NCBI GenBank assembly: GCA_001803205.1
Contig: MHBE01000040.1
Span: forward strand, 1-64,000
Reading direction: 5' to 3'
Length of the DNA: 64,000 bases
From: Lentisphaerae bacterium GWF2_38_69
GTDB taxonomy: Bacteria > Verrucomicrobiota > Lentisphaeria > Victivallales > GWF2-38-69
Shown: one piece after another, positions 1 through 64,000 of the stretch
How the letters are laid out: every line of letters begins with the position of its first letter
How positions within the stretch are numbered: position 1 is the stretch's first letter
Made by a program: the position numbers and the translations under genes
Notes under the pieces: generated by a model
Seen by the model: the letters and a program-made list of their open reading frames with translations, nothing else
Database searches by the model: none
Told to the model about the DNA's origin: nothing

Positions 1-43
1 AGGCTTCGCTGTAACGAACTACACTTCTTGTCATATTTATTAT

Positions 44-86
44 TCCTGTTTTTAGGTTGTTATTCTGTCAACCTATATCAGGATCA
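44..86. repeat. Degenerate copy of a palindromic repeat
   Basis: The right arm CAACCTATATCAGGA (69-83) and the loop before it match the near-perfect hairpin at 58573-58625. The left arm (44-59) is only partly complementary. I read it as a decayed copy of the same dispersed palindrome. Confidence 0.45.
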
Positions 87-142
87 TTTTCAATTTTCCA
101 CTTCCCTCTTCCCATTTTCAACTTTCCATTTTCAATTTTCAA
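87..142. repeat. Heptanucleotide short tandem repeat (8 units)
   Basis: The stretch divides exactly into eight 7-base units, all variants of TTTTCAA (TTTTCAA, TTTTCCA, CTTCCCT, CTTCCCA, TTTTCAA, CTTTCCA, TTTTCAA, TTTTCAA). A related array lies at 376-417 and a different-sequence period-7 array at 58637-58664. No coding role is seen. Confidence 0.75.
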
Positions 143-180
143 CTGAATTGCCTCCCTGTCCAGCACGAGCGCCAGACTCT

Positions 181-267
181 TTGGAGTGCTATGACTCGTC
201 ATAGCTTTGTTTTTCGGCGGCATGCCGCCGATTACTGAAAAAGCGGCGATAAATCACCGCACTCCAA
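181..267. repeat. Palindromic element with TTGGAGTGC terminal inverted repeats
   Basis: The ends are TTGGAGTGC (181-189) and GCACTCCAA (259-267). Inside are a hairpin GCTATGAC-TC-GTCATAGC (188-205), a perfect palindrome CGGCGGCATGCCGCCG (215-230) and an imperfect hairpin at 243-260. A half copy in the opposite orientation is at 44864-44913. It is GC-rich in an AT-rich setting, as expected of a REP- or MITE-like non-autonomous element. No transposase is present. Confidence 0.75.
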
Positions 268-375
268 GGGAATTTGTATCGGTGGGCACGGCCATATTTT
301 TTTTATTTATTATTACACACATTATCACATTCTCTCTTTCCGACGCTCCGTCATGACCGTGGTGACAAAGTCACC

Positions 376-417
376 TCTTCAATTTTCCACTTTCCATTTT
401 CAATTTTCAATTTTTTT
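376..417. repeat. Heptanucleotide short tandem repeat (6 units)
   Basis: Period-7 units TCTTCAA, TTTTCCA, CTTTCCA, TTTTCAA, TTTTCAA and TTTTTTT. The array runs into the 3' end of the neighbouring minus-strand ATP-grasp gene and encodes its last few residues (K-I-E-N) and its stop codon. Confidence 0.7.
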
Positions 418-1674
418 CGTCAGAGTAGTGTTTGCATTGTTTTTATTTTTTAGCCACTCTTCAGGAAGCAATTCGCGAATGTTTTTATGAGGATGATTAT
501 AGAGCATCTCGATATCCCAGTTGAAGTTAGCTTCTATGATTAATGGCCCTTCATTTGTTATAAAGAGATCGAAGGCGACAGACTTCAAAGCAATCAATTT
601 TGAATGAGCATACACACATAAATCCAGAGATTGGGAAAGCATGAGCTTGATAGAATCAGACAAATGAGGGTCTTTAATATTTTCTGTCAACCCCATGGAT
701 TTGAAGATAGGAGTTACTTCAAAGGTTTTGAGGGTAAGGGGATAAATTTTATAGAACTGTTTGGAATTCTTTTGAATGTCAGGGATTTCCAACTGCATGT
801 AGACAGGTTTGACTGAGCGGTCATTAAACTGTGCTGTTATGATCCTTAGCGTGATTGATTGTTCAGAATCCGCAAGAGCCTTTATTTCGCTGTGGTCTCT
901 GATAAAGTGCTGAAGAATCAAGTCGTTGCAAGACTTAAGCTTTTCTTTTAAAAAGGCAGCAACTTCGGTGCTGCAGGTTACAGGATTACCATTGATAGGA
1001 TGGAGTTCATAACGATTCTCTTCCCTGATGTATCTTACGCGAAAGGCATCTTTGCTCTGCGAGCCGTTGTTAGGTTTACAGAATATATCTTCTTCTCTGA
1101 AAAATATACTGATATCAGGATTCTTGACATTAGAGGTATTCAAAATTGTTGGCACATGCGGAATGTCGAATTTTTTCAGAGCTTCGGTAAAGCTGGTTTT
1201 GTCAGCAATAAACTTTCGGGCTTTGTCCAAATGCTGATTCCCCTTATTAGAGACTATATGGAAATGAGGCAGTTCGAAGGTATAGAAATAGTCTAATTCC
1301 TTTCCCCTGTTTTCAGTAAGATAGAACCTATACTTATAATATTTGACAGGGGTTATATTGTGAAGCAGGGATAGATTTATCAGGCTGGTAAACTGTTTGA
1401 ATAGCGAGATGCCATATTTTTTTTGAGTTTCCCTGCCTTTATGGTAAAGACATATTGCGGACATTTTCCATCCATAATAGAAATACCATCTCAAGGTTGA
1501 GTAAGACTCCTTGCAAAAGGCAATAAATCCAGAGTGAAAGAACGCCATCAAAAAAATTTCTCTATGGATTGTAATAGATTCATTATTGCGTTTGAATAGA
1601 CGGAAACTGATTACACAGGAGGGTTTTCCGGACTGGAAAAAAAGAGTGAGCTGTTTCAAGAATTTTTGTATCAT
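400..1674 (-). CDS. ATP-grasp family protein (sugar-transfer-associated type)
   Basis: This is a probable ATP-grasp ligase of about 424 residues. The visible fold signatures are FCKPNNGSQSKD (nucleotide-binding lysine strand), an acidic LILQHFIRDH strand, SITLRIITA, and a C-terminal FDLFITNEGPLIIEANFNWD carrying the metal-binding E and N. The best family match I recognise is the sugar-transfer-associated ATP-grasp group; the substrate is unknown. I chose ATG 1674. A TTG at 1692 overlaps the stop of the upstream AsnB-like gene, and neither start has a clear ribosome binding site. The tight coupling to that gene suggests they act on one substrate, possibly a surface glycan or a peptide-like product. 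The last residues come from a heptamer repeat, so the native C-terminus may have been altered. Confidence 0.75.
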   Translation of the reverse strand: MIQKFLKQLTLFFQSGKPSCVISFRLFKRNNESITIHREIFLMAFFHSGFIAFCKESYSTLRWYFYYGWKMSAICLYHKGRETQKKYGISLFKQFTSLINLSLLHNITPVKYYKYRFYLTENRGKELDYFYTFELPHFHIVSNKGNQHLDKARKFIADKTSFTEALKKFDIPHVPTILNTSNVKNPDISIFFREEDIFCKPNNGSQSKDAFRVRYIREENRYELHPINGNPVTCSTEVAAFLKEKLKSCNDLILQHFIRDHSEIKALADSEQSITLRIITAQFNDRSVKPVYMQLEIPDIQKNSKQFYKIYPLTLKTFEVTPIFKSMGLTENIKDPHLSDSIKLMLSQSLDLCVYAHSKLIALKSVAFDLFITNEGPLIIEANFNWDIEMLYNHPHKNIRELLPEEWLKNKNNANTTLTKKIEN

Positions 1675-1688
1675 GCCAATAATGATAA

Positions 1689-3569
1689 TCAATGAAAAGT
1701 TTTGAGCCAGTGATTAATGGCAGAAACAGAACAGACATTCATGGAATAGCTGTAATTAATCTCTTTATTATTCCTGCTGTCGCGCAAAGAGTTTAATTTA
1801 TCCAGTTTTCTAGTGTCGACAATTTGGTTTAGAGAGTCATGGAGTCCAGAAGTATTAAAGATAATATTTGCCTCATTTTCTCTGAAATCTTCTCTGACAT
1901 TTTCTCTGACATTTTCTCCCATGTATTTATTTGGCTTCCAGTTTAACCCTTTAGGCAAGAAATCATCAACAGCCTTACGGTGGAAATAGCGTCCTGTTCC
2001 CCTGTGATACTTCATAGAGGAAGGGATGGATAGGAAAAACTGTATCATCCGGACATCTAGAAGAGGCCAATGATAGTCTATACCATAGGATTCGGCTAGT
2101 AGAGAGCAGTTGCCCATTCTGGTGGGCACAAACGGCGCAAAGCGGTTTTCCAAAGTAAACTTGTTAATATTGGTATAACCTGCGTCAAACTTTGCCGTAT
2201 CAAAATATTTATTTTTCAAATCGTAAGCATCGATTATTTCGTCTTTGATAACGCAATACGGCCATCTTTGATTCCAGGCATTTAAAAACCTCTGATTGAA
2301 TTCTGCTTTTTTAAATTGAAATTTTTGTTTGCAATACTTCTTTATGAATCTCAACGGTCTGGTAATACTGTTACCATGCAACATTCTGAAGAGGTCAAAA
2401 TATTTTTTTTCTTCCATCAATTGTTCTAAAGCCAGATTCCCGTGAAGAGTCGTTACGAATTCATCTCCGCCGAATCCTGATAGCAGAGTTCTTATATTGA
2501 CAGATTGAGCTTTCTTGTAAAATATGGTATGAAAGGTCGCATTGCCGTGTTCTACAGGAGAACCCAAAATCTTTAGAGCTCTTTCTTTTACATCTTCTAT
2601 GTTATTTTCTATCCCGCAGCAGATGAAGTTATTTATTATGCCATATCTCTGGCTTACCTGAAGAATGTATTGCGGTTCATGCTCAAGATATGCAAAACCA
2701 AAAGCATAAAGGTTATCAATCGGCTGATTAAACAGTTTGGCTGCAAGAGCTGTAACTGTAGAAGAATCAATCCCGCCGCTCGTCTCTGAGCCGAGATTAT
2801 ACTTAGTCCTTATTCTCGAAGAAACTGCCTTATTCAGAAGCTCCCTGTAAATTTGCAGATAGTTTTCAATATTACCAAGTGAAGGGTCCTCCTCAGGGTT
2901 AAAAGTAAAATATTCTCTTATGGTGTGATTATCTCTGGCTACTGTGAGACAATTAGCGGGTCTCAATTTGAAGATGTCATGGTAAGCGGTTTTCACAAAA
3001 TCCATAGAGAGATGGAGCAAATACTTTGCAGCCCATTCTATATCGGGTTTCATTGGAATAATTCTCAAATTGTGAAATACCGATACAGTCGAAGCAAAGG
3101 CGAAATAATCTTCACACAGATAGTAGTAGAAGGGTTTTACTCCCATGTGGTCAATGCAGCAGAAGAGAGAATTGTCCTTTTTGCTATAAATGACAAAAGA
3201 GAAGTCTCCGTATATATGAGACGGGCAGTTTTCTCCCCATTTAAGGTAACTTTTGAGGATAAATTCTGCGTCGCTGGTTTCCTTTAATTCTTTAGTAGGA
3301 AGATTGATTTCCTTTGCCAACTCATCCCTGTTAGTAAGAATTCCCCATGAAACAATCACATTGCCCGATGCCTGGTCAATGTATGGAGTAGGATCGAAAA
3401 AGGATTCAGGGGTATTGAACCTTGTCGTCTGAACAAGTAGGACATTCTCATTTTGATACCCCCCAATCTTATCAGCAGTATTAAACTGATTAAGAGTGTT
3501 CAGGATTATATCTTTTAATGGCGTCAGATCAATTTTTTTCTGTTTCCGCAAGAAAATTCCAGCAATCAT
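1689..3569 (-). CDS. Asparagine-synthetase-like amidotransferase lacking the glutaminase cysteine
   Basis: A 626-residue two-domain AsnB-family protein. The N-terminal class II glutaminase-like domain (about 1-200) starts M-I-A-G-I-F, so the nucleophilic Cys that normally precedes Gly-Ile is Ala and glutamine hydrolysis should be lost. The synthetase domain keeps the PP-loop SGGIDSSTVTALA (about residue 265) and SGFGGDEF (about 370), so ATP pyrophosphatase chemistry (acyl-adenylate formation) is plausible. This pattern is known from beta-lactam synthetases and lasso cyclases. A short Arg/Glu-rich repeat (ENVRENVREDFREN) lies near residue 555. It overlaps the downstream ATP-grasp gene. A -10-like TATAAT lies at 3616-3621 on this strand. 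The product is not known to me. Confidence 0.85.
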   Translation of the reverse strand: MIAGIFLRKQKKIDLTPLKDIILNTLNQFNTADKIGGYQNENVLLVQTTRFNTPESFFDPTPYIDQASGNVIVSWGILTNRDELAKEINLPTKELKETSDAEFILKSYLKWGENCPSHIYGDFSFVIYSKKDNSLFCCIDHMGVKPFYYYLCEDYFAFASTVSVFHNLRIIPMKPDIEWAAKYLLHLSMDFVKTAYHDIFKLRPANCLTVARDNHTIREYFTFNPEEDPSLGNIENYLQIYRELLNKAVSSRIRTKYNLGSETSGGIDSSTVTALAAKLFNQPIDNLYAFGFAYLEHEPQYILQVSQRYGIINNFICCGIENNIEDVKERALKILGSPVEHGNATFHTIFYKKAQSVNIRTLLSGFGGDEFVTTLHGNLALEQLMEEKKYFDLFRMLHGNSITRPLRFIKKYCKQKFQFKKAEFNQRFLNAWNQRWPYCVIKDEIIDAYDLKNKYFDTAKFDAGYTNINKFTLENRFAPFVPTRMGNCSLLAESYGIDYHWPLLDVRMIQFFLSIPSSMKYHRGTGRYFHRKAVDDFLPKGLNWKPNKYMGENVRENVREDFRENEANIIFNTSGLHDSLNQIVDTRKLDKLNSLRDSRNNKEINYSYSMNVCSVSAINHWLKTFH

Positions 3570-3672
3570 AATAATTCCATCAATTAGGGTTCTTTAGAAT
3601 ATGAACAAAAACACTATTATATGGGGAAAGTTGAAATAATAAAACCCGGATTTTAGATATTTACTGTAATCA

Positions 3673-4362
3673 TTATTTTGAATTGTAGATAAAATTTGCC
3701 AGTGGCAAATCCCACGGGTAGGTGATTTTCTGGTTATATTCTTTGTTTTCAACCAAATAAACCTCTTTGCCGCTTGCTTCCATAGCTGACGCGTCATCTG
3801 TTACGCTTAACTTATTCTTTCTGACAAGCTCATAGGCAGTCAGTATGTCTGCAAAATTGAATACCTGAGGGGTTTCCATAGCCCAGAGAGTGGAACGGTC
3901 AATTGTTGAAACTATCTTTAATTTTTCATCAGCGGATTTTATTGTATCTGTTATTTTTTTTGCTGCTACAGCGCTTCCTTTACGAATGCACTGATCAAGA
4001 CATGACACCATGAGTTTTGATGAAGCAAGAGGTCTTGCGGCATCATGAATAGCAACATATTTGATATCAAAATTTTTTAAATATTGCAGACCATTATAAA
4101 CGGAATCTCCGCGGGTATTTCCCCCGATGGCAAAAGAGAATGAATTATTCATAATAAATTTAGAAAGTATTAGTTCATAAAGGTTCAAATTTTCCTTGTT
4201 GCTGACAATGACAATATGATTATCAGGAGAAAGATTTCTGAATTTCATAGGAGAATGAGCTATAATAGGCATATTGCCGATTAGCTCCAGGAGTTTATTT
4301 TTCTCACCGTATCTGGAGCTTGAGCCACCCGCAACTATGACAATTCCAAGTTCTTTATTCAT
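3673..4362 (-). CDS. ispD: 2-C-methyl-D-erythritol 4-phosphate cytidylyltransferase
   Basis: Transfers CMP from CTP to MEP, the third step of the non-mevalonate isoprenoid pathway. It has the glycine-rich nucleotide loop VAGGSSSRYG near the N-terminus, GGNTRGDSVYNGL, the metal-site region HDAARPL and the C-terminal VTDDASAMEASG. The 229-residue length fits IspD. I start it at ATG 4362 because the family begins directly before the nucleotide loop; a longer in-frame start at 4422 would add 20 residues inside the upstream gene. It overlaps the end of the ligase gene by 8 bases, so the two are probably translationally coupled. The next pathway gene, ispF, is not adjacent. Confidence 0.92.
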   Translation of the reverse strand: MNKELGIVIVAGGSSSRYGEKNKLLELIGNMPIIAHSPMKFRNLSPDNHIVIVSNKENLNLYELILSKFIMNNSFSFAIGGNTRGDSVYNGLQYLKNFDIKYVAIHDAARPLASSKLMVSCLDQCIRKGSAVAAKKITDTIKSADEKLKIVSTIDRSTLWAMETPQVFNFADILTAYELVRKNKLSVTDDASAMEASGKEVYLVENKEYNQKITYPWDLPLANFIYNSK

Positions 4363-6172
4363 TGATTGTATATTTCCTGATTTTCTTGTAAGCGTACTTG
4401 TACTTATAAGGAAATAGTTCATAGGCCTTTTTGATGCAATAGAGTGCCTGGAGTTTTTTCCCTTCTTTTATTAGGATTACGGCTAAATCGTGATAATAAG
4501 AGGCTTTTTCGGGAGCTAGTGATACGGCTTTTTCCATGTATTGTTCTGCTAAAAGCAAATTATTATTGTCTGCTTCGTAATGAGCAACAGTTGCAAGTGG
4601 AAATGGAGAGTATGGCATATACCTTTGAGCTTTAGCCAGAAGTAAATTAACTTCTTCAGGATCAGCTTTCTGAGAGTCAGAATCGAATAAAGGATTATTA
4701 ATGCAAGCAGAGTTTAGTCTGGCGTAATAATATTCTCCTATCAGGCGATTCGATCCTAACCCGAATATAGCAAGGCAAGAGGAAATAACCATTAGCAGCA
4801 GCAGCAGTTTGTAATATTTAAGAGGGAAATAATACTTACATGATGATTCTTTAATCATTATGGCAGAAAATATTATAGCTATTGTTACACTGCCTGGAAT
4901 CTGAAAGTTCGTATCTGTCAGTGAGTGAATTAACCAAGCGCAATAACCAAGCAGAAGAGGGAACTCAATTGAGCTGAGTTTTTCTCTGATAGAGAGAGCA
5001 GCTATTGATTTTAAAGCAAAAAATATAGGAATAAGGAATATTGTCAGAGTTATAAACATGGCTAAAATGCCAGCTTGAGAGCCTATACTTAGCAGAAAAT
5101 TGTGCGGATCAACTGGTGATTCTCCTGTCATGTACTTTTTCATATACGGGTAAGCAAAGGAAAAAGAACCCCATCCTGAGCCGGCGAAGATGTGATTCTT
5201 CAGAAGTATAAACGATGTGTAAAAATAGTCGAAACGGACTATTATTGAAGGCAGACCTTTTGAAAAAGCGAAGAATATTCCGGATATGAATACAGCCGCA
5301 GCCAAGATAAAAGCTCCGATGAAGATTTTCCGAAGTTTAAGAATCAGAAGCATAAAAAGAACTATTGTTATTAATAGAGAGAGGATTGCGCTTCTGCTGC
5401 CTGTCAGGAGAAGCGAGAGAATCATAATAAGTGTTAGTAATATTATTATAAGGTACTTAAGCATTATCGAAGAATTCGATTTGGATTTTAGCAGACTAAA
5501 AATGGTTAATGGAATTATAAGAATAAGGTATCCGGCAAAGTTATTAGAAATGGCAAAGGTAGAGAAAATCTGATTCTGTTTGAGTCTGTTAATCATGGCT
5601 TTAGATAGGATGGAAGGATTTGATTTTAAGAAGTTTGCCACATAGGTTCTGGTATCGTCAAAGCCGAAAAAATACTGATAAAGTCCATATAAACAGAGAA
5701 TAAGCGAGCAGATAACAAGAGTATTGATAAGTTTTGTTTGATTGTTTGCGTCATGGAAAATAAAGAGGAAAACTAGAAGAGCAAAGGATGCAATGCCGAA
5801 AATATATGTGCATTCAAGCACAGGGAAATCAAAACATGAAGCGTGAATAAATCCAAGAAACGAAAAGCCGCCAAGCAATAGCCACAATAACGGAACTGGA
5901 ATCAAATTTCCTTGGAAGTTGGATTTTGTTACAAACAGTCGTAAATAAATGAATACAAGAAGTATAGATGATATAACAGGAAAGAGAGATGTACTCCAGG
6001 GTTCAAAAATCCACTCATTTAATGACAAAGGGAAAACTCCTGAATTCGGGAGCATCGCAGGGACAGTAAATTTTATTGGAAGAAGAAATATGAAAATAAG
6101 TATAAGCGCATAGGAAATAGTATCGCAAAAGCAGGTTAATGACTTTCTGAAATTAAAGATTCTATCTTCCAC
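4355..6172 (-). CDS. O-antigen ligase/polymerase-like membrane protein with C-terminal TPR
   Basis: A 605-residue protein with about ten or more hydrophobic segments in the first 430 residues, then a soluble tail. The Wzy_C/WaaL-like core is visible as GSRSAILSLL (about 260) and the large loop with GSGWGSFSF followed by DPHNFLLSIGSQAG (about 335-370), where the RxxG and H-N features of O-antigen ligases sit. The tail (about 500-590) has tetratricopeptide-like helices, such as YMEKAVSLAPEKASYYHDLA followed by a second repeat. This architecture is common in lipid-linked glycan ligases and polymerases. It overlaps ispD downstream and lies 22 bases after the PSP1 gene. Ligase and polymerase cannot be told apart from sequence alone. 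Confidence 0.85.
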   Translation of the reverse strand: MEDRIFNFRKSLTCFCDTISYALILIFIFLLPIKFTVPAMLPNSGVFPLSLNEWIFEPWSTSLFPVISSILLVFIYLRLFVTKSNFQGNLIPVPLLWLLLGGFSFLGFIHASCFDFPVLECTYIFGIASFALLVFLFIFHDANNQTKLINTLVICSLILCLYGLYQYFFGFDDTRTYVANFLKSNPSILSKAMINRLKQNQIFSTFAISNNFAGYLILIIPLTIFSLLKSKSNSSIMLKYLIIILLTLIMILSLLLTGSRSAILSLLITIVLFMLLILKLRKIFIGAFILAAAVFISGIFFAFSKGLPSIIVRFDYFYTSFILLKNHIFAGSGWGSFSFAYPYMKKYMTGESPVDPHNFLLSIGSQAGILAMFITLTIFLIPIFFALKSIAALSIREKLSSIEFPLLLGYCAWLIHSLTDTNFQIPGSVTIAIIFSAIMIKESSCKYYFPLKYYKLLLLLMVISSCLAIFGLGSNRLIGEYYYARLNSACINNPLFDSDSQKADPEEVNLLLAKAQRYMPYSPFPLATVAHYEADNNNLLLAEQYMEKAVSLAPEKASYYHDLAVILIKEGKKLQALYCIKKAYELFPYKYKYAYKKIRKYTINE

Positions 6173-6194
6173 TTATATTGCAGTATTGTTTCAG

Positions 6195-7088
6195 TTATTT
6201 GTCGTTCAGAGCTTTTAGTTCAGACGGGATATCGTCTTCCTTACTGTCTTTTATCTGATATTGAGGTGACTTATGTTTATCAGGATAGAAGGGTCTTACT
6301 TCCGATTTAGAGCAGTAAAGGCATTTTCCCGAATCTTCTATTTGAACTTTAACAGTCTGGGTAAGAAGGTTTCTGTCGACTACTTTTCCTATTCCCTCAG
6401 AACATTCGCAGTAAGAGCCGCGTCGAGGCATATCTCTTTCCATCTCTAAATACCCTTCATGTTCATATTTCAGGCAGCATTTAAGCCTGTCACAAATCCC
6501 TGAGATATTGACAGGATTGAGCGATAGATCCTGTTCTTTTGCCATTTTTACATTCATTGACTCAAAATGGCGAAGGTATTTTTTGCAGCAGAGCACTTGT
6601 CCACAGACTCCAAATCCGCCTATTATGGATGTCTCGTCTCTTACTCCTATTTGTCTCAATTCAATTTTGGTATTAAGTGACTGGGCGAGGTCTTTGACAA
6701 GTTGCCTGAAATCAACCCTCCCTTCGGCAGTGAATATGAAAAGTACCATTTTTTTATCAAAACTGTAGTGAGCGCTAAGGAGCTTCATTTCCAGTTTAAG
6801 TCTCTGTATATGCGAAATAGCTGTTCTGATAGCTGACTTGGCCAGCATCTGGTTTTCAGTGGCCTTGCTCTTGTCACTTATTGTGGCTTTTCTATCAATC
6901 GTGCCCAGTTCTGATTTTTCCATATCAGGCGGAAGGGATCCAAGATTGTTAACAATCTGACCGTAATCCAAAATCTTGTCTTTTTTTATAATTATGCAAA
7001 AATCACCTTCTTTAATGTCAAATGATTCGGGAGCGCAGGCTTCATAGAAAGTGCCGGTATCAAGAACTATTTTATATAAGAAATCCAT
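6195..7088 (-). CDS. PSP1 domain protein (YaaT/RicT-like)
   Basis: About 297 residues. Members of this family bind Fe-S clusters in the Bacillus RicT/YaaT complex. The hallmark cysteines are present: GGFGVCGQVLCCKKYL and CDRLKCCLKYEHEG, plus C-terminal CEC and CLYC motifs. The start at ATG 7088 matches where the family begins (KIVLDTGTFYEA, like the beta-strand start of YaaT). A TTG at 7148 would add 20 residues, and neither has a strong Shine-Dalgarno. It is the first gene of a run continuing through the ligase and ispD. The exact role outside Bacillus is unclear. Confidence 0.85.
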   Translation of the reverse strand: MDFLYKIVLDTGTFYEACAPESFDIKEGDFCIIIKKDKILDYGQIVNNLGSLPPDMEKSELGTIDRKATISDKSKATENQMLAKSAIRTAISHIQRLKLEMKLLSAHYSFDKKMVLFIFTAEGRVDFRQLVKDLAQSLNTKIELRQIGVRDETSIIGGFGVCGQVLCCKKYLRHFESMNVKMAKEQDLSLNPVNISGICDRLKCCLKYEHEGYLEMERDMPRRGSYCECSEGIGKVVDRNLLTQTVKVQIEDSGKCLYCSKSEVRPFYPDKHKSPQYQIKDSKEDDIPSELKALNDK

Positions 7089-7201
7089 TATTTGATTGTC
7101 TTTAGTGTTGTTTACTGATTTGCTTTCGAGTATTCTATCATCGCACAAGTCAAAAGCAAAACACTATTTATGATAACTCTTAAGGAAATGGAGCTTATTG
7201 T

Positions 7202-7879
7202 ATGAGATTCCTGTTCAGATTGTTTATCTGGAGTTTATTATCTTTTATCCTGATAATTGCTTTATGCGCTCTTATAGTTTATCTTACTCTTTCAAGCTCC
7301 CCCTTCCCTGTTACTTTGAATGACACCTCGGTATCAGCTATGCTCAACTTGAAAGAAAATATGGATAATGAGACTAAGTCCATTAATTCTACCAACACAG
7401 ACAAGGAGAGAAAAATAATTTTTAGCACACAGGATATTAACAGCGCATTCAATATATATTTAAGCGCCAGCCAGATTAATTCTTTTTTAGGTCATAGGAA
7501 CTCCTTTCCGGAAGATTCAATTCAATTAAAAGGAGGAAGGTTTGATGATGGAAAATTCATCATCTCCTTAACTAAAAAGCTTTCTTTCTCTACACCTTTT
7601 GGAAAATATCTGAACATTAGATTTGAAGCTGTTCCGTCGATTAAGGACAACTATCCGGATATAAAAATATCTTCTCTCAATTTCGGCTCGGTAAGTGTTC
7701 CTGCTTTTGTAATTGACTACATTCTAAACAAAGAAAAAATCAATGACATTCAAGAGGTAAAGCTGCTATTAAGTGCGATAAAGAAATTAGAAGTGCATAA
7801 AGATTCAGTAACTTTGATATATAATCCTAACAAACTTTCTGATCTAACTGCATCATTGTCCGGACATATGGATTTCTGA
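7202..7879 (+). CDS. Membrane-anchored protein of unknown function
   Basis: A 225-residue protein with one N-terminal transmembrane helix (about 5-30) and an extracytoplasmic domain rich in beta-type sequence. A polar Asn/Thr/Lys-rich stretch (about 50-75) links the helix to the domain. The organisation recalls YpmS/DUF2140-type anchored proteins, but I do not recognise a firm motif. A GGAG ribosome site (7190-7193) lies 8 bases before the ATG. It is divergent from the PSP1 gene and converges on rsmI with only 6 bases between stops. Confidence 0.6.
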   Translation: MRFLFRLFIWSLLSFILIIALCALIVYLTLSSSPFPVTLNDTSVSAMLNLKENMDNETKSINSTNTDKERKIIFSTQDINSAFNIYLSASQINSFLGHRNSFPEDSIQLKGGRFDDGKFIISLTKKLSFSTPFGKYLNIRFEAVPSIKDNYPDIKISSLNFGSVSVPAFVIDYILNKEKINDIQEVKLLLSAIKKLEVHKDSVTLIYNPNKLSDLTASLSGHMDF

Positions 7880-7885
7880 CAAATA

Positions 7886-8599
7886 TTATTTTTCTTTCAG
7901 TTTGCTTCTATTCGATATACAAACAACGAATTCGCCTTTAATAACTCTCTTTTCGAGAATATCATGGAGTTCTGCGGCTTTTCCTCTTATGATTTCTTCG
8001 TGCATCTTCGTAGCCTCGCGAACTAAAACAAGATCCGTTTCGGGCCCTATTGCTTCTATAATCTCAGTCAAAAGTTTAATTATCCTGTAAGGCGATTCAA
8101 AAATAAAAGCAGTTTTCTCGTCATTGCCTATTTCAGAAAGAATTCTCATTCTTGCGCCCTGTTTTGGAGGAAGAAAACCATAGAAGGCAAATTTCTCTAC
8201 AGGAAGCGCACAAGCTACCGCCGCAAAGATCAAAGCAGAAACTCCGGGAATAATTTCAATTTTAATTTCATTTTTGACTGCTTCGCGCACCAGGAGAAAA
8301 CCCGGATCGGAAATACTCGGTGAGCCTGCTTCTGTTATCAGAGCTACTTTCTTTCCATTTTTTACTTCTTTAATGATATACTCAAGAGTTTTATGTTCGT
8401 TCTGAACATGATGGCTGATTATTTTTTTATTGCCTATTGAATATCTGTCCAAAAGAATTTTTGCTTTGCGGGTATCTTCCGAAGCAATCATATCAGCTTC
8501 GCCTAATATCCTTACAGCCCGATAGGTTATATCTTCAAGGTTTCCGATAGGCGTAGCTATCAGGTATAAAACTCCGTCTGATGATTCATTTCTTTTCAT
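7886..8599 (-). CDS. rsmI: 16S rRNA (cytidine-1402 2'-O)-methyltransferase
   Basis: Ribose-methylates C1402 in the ribosomal P site using SAM. It belongs to the tetrapyrrole-methylase fold. Family signatures are LYLIATPIGNLEDITYRA at the start, ASEDTRKAKILL, HHVQNEHK, the glycine-rich ALITEAGSPSISDPG and FYGFLPPKQGAR. At 237 residues it is shorter than the typical 270-290, lacking part of the usual C-terminal extension, but the catalytic fold is whole. It stands as a single gene facing the membrane-anchored unknown. Confidence 0.95.
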   Translation of the reverse strand: MKRNESSDGVLYLIATPIGNLEDITYRAVRILGEADMIASEDTRKAKILLDRYSIGNKKIISHHVQNEHKTLEYIIKEVKNGKKVALITEAGSPSISDPGFLLVREAVKNEIKIEIIPGVSALIFAAVACALPVEKFAFYGFLPPKQGARMRILSEIGNDEKTAFIFESPYRIIKLLTEIIEAIGPETDLVLVREATKMHEEIIRGKAAELHDILEKRVIKGEFVVCISNRSKLKEK

Positions 8600-8782
8600 A
8601 GCGTAAACAGGATAAATGCCATATCCTTTGCCTCTAAACTCAAAACCTTATCATAACTACTCTTTCTCAATGCAATCATTTTCGCCCCGTTTAAGTGATT
8701 AATTTTAAGTGTTTCATCTTTGTTAAGTAATCTTACTATGATAGAATATTCTCAGAAAACAACATTCTTGTATGGAGTAAAT

Positions 8783-9438
8783 ATGAAACAAGTTTTTGCC
8801 CCTGGCTGCGCGCCAGTGCTTTATAAACCTCTGCTTGGGAAAAAAATCTTTCCTATTTGAACTATGGGGACTCTAATATACCTGAATATATGACCTGCTG
8901 CCATCATGAGCCTGTGTTTCTCCCGGAAGGCACACAAGTAATAAATGTCTGTCCTGGTTGTGACAGGCGTTATCGTGAACTTTACAAAGGCATTTCGACG
9001 ACTTCCCTCTGGGAAATATTATCCGAAACCAAAGATTTCCCTTTTCCCGACTACAAAGGCAAAACTATGACAATCCATGATGCGTGCCCTACAAGAACGG
9101 AACCAAGAGTTCAAGAATCAGTAAGGAAACTTCTAAAGCGGATGAATATAGAACTTATTGAGCCTAAACTCACAAAAGACAAGAGCGTGTGCTGCGGTGA
9201 TGATTTTTACGGCAAAGTCAGTAAAGATAAACTTATTGAGCAGATGAAGAAGCGCGCAGATCAAATGCCGTCTGAAGATGTTGTGGTATACTGTGTTTCC
9301 TGCATAAAGTCCATGTTTAACGGAGGGAAAAAACCTCACTACTTGATTGACCTGCTTTTTAACGAAGAGACCACTTCTGGCACTCTGGATCCCGATTCAT
9401 GGCACTCAGAAATTGACAAATTTATCGAATCGCATTAA
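8783..9438 (+). pseudogene. Cysteine-rich (CCG-domain) Fe-S-type protein, frameshifted near the N-terminus
   Basis: From ATG 8783 (RBS GGAG at 8774-8777) the frame reads MKQVFAPGCAPVLYKPLLGK and then stops at 8858. The rest of the protein is in the -1 frame from about 8845 (LNYGDSNIPEYMTCCHHEP onward to 9438). Joining them across the run of seven A at 8840-8846 restores one continuous protein of about 218 residues. The cysteine-rich motifs CCHHEP, CPGCDRRY, CCGDDFYG and CVSC resemble HdrB/GlpC-like CCG domains that bind Fe-S clusters in redox proteins. It could be a real pseudogene, a sequencing error in the A run, or slippage during expression. The rest of the frame is clean. Confidence 0.8.
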
Positions 9439-10596
9439 TCACTTCCTTCCTATTACGACTCTGACTTCGTCACCAGGCATAAAAGTATATAATGGAGGAG
9501 GTATGCAGACAACTTCTCCGTCAGCAAGAATAGCGGCTGAGTCATCAGATATAAGATCCCCAGATTTCAAAGTCCCGGAATCAGAGAGTTCCTGAAGATC
9601 CACATTACCGTTTAAAAGCCTGCTCTTTCCAGAACACTTAACATACATTTTCCTGACTTTATGAAGAGAAGACTCCTTAGTATCATCAAATTTTTCAAGT
9701 TTAAAAATATATTCCCCTTCAAGATCACTTCCCAGAGAAAAAAACGGAACAGACAGCGTACTATCTTTGGTATTAATATAAAAATCCGTAACAGCGAATG
9801 TATTTCTTAATATCTTGTGTCCTCTGGCATCAGGCGGAAGAGAAGGTTTATTGAAAGTGACAAAAGTTATCCCGTCAGGATTAAGCATTGAATATCCATA
9901 ATATATACCTTGAGGTTTATCTGAATAAAGAGGATATATTTTTACAGGTGTATCAGTACCGATTAATCTTGCTTTATCTCTTGGTATTTTTACATGGATG
10001 CCTATGGGATTAAGCATTGTTACCTCCAGAGGTGCGATATTTGAATCAGTAAGACCCTGATTATAGAGAACTTTATCTACGATTCCTTCAAAAGATGCCA
10101 CTTGATATGAAATTTTCAGAAACTCCTGATTCTCAATAAACGAAGCTTTATCATTAAGATAATTTGTATAGGCAGTACTCATAGTAGATAAATAGTTTTC
10201 AAAGTCTAGCCAGCTTACAGCCCCAGGAACAACGAGATACTTGTATCTTTTAAAATTAATTACCGTTTCTTCAAAAGTTTTTTTTGCATAAACCATAAGA
10301 TCTCTGCTGCCAATCATCTGCTTCTTCCAATAGTTCTGATTCAAACTGTAAAGCAGAGTTCCTCTTTTTACGGTCTTATTTTCAGAATTTTTCACTGCCG
10401 GTCGGGTAATACCTCCAAGTCTTGCCACATAAACAAGAGAACCATAATAGTAAGCGTCAGTTCCAGTTCTGTACTGCGTTACAAATAACGATGTAACATT
10501 CCCTTTAAACTCTTCTGAGGCTAAAACTGGAAGGGAATATGCAAGAAGCATCAATAATAATAAAATAATCTTAATGGATTTTTTACAATTACTCAT
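9439..10596 (-). CDS. HlyD/RND-type periplasmic adaptor-like protein (paralogue 3)
   Basis: A 385-residue protein with a signal peptide ending VLA-S (about residue 26). The order of parts follows membrane-fusion proteins: N-terminal barrel half, a helical stretch (about 90-160), SFEGIVDKVLYNQG (the second lipoyl half, equivalent to APFDG), the barrel strand LNPIGIHVKI and a C-terminal FMPGDEVRVVIG. It is the last of three tandem paralogues, overlapping the one before by 4 bases. No inner-membrane pump or outer-membrane channel gene is adjacent, so transport is inferred from fold only. It is about 20-30 percent alike to its neighbours by eye, with the C-terminal motif best kept. Confidence 0.75.
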   Translation of the reverse strand: MSNCKKSIKIILLLLMLLAYSLPVLASEEFKGNVTSLFVTQYRTGTDAYYYGSLVYVARLGGITRPAVKNSENKTVKRGTLLYSLNQNYWKKQMIGSRDLMVYAKKTFEETVINFKRYKYLVVPGAVSWLDFENYLSTMSTAYTNYLNDKASFIENQEFLKISYQVASFEGIVDKVLYNQGLTDSNIAPLEVTMLNPIGIHVKIPRDKARLIGTDTPVKIYPLYSDKPQGIYYGYSMLNPDGITFVTFNKPSLPPDARGHKILRNTFAVTDFYINTKDSTLSVPFFSLGSDLEGEYIFKLEKFDDTKESSLHKVRKMYVKCSGKSRLLNGNVDLQELSDSGTLKSGDLISDDSAAILADGEVVCIPPPLYTFMPGDEVRVVIGRK

Positions 10597-11394
10597 TTTT
10601 GCTTATCTTTCTCAGTTTTTATATTATTTTCAATTTCGCCTGTTCCTACAATTACCTCAACTTCATCACCAGGCATAAAATAATATCTTTCAATAGGATA
10701 ATAAACTTTCAGCCCTTCTTCATAAGACTCATCGGGATTTCTTACGAGTAAGTCATCAAGTTCCAGTTTTCCTGAATTTTTTACAGCCGTAATTTTCTCG
10801 TAACTGAATAAGATCCGCAATAGGAGGCCTGTTAGTGGCCTGCCCCTGAGCAAAATACAATTTCGTAATTATTCCCTCAAATGGAGCAACGGCATAGCAG
10901 CTATCCAGTACCTCTTTGTTCATCATAACACTTTCTACATTATTCATATACTGACCTATGATATTATACAAAGATATATCCATATCAGTTAGAGCCTTGT
11001 AACTGACCGCATTTCTCTGTGCTAGAAATTTGTACCTGTTTTGATTCCTGTAGGCAAGAAGAACCAAATCTTTGTCTATACTTGAGTCAGACTCACTAGC
11101 ATAATAAGCTGCTGCCCATGGAGTAATATCCATTATTGACAGGATGGTTCCCATTTCTATGGTTTTTCCGCCAGAGCCAGCGATAGAAGGTTTAATTATC
11201 TGTCCAAGTCTGGGCGCGTACTGTATATAACCAGACAAAGGAGCATCCGTACCGAACATGAATGTCTCTGTATTGATAGAAACAATTTTTCCTTTGTATA
11301 CACGGGCGGCTTCAAGCTCATGACATATGGATACGATTAATAGAGATAGGATATTAAGGATTATAATTTTAAATGGAAAAAATCTCATAATCAT
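10593..11394 (-). pseudogene. HlyD-like adaptor paralogue 2, internal deletion plus frameshift
   Basis: The N-terminal 190 or so residues are normal: a signal-anchor, the GTD-APLSGYIQYAPRLGQIIKPS stretch, helical segment and APFEGIITKLYFAQGQ. After ADLIQL the frame runs into a short foreign tail and stops at 10756. The C-terminal piece (KITAVKNSGKLELDDLL to FMPGDEVEVIVG) lies in another frame and ends at 10593. Compared with its 385-388 residue neighbours about 115-120 codons are missing, covering the beta-barrel domain. One deletion event explains both the loss and the frame change. The start overlaps paralogue 1 by 4 bases. Confidence 0.85.
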
Positions 11395-12557
11395 TGCTCC
11401 CCGACTATTACTTTCACCTGATCTCCGGGCATAAGCAGGTATCTCTGATCAGCAAAATATATTTCCTGTCCGTCCTTTAAGTCATCTTCTGCATCTATGA
11501 TTGTAATGTCATTTAGTTCCAAAGTACCTGCGTCCTCCAGTTCAGCAAAATGATCATAACCGAAAACGGATCTTTTCAGTCCGGAGGGTTTTACATAAAC
11601 TTTCTGTATTTTAAATTTGGAATCTATGCCGTGATCAGGATCCATAGTTTTCTGTCCCAAACCTTTCCAGACATAATATCCATTTCCATCTTTATTAAGT
11701 GAATCGAGATGAACAGCAAGTGATATTTCTTCAGAATCAATATTAAAGTTAATTACCGGCATCAGGTTTCTGTAGACGCTTATTCCATCATCAGGGATAA
11801 GCTCATACCTCTTAAGCACAGGATAATTTTCAGTAAAAAACAAAATTCCATTATCATTTAACATGTTGTCAGCGCTGAAAACACCTTGAGTATAGCCATT
11901 TGGTAATACAATTTTTACAGGGTCTGTCGAACCAATTAATCGTGCCTCTTCCCTGTTCATATTTACTTGTATTCCAATAGGGTTCAACTGCGTTATTTCA
12001 ATAATATTCTGCCAAACAGCATCTCCTTCAATGACATATACATTCGAAACATAGCCTTCGAAAGGGGCGTAATTCATACACGCATCAACAAATCCCTGGT
12101 TCATTTTTGTAGTAGCAATATCGTTAGTATAACTATAATAACCGTTATAAAAGGAAGTTATCATATTCTCATACGATTCCTGACTCACGGCATTCGAACG
12201 ATACAAGCTTTTGTATCTCTTTATATCGCATTCGGCTATTTTAAACTGTACTATATCATTCTGGACATCAGCAGCAGTAGCGCTGACCTGAGCGAGAAAA
12301 TATCTGGTATTTATTCCAAGGACAATATTGCCGTCACGCGCTGAAAGAATATTGCCTTTTCCGTCAAGAAGCGGAGGATAAATAATCTGTCCTAGCCTGG
12401 CTACACGGGAGATATATCCGTAAAAGGCCATATCTGTACCATGACTGCTTGTAGAAACATCTAGCGGGATTACAGTTCCATTATACTGCTTTCCAGTAAG
12501 AGAGAAACAAATTGCAGTAAACGATATTATTGTCAGGATTAACTTATTCTTCACCAT
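11391..12557 (-). CDS. HlyD/RND-type periplasmic adaptor-like protein (paralogue 1)
   Basis: A 388-residue protein with a hydrophobic N-terminal export signal (about 3-22). Then come RVARLGQIIYPP, a helical segment of about 70 residues containing the typical turn SNAVSQESYEN, APFEGYVSNVYVIEGD (second lipoyl half), LNPIGIQVNMNREEARLIG (barrel) and the C-terminal LLMPGDQVKVIVGEQ. The SNAVSQ turn and APFEG motif are classical for membrane-fusion proteins of efflux systems. It is the first gene of the three-gene minus-strand operon. A Fur-box-like sequence (12591-12609) lies 34 bases before its start, so iron-dependent control is likely. No pump partner is encoded in the window. Confidence 0.78.
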   Translation of the reverse strand: MVKNKLILTIISFTAICFSLTGKQYNGTVIPLDVSTSSHGTDMAFYGYISRVARLGQIIYPPLLDGKGNILSARDGNIVLGINTRYFLAQVSATAADVQNDIVQFKIAECDIKRYKSLYRSNAVSQESYENMITSFYNGYYSYTNDIATTKMNQGFVDACMNYAPFEGYVSNVYVIEGDAVWQNIIEITQLNPIGIQVNMNREEARLIGSTDPVKIVLPNGYTQGVFSADNMLNDNGILFFTENYPVLKRYELIPDDGISVYRNLMPVINFNIDSEEISLAVHLDSLNKDGNGYYVWKGLGQKTMDPDHGIDSKFKIQKVYVKPSGLKRSVFGYDHFAELEDAGTLELNDITIIDAEDDLKDGQEIYFADQRYLLMPGDQVKVIVGEQ

Positions 12558-12590
12558 GCAGTTCTCGAAAGCGTTTTGATAACTTTAAAA

Positions 12591-12609
12591 GATAATGATA
12601 ATCATTGGT
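12591..12609. promoter_or_regulatory. Fur-box-like operator
   Basis: GATAATGATAATCATTGGT matches the first 16 bases of the classical 19-bp Fur box (GATAATGATAATCATTATC). It sits in the 161-bp divergent region between the adaptor operon and the secreted repeat protein gene, close to the operon start. A second inverted repeat AATTTGT/ACAAATT lies at 12613-12637. The match is seen directly. Binding by Fur is inferred, and no fur gene is in the window. Confidence 0.65.
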
Positions 12610-12718
12610 CTTAATTTGTCCATAATGTTAACAAATTTGGAAGTTGAAAATACAACTGCATCAACTAGACTTAATCACAATAACTCTATAAAGTTCGGAG
12701 CAAATCTCAATTATTGAA

Positions 12719-13366
12719 ATGAAACACATTGTATCAATTTTGTATTTCCTTTTCTACTTTGTACCTCTATTTGCGTCAGATGCAGAAACTAAAATTGACT
12801 CAGGCACTGGGCAAGACTCCCTGCGCCCAGCAGTAATGAATCTGCAAAAAATGCTTCCAAATCCGATAGATGTAAATATTAACAACTTAACGCAATCTTA
12901 TGAGCAGGATCCTGTTCTCCAGAATTCAAGAGAATTAAATTTCAATAATAGCGACAATGAACCGGTCATTACCAATTCACAAGTCGATACAAATGTTTGG
13001 CAAAACGCATCGCGCCCTTCGATAATGAATCTGCAGAAAGTATTACCCAATCCGATAAATATAAATAACAATGAGCTGCTGCAATCTTATGCACAGGATC
13101 CAATTCTCCAACACTCTTCACAATCATATTACAGCAATGGAGAACAGTTGAGCGGGACAAATGCAGCCAATATTGTAAACTCTAACGCAAATTCTCTGAC
13201 TGGAATACAAAAACGACTCTATTCTGATGAAACTTCACTTAATAGTTGTTTGCCATCCCAAAATGAAACGCCGAGCCAGGAAGCAAAATATCTATCGAAA
13301 AATGAAGATAGCCTTGACTCTGACATGCAGATTGAAGGAAGTGGCCTTCCTGATAACCAGCCTTAA
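12719..13366 (+). CDS. Secreted Asn/Ser/Gln-rich protein with an internal duplication
   Basis: A 215-residue protein with a signal peptide (MKHIVSILYFLFYF to about residue 20). The mature part is polar and probably unstructured. Two near-identical units of about 35 residues stand out: one starting RPAVMNLQKMLPNPIDV (about 37) and one starting RPSIMNLQKVLPNPINI (about 99), each followed by QSY-QDP-LQ. I do not recognise the family. It is divergent from the adaptor operon across the Fur-box-like site and could share its control. The Shine-Dalgarno is weak (a GGAG about 17 bases upstream). It ends 2 bases before the stop of upp. Confidence 0.65.
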   Translation: MKHIVSILYFLFYFVPLFASDAETKIDSGTGQDSLRPAVMNLQKMLPNPIDVNINNLTQSYEQDPVLQNSRELNFNNSDNEPVITNSQVDTNVWQNASRPSIMNLQKVLPNPININNNELLQSYAQDPILQHSSQSYYSNGEQLSGTNAANIVNSNANSLTGIQKRLYSDETSLNSCLPSQNETPSQEAKYLSKNEDSLDSDMQIEGSGLPDNQP

Positions 13367-13368
13367 GT

Positions 13369-14055
13369 TCAGAAAAAGCGAACGCCCATTGGAGGCATAT
13401 ATGGATTTGGCTTAGTTCCGCAAAGCCTGTCTCCTGCGTCACCGAGTCCCGGCAGGATATAACCTTTTTCATTCAGCTTCTCATCAAGGCAACCCGCATA
13501 AACTTCAATATCAGGATGAGCTTCGCAGAAAGCTTTCACTCCCTCAGGAGCAGCTATAAGGCACATAAATTTTATTCGTTTGCATCCTACTTCCTTTATC
13601 TTGGCAGCAGCAGCGACAGCTGAACCGCCTGTAGCCAACATGGGATCTATAAGTACGATTGTCCTCTGATAGCTATCCACAGGCAGTTTGCAGTAATAGG
13701 CATTGGGAAGAAGAGTTTCCTCGTCTCTGCTTATACCTATGTGCCCTATTCTTGCTGAGGGCATAATTTTCAAAAAACCATCAAGCATTCCTACCCCTGC
13801 TCTTAATATTGGAACAAGGACAGGTTTTTTTCCTCCAAGAATCTGTGTACGGGTTTTGCATAATGGAGTTTCTACCTCAACTTCCTGAAGGGGAAAATCC
13901 TGTGTCAATTCATATGCAAGAAATATTCCTATCTCGTCCACAAGTTCCTTAAATACTTTCTTGCATGTATATTTATCTCTAACATAAGTAATCTTATGTT
14001 TGACCAGTGGATGATCCACAACATTAAAATTAGGATACTCCTTCAATGGCTTCAT
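13369..14055 (-). CDS. upp: Uracil phosphoribosyltransferase
   Basis: Makes UMP from uracil and PRPP in pyrimidine salvage. Clear signatures are DHPLVKHKITYVRD at the start, VPILRAGVGMLDG, the PRPP loop VLIDPMLATGGSA and the uracil-binding GYILPGLGDAGDR. At 228 residues it is slightly longer than the usual 208 because of an N-terminal lead. A CGGAG ribosome site precedes the ATG. It follows ilvB by 20 bases and is probably co-transcribed with it. Confidence 0.97.
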   Translation of the reverse strand: MKPLKEYPNFNVVDHPLVKHKITYVRDKYTCKKVFKELVDEIGIFLAYELTQDFPLQEVEVETPLCKTRTQILGGKKPVLVPILRAGVGMLDGFLKIMPSARIGHIGISRDEETLLPNAYYCKLPVDSYQRTIVLIDPMLATGGSAVAAAAKIKEVGCKRIKFMCLIAAPEGVKAFCEAHPDIEVYAGCLDEKLNEKGYILPGLGDAGDRLCGTKPNPYMPPMGVRFF

Positions 14056-14075
14056 TCAAAAACTCCGCAATATAT

Positions 14076-15794
14076 TTATTTAATTATTATATCTTTATAC
14101 GATTTTCCTGGCGGTATCATAGGAAGAACATGTTCCTGATATTCAATATGAACATCAAGAAGATATGGACCGGGAGTAGCAAGCATCTCCTTAAGAGCCT
14201 CATATAGTTCATCTTTTGTATAAACTTCCTTTCCCGGAATCATATATCCTTTGGCAATAGTCACAAAATCAGGATAAGGTCTCTGGGCGCGCTCATTGAC
14301 AAGAACCGTATTTCCACGCTGACTTCCATAAAAACGATCTTCCCACTGTGCTACCATTCCGAGATGCTGATTATTCATGACAATAATCTTTACTCCGATC
14401 TCGTAAGCATGAGCAGTTCCAAGCTCTTGTATATTCATTTGCATGCTGCCGTCACCGGAAATACATATAACAGTTGAGTCAGGGTTAGCCACTTTTGCGC
14501 CGATCGAGGTTGGAAAACCAAACCCCATGCATCCCAGGCCTCCTGAAGTAATTAACTGCCGGGGTTTAGTATATGTGAAATACTGGGCAGACCACATCTG
14601 ATGCTGTCCTACGCACGGAACTATTATCGCGTTACCTTTAGTTACATTATATACAGCTTCAATTACTTCCTGAGGAAGTAGTTGAGAAGAATTCTTCTCG
14701 TACTTAAGGGGATATTTTGCTTTCCATTCGTTTATTTGCCTGAACCAGTCAGCATAATCCTTATAAATGGGATTCTGATTCAACTTCTGTAAAACATATT
14801 TTATATCACTGACTATGCCTATATTGGCTCTTTTATTCTTATTAATTTCCGAACGGTCAATATCGACATGAATGATTTTCGCATGAGCCGCAAATGTAGG
14901 AAGAGGCCCTGTAACTCTGTCATCAAATCTAGCCCCGAAAGCCAAAAGAAGATCAGATTCATTAGCTGCATTGTTTGCATAAACCGTTCCGTGCATTCCC
15001 AACCACTTCAGAGAAATTGGGTGATTCTCCGGAAACGAGCCTATCCCCATAAGAGTTGTCGTAACAGGAATATTATATTTGATAGCAAATTTCGTTAGTT
15101 CTTCTGCCGCATTTCCTCGTATTATTCCTCCCCCTACATAGAGGCAAGGTTTACTGCACTCTGAAATAGCTTCACGGATCATTTCTATCTCTTTCTCAGT
15201 CGCCTTAGGATTAGGCTTGTACCCTCTCATTGAAACACTTTCAGGATAAGGCGGCATCTCAATAAGCTGCTGCTGAACATCTTTGGGTACATCAATAACC
15301 ACTGGGCCAGGTCTTCCGGTGCTTGCTACATAGAAAGCTTCTTTTATTATTGTCGGCAGATCGTAAGCATCCATAACAAGATAACTATGTTTGACAATCG
15401 GTCTGGTCATCCCTATCATATCAGTTTCCTGAAATGCAGTTTTCCCTATTAATGCTTTAGGGATCTGTCCTGTGAGAACTACCAGAGGAACAGAATCCAT
15501 ATAGGCATCAGCAATGCCTGAAATCAGGTTGGTTGCCCCTGGGCCGCTTGTAGCCATGCATACGCCTACTTTTCCAGTAGATCTGGCATACCCGCCTGCT
15601 GCAAAAGCCCCACCTTGTTCATGTCTTGGCAGTATAACTTCAATTTTGCTTTTACAGAGAGCCTGATGAAACTCCATCGAAGCTCCGCCTGGATAAGCAA
15701 ATAAGACTTTTACACCTTCATGCTCCAGGCATTTAATGGCAACGATAGCGCCTTTTATCTTTTTCGGGGCATGTTCTGTGTGTTTCAATTGCAT
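14076..15794 (-). CDS. ilvB: Acetolactate synthase large subunit
   Basis: A ThDP-dependent enzyme joining two pyruvates (or pyruvate and 2-oxobutyrate) in branched-chain amino acid synthesis. The 572 residues carry the three family domains: the N-terminal ThDP domain with FAYPGGASMEFHQAL and LPRHEQGGAFAAGGYAR, the central FAD-type domain (ARFDDRVTG), and the C-terminal domain with GDGSMQMNIQELGTA and NNQHLGMVAQWEDRFY. A GAGGAAATT ribosome site precedes the ATG. The regulatory small subunit gene (ilvN) is not beside it. A good sigma-70-type promoter lies at 15858-15886. Confidence 0.97.
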   Translation of the reverse strand: MQLKHTEHAPKKIKGAIVAIKCLEHEGVKVLFAYPGGASMEFHQALCKSKIEVILPRHEQGGAFAAGGYARSTGKVGVCMATSGPGATNLISGIADAYMDSVPLVVLTGQIPKALIGKTAFQETDMIGMTRPIVKHSYLVMDAYDLPTIIKEAFYVASTGRPGPVVIDVPKDVQQQLIEMPPYPESVSMRGYKPNPKATEKEIEMIREAISECSKPCLYVGGGIIRGNAAEELTKFAIKYNIPVTTTLMGIGSFPENHPISLKWLGMHGTVYANNAANESDLLLAFGARFDDRVTGPLPTFAAHAKIIHVDIDRSEINKNKRANIGIVSDIKYVLQKLNQNPIYKDYADWFRQINEWKAKYPLKYEKNSSQLLPQEVIEAVYNVTKGNAIIVPCVGQHQMWSAQYFTYTKPRQLITSGGLGCMGFGFPTSIGAKVANPDSTVICISGDGSMQMNIQELGTAHAYEIGVKIIVMNNQHLGMVAQWEDRFYGSQRGNTVLVNERAQRPYPDFVTIAKGYMIPGKEVYTKDELYEALKEMLATPGPYLLDVHIEYQEHVLPMIPPGKSYKDIIIK

Positions 15795-15857
15795 AATTTC
15801 CTCACAAAATAGATAACTGTTCGGGATTTCAAAAGTTTTATTACAATATGGAATAAA

Positions 15858-15886
15858 TTTATATTATAATAAGGAGCAAAAGTCAA
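15858..15886 (-). promoter_or_regulatory. Predicted sigma-70 promoter for ilvB-upp
   Basis: On the minus strand TTGACT (15886-15881) and TATAAA (15863-15858) are separated by 17 bases. They lie 64 bases before the ilvB start. Confidence 0.6.
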
Positions 15887-15990
15887 ACTCAATGTCATCT
15901 TTAAATTTGTATATATCGCCAAATAAATTATGGCATAAGGTTACTTCTTGCTTTAAAATTTGATAAAAACAACAAAAACAGGAGCTTTTT

Positions 15991-16191
15991 ATGAAAAAAT
16001 TCAAGTTTATAGTAGTGCTCATAATCTTAATAGTGCTGGCAGTTTTCCTCCTTCAGAATCTGAGCAAAACCGATATCATTTTTATTATCTGGTCCTTTGA
16101 ACTTCAGAAAACATATATTATACTTGGCTCTTTCATTCTCGGAATTATTCTTGGAATAATCACAGTATTTGCTTCCAGAAAAAAATATTAA
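15991..16191 (+). CDS. LapA-domain small membrane protein
   Basis: A 66-residue protein with two transmembrane helices (about 5-24 and 40-60) and the LapA/DUF1049 pattern FLLQNLSKTDIIFIIWSFE. In Escherichia coli the relative LapA works with LapB in lipopolysaccharide assembly control, but no lapB is adjacent here. It has a strong AGGAGC ribosome site and overlaps nothing. The udk gene follows within 26 bases, so they probably form an operon. Confidence 0.75.
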   Translation: MKKFKFIVVLIILIVLAVFLLQNLSKTDIIFIIWSFELQKTYIILGSFILGIILGIITVFASRKKY

Positions 16192-16216
16192 AAAAGTTAC
16201 TTCAGGAGAGTTTCTT

Positions 16217-16876
16217 GTGATCATAGGAATTTGCGGCGGGACAGCTTCAGGAAAAACAACTTTCACAAAAAAGCTTCTAACAGAGGTCAATCCAAGTTTT
16301 ATTGTACACATGGAACATGACTTCTATTACTTCAACAGAAAAAATCTCCCTGACTTTTTAAAAAAAATAAGAAATTTCGATCATCCTGAATCTCTGGATA
16401 ATGAACTTTTTGTCAATCATATAAAAGCCCTTCAGAAAAACGAGTCCATTCATCAGCCAATTTATGATTTTACTACAGACAGCAGAAAAGAAGAAACTAC
16501 GCTCATAAGACCAAAGCCGATAATACTGGTGGAAGGAATTCTTATCTTTTCTATAGAAGAACTTAGAAAAATCTGCGACATAAAAGTATATATCGATACT
16601 TCTGATGATATAAGGCTCGCAAGAAGGGTTCTTAGAGATACCAAAGAAAGAGGAAGGTCTGTAGATTCCGTTATCCATCAATATCTGGAAGCAGTCAGAC
16701 CCATGCATAATCAGTTTGTAGCCCCCAGCAAACATCACGCTGATCTGATCATTTCCGGAAATACAGAAAATTACATAGGAATCGACCTTTTAGTAACCAA
16801 AATCAACGCCCATATCAGACACTTGAAGAGGGAACACTGGAAACAGAAAATAGCCAAATCCAAAGGAAAAAGCTGA
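16217..16876 (+). CDS. udk: Uridine kinase
   Basis: Phosphorylates uridine and cytidine with ATP or GTP in pyrimidine salvage. The P-loop is GICGGTASGKTTF at the very start, followed by DFYYFNRKNLPDF, NFDHPESLD (substrate site), PIYDFTTDSR, ILVEGILIFS and RLARRVLRDTKERGR. I start it at GTG 16217, 8 bases after AGGAG (16204-16208). An upstream TTG at 16169 lies inside the lapA-like gene and would add 16 unlikely residues. It converges on the SpoIIE phosphatase gene. Confidence 0.93.
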   Translation: MIIGICGGTASGKTTFTKKLLTEVNPSFIVHMEHDFYYFNRKNLPDFLKKIRNFDHPESLDNELFVNHIKALQKNESIHQPIYDFTTDSRKEETTLIRPKPIILVEGILIFSIEELRKICDIKVYIDTSDDIRLARRVLRDTKERGRSVDSVIHQYLEAVRPMHNQFVAPSKHHADLIISGNTENYIGIDLLVTKINAHIRHLKREHWKQKIAKSKGKS

Positions 16877-16878
16877 TT

Positions 16879-18609
16879 TCAGCTATTCCTTATAAGCGAA
16901 AGCATTGTCAAATCGTCAAATAGATTATCCTTCTGGAAGTCTATTGCCTCTTTGGAAATAATTTGAATTATCTCATCTGCTCTCTTGGTGATGTTATTGT
17001 CGACTAGATTAACAAGTCTCTTTTCCCCAAATCTTAAACCTTCGGGAGATGTTGAGTCAGTCAGACCATCTGTATAGCATATTACGCTGTCGGTTTTTTG
17101 AAGCTGTAATGTGCCTGTTTCATATTCGGAATCATTAAATATTCCAAGCACAGGCTGATCGAAGGCTCCAAAATATGACATCCTTTTTTCAGACGCGTGA
17201 ATAAATATTGATGAATGATGCCCGGCATTGGCAAAGGAAAGCACCCCTGTCCGAATGTCATAATACATTAGAAAAACTGAAGCAAACATGTTTTCTTTGT
17301 TATTCGAAAATAAATCGGCATTGACTTTAGAAAGAACTTTGCCGGGCAGAAGCAGATTAAAGTTTATACAGAAATTTCTTAGCGTTGTCTTAATAACTCC
17401 CATAAGCAATGCGGCCGGAACTCCTTTTCCTGAAATATCCCCAAGAATAACAGCAAGCGTTTCTCTGGAATCATCAATATAAAAGAAGTCATAAAAATCC
17501 CCGCCGACTTCCCTGGCTGGTTTGAAAACTTTTGATATAAAAAAATTATCTCTCCTAAAATCCTTACTTAGATCAGGAAGGAGGGACATTTGGATTTTGC
17601 GCGCTATTCTTAGCTCACTTTGAACAGCTTCCAGCCTTCTGGTTTCGTCTTTCAAACTCTGCATATATTTTTTGAGTTTATTTCCAAGGTGATTAAAGCT
17701 TCTTGCAAGATGAACTGTTTCGACAGTGCCTTCTTCTTTTACATGAGCATCGAAATCCCCGTAGGAAAAAGCCAGAACAACATCTCTGAGCTTAACAATA
17801 GGCTTAGATATATATTTAGCCAGTAAAAAGCCGGAACATGCAAAAACCGCTGAAAGAACAGCTATTACACCAAAAAACATGCCGAAACCCAGAAGCCATG
17901 ACTTATTGAATTCATCAGTAAGATTACGGTCAAGTGAATCTATTACCTTTTTCTGCTCATTTGTATAGTTTGCAAATATTGGCCTTATGGCCTTTTTCAT
18001 ATCTACGAAACCAAGCAAAATATAGTCAGTATCAGGAATTTTTTCTGAAACGATATAGTAATCTTTTCGAGTTGATTCTATTTCATATTCAGATTTAGTT
18101 AAAATCTTATCTTCCAGGTTCCCTTTTCCAAAAAAAACAGAACTGGTATCGAAAAATTCACTTCCTTGAAAATCCCTGACATTCTTTCCTTCGTATTTTT
18201 CTTTATTGTGGCTGAATATGATTTTGCCTGTTTTATCCACCAGGGTAAAATACCCGACATGGTTTCCGTCAGGTTTAATATCAGCAGTGGAAAGCTCATA
18301 TATTCCCGGAATCTCTCTTATGGGAACAGCCTTAAATTTTTGAAGTTTTTCAGTTATCTGAATAGAGTAGCGCTCTGCCAGACTCTTCAGAAGATCACGG
18401 GCGAACGGAGCAATCGCTTTGAGCTGGAGATCATAATTTACATCAGAAAGTTCATTCAGTGAAACATATGCTTTTTTTTCGAGATTGTTTAACTGGGCTA
18501 GTGAAACGGTGAATTGTATAACGCAAAAAATCACTCCTGAAAGGAATATCGAAGCGGCAAAACTGATGGCCACCCTAGTGCTCAACTTTGAAGGGTAGCG
18601 GGTTTTCAT
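16879..18609 (-). CDS. SpoIIE/RsbU-type PP2C phosphatase with sensor and HAMP domains
   Basis: A 576-residue membrane sensor phosphatase. There is one transmembrane helix near 14-35, an extracytoplasmic Cache-like sensor (about 40-235), a second helix (about 240-265), a HAMP segment (SKPIVKLRDVVLAFSYGDF) and a coiled coil. The C-terminal SpoIIE-type phosphatase has AREVGGDFYDFF, GDISGKGVPAALLM and YTDGLTDS. Such proteins dephosphorylate STAS anti-anti-sigma factors in partner switching. The start ATG overlaps the stop of the RsbW-like gene (TGATG), so translation is coupled. It is the third gene after STAS and RsbW-like genes, a complete module without a linked sigma factor. Confidence 0.9.
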   Translation of the reverse strand: MKTRYPSKLSTRVAISFAASIFLSGVIFCVIQFTVSLAQLNNLEKKAYVSLNELSDVNYDLQLKAIAPFARDLLKSLAERYSIQITEKLQKFKAVPIREIPGIYELSTADIKPDGNHVGYFTLVDKTGKIIFSHNKEKYEGKNVRDFQGSEFFDTSSVFFGKGNLEDKILTKSEYEIESTRKDYYIVSEKIPDTDYILLGFVDMKKAIRPIFANYTNEQKKVIDSLDRNLTDEFNKSWLLGFGMFFGVIAVLSAVFACSGFLLAKYISKPIVKLRDVVLAFSYGDFDAHVKEEGTVETVHLARSFNHLGNKLKKYMQSLKDETRRLEAVQSELRIARKIQMSLLPDLSKDFRRDNFFISKVFKPAREVGGDFYDFFYIDDSRETLAVILGDISGKGVPAALLMGVIKTTLRNFCINFNLLLPGKVLSKVNADLFSNNKENMFASVFLMYYDIRTGVLSFANAGHHSSIFIHASEKRMSYFGAFDQPVLGIFNDSEYETGTLQLQKTDSVICYTDGLTDSTSPEGLRFGEKRLVNLVDNNITKRADEIIQIISKEAIDFQKDNLFDDLTMLSLIRNS

Positions 18610-19028
18610 CAAATAGTTTTCACTACTGAGAGTATGTTTTTATCAACTTGTCTCATGTAAGAAACTTCATCCATAAGTGTTTTTACGAGGTGTATGCCTA
18701 AACCTCCCACACTGCGGGTCTCTATTGGAGCTGAAAGATCAGGGGACTCTTTTTGAAGTATATCAAAAAATTTCCCTTCATCTATGAACACGCATTTAAG
18801 TTTCTTTTCGCCATCTGCTTCAAGTATTTGGCAATGAATTTCGATTTCTCCCTTTTGGTTCTCAGGATAGGCATAACTCATTATATTGACAAGAATCTCT
18901 TCAGCAGTCAGTATCACATCAAAAATTTTTTCTTCTGAAGCGCCTGCTTTCTCTATAAAATCCCTAATAGACTTTAAAAAGAAATTCAAATGGACAAGTT
19001 CAGCTTTTTCCCTTATCACCTGAAACAT
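18609..19028 (-). CDS. RsbW-like anti-sigma factor serine kinase
   Basis: A 139-residue HATPase_c_2 protein. The N-box is EEILVNIMSYAYP (about 47-60), the G1 box DEGKFFDI and the G2 box SVGGLGIHLVKTL, all intact, so ATP binding and kinase activity are expected. Members bind a sigma factor or another target and phosphorylate the partner STAS protein. It lies between the STAS gene (31 bases upstream) and the SpoIIE phosphatase (overlapping). Confidence 0.9.
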   Translation of the reverse strand: MFQVIREKAELVHLNFFLKSIRDFIEKAGASEEKIFDVILTAEEILVNIMSYAYPENQKGEIEIHCQILEADGEKKLKCVFIDEGKFFDILQKESPDLSAPIETRSVGGLGIHLVKTLMDEVSYMRQVDKNILSVVKTI

Positions 19029-19059
19029 AACTTCAGAATATTATTATAGACATAATTAA

Positions 19060-19356
19060 TTATTGAACATTTAGTTTCTCTGAAAGACCTGAGACCTTAA
19101 ATACCTTTTTAACTGAAGGCACTACATTGACGATAGAAAAATTATTAGTATCAACTTTGTGAGATGCCTTTCCGCATAACCTTAAAAATGAGGATGCAAC
19201 ATATTCAACACCATCTAAATCAAAGACTATTACTTCAGCTCCTTCAATGGATTCCATCACAACTTTTTCCGCGTCTATGCACTTTGTTGTATCTATTCTT
19301 CCCAAAAATTTACATACAACTTTACCATTATGGTGTCTGGTACATTCTACAGACAT
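19060..19356 (-). CDS. STAS-domain anti-anti-sigma factor
   Basis: A 98-residue single STAS domain: CKFLGRIDTTKCIDAEK, VIVFDLDGVEYVASSFLRLCGKA and a C-terminal VSGLSEKLN. The Ser at SSFLRL is the expected phosphorylation position for the partner kinase. A strong AGGAGGT ribosome site precedes the ATG. It is the first gene of the STAS-RsbW-SpoIIE operon. A second, separate STAS protein is at 60928-61251. Confidence 0.92.
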   Translation of the reverse strand: MSVECTRHHNGKVVCKFLGRIDTTKCIDAEKVVMESIEGAEVIVFDLDGVEYVASSFLRLCGKASHKVDTNNFSIVNVVPSVKKVFKVSGLSEKLNVQ

Positions 19357-19513
19357 AATTAAGACCTCCTGAATAATTTATAATATATTAATAATTGTCA
19401 TTATATCTAAAAAGAACAGCTTTGGCACTCAAAGAGTAACCGTAAAAGCATTTTTTATCAAAAATAATCTATGTTGTCACTGAATCATTTTGCAATAAAG
19501 CGAACAGTAATTA

Positions 19514-20311
19514 TTAAGATCTTTTTACAACAGCAAACTTCAGAGTCCTGAAAGCTCCCATAAGTATATGAATAATAACATACCCGTTTACTACTACTGC
19601 TACTCCGACGGACGGACGAAGAAGTATTATTATCAAAATCAGTATAACAAGAACCATTCTGAATTTATTTCGTTTGACAGTCGGAAGCCATTTAGCGAAG
19701 TGGGCATATTTGATGTTGCTTACAAAAAGCAAACCTAAAATACAGGAGTAAAACGGCAGTATTCTTACATACTGATGATGGGGGTCTATTTTGTTTGAAC
19801 AAAAGAGAAAAACCAGAGAGCATATCGCGGCAGCTCCTCCGGGAGTGGGTAAACCTGTAAAACCATGGCTGCTTTTCTTTTCTATCATAGTCGAAACATT
19901 ATATCTAGCCAGCCTATGAGCAGCTCCAGCCAGATAAACCGCGCAAAAAGCCCAGGCCATGGGGTAACCATATATTGTTAGGGAATATTTATGAGCCATC
20001 ACACATACAAGAACTGCAGGAGCCACGCCGAAAGTAACCATATCAGCCAGGGAGTCCATCTGAATTCCCTTGAGGCTTGCGGCATTAAAAATCCTTGCCG
20101 CAAAACCGTCTAAGGCATCAAAAATCATTGCTCCCAATATCATTATTGAGCTGACTATAAAGACATATTCAGGTTTAGTATGCTTGTTATATACCTGCAA
20201 AGTATTTACAATTGCCAGAAATCCGCAAAGAGAGTTACACACTGTAAGAGTATTAGGTACTGCCTTAAGCCATTTATTCCTTTCGACAAAACCTTTAAAA
20301 TTTTTTCTCAT
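19514..20311 (-). CDS. pssA: CDP-diacylglycerol-serine O-phosphatidyltransferase
   Basis: Makes phosphatidylserine from CDP-diacylglycerol and serine at the membrane. The CDP-alcohol phosphatidyltransferase signature is complete: DALDGFAAR, eight residues, G, three residues, D, three residues, D (IQMDSLAD). The 265 residues contain about seven or eight hydrophobic helices. It directly follows psd (19 bases), the usual pairing for phosphatidylethanolamine synthesis. A G-rich ribosome site precedes the ATG. Confidence 0.95.
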   Translation of the reverse strand: MRKNFKGFVERNKWLKAVPNTLTVCNSLCGFLAIVNTLQVYNKHTKPEYVFIVSSIMILGAMIFDALDGFAARIFNAASLKGIQMDSLADMVTFGVAPAVLVCVMAHKYSLTIYGYPMAWAFCAVYLAGAAHRLARYNVSTMIEKKSSHGFTGLPTPGGAAAICSLVFLFCSNKIDPHHQYVRILPFYSCILGLLFVSNIKYAHFAKWLPTVKRNKFRMVLVILILIIILLRPSVGVAVVVNGYVIIHILMGAFRTLKFAVVKRS

Positions 20312-20329
20312 ATCAGTTTCCCCCCCCTC

Positions 20330-21025
20330 TTATTTATCTATTTCAGCTACTATGCTCTGAGCAGCTTTTAGTTTGTCACCGATTTTTATTCTAATTTTGA
20401 TCCATTGGGCATTAGGCATATAAATCTCGGTTCTCGAACCAAACTTAATCATTCCGTACCTCTGTCCTCTCTTGAAAGTGTCACCCACATTTACGGGACA
20501 TACGATTCGCTTAGCTATCGCTCCTGATATCTGTTTTACAACAATTGGAAAATTCCTTCCGGATATATGAGCTTCAGCCAAAAGAGCGTTGGATTCATTT
20601 TCTTTTGTCGCTCTTATGTCCCTGGCGTCGTAAAATTTTCCTTCCTTATAAATAACATTTTTTACAGTAATATCACATGGAACTCTATTTAAATGGACAT
20701 TAAAGACAGAAAGAAATATGCCGATTTTCAATACGCCCTGACCATTAAAGAGTTCCTTATACTCTTCTGCGTTATCTAATATTGTTATATCTCTCACAGT
20801 ACCATCAGCAGGAGATAAAAAAGCGTTTTCCTCAGAAGGAAGAGTTCTTTCAGGATCGCGGAAGAACCCAGCTATAACCAGCCATATAAAAAGAAATAAT
20901 ATCGGAATAAAATAAAAAACATTCGAGTTTGTCAGGCAGCCAATCCATATCGAAAGCGCAGATAAGATCAGTGCTATTATCAAAGTTCCAAGCCATTCGC
21001 GTCTGCCATAATGCGTTAAAGTCAT
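20330..21025 (-). CDS. psd: Phosphatidylserine decarboxylase
   Basis: Converts phosphatidylserine to phosphatidylethanolamine. This is the short, bacterial non-Escherichia type (231 residues) with two N-terminal transmembrane helices. The self-cleavage site that forms the pyruvoyl group is the Gly-Ser in MIKFGSRTEIYMP. Other family landmarks are FLSPADGTVRDI and FLSVFNVHLNRVP. TAAGGAG precedes the start. It is transcribed with pssA. Confidence 0.95.
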   Translation of the reverse strand: MTLTHYGRREWLGTLIIALILSALSIWIGCLTNSNVFYFIPILFLFIWLVIAGFFRDPERTLPSEENAFLSPADGTVRDITILDNAEEYKELFNGQGVLKIGIFLSVFNVHLNRVPCDITVKNVIYKEGKFYDARDIRATKENESNALLAEAHISGRNFPIVVKQISGAIAKRIVCPVNVGDTFKRGQRYGMIKFGSRTEIYMPNAQWIKIRIKIGDKLKAAQSIVAEIDK

Positions 21026-21100
21026 ATAAAAACTCCTTAAGAAATTATATTAGAAAGTAAATAAGATATTATCATGGGAATTAACTCAATGTCTAGCCTA

Positions 21101-21574
21101 TTAAGACGGTTTTTTCCTTTTTCTGTATTTCGATACAAAATATCTGACTGAAAAATATCCACCAGCACCAAGCACTGCACCATAAATAAGCCCTCCTGCA
21201 AAAAATGAGACGCCTAATTCAAATCCAATCTCCTTTAGTTCCAGCCAGGTAAAATCCTTACAGATCAAAACTATATCTCTTTCTATCTGAGGCAGAGTCA
21301 GCCCGAATCCCATTATTTTTGAACCGGTAAGACAAAATATTGGATACATAAAGGGCACTGTGTAAGGATTGCATATCCATGTAGAGGCAAAAGTCAAAAG
21401 CTTATCAACTCTAAAAATTATAGCTGCAAGAATAGCCGGTATAGTCTGAGTGCCTATAGGCAAAAAGCAGCCTATAAAAATACCTATTGCCACCGCAAGA
21501 GCGATACCATGAGGTGTATCATTGGAATTAATTACCTTAATATAATATTCTCGGAATTTTCGCAGGAATTTCAC
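21101..21574 (-). CDS. DUF2062 membrane protein, copy 2
   Basis: A 157-residue protein with the DUF2062 pattern: a charged N-terminus, GIALAVAIGIFIGCFLPIGTQT, a second hydrophobic stretch, TWICNPYTVPFMYP and a C-terminal helix pair. It is a tandem paralogue of the upstream gene and overlaps it by 4 bases. Function is not established. The proximity to pssA-psd hints at an envelope role. Confidence 0.85.
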   Translation of the reverse strand: MKFLRKFREYYIKVINSNDTPHGIALAVAIGIFIGCFLPIGTQTIPAILAAIIFRVDKLLTFASTWICNPYTVPFMYPIFCLTGSKIMGFGLTLPQIERDIVLICKDFTWLELKEIGFELGVSFFAGGLIYGAVLGAGGYFSVRYFVSKYRKRKKPS

Positions 21575-22146
21575 TGATGTTTATTTGTTGGAAGTTCTTT
21601 TGATTTCTTCTTCCTTCGAAGCAATTGAGGCAGAAACTTCTCTCTATAAAACTCTTTGCGTTCTTCCTGTTTCTCAATTTTTCGATTCCTATAGACCCGG
21701 AGAGAAAAATATGTTATAAGATATCCGGCAAGTCCTAAAACTAATCCGAAGGCTAATCCTCCTATAAGGAAACTGAAAAAAAGTTCTTCCCCGATAATTT
21801 TAAAACTGTCCCATGAACTGTCTTTTATTGATTTTAGCAAGAGATGCTCTATATGCTTAAAAGTCAGACTAGGATCGATAAATCTAGATCCCAGGTAACA
21901 AAAAGAAGGATACAAAATAGGCATTGTGTAAGGATTAACTATCCAAGTAGTTGCAAATGAAATTAACTTGTCTAACCTAAAAATAAATGCAAGTGCAAGT
22001 ACAACTGCAGTATGCAGTCCTGGCGGAACAAAACATCCTACAAAAATTCCAATTGCTACAGCAAGTGAAACTCTATTTATCGAATGGTTGGATCTTAGTA
22101 TTTTTAAAAAAAAACTTTTTGTTAACCTTAAAATTCTATTCCACAT
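21571..22146 (-). CDS. DUF2062 membrane protein, copy 1
   Basis: A 191-residue protein with VSLAVAIGIFVGCFVPPGLHT, TTWIVNPYTMPILYPSF and a C-terminal helix pair, then a basic tail rich in Lys, Arg and Glu that its partner lacks. It shares the order of motifs with the following paralogue, showing an old tandem duplication. It has an overlapping start/stop with copy 2. The function is unknown. Confidence 0.85.
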   Translation of the reverse strand: MWNRILRLTKSFFLKILRSNHSINRVSLAVAIGIFVGCFVPPGLHTAVVLALAFIFRLDKLISFATTWIVNPYTMPILYPSFCYLGSRFIDPSLTFKHIEHLLLKSIKDSSWDSFKIIGEELFFSFLIGGLAFGLVLGLAGYLITYFSLRVYRNRKIEKQEERKEFYREKFLPQLLRRKKKSKELPTNKHQ

Positions 22147-22456
22147 TATTCATGTCGTATTTCTGCGGGAGTTTTCCTATTTGAGGTTCCAAGCCTAATT
22201 CTAAACTAAAAAAAAGAGTTCTCAACCTGATAAAAGAACTAGTTTTATTTTAAATATAAAAAATTGAAATATTCCGTTGAGTCATGAGACACCAGAAAAC
22301 ACGGATAAAGAAAATAAATTATCTATTCCATTTTCCAAAAAATGCAAAAAAGATTTTGAAGCATTTCACTCTTAGATTTATTGTAAAGTCGAATCTCACT
22401 AATAATTTTCTTTTTTACATAAAAATTAAATTCAATATTTATAAGGAGACTGTAGT

Positions 22457-22771
22457 ATGTCCAAAGTTGCTCACCTAGATGAATCCAATTTTGAAGGTCA
22501 AACAGCTAAAGGAATAGCCCTGGTAGATTTCTGGGCTCCTTGGTGCGGCCCCTGCAAAATGCTCGGCCCGGTGCTTGATGAATTAGCAGAGGAAGTAGGT
22601 TCAAAAGCTCTAATTGCAAAAGTAAATGTCGATGAAAGCCCTGCACTTGCTCAAAAATTTAATGTAATGAGCATCCCTGCAATATTTCTGATGAAAGAAG
22701 GCAAACAAATTTCTTCAATGATAGGGCTTCAAGACAAAGAAACCCTTTTAGCCGCTATCAACGAAGCATAA
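22457..22771 (+). CDS. trxA: Thioredoxin
   Basis: A 104-residue cytosolic thiol-disulfide reductase. The active site WCGPC is in DFWAPWCGPCKML, followed by the cis-proline MSIPAIFLM and a C-terminal helix. The length is normal. An AAGGAG ribosome site precedes the ATG. The CoA-binding gene follows after 6 bases and the lipoprotein after that, so they are probably one transcript. Confidence 0.97.
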   Translation: MSKVAHLDESNFEGQTAKGIALVDFWAPWCGPCKMLGPVLDELAEEVGSKALIAKVNVDESPALAQKFNVMSIPAIFLMKEGKQISSMIGLQDKETLLAAINEA

Positions 22772-22777
22772 TTAAAC

Positions 22778-23155
22778 ATGAATGCCGGAAAAAACTCTAA
22801 TATCGTAGTTCTCGGAGCATCAAACAAGCCGGAAAAATATTCTTATATGGCTGTGGATATGCTGAAATCTCATGGTTTTAATGTTATTCCGGTTCATCCT
22901 TCAGGAATCAGTGTATGCAATCTTGATACCAAAAGATCTCTTTTGGAAATAAACGCAAGCATCGATACACTATCTATCTATGTAAATTCGTCTCTCTCCT
23001 CCAGGGAATCAGAGGCAATTCTCAAGCTAAACCCAAGAAGAATCATATTCAATCCAGGGACAGAGAACCCTTCTCTTGAAAATATCTGTTCACAAAAAGG
23101 AATAGAAGTAATACATGCCTGTACGCTTGTATTGTTAAGAACTTCGTCTTTTTAA
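22778..23155 (+). CDS. CoA-binding domain protein (YccU-like)
   Basis: A 125-residue single Rossmann-type CoA_binding_2 domain. The nucleotide loop is VVLGASNKPEKYSY, followed by GFNVIPVHPSG and FNPGTENPSLE. The usual member is 130-140 residues. The substrate is unknown. It sits between trxA and the lipoprotein. Confidence 0.85.
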   Translation: MNAGKNSNIVVLGASNKPEKYSYMAVDMLKSHGFNVIPVHPSGISVCNLDTKRSLLEINASIDTLSIYVNSSLSSRESEAILKLNPRRIIFNPGTENPSLENICSQKGIEVIHACTLVLLRTSSF

Positions 23156-23177
23156 TAAATAAACTAAGGAGATTATA

Positions 23178-24293
23178 ATGAAATCATTCTCAAAGCTCAT
23201 CCTAATTACACTATGCACTCTTGCCATTGCAGGATGCGACAACAACAAAGCTACAGCAAAATCTTACTCCAAATTCTCATACATTTCTGATAAATGTCAG
23301 GTAATTGGAGCAATTGATATTAAAGAAATTGCAAAAATGGAAAATGTTCAGAAAATGCTTCAGGAGGATCAGACAATTCCTTATTACAAGGAAATCAAAG
23401 CTTCCGGGCTTGGTTTGGATAACTTGAACTGCCTCTATTTTGGAGCAGAAATTCCCGCAAGCGTAGATCAGGCTAGCATCCAATCTGAAGGAGTTTTCCT
23501 CCTTGAGGCTAAATCAGAAATTAACCTTCCTGAATTCATATCTCTTGCAGAAAAGAATAATAATATTAAATTTAAAACTGAAACAATAGGTGCTAAACAA
23601 GCTTACATCCTTTCTAATGACAGCACCGCCGACACACCTCCTACATATATCATTCAACTTAATGATAAACTTATAGCTATAGGAACTAAAGCTGAGATAA
23701 CAAATACAGTCACACTTTTTGAAAAAGGCGGAAAATCTGTCCTTGATAATGCAGGCCTGATGAAAACTGCCGACAATGGGCAGAGCAAAGATATGGTATG
23801 GTTTGCCGCTTCAGTTCCTCCTGAAGTGAATAAAGAAAATGATCCTAATTCTCCGGATATCAACGATCTATTCATATCCGCAAACTATATCAATGAAATC
23901 CTCACGATAAACGGTAAGATCGTTTGCGCTACTGACCAGGATGCCCAGAAAATCTTGATGCCTGCTCAAATACTTACATCTATGGCTGTTATGACTTCTA
24001 ATAACACTATCAAACCGGAAGATCTTTCTATAAAAGCTGATAAGAACAACCTTGATATAAGTATAAAACTTTCAAAAGAAGCTCTCAAAAACATGATGGA
24101 AAAGAGTGCTTCACAAATACAGCAGCAGCCTGTTGTAACTGAAGAAGTAATTACTGAAGAGATATTAGCTCCAGATACTTCATTAGCCACTAACGCTCCA
24201 GTTGTTAAACCAGTTGTTAAACCAGTTGTTAAACCAGTTGTTAAACCAGTTGCACCGGTAACTGCGCCGAAAGCTCCGGTAAAAACTAACTAA
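23178..24293 (+). CDS. Lipoprotein of unknown function with VVKP repeats
   Basis: A 371-residue protein with a lipoprotein signal (LILITLCTLAIAG, then Cys20). The mature part looks like one globular domain of about 290 residues with no motif I recognise. The tail is Thr/Val/Pro/Lys-rich and holds four exact VVKP repeats, then AP-rich sequence, perhaps a spacer crossing the periplasm or peptidoglycan layer. The ribosome site AAGGAG is strong. A terminator follows at 24311-24350. Confidence 0.75.
   Translation: MKSFSKLILITLCTLAIAGCDNNKATAKSYSKFSYISDKCQVIGAIDIKEIAKMENVQKMLQEDQTIPYYKEIKASGLGLDNLNCLYFGAEIPASVDQASIQSEGVFLLEAKSEINLPEFISLAEKNNNIKFKTETIGAKQAYILSNDSTADTPPTYIIQLNDKLIAIGTKAEITNTVTLFEKGGKSVLDNAGLMKTADNGQSKDMVWFAASVPPEVNKENDPNSPDINDLFISANYINEILTINGKIVCATDQDAQKILMPAQILTSMAVMTSNNTIKPEDLSIKADKNNLDISIKLSKEALKNMMEKSASQIQQQPVVTEEVITEEILAPDTSLATNAPVVKPVVKPVVKPVVKPVAPVTAPKAPVKTN
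24201..24248 (+). repeat. Four exact 12-bp tandem repeats inside the lipoprotein gene
   Basis: The unit GTTGTTAAACCA occurs four times without change and encodes VVKP. Identity at the nucleotide level means recent expansion or frequent recombination, so the copy number may vary among strains. Confidence 0.9.
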
Positions 24294-24310
24294 CGCAAAA
24301 GTTATTACTA

Positions 24311-24350
24311 ATATCCACTCCAATTTTTTAACGGAGTGGATATTTTTTTG
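24311..24350 (+). terminator. Rho-independent terminator
   Basis: A perfect 11-bp stem ATATCCACTCC (24311-24321) / GGAGTGGATAT (24333-24343), then a run of seven T. It closes the trxA-lipoprotein unit and ends just before the ATG of rsmA. Confidence 0.9.
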
Positions 24351-24352
24351 TT

Positions 24353-25192
24353 ATGAAAATAAATGACCTTCTATCCATAATAGAGCAAACAGGAATATAT
24401 CCTTCAAAAAAGCTGGGACAGAACTTCCTGATTGATGAGAACTTACTCAACTTCATAGCAAAAACAGCTGATGTAAAGAAGGATGAAAATATCATAGAAA
24501 TTGGCCCTGGATTAGGTTCACTCACAGAAAGAATTCTCGAATCAGAAGCTATGCTTACTGCTATTGAGTTTGATCATAAGCTTTTTGATTATCTGAAATT
24601 TAAATATAAGTCCCGTGAAAATATTACCCTTATAAATGAAGACGCGTGCCGAACCGATTATACGAAACTTACTGCGAATATTCCCGAATACAGGCTTATC
24701 TCCAACCTCCCCTATTCCATCTCAACTCCGCTTATGGCCAAATTTGCCGACCTTGAAAATCCACCTGCTGGAATGTTGCTGCTTCTTCAAAAGGAAACTG
24801 CCTTAAGATTTATAGCAACTCCAAATACTAAAGATTACGGAAGTATCACTATCAGACTGCAGCTTCTCTATCAGGGAGAACTTGTAAGAACCGTTTCGCC
24901 AAATGTCTTTTTCCCTAAACCTGATGTTCAATCTGCAATTTTAAAGCTGACAAGAAAAACAGTTTACCCAGACATATCCGCGCGAAAAAAAGTTGATGCT
25001 ATTGTTAAGACAGCTTTTCTAAAACGCAGAAAAAAACTGAAAAATACAATTGCCCCTCTTTTCGGAGAAAGGGCAATAGAAAAAGCTTTCTCTGAAATGG
25101 GATTAAACCCAAATGCCAGACCGGAAGATATTTCTCCTCAAGATTACCTTATACTAAGTTCATACTTGCCAGTTCTTGCGGCAAGTAACTGA
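24353..25192 (+). CDS. rsmA: 16S rRNA (adenine-1518/1519 N6)-dimethyltransferase
   Basis: Dimethylates the two adenosines in the 3' hairpin of 16S rRNA (KsgA). Motifs are KKLGQNFLIDENLL, the SAM loop EIGPGLGSLTERIL, EDACRTDY and the catalytic NLPYSIST. The 279-residue length is normal. It begins 2 bases after the T run of the upstream terminator with no obvious Shine-Dalgarno, so its translation may depend on the transcript start. Confidence 0.96.
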   Translation: MKINDLLSIIEQTGIYPSKKLGQNFLIDENLLNFIAKTADVKKDENIIEIGPGLGSLTERILESEAMLTAIEFDHKLFDYLKFKYKSRENITLINEDACRTDYTKLTANIPEYRLISNLPYSISTPLMAKFADLENPPAGMLLLLQKETALRFIATPNTKDYGSITIRLQLLYQGELVRTVSPNVFFPKPDVQSAILKLTRKTVYPDISARKKVDAIVKTAFLKRRKKLKNTIAPLFGERAIEKAFSEMGLNPNARPEDISPQDYLILSSYLPVLAASN

Positions 25193-25239
25193 ATGTGTTT
25201 TGGAAATTAGGTTATAAACTCAGAAATGATCTGTAATCC

Positions 25240-25431
25240 GACGCAAGAAGATACGAGTAATGCAATAAGGATAATGCACCTCTGCAATATTAAGAATAAC
25301 GGGCGATCTTTTTTCTGACGCTGCGCCTATTACCGCCTTTAAAAATGCGAATCAATTGCATTAAAAGCTCCTATTGCATATCCTTTCTGGTACGCAGGAG
25401 CAAGAATTTCTTTTAGAGTTAACAATGACAT
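25240..25431 (-). pseudogene. Remnant of a class II fructose-bisphosphate/tagatose-bisphosphate aldolase
   Basis: A good ribosome site (AGGAGGG) and ATG 25431 open a frame reading MSLLTLKEILAPAYQKGYAI and GAFNAIDSHF, then stop. Shifting one base at the T run near 25345 continues LKAVIGAASEKRSPVILNIA and EVHYPY before homology ends. These are the first 60 residues of the class II aldolase family (FbaA/GatY/KbaY). The rest of the gene, including zinc ligands, is absent. The intact class I aldolase gene at 33178-34230 probably covers the reaction. Confidence 0.75.
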
Positions 25432-25532
25432 ACAACCCTCCTGATTTTTATTCATTTTAAAGAATTATACGCATAATAAAACAAATAAAAAACTATATAA
25501 AAAAGAAGAAATAAAAAAAGTATATTTCGATA

Positions 25533-25560
25533 TTGACTGTTCTTAAGAAAATCCTAGAAT
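25533..25560 (+). promoter_or_regulatory. Predicted sigma-70 promoter of the plus-strand adaptor genes
   Basis: TTGACT (25533-25538), 16 bases, then TAGAAT (25555-25560), 58 bases before the ATG at 25619. No Fur-like sequence is seen here, in contrast to the minus-strand adaptor operon. Confidence 0.55.
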
Positions 25561-25618
25561 GTAAAATACATGATGTTCATTTTAATAATCTCACCAAAAA
25601 ATTATAAGGAGACTTTTC

Positions 25619-26791
25619 ATGAATCAAAAAATGGGACTTTTAACAAAAACATGTGCTACTATCGCTTTTACGGGCATGATTACATGTAGCGCGTTTGCAG
25701 ATGCACCAATAACCGATTTTAAGACGACTAGAGAATTCCAGGGGACAGCTACTGCATTGATTACATGCAATCTGCTTTCCGGATTCAATGATGACTGGCG
25801 CGGCATGATAACTCATACAGCTTACCCTGGCGATATTTTCCATGGCCCGACAAAGAACAAGGATGGAAAAACACTCGATAAAGGCACAGTGCTCTTCACA
25901 ATAGATAAAGTTGGAAGACAAATACTTGTTGACCAATTTGTGGCACAGCTTGCCGTTGCTAAAGACAATTACGAAAGAGATAAACAACTTATTAAAAACA
26001 ACGCAGTATCCAGACAGCAGCTACAGGAAGACGAGTCTGCTTATTTCGCGGCAAAAGCTCAGGTCGATCAGCAGATATATCTCTTGAATCTTTGCGAAAT
26101 CCGTGCCCCGTTTGACGGAATAGTCAATAGCATAAATAATGTAGGCTGGCTATCAGGTGAACCTGCAGTCATGAATATTTCCCAATTAGTGCCAATGGGA
26201 ATTGCAGTAACAATGGACAGAACTTTAGCTAATAAAATCACTCCTTCTACTCCTATAACAATATATCCTGACCCTAGCATAAGCAAAGAACCTTGGGGAA
26301 TAGCAAGAGGGTGGTCCATTCTAACTCCTACAGGCATAACCTTCTTAGTAGGTAATATTGAAGTTGCAAAAACCATAAAGTCCGATGGCAAATCTTTACC
26401 TATTGTTACTTATGCTAGCCCTATACTCCCTTTCAGTTATGAAGATGCTAATACATTATCTATTGAATCCATCTGCATATTCAAAGATGACAAAGGTACT
26501 TTTGTATGGCAAGCCGTAGGTCAAAGAGACATGACTTCAAAAGGATTTGACAAGTCTTTCCCAGTTAAAAAAGTTTATGTCGAATTGCCAGGTCCAGTTA
26601 CCTGCGACATGACATTTACTGAATATTATGCTATTAAATCTAATCCAAACTTAAACCTATATGACACTGTAATAGGTGATGTACCGGAAGGAATAAAAGA
26701 TGGAGATCTCGTTACATTCCAGGATCCAAGATTTATATTTATGCCTGGCGACAATGTAAGAGTCGTAATTGGGCCAGAACCATCCAATTAA
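25619..26791 (+). CDS. HlyD/RND-type periplasmic adaptor-like protein (paralogue 4)
   Basis: A 390-residue protein with signal peptide ending SAFA-D (about residue 28). It has the clearest membrane-fusion pattern of the five: a helical hairpin with KNNAVSRQQLQEDESAYFAAK (turn and second helix, about 120-145), EIRAPFDGIVNSINNVG (second lipoyl half), LVPMGIAVTMDR (barrel) and FMPGDNVRVVIG at the C-terminus. AAGGAG precedes the ATG. It ends with its own terminator (26810-26842), and paralogue 5 follows. No pump or outer-membrane partner is near, so its transport role is unproven. Confidence 0.8.
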   Translation: MNQKMGLLTKTCATIAFTGMITCSAFADAPITDFKTTREFQGTATALITCNLLSGFNDDWRGMITHTAYPGDIFHGPTKNKDGKTLDKGTVLFTIDKVGRQILVDQFVAQLAVAKDNYERDKQLIKNNAVSRQQLQEDESAYFAAKAQVDQQIYLLNLCEIRAPFDGIVNSINNVGWLSGEPAVMNISQLVPMGIAVTMDRTLANKITPSTPITIYPDPSISKEPWGIARGWSILTPTGITFLVGNIEVAKTIKSDGKSLPIVTYASPILPFSYEDANTLSIESICIFKDDKGTFVWQAVGQRDMTSKGFDKSFPVKKVYVELPGPVTCDMTFTEYYAIKSNPNLNLYDTVIGDVPEGIKDGDLVTFQDPRFIFMPGDNVRVVIGPEPSN

Positions 26792-26809
26792 TAACAAAGC
26801 TACCAGTTT

Positions 26810-26842
26810 AAACCCGGCATTTTTAAAGCCGGGTTTTTTTTT
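26810..26842 (+). terminator. Rho-independent terminator
   Basis: Perfect 9-bp stem AAACCCGGC (26810-26818) / GCCGGGTTT (26828-26836), then more T. It lies between the two adaptor-like genes and may reduce readthrough into the second. Confidence 0.9.
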
Positions 26843-26875
26843 GAAAAACAGAATTTAACCTGTTGGAGATGAATA

Positions 26876-28102
26876 ATGAATTGGAAGAAAATAACATTGA
26901 TGGCAGTAACAGGAACAATTTTATGTACAGGCACATTCGCATCAGATACTGCTCCCACAGATCTTAAGGAAAAAAGAACTTTTACCGGAACTGTAGTATA
27001 TACAGCCGGCGGCCAAATTCAGTTTGGATTCAATGATGCTCACCGTGGATGGGTTGACTATTCTGCAAGGCCAGGTTTTATTTTCCGGGGACCAATTAAA
27101 GATGTCAACGGGACAATTATTCGCGAGGGAGATTTATTGATGCACATTACCGACACTTATAGAGTCGCCCTTGTGGAACAGTTTACAGCAGCATTTAGAT
27201 CTGCCGAAGTTAATCTGAACTACAATAAATGGCTATATGAAATGGCAAAAAAACTGGAACCAACCAACTCGCTTTCCGAAATGCAGGTAAAACAGGCAGA
27301 AGAAACCTATTTCGCTGCTATTGCTGCTCTTGAAGGGGCTAAAGCGCAGCTCATCCAGGCTCAGCAACTTCTAGAAGTATGCACAATGAGAGCTCAATAT
27401 GACGGCATTGTCGACACTGTAATGGTTCCTGCCGGATATCTTGCTGGAGAAGAACCTGTTATGAAGCTATACGAAATGAACCCTATCGGCATTAATGTAG
27501 CACTTAACAGTAAACTTGTAGGACAAATGAATTATAATACTCCCATAACTATTACTTCTTACAGGCCTGGTTCAGAGCCTGTCGGAATCATAAGAAACGG
27601 GACTCTTTTCAGCGCCGCAGGTCAAACCGGTGTTACTTTTCAAGTTTTAAATAAATTATTGCCGCCCCCTAAAGAAGCTGAAGGACTTCCAATTTTCGAA
27701 AGATGGGGCTTTGCGGCAAACTTGGGATTTGATGAGACAAATTCAATATACTACAGTAAATCCTGCATGATGATAATGGAAAAATGCCTAATCAAGAAGG
27801 GCGACAGCTATTTTGCCTGGAAAGTTGAGGGCGCTAAAGAAATAGCTCCTAAAGCAGGGATGAACAACATATCCTCAGTTAAACTTGTTCCAATTACCGT
27901 AGGCAACTTCAAGAAATATTTTGATAATAATACTCCGATGATCCAAATCATGAATTCCGATATATCCGAGGGTGATGTTTTTCTGAATAACGATTATCTT
28001 CCTGAAACACTTAAAGACGGAGATAAAGTTTGTCTCTTTACCCCAAGATACACTTTCATGGAAGGAGATGTAGTAACTGTTGAAATAGGGCCTAATCCTT
28101 AA
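26876..28102 (+). CDS. HlyD/RND-type periplasmic adaptor-like protein (paralogue 5)
   Basis: A 408-residue protein with a signal peptide (about 1-23, TFAS-D). Its helical hairpin is the longest of the set (about 95-170), with a turn LEPTNSLSEMQVKQAEETYF. Then TMRAQYDGIVDTVMVPAG (second lipoyl half), EMNPIGINVALNSK (barrel) and C-terminal FMEGDVVTVEIGPNP, where the usual Pro of MPGD is Glu. TTGGAG precedes the ATG. It is transcribed after the preceding gene across a terminator, or from its own unseen promoter. Confidence 0.8.
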   Translation: MNWKKITLMAVTGTILCTGTFASDTAPTDLKEKRTFTGTVVYTAGGQIQFGFNDAHRGWVDYSARPGFIFRGPIKDVNGTIIREGDLLMHITDTYRVALVEQFTAAFRSAEVNLNYNKWLYEMAKKLEPTNSLSEMQVKQAEETYFAAIAALEGAKAQLIQAQQLLEVCTMRAQYDGIVDTVMVPAGYLAGEEPVMKLYEMNPIGINVALNSKLVGQMNYNTPITITSYRPGSEPVGIIRNGTLFSAAGQTGVTFQVLNKLLPPPKEAEGLPIFERWGFAANLGFDETNSIYYSKSCMMIMEKCLIKKGDSYFAWKVEGAKEIAPKAGMNNISSVKLVPITVGNFKKYFDNNTPMIQIMNSDISEGDVFLNNDYLPETLKDGDKVCLFTPRYTFMEGDVVTVEIGPNP

Positions 28103-28124
28103 CAGAATAAGTCCTTATAAAGCA

Positions 28125-29108
28125 TTAGAAGGCCGGAGAAATTCGGCCTTTTTTATTTCTATAATAGTCAACAACATCTGCAATAATATTATCCAGAGAG
28201 TAGTGAGGTTCCCATCCCGTCAATTTTTTAATTTTAGATATATCAGGCGCTCTGTGAAGCATATCTTCAAATCCCGGAGCATACGCTTCATTATATGACT
28301 TATAAACTATTCCTGAAGTCGAACCGGAAATGGAAATTACTCTTCTTGCAAGAGCCTCTATACTGCAAATTTCGTTGCTGCCTATATTGTAAACCTGTCC
28401 ATTGAATTCCTTTTCTGACAGGGCAAGGACGCAACGGACAACATCTCTTACATGACAGAAACATCTAGTCTGTTTTCCAGTTCCAAAAACATTAAGGTCT
28501 TTTCCTTCAAGAGCCGCTTGCACAAATCTGGGGAGAACCATGCCGTACTTGCCGGTCTGCCTGGGACCAACAGTGTTAAAAAGCCTCACGATATTTACTG
28601 GCAATTTATATTCTTTGTAAAAAGCGGAACAGTAAAATTCATCGAGAAGCTTGCTGCAAGCATAAGACCATCTGGAGTGAGTCGGAGGGCCAATTAGAAG
28701 ATCGTCTTCTTCTGAAAAGAAATTTTTATTTGATTTTCCATAAACTTCACTGGTAGAAGCAACAAGAATTTTTGTTTTATTTTCAAGAGCAGCCTCAAGA
28801 ACCCTCTCCGTGCCTTTAACATTTGTTGTAATAGTATAAACAGGATCTTTTACTACTATGTCCACCCCTACGGCAGCCGCCAGATGATAAACTATATCGC
28901 TTTCGGATACCAGATCTTTTAAATTCTGCATATTCAGAATGTCAGAATGTAGAAAGTTCAGTAACGGATTTCGTATTATTGAGCTGAGATTATGGATATT
29001 TCCAGTAGAAAGATTATCAATAACCGTTACTCTATTTCCTCTGTTGATAAGTTCTTCTGCCAGATACGAACCAATAAAACCAGCTCCTCCGGTAATTAAA
29101 CAATGCAT
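28125..29108 (-). CDS. NAD-dependent sugar-nucleotide epimerase/dehydratase (SDR family)
   Basis: A 327-residue extended SDR enzyme acting on UDP- or GDP-sugars. The Rossmann loop is ITGGAGFIGSYLAEEL at the very start, NAD contact VIDNLSTG, the active-site Tyr/Lys pair in YACSKLLDE, Ser-region VASTSEVYG and the family marker RLFNTVGPRQ. The closest groups are UDP-glucose 4-epimerase and UDP-glucuronate decarboxylase. I cannot fix the substrate. It is a single gene facing the adaptor cluster. Confidence 0.88.
   Translation of the reverse strand: MHCLITGGAGFIGSYLAEELINRGNRVTVIDNLSTGNIHNLSSIIRNPLLNFLHSDILNMQNLKDLVSESDIVYHLAAAVGVDIVVKDPVYTITTNVKGTERVLEAALENKTKILVASTSEVYGKSNKNFFSEEDDLLIGPPTHSRWSYACSKLLDEFYCSAFYKEYKLPVNIVRLFNTVGPRQTGKYGMVLPRFVQAALEGKDLNVFGTGKQTRCFCHVRDVVRCVLALSEKEFNGQVYNIGSNEICSIEALARRVISISGSTSGIVYKSYNEAYAPGFEDMLHRAPDISKIKKLTGWEPHYSLDNIIADVVDYYRNKKGRISPAF
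28129..28155 (+). terminator. Rho-independent terminator, convergent region
   Basis: Stem AAGGCCG (28129-28135) / CGGCCTT (28144-28150) followed by T residues on the plus strand. It ends the adaptor gene and overlaps the last codons of the convergent epimerase gene. Confidence 0.75.
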
Positions 29109-29235
29109 TATAAACCTGCTTTTCTCAAATTTTCTTAAAAGAATAAATATTTTATAAATATATCAATTTCTTCACAGATTAAATATAATATAAGAAAAAT
29201 AGTTTCTATTATTGGATAAACTTAAGGAAAAAGAA

Positions 29236-29517
29236 GTGGAAGCTTATTCGGTCGAAGTAAAAATAAAGAACTGCCTTGGCTTGCACGCGCGCCCTTCTGC
29301 TGTCTTTGTTCAGACTGCCTCAAAATTCAAATCCGATATATGCATAGAAAAAAATGGTGATATAGTCAATGGTAAAAGTATTCTAGGACTTCTGATGCTT
29401 GCTGCAGGACAAGGAAGTATTATAAAAATTTCCGCATCAGGGGCTGACGATGCCCAATCAGCAGTATCAGCGCTTGTTAAACTAGTTGAACAAGATTGCG
29501 AATTCAATGAAATATGA
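29236..29517 (+). CDS. ptsH: Phosphocarrier protein HPr
   Basis: A 94-residue phosphocarrier of the phosphotransferase system. The active His is in NCLGLHARPSAVFV, and the regulatory-Ser region reads NGKSILGLLMLAAGQG, the pattern recognised by HPr kinase. I start it at GTG 29236, after AAGGA. A TTG at 29212 would add 8 residues without a ribosome site. It overlaps ptsI by ATGA. No enzyme IIA/B/C permease is in the window, so it may be regulatory or feed distant permeases. Confidence 0.93.
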   Translation: MEAYSVEVKIKNCLGLHARPSAVFVQTASKFKSDICIEKNGDIVNGKSILGLLMLAAGQGSIIKISASGADDAQSAVSALVKLVEQDCEFNEI

Positions 29518-31301
29518 ATGACTCTAAAATTACAATTCCAGAAATACGATTGAATGGCATTCCAGCTTCTCCAGGCATTGCGATTGGTACGGCTTTGGTT
29601 ATTGGCAATAGAATTTCAACTGTTGACAGACGCGATATTCTGCCATCTGAAATTGACTCGGAATTCTCTCTGCTTGATGATGCGATAGAGCTTACCAAAA
29701 AACAGATAACCGCTCTTCAGGAAAAGGTTAATGCCGAACTCAATGATCAGGATGCAAAAATATTTGACGCTCACATTCTTTTACTTGATGATTACACACT
29801 AATAAGCTCTGTAAAAGAAGAAATCAAAAGAGAATTGATATCGGCTGACTACGCCTTCTTCTGTAAAATACAGTCTTATATTAAAATCATAAATAAAATA
29901 AATGATCCCTATATTAAAGAACGAAGCGCTGATATCATGGATGTAGCTTCAAGAATCGTACTGAATATTTACGGCAAAGAGTTTGAAGAAATAAAAAACC
30001 TTCCGGGACAACGCATAATAATAAGTTCCGAACTTTCACCATCAGATACTGTAACAATGGACAGGGAGAATGTTCAGGCTTTTGCCACAGAAACAGGCAG
30101 CAGGACATCTCATGCGACAATTATAGCGCGCTCAATGAAAATACCTGCCGTCGTAGGAGTAAAACCTAACCTGTCACAAATACATACTGGAGACATTATA
30201 ATTGTTGACGGATATAAAGGAGTCGTAATAATTAATCCGTCTATTGATTCGTTGAATTTCTACGCCCAAAAAGAAATTATAGGCGGAAAACTTCTCGTAG
30301 AACTGATGGAAGAGTCAGACTTGAAATCCGAAACACTTGATTCTCATAAAGTTCAAATAAGCGCAAACATTGAACTACTTGAAGATATCAAAGAAGCTGA
30401 AGCAAACAAGGCCGCCGGAATCGGCCTTTACAGAACTGAATATCTTTATATATCACGCAATTCACTGCCAAGCGAGCAGATTCAATTCGAAACATACAAG
30501 CAAGCGGCTCAATCTCTGCATGGCAAACATCTCATAATAAGGACTCTGGACTTGGGCGGAGATAAGATGAAACCAAATTTAAACTCGTACTCCGAAAAAA
30601 ATCCATTTCTGGGCTTTAGAGCTATCAGATACTGCCTAGCCTATCCCGAACTATTTAAAACACAGTTAAGAGCTATTCTCAGAGCAAGTGTCTATGGCGA
30701 TGTTAAAGTCATGTTTCCTATGATAAGCTGCCTGGAAGAAGTTACTAAAGCGCTCCAGTATCTTAATGAAGTGAAAGCAGAGCTAACTAGAAAAGAAATT
30801 CCATTCAATAACAATATTGATGTAGGAATAATGATCGAAACCCCTTCCGCGGCTCTAATGGCCGATAAACTTGCAGAAAAAGTTAAATTTTTTAGCCTTG
30901 GGACAAATGATTTGGTACAGTACACGATGGTCGTTGACCGCAACAGTGAAAAAGTCGCTTATCTTTATCAGCCGTCCCACCCCTCTGTGCTGACCTTAAT
31001 AAAAATGGTAGTCGAGGCTGCGCGCAGAAAAGGCATCTGGGTAGGAATTTGCGGAGAAATGGCTAGCGATCCTCAATATACGATTCTTCTCTTGGGCTTA
31101 GGAATAAATGAATTAAGCATGAGCCCCGGCTCTATAAATATAATAAGAAAAATTATAAGAAACGCAAAAATGCATGAAGCTGAAAGAATTGTTCAGTGCG
31201 CGCTTAATTCATCTACTGCTGACGAGGCTTTGAGTTATTCTCTCGAATACCTCAAAACAATAGTACCAGACATCTATAATATAGTAATAAAAGGCTCTTA
31301 A
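29514..31301 (+). CDS. ptsI: Phosphoenolpyruvate-protein phosphotransferase (enzyme I)
   Basis: Transfers phosphate from PEP to HPr. It has 595 residues, a little longer than usual. The N-terminal domain binds HPr, the phospho-His region is ETGSRTSHATIIARSMKIPAVVG (about 190-212) and the PEP-binding TIM barrel has RTLDLGGDKM, FLGFRAIRYC, MIETPSAALMADK and the C-terminal GICGEMASDP. It is translationally coupled to ptsH, and a dCMP deaminase gene follows with 1 base between stop and start. Confidence 0.96.
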   Translation: MNDSKITIPEIRLNGIPASPGIAIGTALVIGNRISTVDRRDILPSEIDSEFSLLDDAIELTKKQITALQEKVNAELNDQDAKIFDAHILLLDDYTLISSVKEEIKRELISADYAFFCKIQSYIKIINKINDPYIKERSADIMDVASRIVLNIYGKEFEEIKNLPGQRIIISSELSPSDTVTMDRENVQAFATETGSRTSHATIIARSMKIPAVVGVKPNLSQIHTGDIIIVDGYKGVVIINPSIDSLNFYAQKEIIGGKLLVELMEESDLKSETLDSHKVQISANIELLEDIKEAEANKAAGIGLYRTEYLYISRNSLPSEQIQFETYKQAAQSLHGKHLIIRTLDLGGDKMKPNLNSYSEKNPFLGFRAIRYCLAYPELFKTQLRAILRASVYGDVKVMFPMISCLEEVTKALQYLNEVKAELTRKEIPFNNNIDVGIMIETPSAALMADKLAEKVKFFSLGTNDLVQYTMVVDRNSEKVAYLYQPSHPSVLTLIKMVVEAARRKGIWVGICGEMASDPQYTILLLGLGINELSMSPGSINIIRKIIRNAKMHEAERIVQCALNSSTADEALSYSLEYLKTIVPDIYNIVIKGS

Positions 31302-31302
31302 G

Positions 31303-31758
31303 ATGAAGAAAAGACCAGGTTGGGATGAATATTTCATGAACATAGCTGAAACTACAGCTACAAGAAGCAATTGCTGCCGCAGACATGTTGGCGCAGTCAT
31401 TGTTAAAGATAAAAGAATAATTTCCACAGGGTATAACGGCACCCCTAGGGGAATAAAGAATTGCTCAGACGGAGGTTGTCCAAGATGTAATTCAGAGGCT
31501 GTAACCGGCGAAAAACTCGATCAGTGCCTATGCTCTCATGCTGAAGAAAATGCCATAGTCCAGGCTGCCTATCACGGAGTATCAGTTAAAGATTCCTCTA
31601 TATATACGACCTACAGTCCATGCCTTATATGTACAAAAATGATTATTAATGCGGGAATTAAAGAAGTAATATATCGTGAGATATACAAGTTTGAAGATAT
31701 AGTAAGAAGCCTGTTTTCTGAAGCCAATATCATTATCAGGGAAGCTTCTAAAGAATAA
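31303..31758 (+). CDS. comEB: dCMP deaminase (ComEB-like)
   Basis: Deaminates dCMP to dUMP for thymidylate supply. The zinc site is HAEENAIVQAA and PCLICTKMI, with CRRHVGAVIV and NGTPRGIKNC also typical. The 151-residue length is normal. It is packed between ptsI and an MFS gene, so the four genes from ptsH onward look co-transcribed. Confidence 0.93.
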   Translation: MKKRPGWDEYFMNIAETTATRSNCCRRHVGAVIVKDKRIISTGYNGTPRGIKNCSDGGCPRCNSEAVTGEKLDQCLCSHAEENAIVQAAYHGVSVKDSSIYTTYSPCLICTKMIINAGIKEVIYREIYKFEDIVRSLFSEANIIIREASKE

Positions 31759-31764
31759 TACACG

Positions 31765-33054
31765 ATGATTATCCTGGCATCCGAAAAGAAAGATAAACTC
31801 GTTGATAAACATTTTAGAACTTCCTGGACGGGATGGAGAACTTGGGGAACTTTAGCTATTTTCCCCTTTTTCGCATTCATTCTTCAGTTTTCAATCACAC
31901 TTATGATTGAACCCATGAAATCAGAATTCAACCTAAACGATATCTGGATTGGAATTTTAGGCGCAAGTTATAGTATTTTCTATACGATTATGCAAATCCC
32001 TCTGGGGACTCTCGTTGATAAATTCGGTACAAGAAAAATAACATTAATATCTCTTACTGGCTGCGCATTTTGCACAATGCTTTTTTCGTTTTCTCATAAC
32101 CTTGAAACTGCTCTTATCTGCAGACTTGGAATGGGATTCTTCACTGCTTCTTCTTTTACCTGCGCTTTTTATGCGGCTGGAAAATGGTTTGAATTTAAAA
32201 CTTTTTCAATCCTTGTAGCCACAACCGAAAGTCTGGCTAATCTTGGCGGAGTAATCGGAACAAGCGTTTTGGCGTATTTAATTATAAATATTGGATGGAG
32301 ATATACCTCCCTCTTCTTAGCGGCACTTGCTGTTTTAATTTTAGTCCTTTCTGTTTATAATGTGAAAGATAAAGCAGAAGATAGTTGCCAAACAGCCGTC
32401 AGCACCATTAAGACTGGCCCCAGTATATATTCTATAATGGGCATAGTTCTTAGAAATAAACATGTTTGGATTTGCGGTCTATGCATAGGTCTGCTTTTCG
32501 CCCCATTAAGTTCTCTTTCCGGCTTATGGGCTGTTCCTTTTCTCAGAGCCAAATACAATATGGATCTTGTAGAGGCTGGCCGGATCGTATCTCTTTCTTA
32601 TCTTGGCGCGGCAATTTTCAGCCCTATTATGGCCGTCTTGTCCAACAAACTCAAAAAGAAAGCAGGTATTATCAGAGTATTTTCTCTAATTATGTTTTTC
32701 ATATTAATTATTATTATCTACTTTCCAATAAATAATGAATTCATAAACGCTTTAGTCTTTTTTCTGATGGGAGCTATAACATGTTCTTATGTAATTCCTT
32801 TTGCTATAGCAAAAAAAATAGTAAAACAGAAAGTAAGCGCAACAGCATTAGCTTTAACCAATGTCCTTGGAGGAGCTATCGGAGCATTGATCTTCCAACC
32901 TCTTACAGGATTTATAATGCATATCATTAACGATTTTTCAGGATTTGATAAAAGTGCGGAACTCTTCAGCTACTATTTCGCTTTTTCTGTATTTCCGCTT
33001 TCCATGTTGCTTCTTTATTATCTAGCCGGATTGATAAAAGAACCCGAAGCTTAA
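31765..33054 (+). CDS. Major facilitator superfamily transporter
   Basis: A 429-residue protein with about 12 transmembrane helices. The loop 2-3 signature is GTLVDKFGTRK, and helix 4 has RLGMGFFTASSFTCAFYAAGKWFE. The overall pattern resembles the nitrate/oxalate-type MFS, but the substrate is unknown. It begins 6 bases after the dCMP deaminase stop. The C-terminal tail is short (LIKEPEA). Confidence 0.85.
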   Translation: MIILASEKKDKLVDKHFRTSWTGWRTWGTLAIFPFFAFILQFSITLMIEPMKSEFNLNDIWIGILGASYSIFYTIMQIPLGTLVDKFGTRKITLISLTGCAFCTMLFSFSHNLETALICRLGMGFFTASSFTCAFYAAGKWFEFKTFSILVATTESLANLGGVIGTSVLAYLIINIGWRYTSLFLAALAVLILVLSVYNVKDKAEDSCQTAVSTIKTGPSIYSIMGIVLRNKHVWICGLCIGLLFAPLSSLSGLWAVPFLRAKYNMDLVEAGRIVSLSYLGAAIFSPIMAVLSNKLKKKAGIIRVFSLIMFFILIIIIYFPINNEFINALVFFLMGAITCSYVIPFAIAKKIVKQKVSATALALTNVLGGAIGALIFQPLTGFIMHIINDFSGFDKSAELFSYYFAFSVFPLSMLLLYYLAGLIKEPEA

Positions 33055-33093
33055 TAAACTAAAATATAAAACCTTTATTTCTTTATAGCTAGC

Positions 33094-33124
33094 TTGTTTT
33101 TTTTACGAAACGCTCAGATATAAT
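33094..33124 (+). promoter_or_regulatory. Possible promoter of fbaB
   Basis: A perfect -10 TATAAT (33119-33124) lies 53 bases before the fbaB ATG. The -35 (TTGTTT, 33094-33099, 19-base spacing) is weak. Confidence 0.4.
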
Positions 33125-33177
33125 TATCCACTATTAATAATATAGTTACCCCCTCAATCCATTCAGGAGAAAAATTT

Positions 33178-34230
33178 ATGTCAATAAACATTCAGGAAAT
33201 TTTAGGAAGCGAAAGAGATTATCTTCTCAATCATCAATGCAGCACTATCCCAAAGAACATGCTCCATGTTCCTTCAAAAACTTTTGTGGATGACATATTC
33301 TCATCCTCTGACAGGCCTATTAATGTCTTGAGAAATCTTCAAGGCATGTATAATAGCGGCAGACTCGCCGGCACAGGATACATATCCATACTTCCCGTAG
33401 ATCAGGGAATAGAACACTCTGCTGGAGCCTCATTCGCGCCAAACCCGATTTATTTCGATCCTGAAAATATAGTTAAACTGGCAATTGAAGCCGGCTGCAA
33501 TGCTGTAGCCTCAACCCTTGGCGTACTATCCTCAGTTTCCAGAAAATATGCTCATAAAATCCCGTTTCTCCTTAAACTCAACCATAATGAAATTCTTTCT
33601 TACCCCAATACATACGACCAAAGACTTTTCGCTTCGGTAGAACAGGCATGGAATATGGGAGCTGCGGCTGTAGGAGCAACAATCTATTTTGGTTCGCCTG
33701 AATCCAGAAGGCAAATAGAAGAAATATCACCTGCCTTTGAAAGAGCTCATGAACTCGGAATGTTTACTGTTCTCTGGTGTTACCTGAGAAACAACGCATT
33801 CACAAAAGACACAGTGAATTATGAAGCTTCAGCTGACTTGACCGGACAAGGGAATCATCTGGGCGTAACTATCAAAGCAGATATAATCAAGCAGAAACTT
33901 CCTGACTGCAATGGAGGTTATAATGCAATAAAATTCGGAAAAACAAGTCCCCTGGTATATTCAAAACTCACTACGGAACACCCGATTGACCTGACAAGAT
34001 ATCAGGTGGCAAACTGTTATATGGGCAGATCAGGCCTGATTAATTCAGGGGGAGCGTCAGGCAAAAACGATTTGCAGGATGCAGTGAAAACTGCTGTCAT
34101 AAACAAACGCGCAGGGGGAATGGGGCTGATAATGGGAAGAAAAGCTTTCCAGAAGCCTATGGAAGAAGGAATCAAACTTATCCAGGCAGTTCAGGATGTT
34201 TATCTCTCAAGTGAAATAACTATTGCGTAA
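33178..34230 (+). CDS. fbaB: Fructose-bisphosphate aldolase class I (FbaB type)
   Basis: Cleaves fructose 1,6-bisphosphate through a Schiff base. The 350-residue protein matches Escherichia coli FbaB along its full length, including [64 protein letters not shown] (Schiff-base lysine region) and [22 protein letters not shown] precedes the ATG. It stands alone. A decayed class II aldolase fragment remains at 25240-25431. Confidence 0.97.
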
Positions 34231-34357
34231 TAAAGGTTCTTATAAATCTAAAAATACGATACTTAGTTAATGCTGTAGGCTTGAGATTTATTTTTTCATG
34301 ATACAATGTATATTAAATTTTTAATTATAATTCAAAAAAGAAAGAGGTTACTTTCTA

Positions 34358-35599
34358 ATGAGAAATAAAGTAGTTGTCACCGGAAGAGGACTAGTAACTC
34401 CACTTGGCGTTGGTTTGGAGCCCAACGAAAATGCTCTTAGAACCGGAAAAAGCGGAATTGTATTCGTTCCTGAATGGCGTGATCTGGGAATAGAAAGTAA
34501 TGTTGGCGGACTTATTGATGAAAAGAAACTTGTCTGCCCTCTTCTCGATAAAAGAACATTGAGATACACTCCTGTCCACGCAATGTTTGGCATCGTAGCT
34601 GCTTATGAAGCCTTACAGGAGGCAGGACTTGAAACAAATTCTCTCAGGCACAGAAGGATGGCTGTGGTTTTAGGCCATGGGGGCAGCGCCCATACTCATA
34701 TTCTCGATGGCGCAGAAACTTTGATGATGACTCATAAATCAAAAAGAATCTCTCCGTTTACAGTTCCAAAAGTTATGCCTTCTTCCGCTGTAGCAAACAT
34801 ATCTCTGGTCTTTGGAATCAAAGGAGAAAGTTATTCAATAAGTTCTGCTTGCGCGAGCAGCGCTCATGCCATAACAGTAGCTTCAAGATTACTCCAGGCA
34901 GGATTATATGACATAGTACTAACTGGGGGAACCGAAGAATTAAACTGGATCCATGGACTTGGTTTTGATGCTATGAGAGCTTTGTCAAGATCATTTAACG
35001 ATACTCCTGAAAGAGCCAGCCGTCCATTTGATAAAGCCAGAGACGGTTTCGTAATAGCATGTGGTTCCGGAATGATGGTTTTGGAAACTGAAGAACATGC
35101 CAGGAAAAGAAATGCTAAAATCTTCTGCCAGGTATCAGGTATGGCAGGGAACAGCAATGCTACAGACATGGTATTTCCAGATGCTCCTTCCTGTTCTCAG
35201 GTAATGAATGATGCTCTGAATGATGCCGGATTAACTCCCGCTGATATAAACTACATAAATACACACGGCACATCGACTCCTGTTGGAGATCCGATTGAAA
35301 CAAATTCCATAAAATCGGTTTTTTACGATACCAATAAAGATGTTCTGATTAACAGCACCAAATGTATGACAGGACATATGATTGGAGCTACAGGCGCAGC
35401 TGAAATCATATTCACAAGCTTAATGATGGAAAAAGAATTTATTTCTCCAAATATTAATCTGGAAAATATTGAAGACGAATGTGCCTGGGCTAACTTGCCA
35501 AGAGAAATAGTAAAAGGTGTGAAAATAAAGCACGCTTTAAAGAATTGTTTCGGATTTGGAGGAACAAACTCCTGCGTTATTCTTTCTGCCATTGAATAG
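34358..35599 (+). CDS. fabF: 3-oxoacyl-ACP synthase II (FabF-like)
   Basis: A condensing enzyme of fatty acid elongation or a related acyl chain pathway. The 413 residues have the Cys-His-His triad: Cys in ISSACASSAHAI, His in NTHGTSTPVGDP and His in CMTGHMIGATGAAE, plus a C-terminal NCFGFGGTNSCVIL. The N-terminus KVVVTGRGLVTPLG is typical. No other fab gene or acyl carrier protein is adjacent. It precedes tsaD by 2 bases, so the two are coupled. Confidence 0.9.
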   Translation: MRNKVVVTGRGLVTPLGVGLEPNENALRTGKSGIVFVPEWRDLGIESNVGGLIDEKKLVCPLLDKRTLRYTPVHAMFGIVAAYEALQEAGLETNSLRHRRMAVVLGHGGSAHTHILDGAETLMMTHKSKRISPFTVPKVMPSSAVANISLVFGIKGESYSISSACASSAHAITVASRLLQAGLYDIVLTGGTEELNWIHGLGFDAMRALSRSFNDTPERASRPFDKARDGFVIACGSGMMVLETEEHARKRNAKIFCQVSGMAGNSNATDMVFPDAPSCSQVMNDALNDAGLTPADINYINTHGTSTPVGDPIETNSIKSVFYDTNKDVLINSTKCMTGHMIGATGAAEIIFTSLMMEKEFISPNINLENIEDECAWANLPREIVKGVKIKHALKNCFGFGGTNSCVILSAIE

Positions 35600-35601
35600 A
35601 A

Positions 35602-36672
35602 ATGTACATTCTTGGTATTGAAACAAGTTGTGACGAAACTTCTGTTTCAATCGTTAAAGATGGCTATCTGGTTCTTTCCAATGTGATATCTTCGCAGATA
35701 TCAAAACATGCCGTCTACGGCGGGGTAGTCCCTGAACTTGCTGCAAGAGAACATTTAACTGCTCTTATACCTGTTACTAATCAAGCTTTTAAAGAGGCAG
35801 ATATATCATTGAAGGATATAGAAGCTCTTGCAGTTACAAATGGCCCCGGACTTATACCTGCTCTTCTTGTAGGGCTATCATTTGCGAAAGGCATTTGTAC
35901 TGAACACAAATTGCCTCTACTCGGGGTCAACCACTTTATTGCCCATATTTATGCGGCATTCCTCAACGAATCAAATAAACTTCTTGCCAATGCGGATTCT
36001 TATCCGGTAATGGCACTTGTAGTTTCAGGCGGGCATACCGCGCTGGTACTTATTGATAAAGATAAAACTGCAAAAATCATAGGAACGACTATTGACGATG
36101 CCGCAGGAGAAGCTTTGGACAAAGGAGCAAAAATACTAAATCTGGGATATCCTGGAGGACCTGTTATAGATAAACTTTCAGAATCAGGCAATAGGAATGC
36201 CTATCATTTTCCCAGATCTCTAACAGGTGGAGCGGGAAAACCCCTCGCAGAAGAAAACATCTTCAATTTCAGTTTTAGCGGGCTCAAAACCGCATTGCTC
36301 TATCATATCGATAAAATCAAATTAGAGAATTTTAAAGAACATACTCTTCTAGACACAGTCGCTTCCTATCAGTATGCTGTCATTGATGTCCTATGCATAA
36401 AAACCATCAGAGCCTGCAGGAAATTCAAATGCAGCTCTGTAGTTCTATGCGGCGGGGTAGCCCAGAATTCCCTGCTGAGGACAGAACTGGAATCAAGAAT
36501 TCCAAAGAATGTTAAGTTTATTCTTACGCCTAAGGAATTCTGCGGAGACAATGCCGCGATGATTGCAGGTCTGGGTTTTCACTATCTGAATTGTAAAGAA
36601 AAAGACATAGAAATTGATGCTTTTTCCCGTCTTCCTGAAATCACACAAATCCCTTTTGTTCCTGATATATAA
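35602..36672 (+). CDS. tsaD: tRNA N6-threonylcarbamoyladenosine transferase
   Basis: Transfers threonylcarbamoyl to A37 of ANN-decoding tRNAs. Motifs are LGIETSCDETSVSIV at the start, PELAAREHLT, the metal-binding histidines in GVNHFIAHIYAAF, VVSGGHTALV and CGGVAQNSLLR. At 356 residues it is typical, slightly long. It follows fabF by 2 bases. A bidirectional terminator separates it from groEL. Confidence 0.97.
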   Translation: MYILGIETSCDETSVSIVKDGYLVLSNVISSQISKHAVYGGVVPELAAREHLTALIPVTNQAFKEADISLKDIEALAVTNGPGLIPALLVGLSFAKGICTEHKLPLLGVNHFIAHIYAAFLNESNKLLANADSYPVMALVVSGGHTALVLIDKDKTAKIIGTTIDDAAGEALDKGAKILNLGYPGGPVIDKLSESGNRNAYHFPRSLTGGAGKPLAEENIFNFSFSGLKTALLYHIDKIKLENFKEHTLLDTVASYQYAVIDVLCIKTIRACRKFKCSSVVLCGGVAQNSLLRTELESRIPKNVKFILTPKEFCGDNAAMIAGLGFHYLNCKEKDIEIDAFSRLPEITQIPFVPDI

Positions 36673-36690
36673 AATCGATTTTAAAAAACA

Positions 36691-36716
36691 AAAAAGGCGG
36701 ATTTCTCCGCCCTTTA
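36691..36716. terminator. Bidirectional terminator between tsaD and groEL
   Basis: GGCGGA/TCCGCC stem flanked by A-rich on the left and T-rich on the right (with one bulged C). It serves both convergent genes. Confidence 0.7.
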
Positions 36717-36742
36717 ATTTATTAAATGGTTTTATGGAAGAA

Positions 36743-38389
<1,647 letters not shown>

Positions 38390-38417
38390 TTTTATATTCT
38401 CCTTAATTAATTATTAA

Positions 38418-38708
38418 TTACTTACAAACTACAGCCTGAATATCGTCGGAATTCAGAATCTTGTATTCTTTATCATCGTACTTGATTTCTGTGCCGCCGT
38501 ATTTGCTGATAATCACTATATCGCCAACTTTGACTTCGAAAGGAATCTTATTTCCCTTGTCATCATTTTTACCTGTGCCGAGAGCTACAACTTTAGCTTC
38601 CTGTGGTTTTTCCTTGGCGCTGTCAGGAATGAAAATTCCGCCTTTGACTTGTTCTTTTGCTTCCAAAGCTTCGACCAATACGCGATCGCCTAATGGTTTA
38701 ATGTTCAT
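38418..38708 (-). CDS. groES: 10 kDa co-chaperonin GroES
   Basis: A 96-residue co-chaperonin: [19 protein letters not shown], a mobile loop [14 protein letters not shown] and [20 protein letters not shown] precedes the ATG. I looked for a CIRCE operator in the 130 bases upstream and saw none, so HrcA control is not supported by sequence. Confidence 0.98.
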
Positions 38709-38841
38709 TGTTCCTCCTTGATAGGGTTTTGTTTAGTATTTGTTAGAATACGCAAAAAGCGTTTAAATTTGATTTTCTAAAGTTAGGGGGGTGAGAAAGC
38801 CCCTTCTTCAGACCAAATATATAATTGCCTCTAGAGTTTAT

Positions 38842-40782
38842 TTACTTCTTATCATCGTCCACAATCTCTGCATCTACAAATCCGTCGCCGGATTTCTTTG
38901 AAGAAGATTCTGAGCTCTGATTTTCAGGATTGTCCTGATGAGGTTGCTGCTCTCCTGCTCCGCCCTGCTGTCCTTGAGCTGCCTGAGCGTGTTTGTAAAT
39001 TTCTTCTCCAAACTTCTGAAGAGTCTTTTCCAATTCGGCCATTGTTGATTTCATACCCTCTGTATTGTCAGATTTATGTTCATCCTTAAGCTTATTAATC
39101 AGGTTTTGAACAGGATTTTTAACATCAGCAGGCATTTTGTCGCCAAATTCCGAAATCTGTTTTTCGGTCTGATAAATCATAGAATCAGCTTTGTTTCTGA
39201 TTTCTACTTTTTCTCTTTCCTCCTTATCCTGAGCTTCGAAAGATTTGGCATCGTCAACCATCTTTTTAATTTCGTCATCACTCAAGCCGGAATTGGCGGT
39301 GATAGTAATTTTCTGCTCTTTGCCTGTTCCCAAATCCTTGGCTGTCACATGAAGAATACCATTTGCATCGATATCGAATGTAACTTCAATCTGAGGAACT
39401 CCTCTCGGAGCCGGGGCAATACCGTCAAGACGGAATCTGCCAATCGTCTTATTATGGGAAGACATCTCTCTTTCGCCCTGAAGCACATGGATATCAACCG
39501 ATGGCTGACTGTCAGCAGCAGTGCTGAATATTTCTTTTTTCTTGGTTGGAATAGTAGTATTTCTTTCGATTAGCTTTGTAAATACACCGCCAAGAGTTTC
39601 TATGCCCAATGAAAGCGGAGTTACATCGAGAAGAACGATATCCTGAACCTGTCCGCCCAGTACACCGCCCTGAACTGCTGCGCCGTAAGCGACAACTTCA
39701 TCCGGATTGACGCCTTTATGAGGTTCCTTTCCAAAGAACTTTTTGACTATTTCATTGACTTTGGGCATTCTGGTCATACCGCCGACCATGATGACTTCAT
39801 CAATCTCTTTTTCACTCAGCTTGGAATCCTTGAGACAATTTTTCACAGGCGGGATTGTCTTATTGAGAAGGGTGTCTACAAGCTGTTCTAGTTTAGCTCT
39901 GGTAAGAGTTACAGTAAGGTGTTTGGGGCCTGACTGGTCTGCTGTAATAAAAGGAAGATTGATTTCAGAAGACATACTGCTTGAAAGCTCAATCTTAGCC
40001 TTTTCAGCTGCTTCTCTGAGTCTCTGGAGAGCCTGAGGATCCTTTCTGAGGTCTATGTTATTTTCTTTTCTGAAATCTTCAGCGAGCCAATTAAGCACTT
40101 CAATATCAAAATCATCTCCGCCAAGGTGAGTATCGCCGTTTGTGGCATTAACTTCAAATACGCCTTCGCCGAGTTCCAGAACAGATATATCGAATGTACC
40201 GCCGCCAAGGTCATAAACTGCAACCTTTTCATCTTTTTTCTTATCAAGTCCGTAAGCGAGTGATGCCGCAGTCGGTTCATTAATAATTCTGAGGACTTCC
40301 AAACCGGCTATTTTTCCGGCATCTTTGGTAGCCTGTCTCTGACTGTCATTAAAGTAAGCAGGAACTGTTATTACTGCCTGTGAAATTTTTTCGCCGAGGA
40401 ATGTCTCAGCGTCAGTTTTCAGCTTCTGCAGAATCATCGCTGAAATTTCCGGAGGAGAATATGTTTTATCTCCAGCTTTTACATGAGCATCGCCATTTTT
40501 AGCCTCAACTACTTCATATGGCACAAGAGTAGTTTCATGTTTTACTTCGTTAAACTTCCTGCCCATGAACCGTTTGATAGAGAAAACTGTATTTCTTGGA
40601 TTTGTTACAGCCTGTCTTTTGGCTGTCTGCCCTACAAGCCTTTCACCTGTTTTAGTGAAAGCTACTATGGAAGGTGTCGTTCTTGCACCTTCGGAATTAG
40701 GGATGATAATGACCTCGCCTCTTTCCATAACAGCCATGCAGCTGTTAGTTGTTCCGAGGTCTATGCCCAAAATTTTACCCAT
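38842..40782 (-). CDS. dnaK: Chaperone protein DnaK
   Basis: A 646-residue Hsp70. The actin-like ATPase begins [18 protein letters not shown], with [15 protein letters not shown] and [13 protein letters not shown]. The substrate-binding domain follows, and the tail is Gln/Gly/Ser-rich, ending [15 protein letters not shown] precedes the ATG. grpE and dnaJ are not adjacent. It is separated from groES by 133 bases and may have its own promoter. Confidence 0.99.
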
Positions 40783-40817
40783 TATTGCCTCCTGGTTAAA
40801 TTGTTAATTTTACTAAG

Positions 40818-40843
40818 TGGCATGTTTAGCAGATAGCATGCCA
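40818..40843. promoter_or_regulatory. Inverted repeat upstream of dnaK
   Basis: TGGCATG (40818-40824) and CATGCCA (40837-40843) are perfect 7-base arms with a 12-base gap, 35 bases before the dnaK start. It may be an operator or a leader hairpin. It does not match CIRCE. Confidence 0.35.
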
Positions 40844-41031
40844 GAATTTATTCATATTTGTCATTCGTTTATTATTTAATTACTTATGCATTATTATGTA
40901 AAATATAGCATTCGCTTTTTATCCATAATCTGAGCCAACACAATTAAAAAGTGAGACATCATGTCTCTTTTTTATCTGCAAACAGCTATTGCAAAGAAGA
41001 GCATGGTTGATAACATGGAATACAAAATAGA

Positions 41032-42261
41032 ATGCTCACTTTTAATTCGTTAATTTTTGAAATGAGAAAACTTCCTTCACTTTCCGGTTCAGCAGGAATA
41101 AAATCCCTTGCCCGCAAAGAAGAAATTTCATCCGCGAAAAAAAGCGGTATCGCCATGATAATCCTTGTTATGGCAATAACCATATTCGGGCTGTTGATGC
41201 TCTATTCGACTACTTCCACTGCGTCAGGAGAATCAATGCTAATAAAACAGGTCATGTGGATAATTGTAGGGATATTCGCAATTACTTTTATCAATCTGGT
41301 CGGATACAACGCTCTGCTTCCCTATTCAAAATATATTCTTATTATTACATGGTTGCTGCTAATCTTTGCGCTTTTCTGCAAACCGGTGAATGGCGCATAC
41401 AGATGGATACCCATTCCTGGGGGGATAGGCAATATCCAGCCTTCTGAGCTTGCAAAGATAGCAATTATAATGTTTCTGGCACACTTTATACCCCGTAACC
41501 AGCGAAATTTAAAATCTTCGTTCAAAGCCTTGCTGTTTCCAGGCATTGTATGCGCAATTACGCTAATGCTTGTTCTTTCAGGTCACGATCTGGGAACAAC
41601 AATTTTAATTGCATCAGTAATATGGATACTTGCATTGATAGCAGGAATCAAATTAAGGTTGCTTCTTCCCCCTCTGGCCTTATTGGCTTTCTTGCCGTTT
41701 TTTCTGAAATATGCTGACAAAATGAGGTGGGCAAGAGTCACTTCTTTCTTAAATCCAGAAATTTATCAGAAAACGATTGGATACCAGTTATGGTTTTCAT
41801 TACTTGCTCTCGGGTCAGGGTCATGGACAGGTCTGGGTTTCACAAACAGCAGGATGAAAGCCCAGTATCTGCCAGAAGCTCATACCGATTTTATCCTTTC
41901 AATAGTCGGAGAAGAACTTGGGTATATAGCTTTGCTCTTATTAATTTGCGGTTATATAGCTTTTCTATGCCTCTCAGTTTATATAAGTATCAAAGCTAAA
42001 GATAAGGAAGGAATGCTGCTTGGTTTTGGATGTTCAGTCATGCTAGCTCTTCAGTCTATCATTAATATAGGGGTGGTTAGTGGAGCTTTCCCGACCAAAG
42101 GGATGCCTGCGCCTTTTGTAAGTTACGGAGGTAGCAATATGATTGTCTGCCTTCTCTGCGCGGGGTTTATCCTGAGCATCTCCAATCCCAGGAAAAATGA
42201 CACTCAGGAACCGACTAAAAGCGTTCAATTGAAAAAGAACAAAAAAGCATCCAGATCCTGA
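41032..42261 (+). CDS. ftsW: FtsW/RodA family peptidoglycan polymerase
   Basis: A 409-residue SEDS glycosyltransferase with about ten transmembrane helices. Key features are AYRWIPIPGG, the conserved QPSELAKIA, LSGHDLGTTILI, the AHTDFILSIVGEELG loop with the catalytic Asp region, and a C-terminal PFVSYGGSNM. The set is closer to FtsW (division) than RodA because of the PSELAK and FVSYGGS pattern, but no division-cluster genes neighbour it. The first residues before MRKLPSL have no clear ribosome site. ATG 41062 is an alternative start. Confidence 0.88.
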   Translation: MLTFNSLIFEMRKLPSLSGSAGIKSLARKEEISSAKKSGIAMIILVMAITIFGLLMLYSTTSTASGESMLIKQVMWIIVGIFAITFINLVGYNALLPYSKYILIITWLLLIFALFCKPVNGAYRWIPIPGGIGNIQPSELAKIAIIMFLAHFIPRNQRNLKSSFKALLFPGIVCAITLMLVLSGHDLGTTILIASVIWILALIAGIKLRLLLPPLALLAFLPFFLKYADKMRWARVTSFLNPEIYQKTIGYQLWFSLLALGSGSWTGLGFTNSRMKAQYLPEAHTDFILSIVGEELGYIALLLLICGYIAFLCLSVYISIKAKDKEGMLLGFGCSVMLALQSIINIGVVSGAFPTKGMPAPFVSYGGSNMIVCLLCAGFILSISNPRKNDTQEPTKSVQLKKNKKASRS

Positions 42262-42396
42262 TAAAGTATTCGGTTTGCCCTAAGCTTTATTAAAATAAAT
42301 TGATTCGACATATAATTCGGTTATTGCGTTTTTCAGATTATTGAGTTTATTTAATCCAGACTGTTTTTAAACCATAATAAATGTAAGAATAAATTT

Positions 42397-43338
42397 ATGA
42401 ATGTAAAGATCATTAAAGCTCTCTCAAGAAGCGGTTATATCCACTCTAAAACACATCTTTTCCCTGACTACATAGTAGAACCCTCTGTAACTCAGCCTGG
42501 AATCAAAAACATGCTCAATACCCTTCAGATTCCATGGGAGGACATAGCTGAAATCAGAGAAGAAAAAAGCAAACTCTCCGATATGGGAGACGAAAAAATT
42601 AAATACGCTGATCAGATAGCTTCTTTCAACAAACGACTCAGAGATGAAACTGCTAACTGCATAAAAAGCGATGATGACTTTCCCATTATGGTAGGTGGCG
42701 ATCACAGTTCCGCTATCGGCAGCATAGCAGGAGTATTGCAGAAGCGCAAAAACGCAGGAGTTCTCTGGGTGGATGCTCACTCGGATTTGCATACCTATGA
42801 AACCACAGAGACAGGCTGGATTTACGGCATGCCTGCGGCGGTTGTCTGCGGACATGGACATCCCAAACTCGTAGATATAATGCAGGGGAATTATGTCAAA
42901 CCTGAAAATCTCTGCCTTTTCGGCGTAAGATATGCGGAAGCAGGAGAACTAAGGAATATGAAAGAATGGGGAGTCCATATGGTTACGATAGACCAGATTG
43001 ACGAACTTGGAATTTATGAAGCATATAAAAAGGCCATGAACTACATAACAAAGAATACCGACTACATCCACCTCAGCCTAGATATAGATGTTGTAGACAA
43101 AATGTATGCTCCTGGAGCTACTGAACCTACTCAGGGCGGTTTGACTTTCAGGGAAATAAATCTAGTAGCTAGAAGGCTTGGCACAAGCGGCCTGGTCAAG
43201 TCAATGGATCTTGTCGAAGGAGAACCTGACAAGGATATAAACTACCAAACCGGCAAGCTTTGCCTTCAGCTTACAGCCAACATCCTCGGCAAAAACTACT
43301 CTGAATATGATATGTACCTGAGCGAAAACCATATTTAG
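42397..43338 (+). CDS. Arginase/agmatinase family ureohydrolase
   Basis: A 313-residue ureohydrolase fold. The manganese ligands are all present: MVGGDHSSAIGS (His), WVDAHSDLHT (Asp-His-Asp) and LSLDIDVVDKMYAPG (two Asp), followed by EPTQGGLTFREI. The general pattern is nearer to arginase (RocF) than agmatinase, although substrate choice is uncertain. It is the first gene of a run containing two fluC genes and DUF190, 15 bases before the first. A role in nitrogen release is assumed from family only. Confidence 0.85.
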   Translation: MNVKIIKALSRSGYIHSKTHLFPDYIVEPSVTQPGIKNMLNTLQIPWEDIAEIREEKSKLSDMGDEKIKYADQIASFNKRLRDETANCIKSDDDFPIMVGGDHSSAIGSIAGVLQKRKNAGVLWVDAHSDLHTYETTETGWIYGMPAAVVCGHGHPKLVDIMQGNYVKPENLCLFGVRYAEAGELRNMKEWGVHMVTIDQIDELGIYEAYKKAMNYITKNTDYIHLSLDIDVVDKMYAPGATEPTQGGLTFREINLVARRLGTSGLVKSMDLVEGEPDKDINYQTGKLCLQLTANILGKNYSEYDMYLSENHI

Positions 43339-43353
43339 GAACTAACTTTTCAG

Positions 43354-43731
43354 ATGTTGACATGTTTGCTGATCTTTATAGCAGGGGGGCTTGGTTCAAT
43401 TTGCAGATATCTGGTTTCCTTTTTTATCGGCAGCTTCGTGAAAACATCTTTCCCTCTTGGAACTCTATGCGTAAATTTGCTGGGATCTTTTATAATGGGT
43501 ATGTCCTTTGCCTTTTTTGAATATTTTTTACTTTCTCCGATGCTTAAAATCACTCTGACAGTAGGGTTCCTTGGCGGTTTTACCACTTTTTCAACTTATG
43601 CCCTTGAGACTACTAATTTATTAAGGGACAGAGAGTACAAGCTATTTGCCTTTAATATATTGACAAGTAACATATTCGGCCTGGCATCTGTAATTGCTGG
43701 AATGTCGCTGATATATATAATTCTAAAATAA
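43354..43731 (+). CDS. crcB: Fluoride channel subunit FluC/CrcB, copy 1
   Basis: A 125-residue four-helix membrane protein exporting fluoride as a dual-topology or heterodimeric channel. Motifs are GGLGSICRYLVS, GTLCVNLLGSFIMG and GFLGGFTTFSTYALE, the phenylalanine-box region. DUF190 and a second fluC follow, so this copy and copy 2 may pair in opposite orientations. No fluoride riboswitch is visible upstream. Confidence 0.93.
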   Translation: MLTCLLIFIAGGLGSICRYLVSFFIGSFVKTSFPLGTLCVNLLGSFIMGMSFAFFEYFLLSPMLKITLTVGFLGGFTTFSTYALETTNLLRDREYKLFAFNILTSNIFGLASVIAGMSLIYIILK

Positions 43732-43743
43732 CCGAGGTACAAA

Positions 43744-44094
43744 ATGCATCTTCCTGAACAAGCCAAACTTCTTAGAGTCCATATTCTTGAAACAACAAAG
43801 CACAAAGGCAAACCGGTTTATGAATTAATAGTCATGAAAGCTAAAGAGCTGGGGCTTGCCGGGGCTACCGTACTTAGAGGAATAATGGGATTTGATCTCG
43901 GAAGTAAAATTCACAGTTCAAAGATGCTTGAGCTCTCTCAGGATCTTCCTCTAGTCGTAGAAATCGTGGAAACTCAGGACAAAATTAACAAGCTTATGCC
44001 TTTTCTCGATGAAATTTTTGAAGGCACTCCTCATCCAGGCCTTGTAACAATCGAAGACATACAAGTAATTAAATACAAACCTACCCAGAACTAA
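43744..44094 (+). CDS. DUF190 (PII-like) protein linked to fluoride channels
   Basis: A 116-residue cytosolic protein of the DUF190 family, a PII-like fold often found next to crcB. Visible features are AKLLRVHILETTKHKGKPVY, GLAGATVLRGIMGFD and LPLVVEIVETQDKI. The family function is unproven. Here it is sandwiched by two fluC genes, so a regulatory or accessory role in fluoride export is likely. GAGGT precedes the ATG. Confidence 0.88.
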   Translation: MHLPEQAKLLRVHILETTKHKGKPVYELIVMKAKELGLAGATVLRGIMGFDLGSKIHSSKMLELSQDLPLVVEIVETQDKINKLMPFLDEIFEGTPHPGLVTIEDIQVIKYKPTQN

Positions 44095-44099
44095 TCATT

Positions 44100-44489
44100 T
44101 TGATGTTCAAATATATATGCATATTTATCGGCGGGGGGGCAGGTGCAGTATGCCGATATCTTGTCTGTGCGGCAATGGGACACTTTTCTTATTTGTCTTT
44201 CCCCCCTGGAACTCTGACCGTAAACCTTATAGGCTCTTTAATCATTGGAATATTATTTGAGTTCTTTGAAAGATTTATAGTTCCTCCTGAAATAAGATTA
44301 TTGCTGACAACTGGTTTTCTGGGAGGGTTCACTACATTCTCTTCATTTGCTTTGGATAATACAGTTTTACTAGAACAGTCAAGGTATTTCTCTCTCTTTC
44401 AGGATATGATCATACACAATCTGGCTGGATTATTTTGCGTAATCCTGGGTATTATGTCTGTAAAAATGACTCTAAAAAATTATCGTTAA
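44100..44489 (+). CDS. crcB: Fluoride channel subunit FluC/CrcB, copy 2
   Basis: A 129-residue FluC paralogue: GGGAGAVCRYLVCA, GTLTVNLIGSLIIG and GFLGGFTTFSSFALD. It differs enough from copy 1 (TTFSS against TTFST) to suit a heterodimer. It is the last intact gene before the broken carbonic anhydrase, whose ATG lies 3 bases on. Confidence 0.93.
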   Translation: MMFKYICIFIGGGAGAVCRYLVCAAMGHFSYLSFPPGTLTVNLIGSLIIGILFEFFERFIVPPEIRLLLTTGFLGGFTTFSSFALDNTVLLEQSRYFSLFQDMIIHNLAGLFCVILGIMSVKMTLKNYR

Positions 44490-44492
44490 GTT

Positions 44493-44854
44493 ATGGAAAG
44501 AATTCTAAACGGTACAATTGAATTCAGAAATTCAGACTTTCAGGCACATAAAGAACTTTTTAAAGAACTGGGAAACAAACAGAATCCTCATACGAAGAAG
44601 TGGCTCGAACTTGCTCAAACTGCAAAAAGAAAGTCCTTGAAATCATTCCTGACAGAGATGATATCCCCGCAAGAGAATGGATGACTGAACAAACCAATGT
44701 TCTTGAACAGATTAAACATCTTTTCTCCTATCCTTTCATAAAAGAAAAATTCCAGGAAGGGAAACTCAAAATTTATGGCTGGCATTATATTATTGAAACC
44801 GCTGAAGTGTTTTGTTATAACAAGGATAAAGGTTTTTTTGAACTGATAAACTAG
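44493..44854 (+). pseudogene. Beta-carbonic anhydrase, catalytic core deleted and frameshifted
   Basis: The first 34 residues (MERILNGTIEFRN to NKQNPHT) match the start of beta-carbonic anhydrases, and the protein then jumps to KKWLELAQTAKRK, skipping roughly 100 residues with the zinc Cys/His/Asp motifs. A one-base loss at about 44630 puts the remaining part in another frame: VLEIIPDRDDIPAREWM through IKEKFQEGKLKIYGWHYIIE, the usual C-terminal half. The product would be inactive. A good reference is CynT/Can. It is the last gene in the fluoride operon. Confidence 0.88.
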
Positions 44855-44863
44855 CCAAGTATT

Positions 44864-44913
44864 CGGCGGCATGCCTCCGAAAAATAAAGCTATGACAAGG
44901 CATAGCACTCCAA
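44864..44913. repeat. Half copy of the TTGGAGTGC palindromic element (opposite orientation)
   Basis: The right half of the element at 181-267 appears reversed: CGGCGGCATGCCTCCG (44864-44879), GCTATGACAAGGCATAGC (44889-44906) and the terminal GCACTCCAA (44905-44913). The other half is missing. Confidence 0.75.
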
Positions 44914-45108
44914 AGTTAAAAGAGCACTCTGCTCTTGCGATTGTTTTTTTCCCTTCATAGTAAGTTCCGTAACACAAAAACTCCAATATTATTGTCCTAC
45001 TAATTATTCTGCAGAATAAGCATTTTTAGTATTATTCCTGCTAACTACTTGACATTTCGACACATGCTATTTATAATTGCCGTTCTCAAATGTATTGGGG
45101 GTGATAGG

Positions 45109-47862
45109 ATGAAAGAATCGATCCATTCTAACGGAGAAACTTTTTGTGCTGCTGAGGAAATCAGAATACAAACTGTTTCAGATCTAAAGGCGGGCGATCA
45201 TCTCTGCCAAATATATCGAACCGAGAGAGAGCACAAAAATTTCATTAATGAATATTTAATTTCCGGCCTCCTGCAGAATGAAAAAGTCTTATACATTATC
45301 GACATCCACACAAAAGAGACTATTCTTGGTTATTTAAAAGAGAAAAATTTCGATCCGTCTCCATACCTAAGTTCCGGCCAACTTGCCTTTTTTACCCATA
45401 AGGAGTCTTATACAAAAGAGGGTGACTTTGATCCTGACAGAATGATAAAACTGCTTGACAGCGAAACAAATAAAGCAATTAATGAAGGATACCCTGCTCT
45501 GCGCGTGACAGGAGAAATGACCTGGTCACAAAAAGGAATAAAAGGTTCGGAAAAACTTCTGGAATATGAAGCTAAATTAAATAATTTTTTCCCGGACAGC
45601 AAAGCCCTTGCTATTTGCCAGTATGACAAAAGAAAGTTTCCTCCTGACATTTTAATGGGAGTACTGAACACTCATCCTATAGCAGTAATAGGCACCGAAA
45701 TAATAACAAATCCATTCTATATCCCCACTGCGTCATTTCTTAACAATGAAAGATCTCAAGCCACTCTGGACGGTTGGTTAACCAATCTCCTTGATGGCAA
45801 ACGATTACAGGATAAACTTCAAAAGTCAGCAGACGACTGGGAAAAAACTTTCGACTCTATATCTGATTTAATTTTTATACAAGATAATCATTTCAATATC
45901 ATCAAATCTAATAAATCTTTTGCCGATGCTCTGAAAATGAACCCTGAAGATCTCGTAGGGAAAAAATGTTATAATCTTCTGCATGGAGCTAATAAACCAT
46001 GGGAAAAATGTCCTTTCAAGGAAACCCTGAGAGACAGAAAAGCTCATACTGAAGAAGTTTTGGATCCGAATATCGGTGTTCCTCTTCTGGTTACCACATC
46101 ACCTTTTTTTGATAAAAACGGTAAACTAAAAGGTTCGGTGCATGTGGCAAAGGACATTACTGAAATAAAAGATGAACAGGATCGCTTCACCAAATTAAAC
46201 GCACTGCAGAGTTCTCTTGTTAATGGAGAATCACTTGATAAGAAATTAACTATCATTACTGATGCCGTAGTAGATATCTTCAAGGCTGATTTTGCCAGAA
46301 TCTGGTTAGTAGCTCCCGGAGACAGATGCTCCGGCTCCTGCCCTCACGCCTCAGTTACTTCAGGCCAGCATGTATGCCGCGCAAGAGATAAATGCCTTCA
46401 TATGAAGGCAAGTTCAGGCCGTTATACACATACAGACGAAGGTATTCATGCCAGAGTACCTTTCGGCTGCTATAAGATCGGAGGGATAGCATCAGGAGAA
46501 TATCCTTCATTTCTTACAAACGATGTTGTCAATGACCCTAGGATTCACAATCACGATTGGGCCAGAGAATTGGAACTGGTTTCTTTCGCAGGAGTGCAGC
46601 TGCATCATCCCAAATATAATACGATGGGAGTTCTGGCTCTCTTTTCCAAAAAATATTTTTCAGAAATAGAATATAAATTCCTCATAAATATCAGCAATGT
46701 AGTCGTGAGGGTCATATGCTCCACAATGGAACACGAAACTCTTAAGGAAAGTGAAAATAAGTACAAAACTCTTATTGAAACAATTCCACAGAAGATTTTC
46801 ATAAAAGACAAAAACTCTACCTTCATATCATGTAATAAAAAATATGCGACAGACCTGGGAATATCTCCTGAAGAAATAACAGGTAAAACCGACTTTCTAT
46901 TCTTTCCTAAAGACCTTGCAGACAAATACAGAGAAGACGATAAGATGATCATGGATTCAGGAAAAACAGTAGGATTTGAAGAAAAATACATTGAAAAAGG
47001 AAAAGATAAATGGATTTACACAGTCAAAACACCATTTAAAGACTCCATAGGCAATACAACTGGTGTACTTGGAGTTTTCTCAGATATCACTGACCTTAAA
47101 GAGAATCAGTGTAAAATACAGATTTTAGAAAGAAAACTTTATCAGTCTCAGAAAATGGAACAAATTGGCGCAATCGCCAGTAGCGTTTCTCATGATTTTA
47201 ATAATATTCTGGCCTCTATTTCCGGTTTTGCCGAGTTATTCCTGTGTGAACATAAAGAAAAAGATTCAAAGAGAAAATATGTCGAAGGAGTCCTGTCTGC
47301 AGCAAATAAAGGCAAAGAAATAGCAAAGAATATCCTTAGTTATTCAAAGCCTAAAGAAGATTCCTTCGAGCCGCTGGATATAGTTACTATTGTTGATGAT
47401 GCACTAAAAATTCTTGAAGCTTCCCTAAAACATATAGCAAAAATCACTGTAACTGTTATTCCTCGACAGCGCAGGCCGATACTGGGAGATTCTTCTCAGC
47501 TTATGCAAATGATGATAAACCTTATATTAAACGCAAGAGATGCCATGTCCGGGAAATGGGGCTATCTGGATATAATCATAGATGAAATATCTCTCATGAA
47601 AGACAGGCTTCCTCTCCCAGACATTACTCCGGGAAAATACATGAAAATGACAATTAGAGATACAGGACATGGCATGAGCAAAGAAGTCCAGGAACAGATA
47701 TTTAACTCTTTTTTTACGACTAAAGGAACTGAAGGAACGGGGCTTGGCCTTGAGATAGTCCATAGGGTAATCAAAAATCATAATGGCGCCATATCAGTCC
47801 AAAGCCAGCCTGACAAAGGCTCATCCTTTGATATTTTCATTCCTATTATTGCAGAAAAATAA
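45109..47862 (+). CDS. Hybrid-input histidine kinase (MEDS, PAS, GAF, PAS, HisKA, HATPase)
   Basis: A soluble 917-residue sensor kinase. Order: MEDS sensory domain (about 20-210: GDHLCQIYRTE, YPALRVTGEMTWS, ALAICQYDKRKFP), PAS (about 245-365), a GAF domain (about 370-545) with a Cys-rich insert (CSGSCPHASVTSGQHVCRA then KCLHMK), a second PAS (about 555-680), the H-box SVSHDFNNILASISG, N-box INLILNARDAM and G-boxes DTGHGMSK and GTGLGLEIV. MEDS proteins occur in methylotroph and methanogen regulation of one-carbon metabolism. I start at ATG 45109, preceded by GGGGGTGAT. The response regulator is at 48153, across a repeat element. Confidence 0.9.
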   Translation: MKESIHSNGETFCAAEEIRIQTVSDLKAGDHLCQIYRTEREHKNFINEYLISGLLQNEKVLYIIDIHTKETILGYLKEKNFDPSPYLSSGQLAFFTHKESYTKEGDFDPDRMIKLLDSETNKAINEGYPALRVTGEMTWSQKGIKGSEKLLEYEAKLNNFFPDSKALAICQYDKRKFPPDILMGVLNTHPIAVIGTEIITNPFYIPTASFLNNERSQATLDGWLTNLLDGKRLQDKLQKSADDWEKTFDSISDLIFIQDNHFNIIKSNKSFADALKMNPEDLVGKKCYNLLHGANKPWEKCPFKETLRDRKAHTEEVLDPNIGVPLLVTTSPFFDKNGKLKGSVHVAKDITEIKDEQDRFTKLNALQSSLVNGESLDKKLTIITDAVVDIFKADFARIWLVAPGDRCSGSCPHASVTSGQHVCRARDKCLHMKASSGRYTHTDEGIHARVPFGCYKIGGIASGEYPSFLTNDVVNDPRIHNHDWARELELVSFAGVQLHHPKYNTMGVLALFSKKYFSEIEYKFLINISNVVVRVICSTMEHETLKESENKYKTLIETIPQKIFIKDKNSTFISCNKKYATDLGISPEEITGKTDFLFFPKDLADKYREDDKMIMDSGKTVGFEEKYIEKGKDKWIYTVKTPFKDSIGNTTGVLGVFSDITDLKENQCKIQILERKLYQSQKMEQIGAIASSVSHDFNNILASISGFAELFLCEHKEKDSKRKYVEGVLSAANKGKEIAKNILSYSKPKEDSFEPLDIVTIVDDALKILEASLKHIAKITVTVIPRQRRPILGDSSQLMQMMINLILNARDAMSGKWGYLDIIIDEISLMKDRLPLPDITPGKYMKMTIRDTGHGMSKEVQEQIFNSFFTTKGTEGTGLGLEIVHRVIKNHNGAISVQSQPDKGSSFDIFIPIIAEK

Positions 47863-47955
47863 TTTTCCGATATGATATAACCATATATTTTATAGTCTTG
47901 ATTGATATATCCCATTAACGAAATGATTTTCGAATTTTACATAGCTTTATTAGGC

Positions 47956-48085
47956 AGGGTCAGATCCACGCAGAGAAAGCGTGGCCAAGCTCCGAAGTTT
48001 ATAACGCAGAAGCGTTACTGACCGTAATAAGCGGACGCCTCGGAGCCTGCCCGTTGATGACGGAGTCGGCCAGGGATGCGTCCCT
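47956..48085. repeat. Structured dispersed repeat, copy A
   Basis: Termini AGGGTCAGATCC (47956-47967, degenerate) and GGATGCGTCCCT (48074-48085) form an inverted pair. The core hairpin TAACGC-AGAA-GCGTTA is at 48002-48017, and AAGCTCCGA pairs with TCGGAGCCT. Related copies are B, C and D. It lies between the histidine kinase and response regulator genes. Confidence 0.8.
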
Positions 48086-48152
48086 ACCTGGAAGTTCGAA
48101 AAACAAAACGGAACTGGTATATATTGTTAAACAAACCTCATGGAGTCTGGAA

Positions 48153-48527
48153 ATGAGCAGAATATTATTAGTAGATGATGATGACAACTTCAGAAAGATA
48201 GTGAAAATAAAACTTGAACAATCAGGTTATGAGGTGCTTGAAGCTCAAAACACACCATCTGCTCTGGATATCACCGGAAAACATTTCATCAACTTGGTAA
48301 TAACAGATTTGTATATGCCTGAAATTGACGGAATCCAATCCATAATATTGTTCAAAAAGCAATTTCCCGGCCTGAGAATAATAGCTATGACAGGAGCCTG
48401 TTCAGAAGGCCGAACCGATTGCCTTTTAAACCTTGCCATGGAAAAAGGCGCCATCGATTCCTTCAAGAAAATTGATAGTCTGGATCTGCTTTTAAATAAA
48501 ATAAAATCAGCATTGGCTTCAAATTAA
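48153..48527 (+). CDS. Response regulator receiver protein
   Basis: A 124-residue stand-alone receiver domain. Acidic pocket LLVDDDDN at the start, phospho-acceptor Asp in LVITDLYMPEIDGIQS, the Thr of IAMTGACSEG and the Lys in FKKIDSLD. There is no output domain, so it may relay phosphate or bind a target. I start at ATG 48153, with GGAG at 48142-48145. A longer frame begins at 48054 inside repeat copy A and is not credible. Its likely kinase is the gene at 45109. Confidence 0.9.
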   Translation: MSRILLVDDDDNFRKIVKIKLEQSGYEVLEAQNTPSALDITGKHFINLVITDLYMPEIDGIQSIILFKKQFPGLRIIAMTGACSEGRTDCLLNLAMEKGAIDSFKKIDSLDLLLNKIKSALASN

Positions 48528-48583
48528 GTCCAAGCCTCCTGCCTTTAAATCTGACTTCTAAATCAATGCGGTTAAATTAAGGC

Positions 48584-48776
48584 AGGGACGCATCCACGCC
48601 GAGCGTGGCAAGCTCCGTAGTTTATAACGCAGAAGCGTTAGCGTCCGCTTATAAGAGGTGACCACTGTCACCCGGCGCTTTCGGAGCCTTGCTAAGGCGC
48701 ATGGCTAAAAAAAGTCGCACTACCACATGATCGGATATGTCACATTAAAATTCGAAAACCATTTCTTCATAGGTAT
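48584..48776. repeat. Structured dispersed repeat, copy B
   Basis: Begins AGGGACGCATCC and holds the core hairpin TAACGC-AGAA-GCGTTA (48625-48640), a second hairpin GGTGAC-CACT-GTCACC (48657-48672) and an outer stem GGCAAGCTCCG with CGGAGCCTTGC. It stays alignable with copy D over about 190 bases, including the end ATTCGAAAA followed by CATAGGTAT. Confidence 0.85.
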
Positions 48777-48788
48777 ATTAAAATCATT

Positions 48789-50375
48789 TCAATAATCTGT
48801 AATGGAATCAAGGAGTTCAACTTCCTGGTTTTTCTCTCTAAAAGTCTCAAGCCGCCATTTATTTTCAAAAAAAAGTACTTGCCTTTTTAAATAATCAGTC
48901 CCTGATACACCGCTGTAGATAAGCTTCTTTTTCAGTATTTCAGATTCAACAGGATTTTCGAGCCACCTCATAAGTGTCCATGGCATTATTTCCAGGGTTG
49001 TTTCAACTGCATATTCATCCCGAAGTCGGTACTGGAGAACCTCGAACTGCAGCAGTCCGAGTGCGCCAAGGAGCGGAACGCTTTTGAAATTGTTATCCAG
49101 CTGGAAAGTCTGCACTATGTCTTCTGCTATCAGATGCTCGAGCCCTTTCCGGAAAGCTTTGTATTTTGAAGTGCTGCTGTTATTTATATAGGCAAACATC
49201 TCAGGGGCAAAGCGAGGGATTTTCTCAAAAATAATATTAATATCAGAGCTAATGGTGTCGCCTATCTTAAAGTCCGCGTTAGTAATAAAGCCTATGACAT
49301 CTCCAGGATAGGCCTCGTCAGCAGTTTTTCTTTCTTTGCCGAAAACACTGTGCGAACTTGAGAGGCGTATTTCTTTTTTATTCCTGGAGTTAAAGACCTT
49401 TGTATCCCTTTCGAACTTGCCGGAACAGACTCTGGCAAAAACCATTCTGTCCCTGTGCATAGGATCCATATTAGTCTGGATTTTAAAAACAAAAGCCGAG
49501 AAGAATGGAGCATTTAAAGGAAGCAATTGACCAGTATTAGTTCTTCTGGGGGTCGGGGGGCTTGAGTGTTCCAAAAAACCTTTAAGCAGAAGTTCTACTC
49601 CAAAATTGTTGGCGGCGCTGCCGAAATAAACAGGAGAGAGTTCTCCCTGCAGAATTTTGTCACGGTCAAATTCAAGCTGCAGTTCTTCCAGCAAATCTAC
49701 TTCTTCGATAAAGTTATTATAGGCTTCTTCATGCATCATTTTTTTAATTTCATTGTCGTCTATTGAGTGCACGCTAAATGGCGCTCGGTAAGTGCCTCCT
49801 GAAGTTCTCTCAAAAAGATGAACTTCTTTTACCATCCTGTCATAAACCCCCTTAAAGTAATATCCATTCTCTATGGGCCAGTTAACAGGATAGGTCTTTA
49901 GTCCTAGGATTTGCTCTACCTCATCAATGAGAGTCAATGGCATTTTTGTCGGCCGGTCAAATTTGTTAATAAATGTAAAAACTGGAATTTTGTGTTTCTT
50001 GCAGACCTCATAAAGTTTGAGAGTTTGGTTTTCTATGCCTTTAGCTCCGTCTATAATCATTATGGCTCCGTCAACCGCGGTCAATACACGATAAGTGTCT
50101 TCGGAGAAGTCCTTGTGACCCGGGGTATCAAGGAGATTAAATCTATAGTTTTTATATTCAAATTGAAGAACTGTGGAAGAAATCGATATTCCTCTCTTTT
50201 TTTCAAGTTCCATCCAATCTGACGCTGTATCTCTTTGTTTTTTCTTGGCAGTAACTGAACCTGCTAGATCTAAAGCGCCACCGTAAAGCAGGAGTTTTTC
50301 GGTCAGAGTAGTTTTTCCTGCATCCGGGTGCGATATTATAGCAAGCGTACGCCTGCGCAATATTTCACTGTTCAT
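48789..50375 (-). CDS. prfC: Peptide chain release factor 3
   Basis: A translational GTPase of 528 residues that recycles RF1/RF2. G motifs are ISHPDAGKTTLTEKLL (P-loop), DTPGHKDFSEDTYRVL, TFINKFDRPTK and the RF3-specific KKQRDTASDWMELEKKRGIS. The length is as expected. It stands alone between repeat copy B and the hexokinase gene. Confidence 0.97.
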   Translation of the reverse strand: MNSEILRRRTLAIISHPDAGKTTLTEKLLLYGGALDLAGSVTAKKKQRDTASDWMELEKKRGISISSTVLQFEYKNYRFNLLDTPGHKDFSEDTYRVLTAVDGAIMIIDGAKGIENQTLKLYEVCKKHKIPVFTFINKFDRPTKMPLTLIDEVEQILGLKTYPVNWPIENGYYFKGVYDRMVKEVHLFERTSGGTYRAPFSVHSIDDNEIKKMMHEEAYNNFIEEVDLLEELQLEFDRDKILQGELSPVYFGSAANNFGVELLLKGFLEHSSPPTPRRTNTGQLLPLNAPFFSAFVFKIQTNMDPMHRDRMVFARVCSGKFERDTKVFNSRNKKEIRLSSSHSVFGKERKTADEAYPGDVIGFITNADFKIGDTISSDINIIFEKIPRFAPEMFAYINNSSTSKYKAFRKGLEHLIAEDIVQTFQLDNNFKSVPLLGALGLLQFEVLQYRLRDEYAVETTLEIMPWTLMRWLENPVESEILKKKLIYSGVSGTDYLKRQVLFFENKWRLETFREKNQEVELLDSITDY

Positions 50376-50597
50376 TTATAATTTCCTTATCTCAAATTGC
50401 CAATGGAAATTTGATTCGTTCTTTTGACAAAATTACGGCTAACACTTTATCTGTTGATAGGCAAAGTAAATAATCAGAAGTCAATAATAAGTCAATCCAT
50501 AGAGTGTAGAAAAAAGCCTTTTAACTGAAACAATATCGGTGTTTCTAGTATGAGCCCTGGGGTTTTAGCCACTATCACGGGCATACTTTGTGAAATT

Positions 50598-52055
50598 TCA
50601 GCCTTCTTCTGAGGCTACAACTGCAGCAATAATTGCCGCCCCTATCCCTGAACCATCTTTTGCATAATCACAAACAATGTTTTTAGATTTATCTCCAAAG
50701 AGTTCATTAAAGACACTTTCCATAATACCTTTGTAATCCGGATATCTTTCATAAACAGCACCATCAATACCAACAATGTGTTTTCTTTCAAGCTCAGGAT
50801 CCATCCATAATATTACCGCAGATACTGCCGCAGCAGAGAGTCTGGCTGACCTTCTGGCGATAAGGCTGCTTATATATTTAAAAAGAATCCTGGATTGCAA
50901 ATCGCTCTTTTTTAATCCCTGTTCCGACAGAAAAACCTCTATCGCGCCTAAATTACTACTCTTATCATTTGCCGCAAGAGACATAAATTCAGATTTAAGG
51001 CTCCATTGTTTGTCAAAAAGATTCACCGCGTTTTCATCCTTGAAAATTATATCCCTTTTTATCAGGTCTCTAAGCACCAGTCTGAATATCTCTCCGAGAT
51101 ACATGCCTGAAATCATTTTCTCAAATTTGTGCTCTTTTGGGTTAATAGTTCCAGCATCCATTTCCCTGTCATAATAAGTAACTGAAATTTTATCGAAATC
51201 ACCCCATTCCATGTTTATTATCATGTTCGAGCTCTTTGGCGCTAATCCTTTCCATTTCTTTATGTTGTTTATTTTTTCACGGTAACATGCATTGGTGCCT
51301 GTTCCTAATATCACACCCAAATCGCATGCTTGCTCTTCATAGCTCTTGGCCACAAGGGTTCCTACTGTATCATTGACAAGAGCCGCAACTTTGATATTTT
51401 TAATCCCTTTCCTCCTGAGAGCCTCATTCAGAAGGGCAACAACATCCTTTCCTTCTACACCTGAAGCTTCAAACCCCTTTGACCATGAGATAAGCTTTCC
51501 CGAATCAATGCTTGTCTGATCGACTGCGAAAGAAAAAGTAAAAGCCAGGTCAACTTTTTTCTCATAGGAAATATTGTTGCTTTTCATAAAGTTATCGATA
51601 CATTCGGCAATATAATTAAAAAGTTCCTCTCCTGTGCCTTCCATATATTTCTTTTCAATCACATATCTGTTAACTCCTGAAATTTCTATACCTTTGGCTC
51701 CGTCAAGATCTACAGCAAGAACTCTCAGGTTTGTCCCGCCCAAATCAAGAGCTATGAATTTTCCAGTCTCTTTTCCTATGGCCACATCAGTAAATGAAGG
51801 AATCATCTGCAGAGAACTTTCTTGCCCTGATAAACCCTTCCTCATTTCAGAATGGAAATTCGCAATAATCTCTCTTATATCGTCGGGAGTTACTGCAAAA
51901 TTTTTTTCAATGTACCTTATAAAATCTTCATCCGCAGTACTGCTTCTCGAAGAATATAAATCGTAATTGCTGCCCCTGGGCTCCACTTGAGAATTATTTG
52001 CCAACAGATCAGCCGAGAGCAGAAACAATAGAAGAAGTATCAATATTTTTTTCAT
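50598..52055 (-). CDS. Eukaryotic-type hexokinase with an N-terminal signal peptide
   Basis: A 485-residue hexokinase of the two-part eukaryotic family (PF00349/PF03727), different from bacterial ROK glucokinases. Motifs are FIALDLGGTNLRVLAVDL (phosphate 1), FTFSFAVDQ and GKLISWSKGF (sugar site; the usual Pro after FSF is Ala), VNDTVGTLVA with the catalytic Asp, VILGTGTNACYRE and MEWGDF. All catalytic parts are there. The first 20 residues (MKKILILLLLFLLSADLLA) form a classical Sec signal, which is unexpected for an ATP-using kinase. Either it is exported or membrane-anchored, or the first codons are misassigned. No in-frame Met offers a better start before the core. Confidence 0.9.
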   Translation of the reverse strand: MKKILILLLLFLLSADLLANNSQVEPRGSNYDLYSSRSSTADEDFIRYIEKNFAVTPDDIREIIANFHSEMRKGLSGQESSLQMIPSFTDVAIGKETGKFIALDLGGTNLRVLAVDLDGAKGIEISGVNRYVIEKKYMEGTGEELFNYIAECIDNFMKSNNISYEKKVDLAFTFSFAVDQTSIDSGKLISWSKGFEASGVEGKDVVALLNEALRRKGIKNIKVAALVNDTVGTLVAKSYEEQACDLGVILGTGTNACYREKINNIKKWKGLAPKSSNMIINMEWGDFDKISVTYYDREMDAGTINPKEHKFEKMISGMYLGEIFRLVLRDLIKRDIIFKDENAVNLFDKQWSLKSEFMSLAANDKSSNLGAIEVFLSEQGLKKSDLQSRILFKYISSLIARRSARLSAAAVSAVILWMDPELERKHIVGIDGAVYERYPDYKGIMESVFNELFGDKSKNIVCDYAKDGSGIGAAIIAAVVASEEG

Positions 52056-52185
52056 TTTTATCCCATTATTCCATGCAATTAGAAGCTAAATTCTGATTTC
52101 CATATTGCTGATTTTAGCTAGCTAGCTCCATTAAGTCAATTTGCTTCTTAATAATCTAACAGTTAAAAGGTAACTCCTGAGAAAA

Positions 52186-53280
52186 TTAATCAAAAGAAAA
52201 AGTAGGCTGGAAAAGAAGCTGTTCCTCCCTATAAAAATTTGACACGCTTATACCCAAAAGCCTGATTTTTCTTTTCCCTGCTTCAGTTTTATTCAACAGA
52301 TTTTTCCCCAGTCTAAAAATTTCTTCCCGTTCCTGACTTATAAAATCGTTGAGAGTAATGCTTCGTGTGATTGTCACAAAGTCACTGTACTTAACTTTTA
52401 ATGTAATCGTTCTTCCCTGAATGGTGTCTTCTTTGAGTAATTCAGAAAGTTCTAATGCAAGCTCATTAAGCTTAATGTATATATCATCAAGTTCAATCAG
52501 ATCCGTCTGATAAGTTTCTTCCCTTCCGTATGATTTTCTCACCCAGTTTGTTATAACTTCTCTATTGTCAATGCCGCGAACTATGTCATAGAAAAAGTCA
52601 CCGCTTCTGCCGAACAGAGAGTGCATTTGAAACTTGTCAAGTTTCTTCAGATCAGCGCCTGTATTGAAACCCATTTTCATCAGCCTGCTTTCAGTGACTT
52701 TCCCAATCCCGAAAAATTTTCCGATAGGAAGTTTTTCAATGAAGTTTTCAGCCTCATTGGGTTTAATAACTGTCAATCCGTTCGGCTTGTTCATGTCAGA
52801 AGCTATCTTTGCAAGAAATTTATTATATGAAACACCTGCTGACGCCGTTAGTTTAAGTTCCTGAAGGATTCTTTTCTTTATCTCTTTTGCTATCAATGTA
52901 GCCGATGGCATCTCCATCTTATTCGAAGTGACATCTAGAAAAGCTTCGTCAAGCGATAGAGGCTCGATTATATCTGTAAATTCATGAAGGATTTTGTTTA
53001 TCTGATAAGACACAGATTCATAAAGTTTCATGTTGGGGTAGAGAAAAACGGCTCTGGGACAGAGCTTATAAGCTTTTGCAGATGCCATTGCAGACTTAAT
53101 GCCGAATTTTCTGGCCTCATACGAACAAGTGCACACCACACCTCGTGTGTCAGGCATTCCTCCAACTATAATCGGTTTGCCTTTGAGTGAAGGATTCTCC
53201 CTTTGTTCGACAGAAGCATAATAAGCATCCATGTCTACATGAATAATCTTTTTTATCTCTGAGGACAACACTATTTTCAA
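52186..53280 (-). CDS. dinB: DNA polymerase IV
   Basis: A 364-residue Y-family translesion polymerase. Catalytic signatures are HVDMDAYYASVEQRE (first acidic site), YEARKFGIKSAM, SLDEAFLDVT (second acidic pair), a helix-hairpin-helix KFFGIGKVTESRLMKMG and a little-finger domain. It lies 1 base after the stop of an MFS drug-type transporter, so the two may be co-transcribed. No LexA-type box is evident to me. Confidence 0.96.
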   Translation of the reverse strand: MKIVLSSEIKKIIHVDMDAYYASVEQRENPSLKGKPIIVGGMPDTRGVVCTCSYEARKFGIKSAMASAKAYKLCPRAVFLYPNMKLYESVSYQINKILHEFTDIIEPLSLDEAFLDVTSNKMEMPSATLIAKEIKKRILQELKLTASAGVSYNKFLAKIASDMNKPNGLTVIKPNEAENFIEKLPIGKFFGIGKVTESRLMKMGFNTGADLKKLDKFQMHSLFGRSGDFFYDIVRGIDNREVITNWVRKSYGREETYQTDLIELDDIYIKLNELALELSELLKEDTIQGRTITLKVKYSDFVTITRSITLNDFISQEREEIFRLGKNLLNKTEAGKRKIRLLGISVSNFYREEQLLFQPTFSFD

Positions 53281-53281
53281 C

Positions 53282-54490
53282 TCAAAAATTTTTAGAGTGC
53301 TCAGCTATTCTTCTCTTTGCAATATAGAAAGCTCCCAACCCTATAAAAGAAAAGAACAGTGATATCAGAATAAGCCCTACCAATGGTTCCTTATGAAAAA
53401 GAGTAACAAGAAAAACCCCCAAACTCATAGCCACATAGTTAATACTCATAGCCATTCCTAACGCCAATCCTCCTCTCCTCTTGAAATAATTAATTGTAAT
53501 CACCTGAGTTGTAGGATTGGTAAGGGCGTTTGCCGCACGCATAAATATTGACCCCAGAGTAACAAGAATGATAATTACGATGGTAATTGGAAAAAAATCA
53601 GAAGTACAGATAACCAAAGCGCCTACAAGAGTAAAAGTCACTCCTATTGATATTATTTTATTATAGGAAGCCTTGGCTCTGTTCAAAGCAAGCATGTACT
53701 GATTGCCGAGCAGATAGGCTACAGACATAAGAATGTAGATGTAAGAATAGGTTATCGGATGCACTCCCAAATGGTCTATATACAAATAACTCGATATGCC
53801 GATAAAAGCCCAGAAAGCACCTGAAGCGCTTGCGTAAATCGCAGTAATCATAAGAAAAAAGCGATCCTTAAAAATATGGAAATAATTCATCACATAAAGG
53901 TTTAATTTCGGCAGGGATTTAAGTTTCTTGTAATTCGTTTCAGGAAGTATTTTCAAAGTAAGAATCAGAATCAGCATCCCAAGGATTCCATTAAATACAA
54001 AACAGCTCCTCCAGCCGAAATGATGAGTAAGGTAAGCTCCTATTACTGGAGCTATAGCAGGAGATATGATTAATCCTGCAAGGATTATCCCATTTGCCCT
54101 CACCTGCTCTCTCTGGTTCATAATATCCTTAAGAACCTGTCTGGTACAAATGAAGAGAAATCCCACAAGAGACTGTATAAAACGAAGGATTACTATTACC
54201 CATATTGAAGGAGATAAGCTTATCAGAAAAGAAGTAACTATATATACGCAAAGAGAAATAATAATTATGGGTTTTCTACCAAACCTGTTACTCAGCACAT
54301 CGGCAAAAACCACAAAAATTGCTACACCTATTGTATAAATAGAGATAGTCAGATTTATAACATTTGGGGTAGTATTGAAATCGCTGACCATCCGAGGCAA
54401 AGCTGAAATATATATATCCGTACCGGCCATACCCATGAAAAACATGGAAGCCATAAGCAGGAGAATGTAGTTTTTATTAAGCTTCTTCAT
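53282..54490 (-). CDS. Bcr/CflA-type MFS drug transporter
   Basis: A 402-residue, 12-helix efflux protein. Family features are GTDIYISALPRMVSDFN at the start, DVLSNRFGRKPIIIIS (loop 2-3), ILRFIQSLVGFLF and AGLIISPAIAPVIGAYLTHHFGWR. Substrates of the family include bicyclomycin and other drugs; the real one is unknown. A decayed paralogue is at 62825-63488. It is followed by dinB. Confidence 0.9.
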   Translation of the reverse strand: MKKLNKNYILLLMASMFFMGMAGTDIYISALPRMVSDFNTTPNVINLTISIYTIGVAIFVVFADVLSNRFGRKPIIIISLCVYIVTSFLISLSPSIWVIVILRFIQSLVGFLFICTRQVLKDIMNQREQVRANGIILAGLIISPAIAPVIGAYLTHHFGWRSCFVFNGILGMLILILTLKILPETNYKKLKSLPKLNLYVMNYFHIFKDRFFLMITAIYASASGAFWAFIGISSYLYIDHLGVHPITYSYIYILMSVAYLLGNQYMLALNRAKASYNKIISIGVTFTLVGALVICTSDFFPITIVIIILVTLGSIFMRAANALTNPTTQVITINYFKRRGGLALGMAMSINYVAMSLGVFLVTLFHKEPLVGLILISLFFSFIGLGAFYIAKRRIAEHSKNF

Positions 54491-54564
54491 ATTTGTCTGA
54501 TATATTATAAATGTAAGTATTCACTAGAGTATGTCATTTCACTCGCCCTTTGAGGCTATTTGTA

Positions 54565-54616
54565 GAGACGCAAAATCCCTGGCCGTCTCCGACTTGCTCG
54601 GGCAGGCTTGCGTCTC
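54565..54616. repeat. Small foldback element
   Basis: Inverted ends GAGACGCAA (54565-54573) and TTGCGTCTC (54608-54616) surround a GC-rich centre. It sits upstream of the Bcr/CflA gene and downstream of the isochorismatase gene. It is a MITE-like structure, without other copies seen at this length. Confidence 0.5.
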
Positions 54617-54668
54617 CCTCAACGGAACATGACTTACTCAATAAGTACTTATAAACCTCTATATTCAA

Positions 54669-55232
54669 TCAAATTTTCCCACTATCTGTAATTTTAGCAA
54701 TATTTGAAAGCACCTTTATCGAGAAAGCGTGCATTTCCTTGTTATATGAAGCACAGGCATCTTCTATTATTTCAACAAAATAGTCCCTGTCATGAGCTTC
54801 TCTTACAGTAAGTTCAACTGCCATATTAGTCGAAACACCTGCAATAAGGATTCTTTCAATCCTGTTTGCTCTCAAATAAACTTCAAGGTCAGTATTGTAA
54901 AACGCGCTTATCCTGTGTTTGCTTACTATTATCTCTTCCTGCAGAACTTTCACATCTTCATGGAACATCGTTCCCCATCTGCCTTCTTCAAGAGCATTTT
55001 TCTCTCTGGCTTTTGTAAATACCGGTGAAACATTTCCCGCTGCGGTATATTTTTTGTCAAAAGTCACTCTTACATGGATAACCAGATATCCCTTCTCTCT
55101 GGCATTTTCCAAAGCGCAATTAAGATTCTTTATTATGCCGTTTGTTTCAACATATTCTGCACAGCTTGGAATTTTACCGTCTTTGTGTACAATGTCATTT
55201 ATATAATCGATAACTATTAATGCCGTTTTCAT
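54669..55232 (-). CDS. Isochorismatase-like cysteine hydrolase family protein
   Basis: A 187-residue alpha/beta protein of the isochorismatase fold. The first catalytic Asp is in ALIVIDYIND, and the VIHVRVTFDKKY region follows. In the loop GVSTNMAVELTVREA the usual catalytic Cys is Ala, a variant present in some members. The real reaction is therefore unknown. I start at ATG 55232, 6 bases after GGAGG. An upstream ATG at 55244 adds only 4 residues. It diverges from the LysR remnant. Confidence 0.8.
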   Translation of the reverse strand: MKTALIVIDYINDIVHKDGKIPSCAEYVETNGIIKNLNCALENAREKGYLVIHVRVTFDKKYTAAGNVSPVFTKAREKNALEEGRWGTMFHEDVKVLQEEIIVSKHRISAFYNTDLEVYLRANRIERILIAGVSTNMAVELTVREAHDRDYFVEIIEDACASYNKEMHAFSIKVLSNIAKITDSGKI

Positions 55233-55355
55233 AATCGCCTCCATTTTTTAAATGTTAATAATCTTATACAGAAAATATGATTTCCTCTTTTAAGTGAAAA
55301 ATTCTGCCTTATTTTTTGATATTGATTGTAAGTTAAATTAACAAATAAACTTATT

Positions 55356-55652
55356 ATGAGAGAATTTATACCTCCGTTTAAACAGCTTATCGCATTTGAA
55401 GCAGTAGCGAGATTAAAAAGTTTCTCTAAATCTGCTGAGGAACTGAATATTACCCACTCAGCTGTAAGTCAAAACATCAATTCTCTGGAAAAGCTTTTAG
55501 GGAAGAGCCTCATAAAAAGGAATACCCATAAAGTTGAGCTCACTTCTATTGGAGAACTCTATTATAATGAAATATCGAAAAACTTTTCATTCCGACAAGG
55601 AAGTAAACTCGACAAAATAGCCACCTCTGAAAAACTCAGGTTCAGTCCGTGA
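55356..55652 (+). pseudogene. LysR-type regulator, truncated after the DNA-binding domain
   Basis: Contains an intact N-terminal winged HTH (LIAFEAVARLKSFSKSAEEL, ITHSAVSQNINSLEKLLG, KSLIKRNTHKVELTSIGELYY) but only 98 residues, where the family has about 290-300. The effector domain is gone. It begins between two convergent promoters and overlaps the end of the nudix gene by 11 bases. Without the effector domain it can only bind DNA, if made at all. Confidence 0.75.
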
Positions 55653-56040
55653 CTATGCTTGTCAAAAATTCAATTATATCTTTATCTGCCTGAGCAAAAT
55701 CATAGTTCTTCAGCTCTGATCGTTTAACCCATGCAAGCGTCTGTCCATCGAGCTGATCCGGACAAAAGTTATTTCTGTCTTCCGGAAGAGCTCTGTAAAA
55801 ATCAATGCATACAGTTTTTTCAGGATAAGCAAACACAGTATTAAACACCTTATCCAAAACAATTATTGATACGCCAAGCTCTTCCTTTATTTCTCTTTTC
55901 AACCCCTCTCCGGGTGTCTCTTGCAATTCAATCTTTCCTCCTGGAAATTCCCATTTCCCTGCAAGGTGCGTCCCGTCAGGCCTTGTGGCAATCAGGAACC
56001 TATCATCAATGCATATTACAGCTGCCAAAACATGTATCAT
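55642..56040 (-). CDS. Nudix hydrolase, MutT-like
   Basis: A 132-residue (d)NTP pyrophosphohydrolase. The Nudix box is complete: GGKIELQETPGEGLKREIKEELG. The length and early motif ICIDDRFLIATRPDG match the MutT/8-oxo-dGTPase group. The substrate is inferred from similarity only. Convergent with the LysR remnant. Confidence 0.9.
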   Translation of the reverse strand: MIHVLAAVICIDDRFLIATRPDGTHLAGKWEFPGGKIELQETPGEGLKREIKEELGVSIIVLDKVFNTVFAYPEKTVCIDFYRALPEDRNNFCPDQLDGQTLAWVKRSELKNYDFAQADKDIIEFLTSIVTD

Positions 56041-56095
56041 AAAAATCTCTTAAAAATAATTTGGCTCGGCCAGCGGCAGAGCCTGAAATTTCACA

Positions 56096-56170
56096 ATGAA
56101 ACTTTTATGAGCTTCTACCATGGCCGCCTCGCCCATGGCTGAGTACGGTGCAAAAATGCCAAAGTTTCAT
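56096..56170. repeat. Foldback element in the mutT-pqiA gap
   Basis: ATGAAACTTT (56096-56105) and AAAGTTTCAT (56161-56170) are perfect 10-base arms. A nested CCATGGCC and CCCATGG pair lies in the middle. The rest of the 56041-56382 gap is AT-rich, with no recognisable gene. Confidence 0.5.
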
Positions 56171-56382
56171 AACAGATAAAACTTAGCTTCAAATTCAATG
56201 CAAGTCTAATGATTATGCAGTTTGACACCGGAAAATGGATTATTAATGACATTTTTAATAGTTTCTATTTCAGGTTCCGGCAATTATGATTTAATTTGAA
56301 TAAACATGATAGCTAAATACAACTGAGCTACTTCAATACATTATTTTATCAGGTTATATAAAAAACTAAGAACAGACATACG

Positions 56383-57384
56383 ATGACCCTTGCTAAATTA
56401 TATGGGAAAAAAGGTTATTTCATCACAGTCATGCTGCTGGTTTCACTTATCTGCAACATTCTGGCTTTACTGGCTCCTTTCACGACAATAGGAAGTCTTT
56501 TCAGCAGTTATTCCTGCACCCTTCCCTATTCGGTTTACCTCATGTGGGAAGAATCCTTATATCTCATTGCCATACTGATAGCAGGATTCTCGATTCTATT
56601 TCCTTTTTTTAAACTTTCCTGCTTATTTTACATCTGGCTTTTTGCTGAAAACAAGGAGAGAAGAACCAGGCTGCTGGGATTTGTGGAACCGCTTGGCAAA
56701 TGGTCAATGCTTGACATCTTTGCCACATGTATAATCCTATTGCTGTGCAACAAACAGATGCTTATTTACGGAAGCCCTAAGATGGGTGTCTATTTCTTTC
56801 TTGCTGCAATTTTCCTAAGCATATTGGCTTCTTTAATCATTGATCACATTCAGGAAAATCTCTCAGGCGCAATTGAGCTAAAAAACAAAGAAATAACAAC
56901 CTCTTTCTCTTTCAAAATAGTATCGTTTATAGCTCTCCTTGTCAGTATTGCCATTCTTATTCTGGCGATACTTTATCCCTACCTGAAAATTACCAGTTTT
57001 CTTCTGATAGGATATTCATACAGTATCTTCACATCTGTCACTGCCCTGAGCAATGTCTCAATAATCCTGTCAGGTTTTATGCTCTTGACTATGATTATTT
57101 TTCCGATATTGCATACTGCTTCATTGATCCTGCTTTATTACTTCAAGGTATTTAAGAGGAGAGAGAGCTTTCCGCTTTTAGAAAAAGTCATTAAAGTTTG
57201 TTCAAGGTTTAACATGCTTGATGTGTTTATCCTTGCATTTATTATCTTCCTGTCAGAAGGCCAGGCGCTTGTAAAAATTGAAGATAGGCTGGGAATCGTA
57301 CTCATAGGAGCTTTTATTTTCCTGATCCTTATTATGCCGAAAGCAATATGGATAGTTCGCAGAAGCGTTGCTGACCGTAATTGA
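56383..57384 (+). CDS. PqiA family membrane protein (duplicated domain)
   Basis: A 333-residue protein with two repeats of the PqiA domain, each about four helices. The signature appears twice: PLGKWSMLDIFATC (about 100-113) and SRFNMLDVFILAF (about 275-287). PqiA/YebS proteins pair with MCE-type PqiB/YebT to move lipids between membranes, but no partner is here. The last residues (RRSVADRN and stop) lie inside repeat copy C, so the C-terminus was reset by the insertion. The ribosome site is weak. Confidence 0.85.
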   Translation: MTLAKLYGKKGYFITVMLLVSLICNILALLAPFTTIGSLFSSYSCTLPYSVYLMWEESLYLIAILIAGFSILFPFFKLSCLFYIWLFAENKERRTRLLGFVEPLGKWSMLDIFATCIILLLCNKQMLIYGSPKMGVYFFLAAIFLSILASLIIDHIQENLSGAIELKNKEITTSFSFKIVSFIALLVSIAILILAILYPYLKITSFLLIGYSYSIFTSVTALSNVSIILSGFMLLTMIIFPILHTASLILLYYFKVFKRRESFPLLEKVIKVCSRFNMLDVFILAFIIFLSEGQALVKIEDRLGIVLIGAFIFLILIMPKAIWIVRRSVADRN

Positions 57385-57448
57385 CGGACGCTAACGCTTC
57401 TGCGTGATAAACTCCTGAGCTTATCACGCTCTGCATGGATGCGTCCCT
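57358..57448. repeat. Structured dispersed repeat, copy C (inverted)
   Basis: In reverse it begins AGGGACGCATCC (57448-57437), followed by a variant of the AGCGTG and AAGCTC motifs and the core ATCACGCAGAAGCGTT. It ends in a long perfect stem CGCAGAAGCGTT (57358-57369) / AACGCTTCTGCG (57393-57404). It overlaps the last codons of the PqiA gene. Confidence 0.8.
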
Positions 57449-57503
57449 TATAAGTTAGAAAAATAAAACGAAAAGGGTTTAAATTCTTTCAATAACTGAA
57501 CTG

Positions 57504-57944
57504 CTATTGCTTATCGGTATCCGCCTTCTCAGACTGAGCTGTTGATGGCATTTTTTGTGATGGTTCAGCAGGCGTCTTCTGGAGCAATGTTGAATACGGG
57601 TTCTTTTTGTTCTGCTTAAGTTGTACCTTTTGCAGTTTTGCCAAATCTCTCTGCATCTTTTTCAAGTAACGCTGTTCTTTGGAAATCTGTCTTTTACTTG
57701 CACAGTTACTAATTAGGTCAGATATCAACTTCTGCTGACTGGCAATGAGTTTTTCCTGTTCGGTTATTGCACTCTTCAGAACTAAGGCGGTCTGATCGTT
57801 CATGCTTTTTGCAGAAGAGCTTTTCTGCGAAACAGGATTTTGCTGAGTCTGAGAAACTGAGTCTCCAAAAGCACTGAATGATAATCCTGAAATAAAAAAT
57901 AATGCTACAAGTAAACCTTTTCCGGTAAGTGAATTTTTTGCCAT
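57504..57944 (-). CDS. Secreted coiled-coil protein of unknown function
   Basis: A 146-residue protein with a signal peptide (about 1-27, SFSAFGDS). The mature part is Gln/Lys/Ser-rich with a helical coiled-coil segment (about 55-110) and a disordered Pro/Ser/Thr tail. No family is recognised. GGAGG precedes the ATG. It is the second gene of a two-gene unit (31 bases after the upstream secreted protein). Confidence 0.6.
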   Translation of the reverse strand: MAKNSLTGKGLLVALFFISGLSFSAFGDSVSQTQQNPVSQKSSSAKSMNDQTALVLKSAITEQEKLIASQQKLISDLISNCASKRQISKEQRYLKKMQRDLAKLQKVQLKQNKKNPYSTLLQKTPAEPSQKMPSTAQSEKADTDKQ

Positions 57945-57975
57945 AATCTTTTAGCCTCCGTTTTTTCGCTAATTA

Positions 57976-58461
57976 CTATTCTTTCTGAAGTACTTTAATC
58001 TGCAATATGGTTTCTTTGAGTATATTTATTGTAGCCTTGTCGTAGATATTCTGATCAATTTCCCTGTCTTGCAATACCTGATTATTAAAAGACATAATAA
58101 TGAGCATTGAAAGATCAACAGGATGCTTCTCTACAAAAGGTTTCTCATCTGGATCAAGGTCGATGCCAGATTTTTCCATAATATCAATCTGTTTGAGAAC
58201 TATATCTCTTAATTTCTCCCTCTTATCCTTAGGAATCGTACTTAAGTAATCAGAAATTGAATATTTGACATATGAACCTCTGTTTCCATCTTTCTTATCT
58301 ATACTGGACATATCAACTATCTGACGGCATAAAATATAGGCCAGTTCATTAAAAACCGGATCTGCATTTGTATGGTTTTTGCTTTTTGTTTCCTGACCGG
58401 TTAAAGTTGATGCGCAAAAAGCAAAAGAAACAAGCAAACAATAAACAGTGAATCTTTTCAT
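57976..58461 (-). CDS. Secreted protein of unknown function
   Basis: A 161-residue protein with a signal peptide (CLLVSFAFCASTLTG). The mature domain is mostly alpha-helical with regular hydrophobic spacing (LAYILCRQIVDM, LSTIPKDKREKLRDIVLKQI). No motif was recognised. AGGGAG precedes the ATG. It is transcribed together with the coiled-coil protein that follows. Confidence 0.6.
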   Translation of the reverse strand: MKRFTVYCLLVSFAFCASTLTGQETKSKNHTNADPVFNELAYILCRQIVDMSSIDKKDGNRGSYVKYSISDYLSTIPKDKREKLRDIVLKQIDIMEKSGIDLDPDEKPFVEKHPVDLSMLIIMSFNNQVLQDREIDQNIYDKATINILKETILQIKVLQKE

Positions 58462-58572
58462 GTTATACTCCCTTTGTTGGATAGATTAAATAAAATTATA
58501 TTTAGATTTCGAAGATTTTCAACGCATTGCATAATTACTCATCCTGAATAAAATTTACCTGATTACGCACAG

Positions 58573-58625
58573 TGTCTTATCCTGATATAGGTTGTTTATC
58601 TGTCAACCTATATCAGGACAAGACA
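58573..58625. repeat. Large near-perfect palindrome
   Basis: A 22-base left arm (58573-58594, ending CCTGATATAGGTTG) and its right partner (58604-58625) have one mismatch, separated by a 9-base loop. A degenerate copy lies at 44-86. It is the strongest hairpin in the window, but no T run follows it. It lies in the 553-bp gap upstream of the small secreted proteins. Confidence 0.85.
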
Positions 58626-58636
58626 TGGTTGGTTTA

Positions 58637-58664
58637 CTGTTGACAGTTCACAGTTGACCGCTGA
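58637..58664. repeat. Heptanucleotide repeat, second sequence type
   Basis: CTGTTGA, CAGTTCA, CAGTTGA and CCGCTGA in register, a period-7 array of different sequence from those at the left end of the window. Confidence 0.6.
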
Positions 58665-58754
58665 TAGCAAATTGAAATAAACCTAATCGATTTCATCAAT
58701 AGTAAACTGATAACAGTTATAACTTAGTCGAATTGGTTTTCTAAAAAATGGGAA

Positions 58755-58946
58755 GAGATGGCTCCATGCAGAGCGTGGCAAGCTCCGGAGTTTATAACGC
58801 AGAAGCGTTACCGTCCGATATAGAAGGGACAGTTGTCCCTTCGGCGCTTTCGGAGCCTTGCTAAGGCGCATGGTTAAAAAAACACGCCCTACCATCTGCT
58901 TGAAATATGTCATATTAGAATTCGAAAATCATTTTGTCATAGGTAT
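58755..58946. repeat. Structured dispersed repeat, copy D
   Basis: Holds TAACGC-AGAA-GCGTTA (58795-58810), AAGGGACA-GT-TGTCCCTT (58824-58841) and an outer stem with GGCAAGCTCCG and CGGAGCCTTGC. The second hairpin has the same position but different bases from copy B, with pairing kept. The flank ATTCGAAAA to CATAGGTAT also matches copy B. Confidence 0.85.
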
Positions 58947-59014
58947 AACTACAATAACAACATACTAGAAGTAAAAAGCTTGTTTTTATTGCATGTTTTT
59001 TACGGATAGTAGCA

Positions 59015-60565
59015 CTAATCTGAAACGATATGAGTATGAATTTCTGATTCCTGTCTGCCTTTTTTAAGTTTCTTTATCGCGATTATCAAAGAAACAGCCA
59101 CGCTTAAAGCTGCCAGGATGTACGCCAGGGAAATACTTATAGACATCGCCATTTTCAGTTTTGAAACAAGAATCGGAACTTTGTCATCTGCTATTATCCC
59201 TATCAGCGCTTTGTCTCTTAGAACTTTAGGAATTGACAGGGTTTTCATTATCGTATAAAAATATTTCGGATCTATGGAAAGAGTAGACATTATTGTTTCA
59301 ATCCGCACCTTGTCTGAATGATTGAAAATAGTGGCCAGCAAAGCTAACCCTATAGTGGCTCCCAGTTGCCGTGAAGTCTGAGTCAGCCCGGCCGCCTGCC
59401 CTCTTAATGTCGCAGGAACCCTGTTAAGAGCATCAGTCTGGGAAGGGCCTATGGCAAAACCTGTACCTACTCCAAGCAGAACCATATACGGAAGAATAAG
59501 GTATATATTTTGAAACTGAAGGACAATCGGCGCTACTATGTAACTCAGGACTACCAGACTCAGGCCGAAAACTACTGGTGATCTTGCCCCGACCTTGTCA
59601 AAAAGCCTGCCGGAAATATGCACGACTGTCGCCAAAGGCAAAATAGTCGCCATAGAAATAAGCCCGGACTGCATAGGAGAAAAACCAAGAACATTTTGTA
59701 CATATATGACATTAAAAAAGGTTTGCCCCATCATAGCCAGAGAGAGAAAAAACAAAACAAAGAAATTCACGCCGAAATTATCGTATTTGAACAACCTCAA
59801 GTCAATAAGAGGAGATACTTTTTTAACTTCCAGTTTTATAAAAAACAGAAGCATAATAACACCAAGCAGGATAAGCCCGAGAGTAAAAGGAGAATCCCAC
59901 CCCAGATTTGTAGCTTCCTGCAGACCAAGCACCAGACAAACCGAGGCAATAACAAATGTAAGGGCTCCTGTAAAATCAAACTTCTGCCCCCTCAAAATAA
60001 CTTTTTTCGGACTTGAAATAAGAGTTAGAACAATACTTGCTGCTGCTACAGGAAGATTTATATAAAAACACCATCTCCACGAAACATATTGAGACAGGAA
60101 ACCGCCTATAAGAGGTCCCAATGCCATGAAAACCATTGATATCCCTGCATAAATGGACATGGCCTTCCCCCTCTCATTGAGTTCGAAAGCAGTGTTTACT
60201 ATGGCAGAGGAAGCAGGCACCATCAAAGCGCCTCCAATCCCTTGTAATCCCCTGGAAAATATCAGAAAAGAGCCGTTTGAAGCAATTCCGCAAAAAGCCG
60301 AAGACAAGGCAAATATTATCATCCCTGCAATAAAGGTTTTTCTCCTCCCGATTATATCACCTAAACTGCCTCCAACTGCTACCAGGGAAGCAACCGCCAG
60401 CACATAGGCATTCATCACCCATTCAAGCCCGGTGTTTGACATACCAAGCTGATATTGAATAGTCGGCAGGCAAACCCCTACTATAGTTCCGTCGAGGAAT
60501 ATCATAGACAAGGAGCCGGTCATCGCTACAAGCACCCACCATTTCCTGTTTTTCTCGTTAATCAT
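59015..60565 (-). CDS. EmrB/QacA (DHA2) MFS multidrug transporter
   Basis: A roughly 516-residue, 14-helix transporter. It has LDGTIVGVCLPTIQYQL at helix 1, GSLGDIIGRRKTFIAGM (loop 2-3), the motif C region GPLIGGFLSQYVSWRWCFYIN and LGVGTGFAIGPSQTDALNR. I start at ATG 60565; a TTG at 60574 adds 3 residues. EmrA-type adaptor genes are not adjacent, although five adaptor-like genes are elsewhere in the window. Confidence 0.9.
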   Translation of the reverse strand: MINEKNRKWWVLVAMTGSLSMIFLDGTIVGVCLPTIQYQLGMSNTGLEWVMNAYVLAVASLVAVGGSLGDIIGRRKTFIAGMIIFALSSAFCGIASNGSFLIFSRGLQGIGGALMVPASSAIVNTAFELNERGKAMSIYAGISMVFMALGPLIGGFLSQYVSWRWCFYINLPVAAASIVLTLISSPKKVILRGQKFDFTGALTFVIASVCLVLGLQEATNLGWDSPFTLGLILLGVIMLLFFIKLEVKKVSPLIDLRLFKYDNFGVNFFVLFFLSLAMMGQTFFNVIYVQNVLGFSPMQSGLISMATILPLATVVHISGRLFDKVGARSPVVFGLSLVVLSYIVAPIVLQFQNIYLILPYMVLLGVGTGFAIGPSQTDALNRVPATLRGQAAGLTQTSRQLGATIGLALLATIFNHSDKVRIETIMSTLSIDPKYFYTIMKTLSIPKVLRDKALIGIIADDKVPILVSKLKMAMSISISLAYILAALSVAVSLIIAIKKLKKGRQESEIHTHIVSD

Positions 60566-60574
60566 CTCATCCAA

Positions 60575-60927
60575 CTCTCAATGATATTTTAAAATTTCAA
60601 AAGCATTTCTAATGCTTAACATTTTAAAAATTATAGGCTAAATGACCCTTATAAAAACAGTGTTCTTAAAAGTACCCTGAAAAATTCAATGCCCCCTGAT
60701 GTTTTTTCAGACTGTTAAACAAAACGCAAGATATAGTCTAATCTCTCTAGTCTGCCTATCAAGTTAAATATAGCTATTCACTCACCATATTATCATAAGA
60801 TTTACTTATACTATACATCAGAAGAAGTAATTATTGCTAATATTAAATGCCATTGTAACTGATTTAATAACAAGTAATTTTATAAATCGCAAAAAATAAG
60901 AACTATTTAAAATAAAGGGGGCAAATC
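60575..60927. other. Gene-free AT-rich stretch
   Basis: No gene is seen. The only structure is CTGAAAAA (60677-60684) and TTTTTCAG (60703-60710), a weak stem. The region probably carries promoters for the MFS and STAS genes, but I cannot fix a convincing -35/-10 pair. Confidence 0.4.
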
Positions 60928-61251
60928 ATGTTAAACATATCAGTAAAAAAAGAAGAATTATCTTACAGGGTAGAGCTAGATGGAGAGTTTGATGCGAAAT
61001 CAGTCCTAAAGTTCGATACAGCTATTAATGATTATGAGCTTACTAAACTGAAATACGACATGGAAAAAGTTACATTTTTAAGCCCAAGCGGTTTAAGAAA
61101 GTTAATGCTTATAGCAAAAAAACAGTATTCGATAAATAGAACCAAACCCAGACTCATAAAGCCATCAGAGAACATAAAAATGGTATTGTTAGCTTCAGGA
61201 TTATTGCCTTTTTTTCAGGTAATTTCTAAACCTTTACAATCAAAATGTTGA
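60928..61251 (+). CDS. STAS-domain protein (stand-alone)
   Basis: A 107-residue single STAS domain: SYRVELDGEFDAKSVLKFD, YDMEKVTFLSPSGLRKLM and a C-terminal LLASGLLPFFQVI. The Ser in SPSGLRKL is at the usual phosphorylation position. AGGGGGC precedes the ATG. It has no linked kinase or phosphatase, so its partner could be the RsbW-like protein at 18609 or another. Confidence 0.75.
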   Translation: MLNISVKKEELSYRVELDGEFDAKSVLKFDTAINDYELTKLKYDMEKVTFLSPSGLRKLMLIAKKQYSINRTKPRLIKPSENIKMVLLASGLLPFFQVISKPLQSKC

Positions 61252-61306
61252 GCAATATAACAGATAGCATCAGGAATAGAGAAATTTTTAATAAGGGAGA
61301 GATTTC

Positions 61307-62479
61307 ATGATTAAGAAACAGGTATTATTTCTGATTTGTCTTCAAATGTGTTTGGCTTTCGCGGCGTTTGCTGCCCAGACACCAACTGTAGTTCAACCGG
61401 TGGTCACTTCCGGAAGCATGAAGCTTCTGACTTTTCCGGATGCGAAGGATGAACTTATCAGTGAACTTGATAAGCTTGATTCAAAGGACTCTCTTTTCCT
61501 AGAGATATATGAGTTAGACGATCAAAACGCATCAAAGCTGGGGAGCATTGAAAACCAGCTTGCAGAACTATCACAAAGAGGCGTCTCTTTTTACATGATT
61601 TATGATGATTTTATCAGCAAAGGAAGCCCGAGCGATAGAGAAAAATATATTGAAGAGCATGAACAAAAATTATGTAAAGATAATAACTGGAACGGATATC
61701 CTTCAACCAAAAAGTTCAATTTGACTCACTCTAAAACTTTTCTTGCACCTGACAAATTCGCCATAGTAATGACAGCCAACCTTGTTGATAATGACGAATC
61801 ACCTGTTAATCAAAACTGGAGCACCTCCAGAGATTTTGCGCTCTACACGACAAATAAAGGGGTAATGAATTCGATTCAGGATGTGTTCAATTGCGATACC
61901 GAATCTTCCGGGGATGGAGGAAAGCACGAACCCGACGCAAGCTCTTTAGCTCCAGAAATAGTTCTCAGTCCTATTAATTCTAAAGAGAAGCTTAGTAATT
62001 TAATTGATAACGCCAAGAGCCGTATCACCATATACATGGAAAGTTTTTCTAATTACAAAACAGGCGATTTGACAACTATACTTGATAAATTAGCTCAGAA
62101 GGCAGCTAAAGGCATTAAAGTTAAAGCTTTGGTTCAAGATACTGTCGTAATGGGATCAGATTGGAATAAAACAAGAATTACCCAATTGTATAATGATTAT
62201 AAAGATAACCCAACGGTACTTAATAATCTTGATATAAGATTATGCCATCTGGAAGAAACACTCTATGTTCATGCCAAAGTGATTGTTGTAGATTCAAACA
62301 CCTTTTATCTGGGCTCTATAAATATTTCTAATAATTCAATGAATGAAGACCGTGAGCTTGGAATCATTATAAGCAATTCAGACATAGCTCAGGCAATAGA
62401 GAGACAGTTTAGATCTGACTGGGATTATTTCTCTTCCACTCCCAATTCGTATTATGATTTGAACCCGAGCCATAAGTAA
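61307..62479 (+). CDS. Secreted phospholipase-D-like protein
   Basis: A 390-residue protein with a signal peptide (about 1-23, AFAAFAAQ). Two HKD-type motifs are present. The first is degenerate: THSKTFLAPDKFAIVMTANL (about 138-157). The second is canonical: VHAKVIVVDSNTFYLGSINIS (about 325-345). Catalysis as a phosphodiesterase or nuclease is expected; the substrate is unknown. AGGGAG precedes the ATG. It follows the STAS gene by 55 bases and could be co-transcribed. Confidence 0.85.
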   Translation: MIKKQVLFLICLQMCLAFAAFAAQTPTVVQPVVTSGSMKLLTFPDAKDELISELDKLDSKDSLFLEIYELDDQNASKLGSIENQLAELSQRGVSFYMIYDDFISKGSPSDREKYIEEHEQKLCKDNNWNGYPSTKKFNLTHSKTFLAPDKFAIVMTANLVDNDESPVNQNWSTSRDFALYTTNKGVMNSIQDVFNCDTESSGDGGKHEPDASSLAPEIVLSPINSKEKLSNLIDNAKSRITIYMESFSNYKTGDLTTILDKLAQKAAKGIKVKALVQDTVVMGSDWNKTRITQLYNDYKDNPTVLNNLDIRLCHLEETLYVHAKVIVVDSNTFYLGSINISNNSMNEDRELGIIISNSDIAQAIERQFRSDWDYFSSTPNSYYDLNPSHK

Positions 62480-62824
62480 CACTGCATTCAATCTTATTGT
62501 AAATATAAAAACAGAAATAAAGCGGGCAGTGTATTTCGTACGGCAAGCTCAGTCATATATAATTCGATTTTTCTAGTTTGGCCTGATGGACGCATGGAAA
62601 TTCAAGATAAGATTTATATGACCCCTTTTGAAAAAGTTACGCAAAGCCAGAGCTAAAAATGTACAATAAACGGCTAAAGACCAGAATGAACGAAATTTAA
62701 CATTGAGGGTTTCTACTGTTGATTGAATTGAGTTCATTTACTCTAAGTACGATTTAGTTTTGTGTTATTAGCTCGCTACACGGTCGGGAGACCCGTGCTA
62801 CAAAAGACTACAATCACCCCTTAG
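62480..62824. other. Intergenic stretch with repeat debris
   Basis: No gene. At 62521-62610 are short pieces resembling the structured repeat family (GGCAAGCTC, GGACGCATGG). A hairpin CACGGTC-GGGA-GACCCGTG lies near 62778-62797. The stretch seems to be repeat remnants joined to the broken MFS gene. Confidence 0.4.
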
Positions 62825-63488
62825 GTGAATGTCATAAATCTGACTTTGTCTTCTTATGCTCTGGGCACAGCTGTATTTGTCCTTTTTGCCGATATGCTTA
62901 CAGCCAGATATGGGAGGAGGCCTATTATTCTTTTCTCACTCATCATTTTTACGCTTTCCGCCCTTCTTATAAGCGTCTCTCCCTGGATATGGGGTGATAA
63001 TATTTCTCAGAATAATGCAGTCTGTAGGACTAGGACTCTATATTATGGGAAGCAGTATGGTTATCAAAAACATAATGACCGAGAGAGAACAAATAAGGGC
63101 AACAGGTTTGATTTTAAGCGGCCTTGTCCTCTCTCCTGCCATATCACCTGTTATAGGAGCGGCCTTTATACTTCTGGCTCTGCTTTGTTCGTCTTCGCTT
63201 CTTATAGCCGGGATGATAACTTTCGGAGCAATTCTTATGAGAGGGGCCAACGCTCTGGTCAATACTACGACACAGGTAATTACAATTAACCGCTTTAAAA
63301 ACAGGGGCGGAGTGGCTCTCGGGATGGCAATCAGCGCCGGGATTGAAGTTCAGGGAATAAGCGTTATCCTGGTAACTCTTTTTCACAGCAAACCGCTTGA
63401 AGGACTAGTTATAATATCCATAGTTCTTTCAGCTATCGGAATAATTACATTTCATCTGATAAGAGAAAATCTGAATTATAAAGCTTAA
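62825..63488 (+). pseudogene. Decayed Bcr/CflA-type MFS transporter
   Basis: Homology to the intact gene at 53282-54490 starts at NVINLTLSSYALGTAVFVLF; the first helix is lost. After SVSPWIWG a one-base loss at about 62994 moves the rest (VIIFLRIMQSVGLGLYIMG, then ISPVIGAA) to another frame. From there it jumps to LLIAGMITFGAILMRGAN and RFKNRGGVALGMAIS, so about 160 residues (helices 5 to 9) are missing. The end is normal, so the copy was once complete. Confidence 0.88.
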
Positions 63489-63526
63489 CAGTCAAACGGA
63501 ATAATATGTTGAGATGATTATTTTTT

Positions 63527-64000
63527 TCATAGATTGATAATGACTTCGCACTCCTCAAGCTGATATTCATCAGAAGCTTTGCTGTAAAGTTCATTTCTTA
63601 TATACTTTTCTATTTCAGTTAGCTGTATCTTGGTATACTCTTCCTTGTTGCCAATTTTCTTTTGAATTTCATCATCATTCAAATTTACGGGATGCAGCCA
63701 GCTTTCCAGTGTGAAGAGTTTACATATAGAAAAGAAATCTTCAAAGTTTCGGGTCTTGATATGGCTTGTATATGGCATAATTTCTATAGTACAGCCAAGT
63801 TTATGCAGCAACAGATGGCTTATTTTGTCCAAATCACAGTTCATATCAAGAAAAAAACGGGAATAAAATTCAAATCCTTTTCCATATGATGCAGGCGTAA
63901 CAAATGAAGCGCATCCGCCTTTATTTAACAGGTTATACGCTTTAAGGAAAAACTTTTTAAACCTTTAGGAACTCTATCTAATATCTTGTATTCTACTCCA
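63527..64000 (-). CDS. Methyltransferase-like protein, C-terminal part, cut by the window edge
   Basis: Reading from the right edge on the minus strand, GVEYKILDRVPKGL leads into KKFFLKAYNLLNKGGCASFV and TPASYGKGFEFYSRFFLD, the pattern of a SAM-dependent methyltransferase (post-II strand and helix). The first part and the rest are in different frames, with one base shifted near 63957 in an A run, so this may be a frameshift or a sequencing error. The last 105 residues (from MNCDLDKISHL) are continuous to 63527. The N-terminal SAM-binding loop lies outside the window. Confidence 0.5.

Follow-up and report, generated by a model that had tools for sequence, protein, structure and literature searches.

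The 64,000-nucleotide stretch analysed here (the window; positions 1 to 64,000 of contig MHBE01000040.1 from Lentisphaerae bacterium GWF2_38_69, genome G000) carries, between prfC and dinB, a hexokinase gene whose product begins like a secreted protein (Table 1). A hexokinase open reading frame behind a Sec-type N-terminus had been reported at 50598–52055 in the first-pass annotation, and this was confirmed, the frame being present there with both hexokinase domains and the hexokinase fold. Both Pfam domains match at full length and above cut-off (230.3 bits for Hexokinase_1 and 246.4 bits for Hexokinase_2), and an AlphaFold2 model built with 12 relatives (mean pLDDT 87) superposes on solved yeast, plant and human hexokinases with TM values of 0.81–0.86. 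Eukaryotic hexokinases are the best solved relatives of the protein, and the fold matches include the S177A mutant of Arabidopsis HXK1 (4qs9). Judged by its sequence, the protein is certainly homologous to the hexokinase family, with a glucose site that does not appear fully intact. Residues 2–22 of the model form a low-confidence helix and the enzyme begins near residue 40, beyond a stretch of very low confidence (residues 16–38), an outline consistent with the shape expected for a signal peptide, a linker and a domain. The adjoining prfC gene, encoding RF3, occupies 48789–50375 in G000, and no clear orthologue of it was found in two other genomes of the family (G001 and G002), in which the only matches are short segments of distant translation GTPases, at 37% identity or less.

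Table 1. Features of the window hexokinase gene and of the sensor kinase gene in the sister genus (window positions unless a locus is named; minus, reverse strand).
Feature	Position	Strand	Basis
Predicted exported hexokinase paralogue, whole gene (L001)	50598..52055	-	ATG to stop, 485 aa
GGGA, ribosome-binding-like site shortly 5' of ATG	52061..52064	-	sequence
Putative Sec-type signal peptide, residues 1-19 (MKKILILLLLFLLSADLLA)	51999..52055	-	sequence; alternative cleavage after A15
Disordered linker, residues 20-39, signal peptide to enzyme	51939..51998	-	pLDDT below 50 at residues 16-38
Hexokinase_1 domain (PF00349), residues 47-239	51339..51917	-	Pfam match
Ala177 for Pro of FSFP (human HK1 P605)	51525..51527	-	alignment
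Ser192 for glucose-site Thr of WTK (human HK1 T620)	51480..51482	-	alignment
Asp229, catalytic base (human HK1 D657), kept	51369..51371	-	alignment
Hexokinase_2 domain (PF03727), residues 246-479	50619..51320	-	Pfam match
Hybrid sensor kinase, 1282 aa, directly downstream of L003	L034:6449-10297		signal peptide, then Reg_prop-Y_Y_Y-HisKA-HATPase_c by Pfam

Elsewhere in the window, a MEDS-PAS-histidine kinase with a MEDS sensory domain of the DcmR type is followed by a stand-alone response regulator (45049–48527). A 98-aa frame at 55356–55652, divergent from an isochorismatase-family gene, corresponds by eye to no more than the N-terminal portion of a LysR-type regulator and is probably a truncated regulator. 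At 62825–63488 two overlapping frames lie in different registers, the first of which appears by eye to encode the beginning of an MFS transporter, resembles the intact MFS gene at 53282–54490, and is perhaps a frameshifted paralogue.

The hexokinase N-terminus, MKKILILLLLFLLSADLLA followed by NNS, looks like an ordinary Sec signal peptide. Read as MKK-ILILLLLFLLSADLLA/NNS, it displays the basic n-region, short h-region and small −1 residue of Sec and signal peptidase I substrates, specifically an MKK n-region, an h-region of 10–12 residues, and cleavage sites ending in Ala (LSA/D or LLA/N), while twin Arg and a lipobox Cys are both absent from this N-terminus. Signal peptides were called here by eye together with Kyte–Doolittle hydrophobicity. 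The nine leucines of the hydrophobic stretch are spread over five different codons, so that the hydrophobicity belongs to the protein and not to a simple or low-complexity DNA repeat, and in shuffled DNA such a hydrophobic N-terminus in an open frame follows just 7 of 22,570 ATGs (0.03%). The earlier statement that no alternative start is obvious requires some qualification, since a TTG (codon 18) and a GTG (codon 24) are in frame, but neither comes with a convincing ribosome-binding site, making a short cytosolic form unlikely, although not impossible.

Related hexokinase loci were found by an alignment-based scan of genome contigs, a single-sequence scan having given no match, and the phylum sample, Verrucomicrobiota, includes a contig of Opitutaceae bacterium EW11 (G200, L074) as well as G002, a Victivallales bacterium. 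The phylum thus takes in Opitutaceae and Victivallales records, bearing out the PVC affiliation suggested at first pass. Many genomes of PVC bacteria, deltaproteobacteria and Negativicutes encode Hexokinase_1, which is absent from all 14 named control genomes. G000, a 3.1 Mb draft that is 95% complete, holds a second hexokinase (L002), 63% identical to the window copy, which starts with the cytosolic-type sequence MSTKTKTTTAYDEF and has an in-frame stop just upstream; with a cytosolic enzyme in the same genome, the window gene represents an extra, putatively exported paralogue. In an N-terminus survey of 67 related loci whose start could be read (including a few genes represented in two collections), a strongly hydrophobic start was encountered only in the window gene and in L003 (the same gene as L034), from the sister-genus genome G001 of the same family. 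The best ten-residue Kyte–Doolittle value is 3.84 for the window gene, the highest of the 67 loci, and 3.16 for L003, against no more than 2.34 for the others over all possible starts. Among the loci surveyed, tagged copies thus come from only two genomes, G000 and G001, both draft assemblies. G001 also keeps an untagged copy, split over two contigs (L006 and L007) whose ends share 53 identical residues, and a single untagged hexokinase is present in G002, the third family genome. The untagged copies L002 and L007 are both adjoined by tadA (identified by eye), and hence probably mark the ancestral locus; the tagged genes are located elsewhere, the window gene between prfC and dinB and L003 between deoC and a sensor kinase gene. 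A tadA gene, again by eye, is also found near L005, a very distant hexokinase (about 32–34% identity) from another family of the same order.

This distribution bears on how the window N-terminus is to be understood. Orthologues lacking the hydrophobic segment had been named at first pass as an argument against a genuine signal peptide, and nearly all relatives do, literally, lack it, but the pattern indicates duplication and retargeting instead of a wrong start. A cytosolic protein initiated at the in-frame TTG or GTG, with the upstream hydrophobic codons used rarely or never, would, if begun at codon 24, extend just a little beyond L002 at its N-terminus. We nevertheless consider it very improbable, given that the ribosome-binding site precedes the ATG, that a hydrophobic stretch encoded by such diverse codons is rare by chance, and that G001 harbours a second tagged copy, in which the ATG overlaps the upstream stop codon.

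The two tagged copies appear to have separate origins. In the main tree, computed for 23 proteins with tags removed, L003 has as its sister L006 from the same genome (support 100/96; 77% identity), and not the window copy. Placing the tagged copies in one clade was rejected in this tree (AU p = 4.3e-5) and again in a smaller set under two models (p = 2.3e-4 and 2.5e-3), whereas a grouping of the window copy and L002, the cytosolic hexokinase of that genome, was not rejected (p = 0.35–0.39), so that the window duplication may have occurred within its own genus or slightly earlier. In the simplest history the gene would have been duplicated on two separate occasions, with a signal peptide gained after each, and independent acquisition of the tag is likely on the strength of these phylogenies. 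With a cytosolic and a separately made, apparently exported copy in each of two genera, an annotation error is hard to invoke. Gene conversion making L003 resemble L006 was considered and rejected, as L003 is more similar to L006 than to L001 in each full block of 40 columns and no L001-like tract is seen. Within the 23-protein tree, which is without microsporidian sequences, the nearest relatives are bacterial. Hexokinases of the family group there with sequences from deltaproteobacteria and other anaerobes; the G002 copy sits among those sequences and not with its own family, making transfer between phyla possible.

For one of the two copies, the source of the tag can be suggested. The hybrid sensor kinase encoded directly downstream of L003, whose C-terminal end is receiver-like by eye, begins with MKSRNATLFLLLLLKISLIASMFSDDLKFQ, and L003 itself begins with MKSRFVALGLILIFNLSFIASAFTYDIKTQ. 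DNA around the two starts aligns at a score of 70 (background maximum 45), and from the ATG onwards at 46 (background maximum 28), the background being 210 pairs of hydrophobic-N-terminus genes from the window, and thus G000 and not G001 DNA, which limits the comparison; none of 1000 codon shuffles reached the observed score. The similarity extends to the onset of hexokinase homology (PGYEEF). Homologous 5' ends of this kind suggest that a copy of the sensor gene's 5' end was placed ahead of the G001 hexokinase, so that one of the two tag gains probably occurred by local capture from a neighbouring gene. Since the propeller sensor must be exported, its tag is a working one. In the case of the window copy, a search of G000 yielded no donor for its signal peptide (best E 0.045), and no propeller-type sensor kinase adjoins it. 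Other tagged genes of the window were examined as donors and dismissed, their similarities being weak and largely located in AT-rich upstream DNA. Genes for deoC and a HAD phosphatase also lie upstream of the sensor kinase at the G001 locus.

Export of the window protein is accordingly assessed from its N-terminus, by which it is very likely secreted, and the mature protein would be cleaved and work in the periplasm or at the cell surface. Three explanations had been offered at first pass, namely a membrane-anchored cytosolic enzyme, a periplasmic sugar-binding or moonlighting role, and a compartmented cell plan, of which the second fits best and the other two are disfavoured. Anchored hexokinases exist in eukaryotes, and a hexokinase facing the cytoplasm in the manner of the outer-membrane-anchored mitochondrial and plant enzymes would be compatible with the modelled N-terminal hydrophobic helix and the flexible linker behind it. 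Such an arrangement is most improbable here, however, since positive charges (MKK) precede the segment and no dominating charge follows it, favouring an N-in/C-out orientation in which the enzyme faces outwards. Moreover, a short hydrophobic core leads into sites resembling those of signal peptidase, and the G001 tag shares homology with the tag of a protein whose sensor part is exported. As for a compartmented plan with exported glycolysis, phosphoglucose isomerase (PGI), the only further glycolytic step checked, is single and untagged in both G000 and G001, and in this respect the two genomes give no sign of it. A single untagged PGI, together with the four ROK-family proteins also present in G000, implies that ordinary glycolysis does not depend on a second, exported hexokinase.

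The rate of evolution of each exported copy is roughly double that of its cytosolic partner. Unique changes number 59:32 for the window copy against its untagged partner (p = 0.006) and 53:24 for L003 against its own (p = 0.001); no rate difference is seen when the untagged copies are compared with each other (28:24). Constraint nevertheless continues, as judged by a dN of 0.14 and a dS of 0.81 between L003 and L006. The claim that all hexokinase motifs are intact holds for the catalytic Asp and for the phosphate and nucleotide motifs of the window copy (NDTVGT, LDLGGTN, GTGTNACY and DGSG), but not for the FSFP...WTK motif, which L002 retains; the window copy has FSFA...WSK in its place, and L003 has FSFP...WVK. 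All 26 untagged relatives in the motif table, and L003 as well, have the Pro of FSFP. The Thr is not strictly conserved, as untagged L043 has Asn at this site, and its replacement by Ser is a mild change. The corresponding P605 and T620 of human HK1 are small-domain residues touching glucose, and the substitutions hint, though not strongly in statistical terms, at altered sugar binding. Among 66 near-invariant columns the two exported copies deviate in 3 and 2, respectively, with a chance of about 9% of one common column. Parallel amino-acid changes in the two copies (23 common sites against 15.6 expected) were also considered and found unconvincing, because sites differ in rate. A spare duplicate in decay might likewise evolve faster and change at conserved positions, its signal peptide then being a passing accident without function. 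This is improbable, however, for a complete reading frame with 63% identity to its paralogue and its catalytic residues kept, particularly as dN/dS is well below 1 in the G001 pair and the same change of address has taken place in two genera.

Our overall explanation, to which we assign a probability of roughly 0.6, is that of a duplicated and retargeted hexokinase, most likely serving as a sugar binder or sensor in the envelope and not as a bulk kinase. According to this proposal a housekeeping cytosolic hexokinase was duplicated, the second copy acquired a new Sec signal peptide and left the cytoplasm, and the exported protein would close around its ligand, glucose or a similar sugar, and then signal or hand the sugar over. 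For the G001 protein the candidate partner would be the adjacent hybrid histidine kinase with its exported beta-propeller. ATP is scarce outside the cytoplasm, the other checked glycolytic step is not exported, and the glucose-contacting Thr is changed in both exported copies, and on these grounds mainly non-catalytic sugar binding or sensing appears the likeliest role, although we propose it tentatively. Retention of the catalytic Asp and the ATP-loop motifs counts against it, since a pure binder would not need them. The same conserved elements (Asp229, GGTN, GTGTNACY and DGSG) and the continued purifying selection in the G001 pair could instead speak for an enzyme still phosphorylating sugar outside the cytoplasm with released ATP or another donor, for instance to trap, modify or detoxify an envelope sugar. 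Secreted microsporidian hexokinases likewise keep their catalytic residues (PMC6460350). Altered glucose-contact residues, the absence of an export tag on PGI, the next glycolytic step, and the shortage of periplasmic ATP all weigh against phosphorylation, which we consider unlikely.

Hexokinase is a textbook cytosolic ATP enzyme, and exported copies made separately in two genera would constitute repeated evolution. Their occurrence suggests that an extracytoplasmic hexokinase is useful to these bacteria, probably in binding or sensing sugar. The G001 case provides evidence for how a cytosolic enzyme can gain an export tag, namely by copying of a neighbouring gene's start, and with the system as a whole one could ask if the fold of a metabolic kinase can be turned into a sugar receptor of the envelope. 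A broader possibility, doubtful at this stage, is that this PVC family has repeatedly recruited hexokinases as extracytoplasmic sugar receptors, by duplication and in one instance by capture of a neighbour's signal peptide, to feed a transmembrane sensor kinase.

Compared with the hexokinase family at large (yeast HXK, human HK1-4, plant HXK), the window protein has both domains at full length and keeps the catalytic Asp and nucleotide motifs, but it is bacterial, carries a Sec signal peptide, and is substituted at P605A and T620S (HK1 numbering). In Arabidopsis HXK1 the hexokinase fold senses glucose separably from catalysis; unlike the window protein, for which sensing is a proposal, HXK1 has no bacterial Sec export and is catalytically active as the wild type. 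Bacteroides hybrid two-component systems (Reg_prop/Y_Y_Y) share with the G001 neighbour the same order of propeller, Y_Y_Y and histidine kinase, but the window copy has no such gene beside it, and the literature searched describes no exported hexokinase as a partner of these systems. To our knowledge, secreted hexokinases have been described only in eukaryotic parasites, and our literature search returned no paper on a bacterial periplasmic hexokinase or glucokinase, which does not prove absence. Secreted hexokinases are known from Microsporidia, such as Trachipleistophora hominis HK2/HK3 (PMC6460350) and Nosema bombycis (PMC6152459). These eukaryotic intracellular parasites export via the ER, whereas the window comes from a Sec-using bacterium without a known host, but in both cases members of a cytosolic family have been given signal peptides while an untagged copy is kept, T. 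hominis having four hexokinases of which three are tagged.
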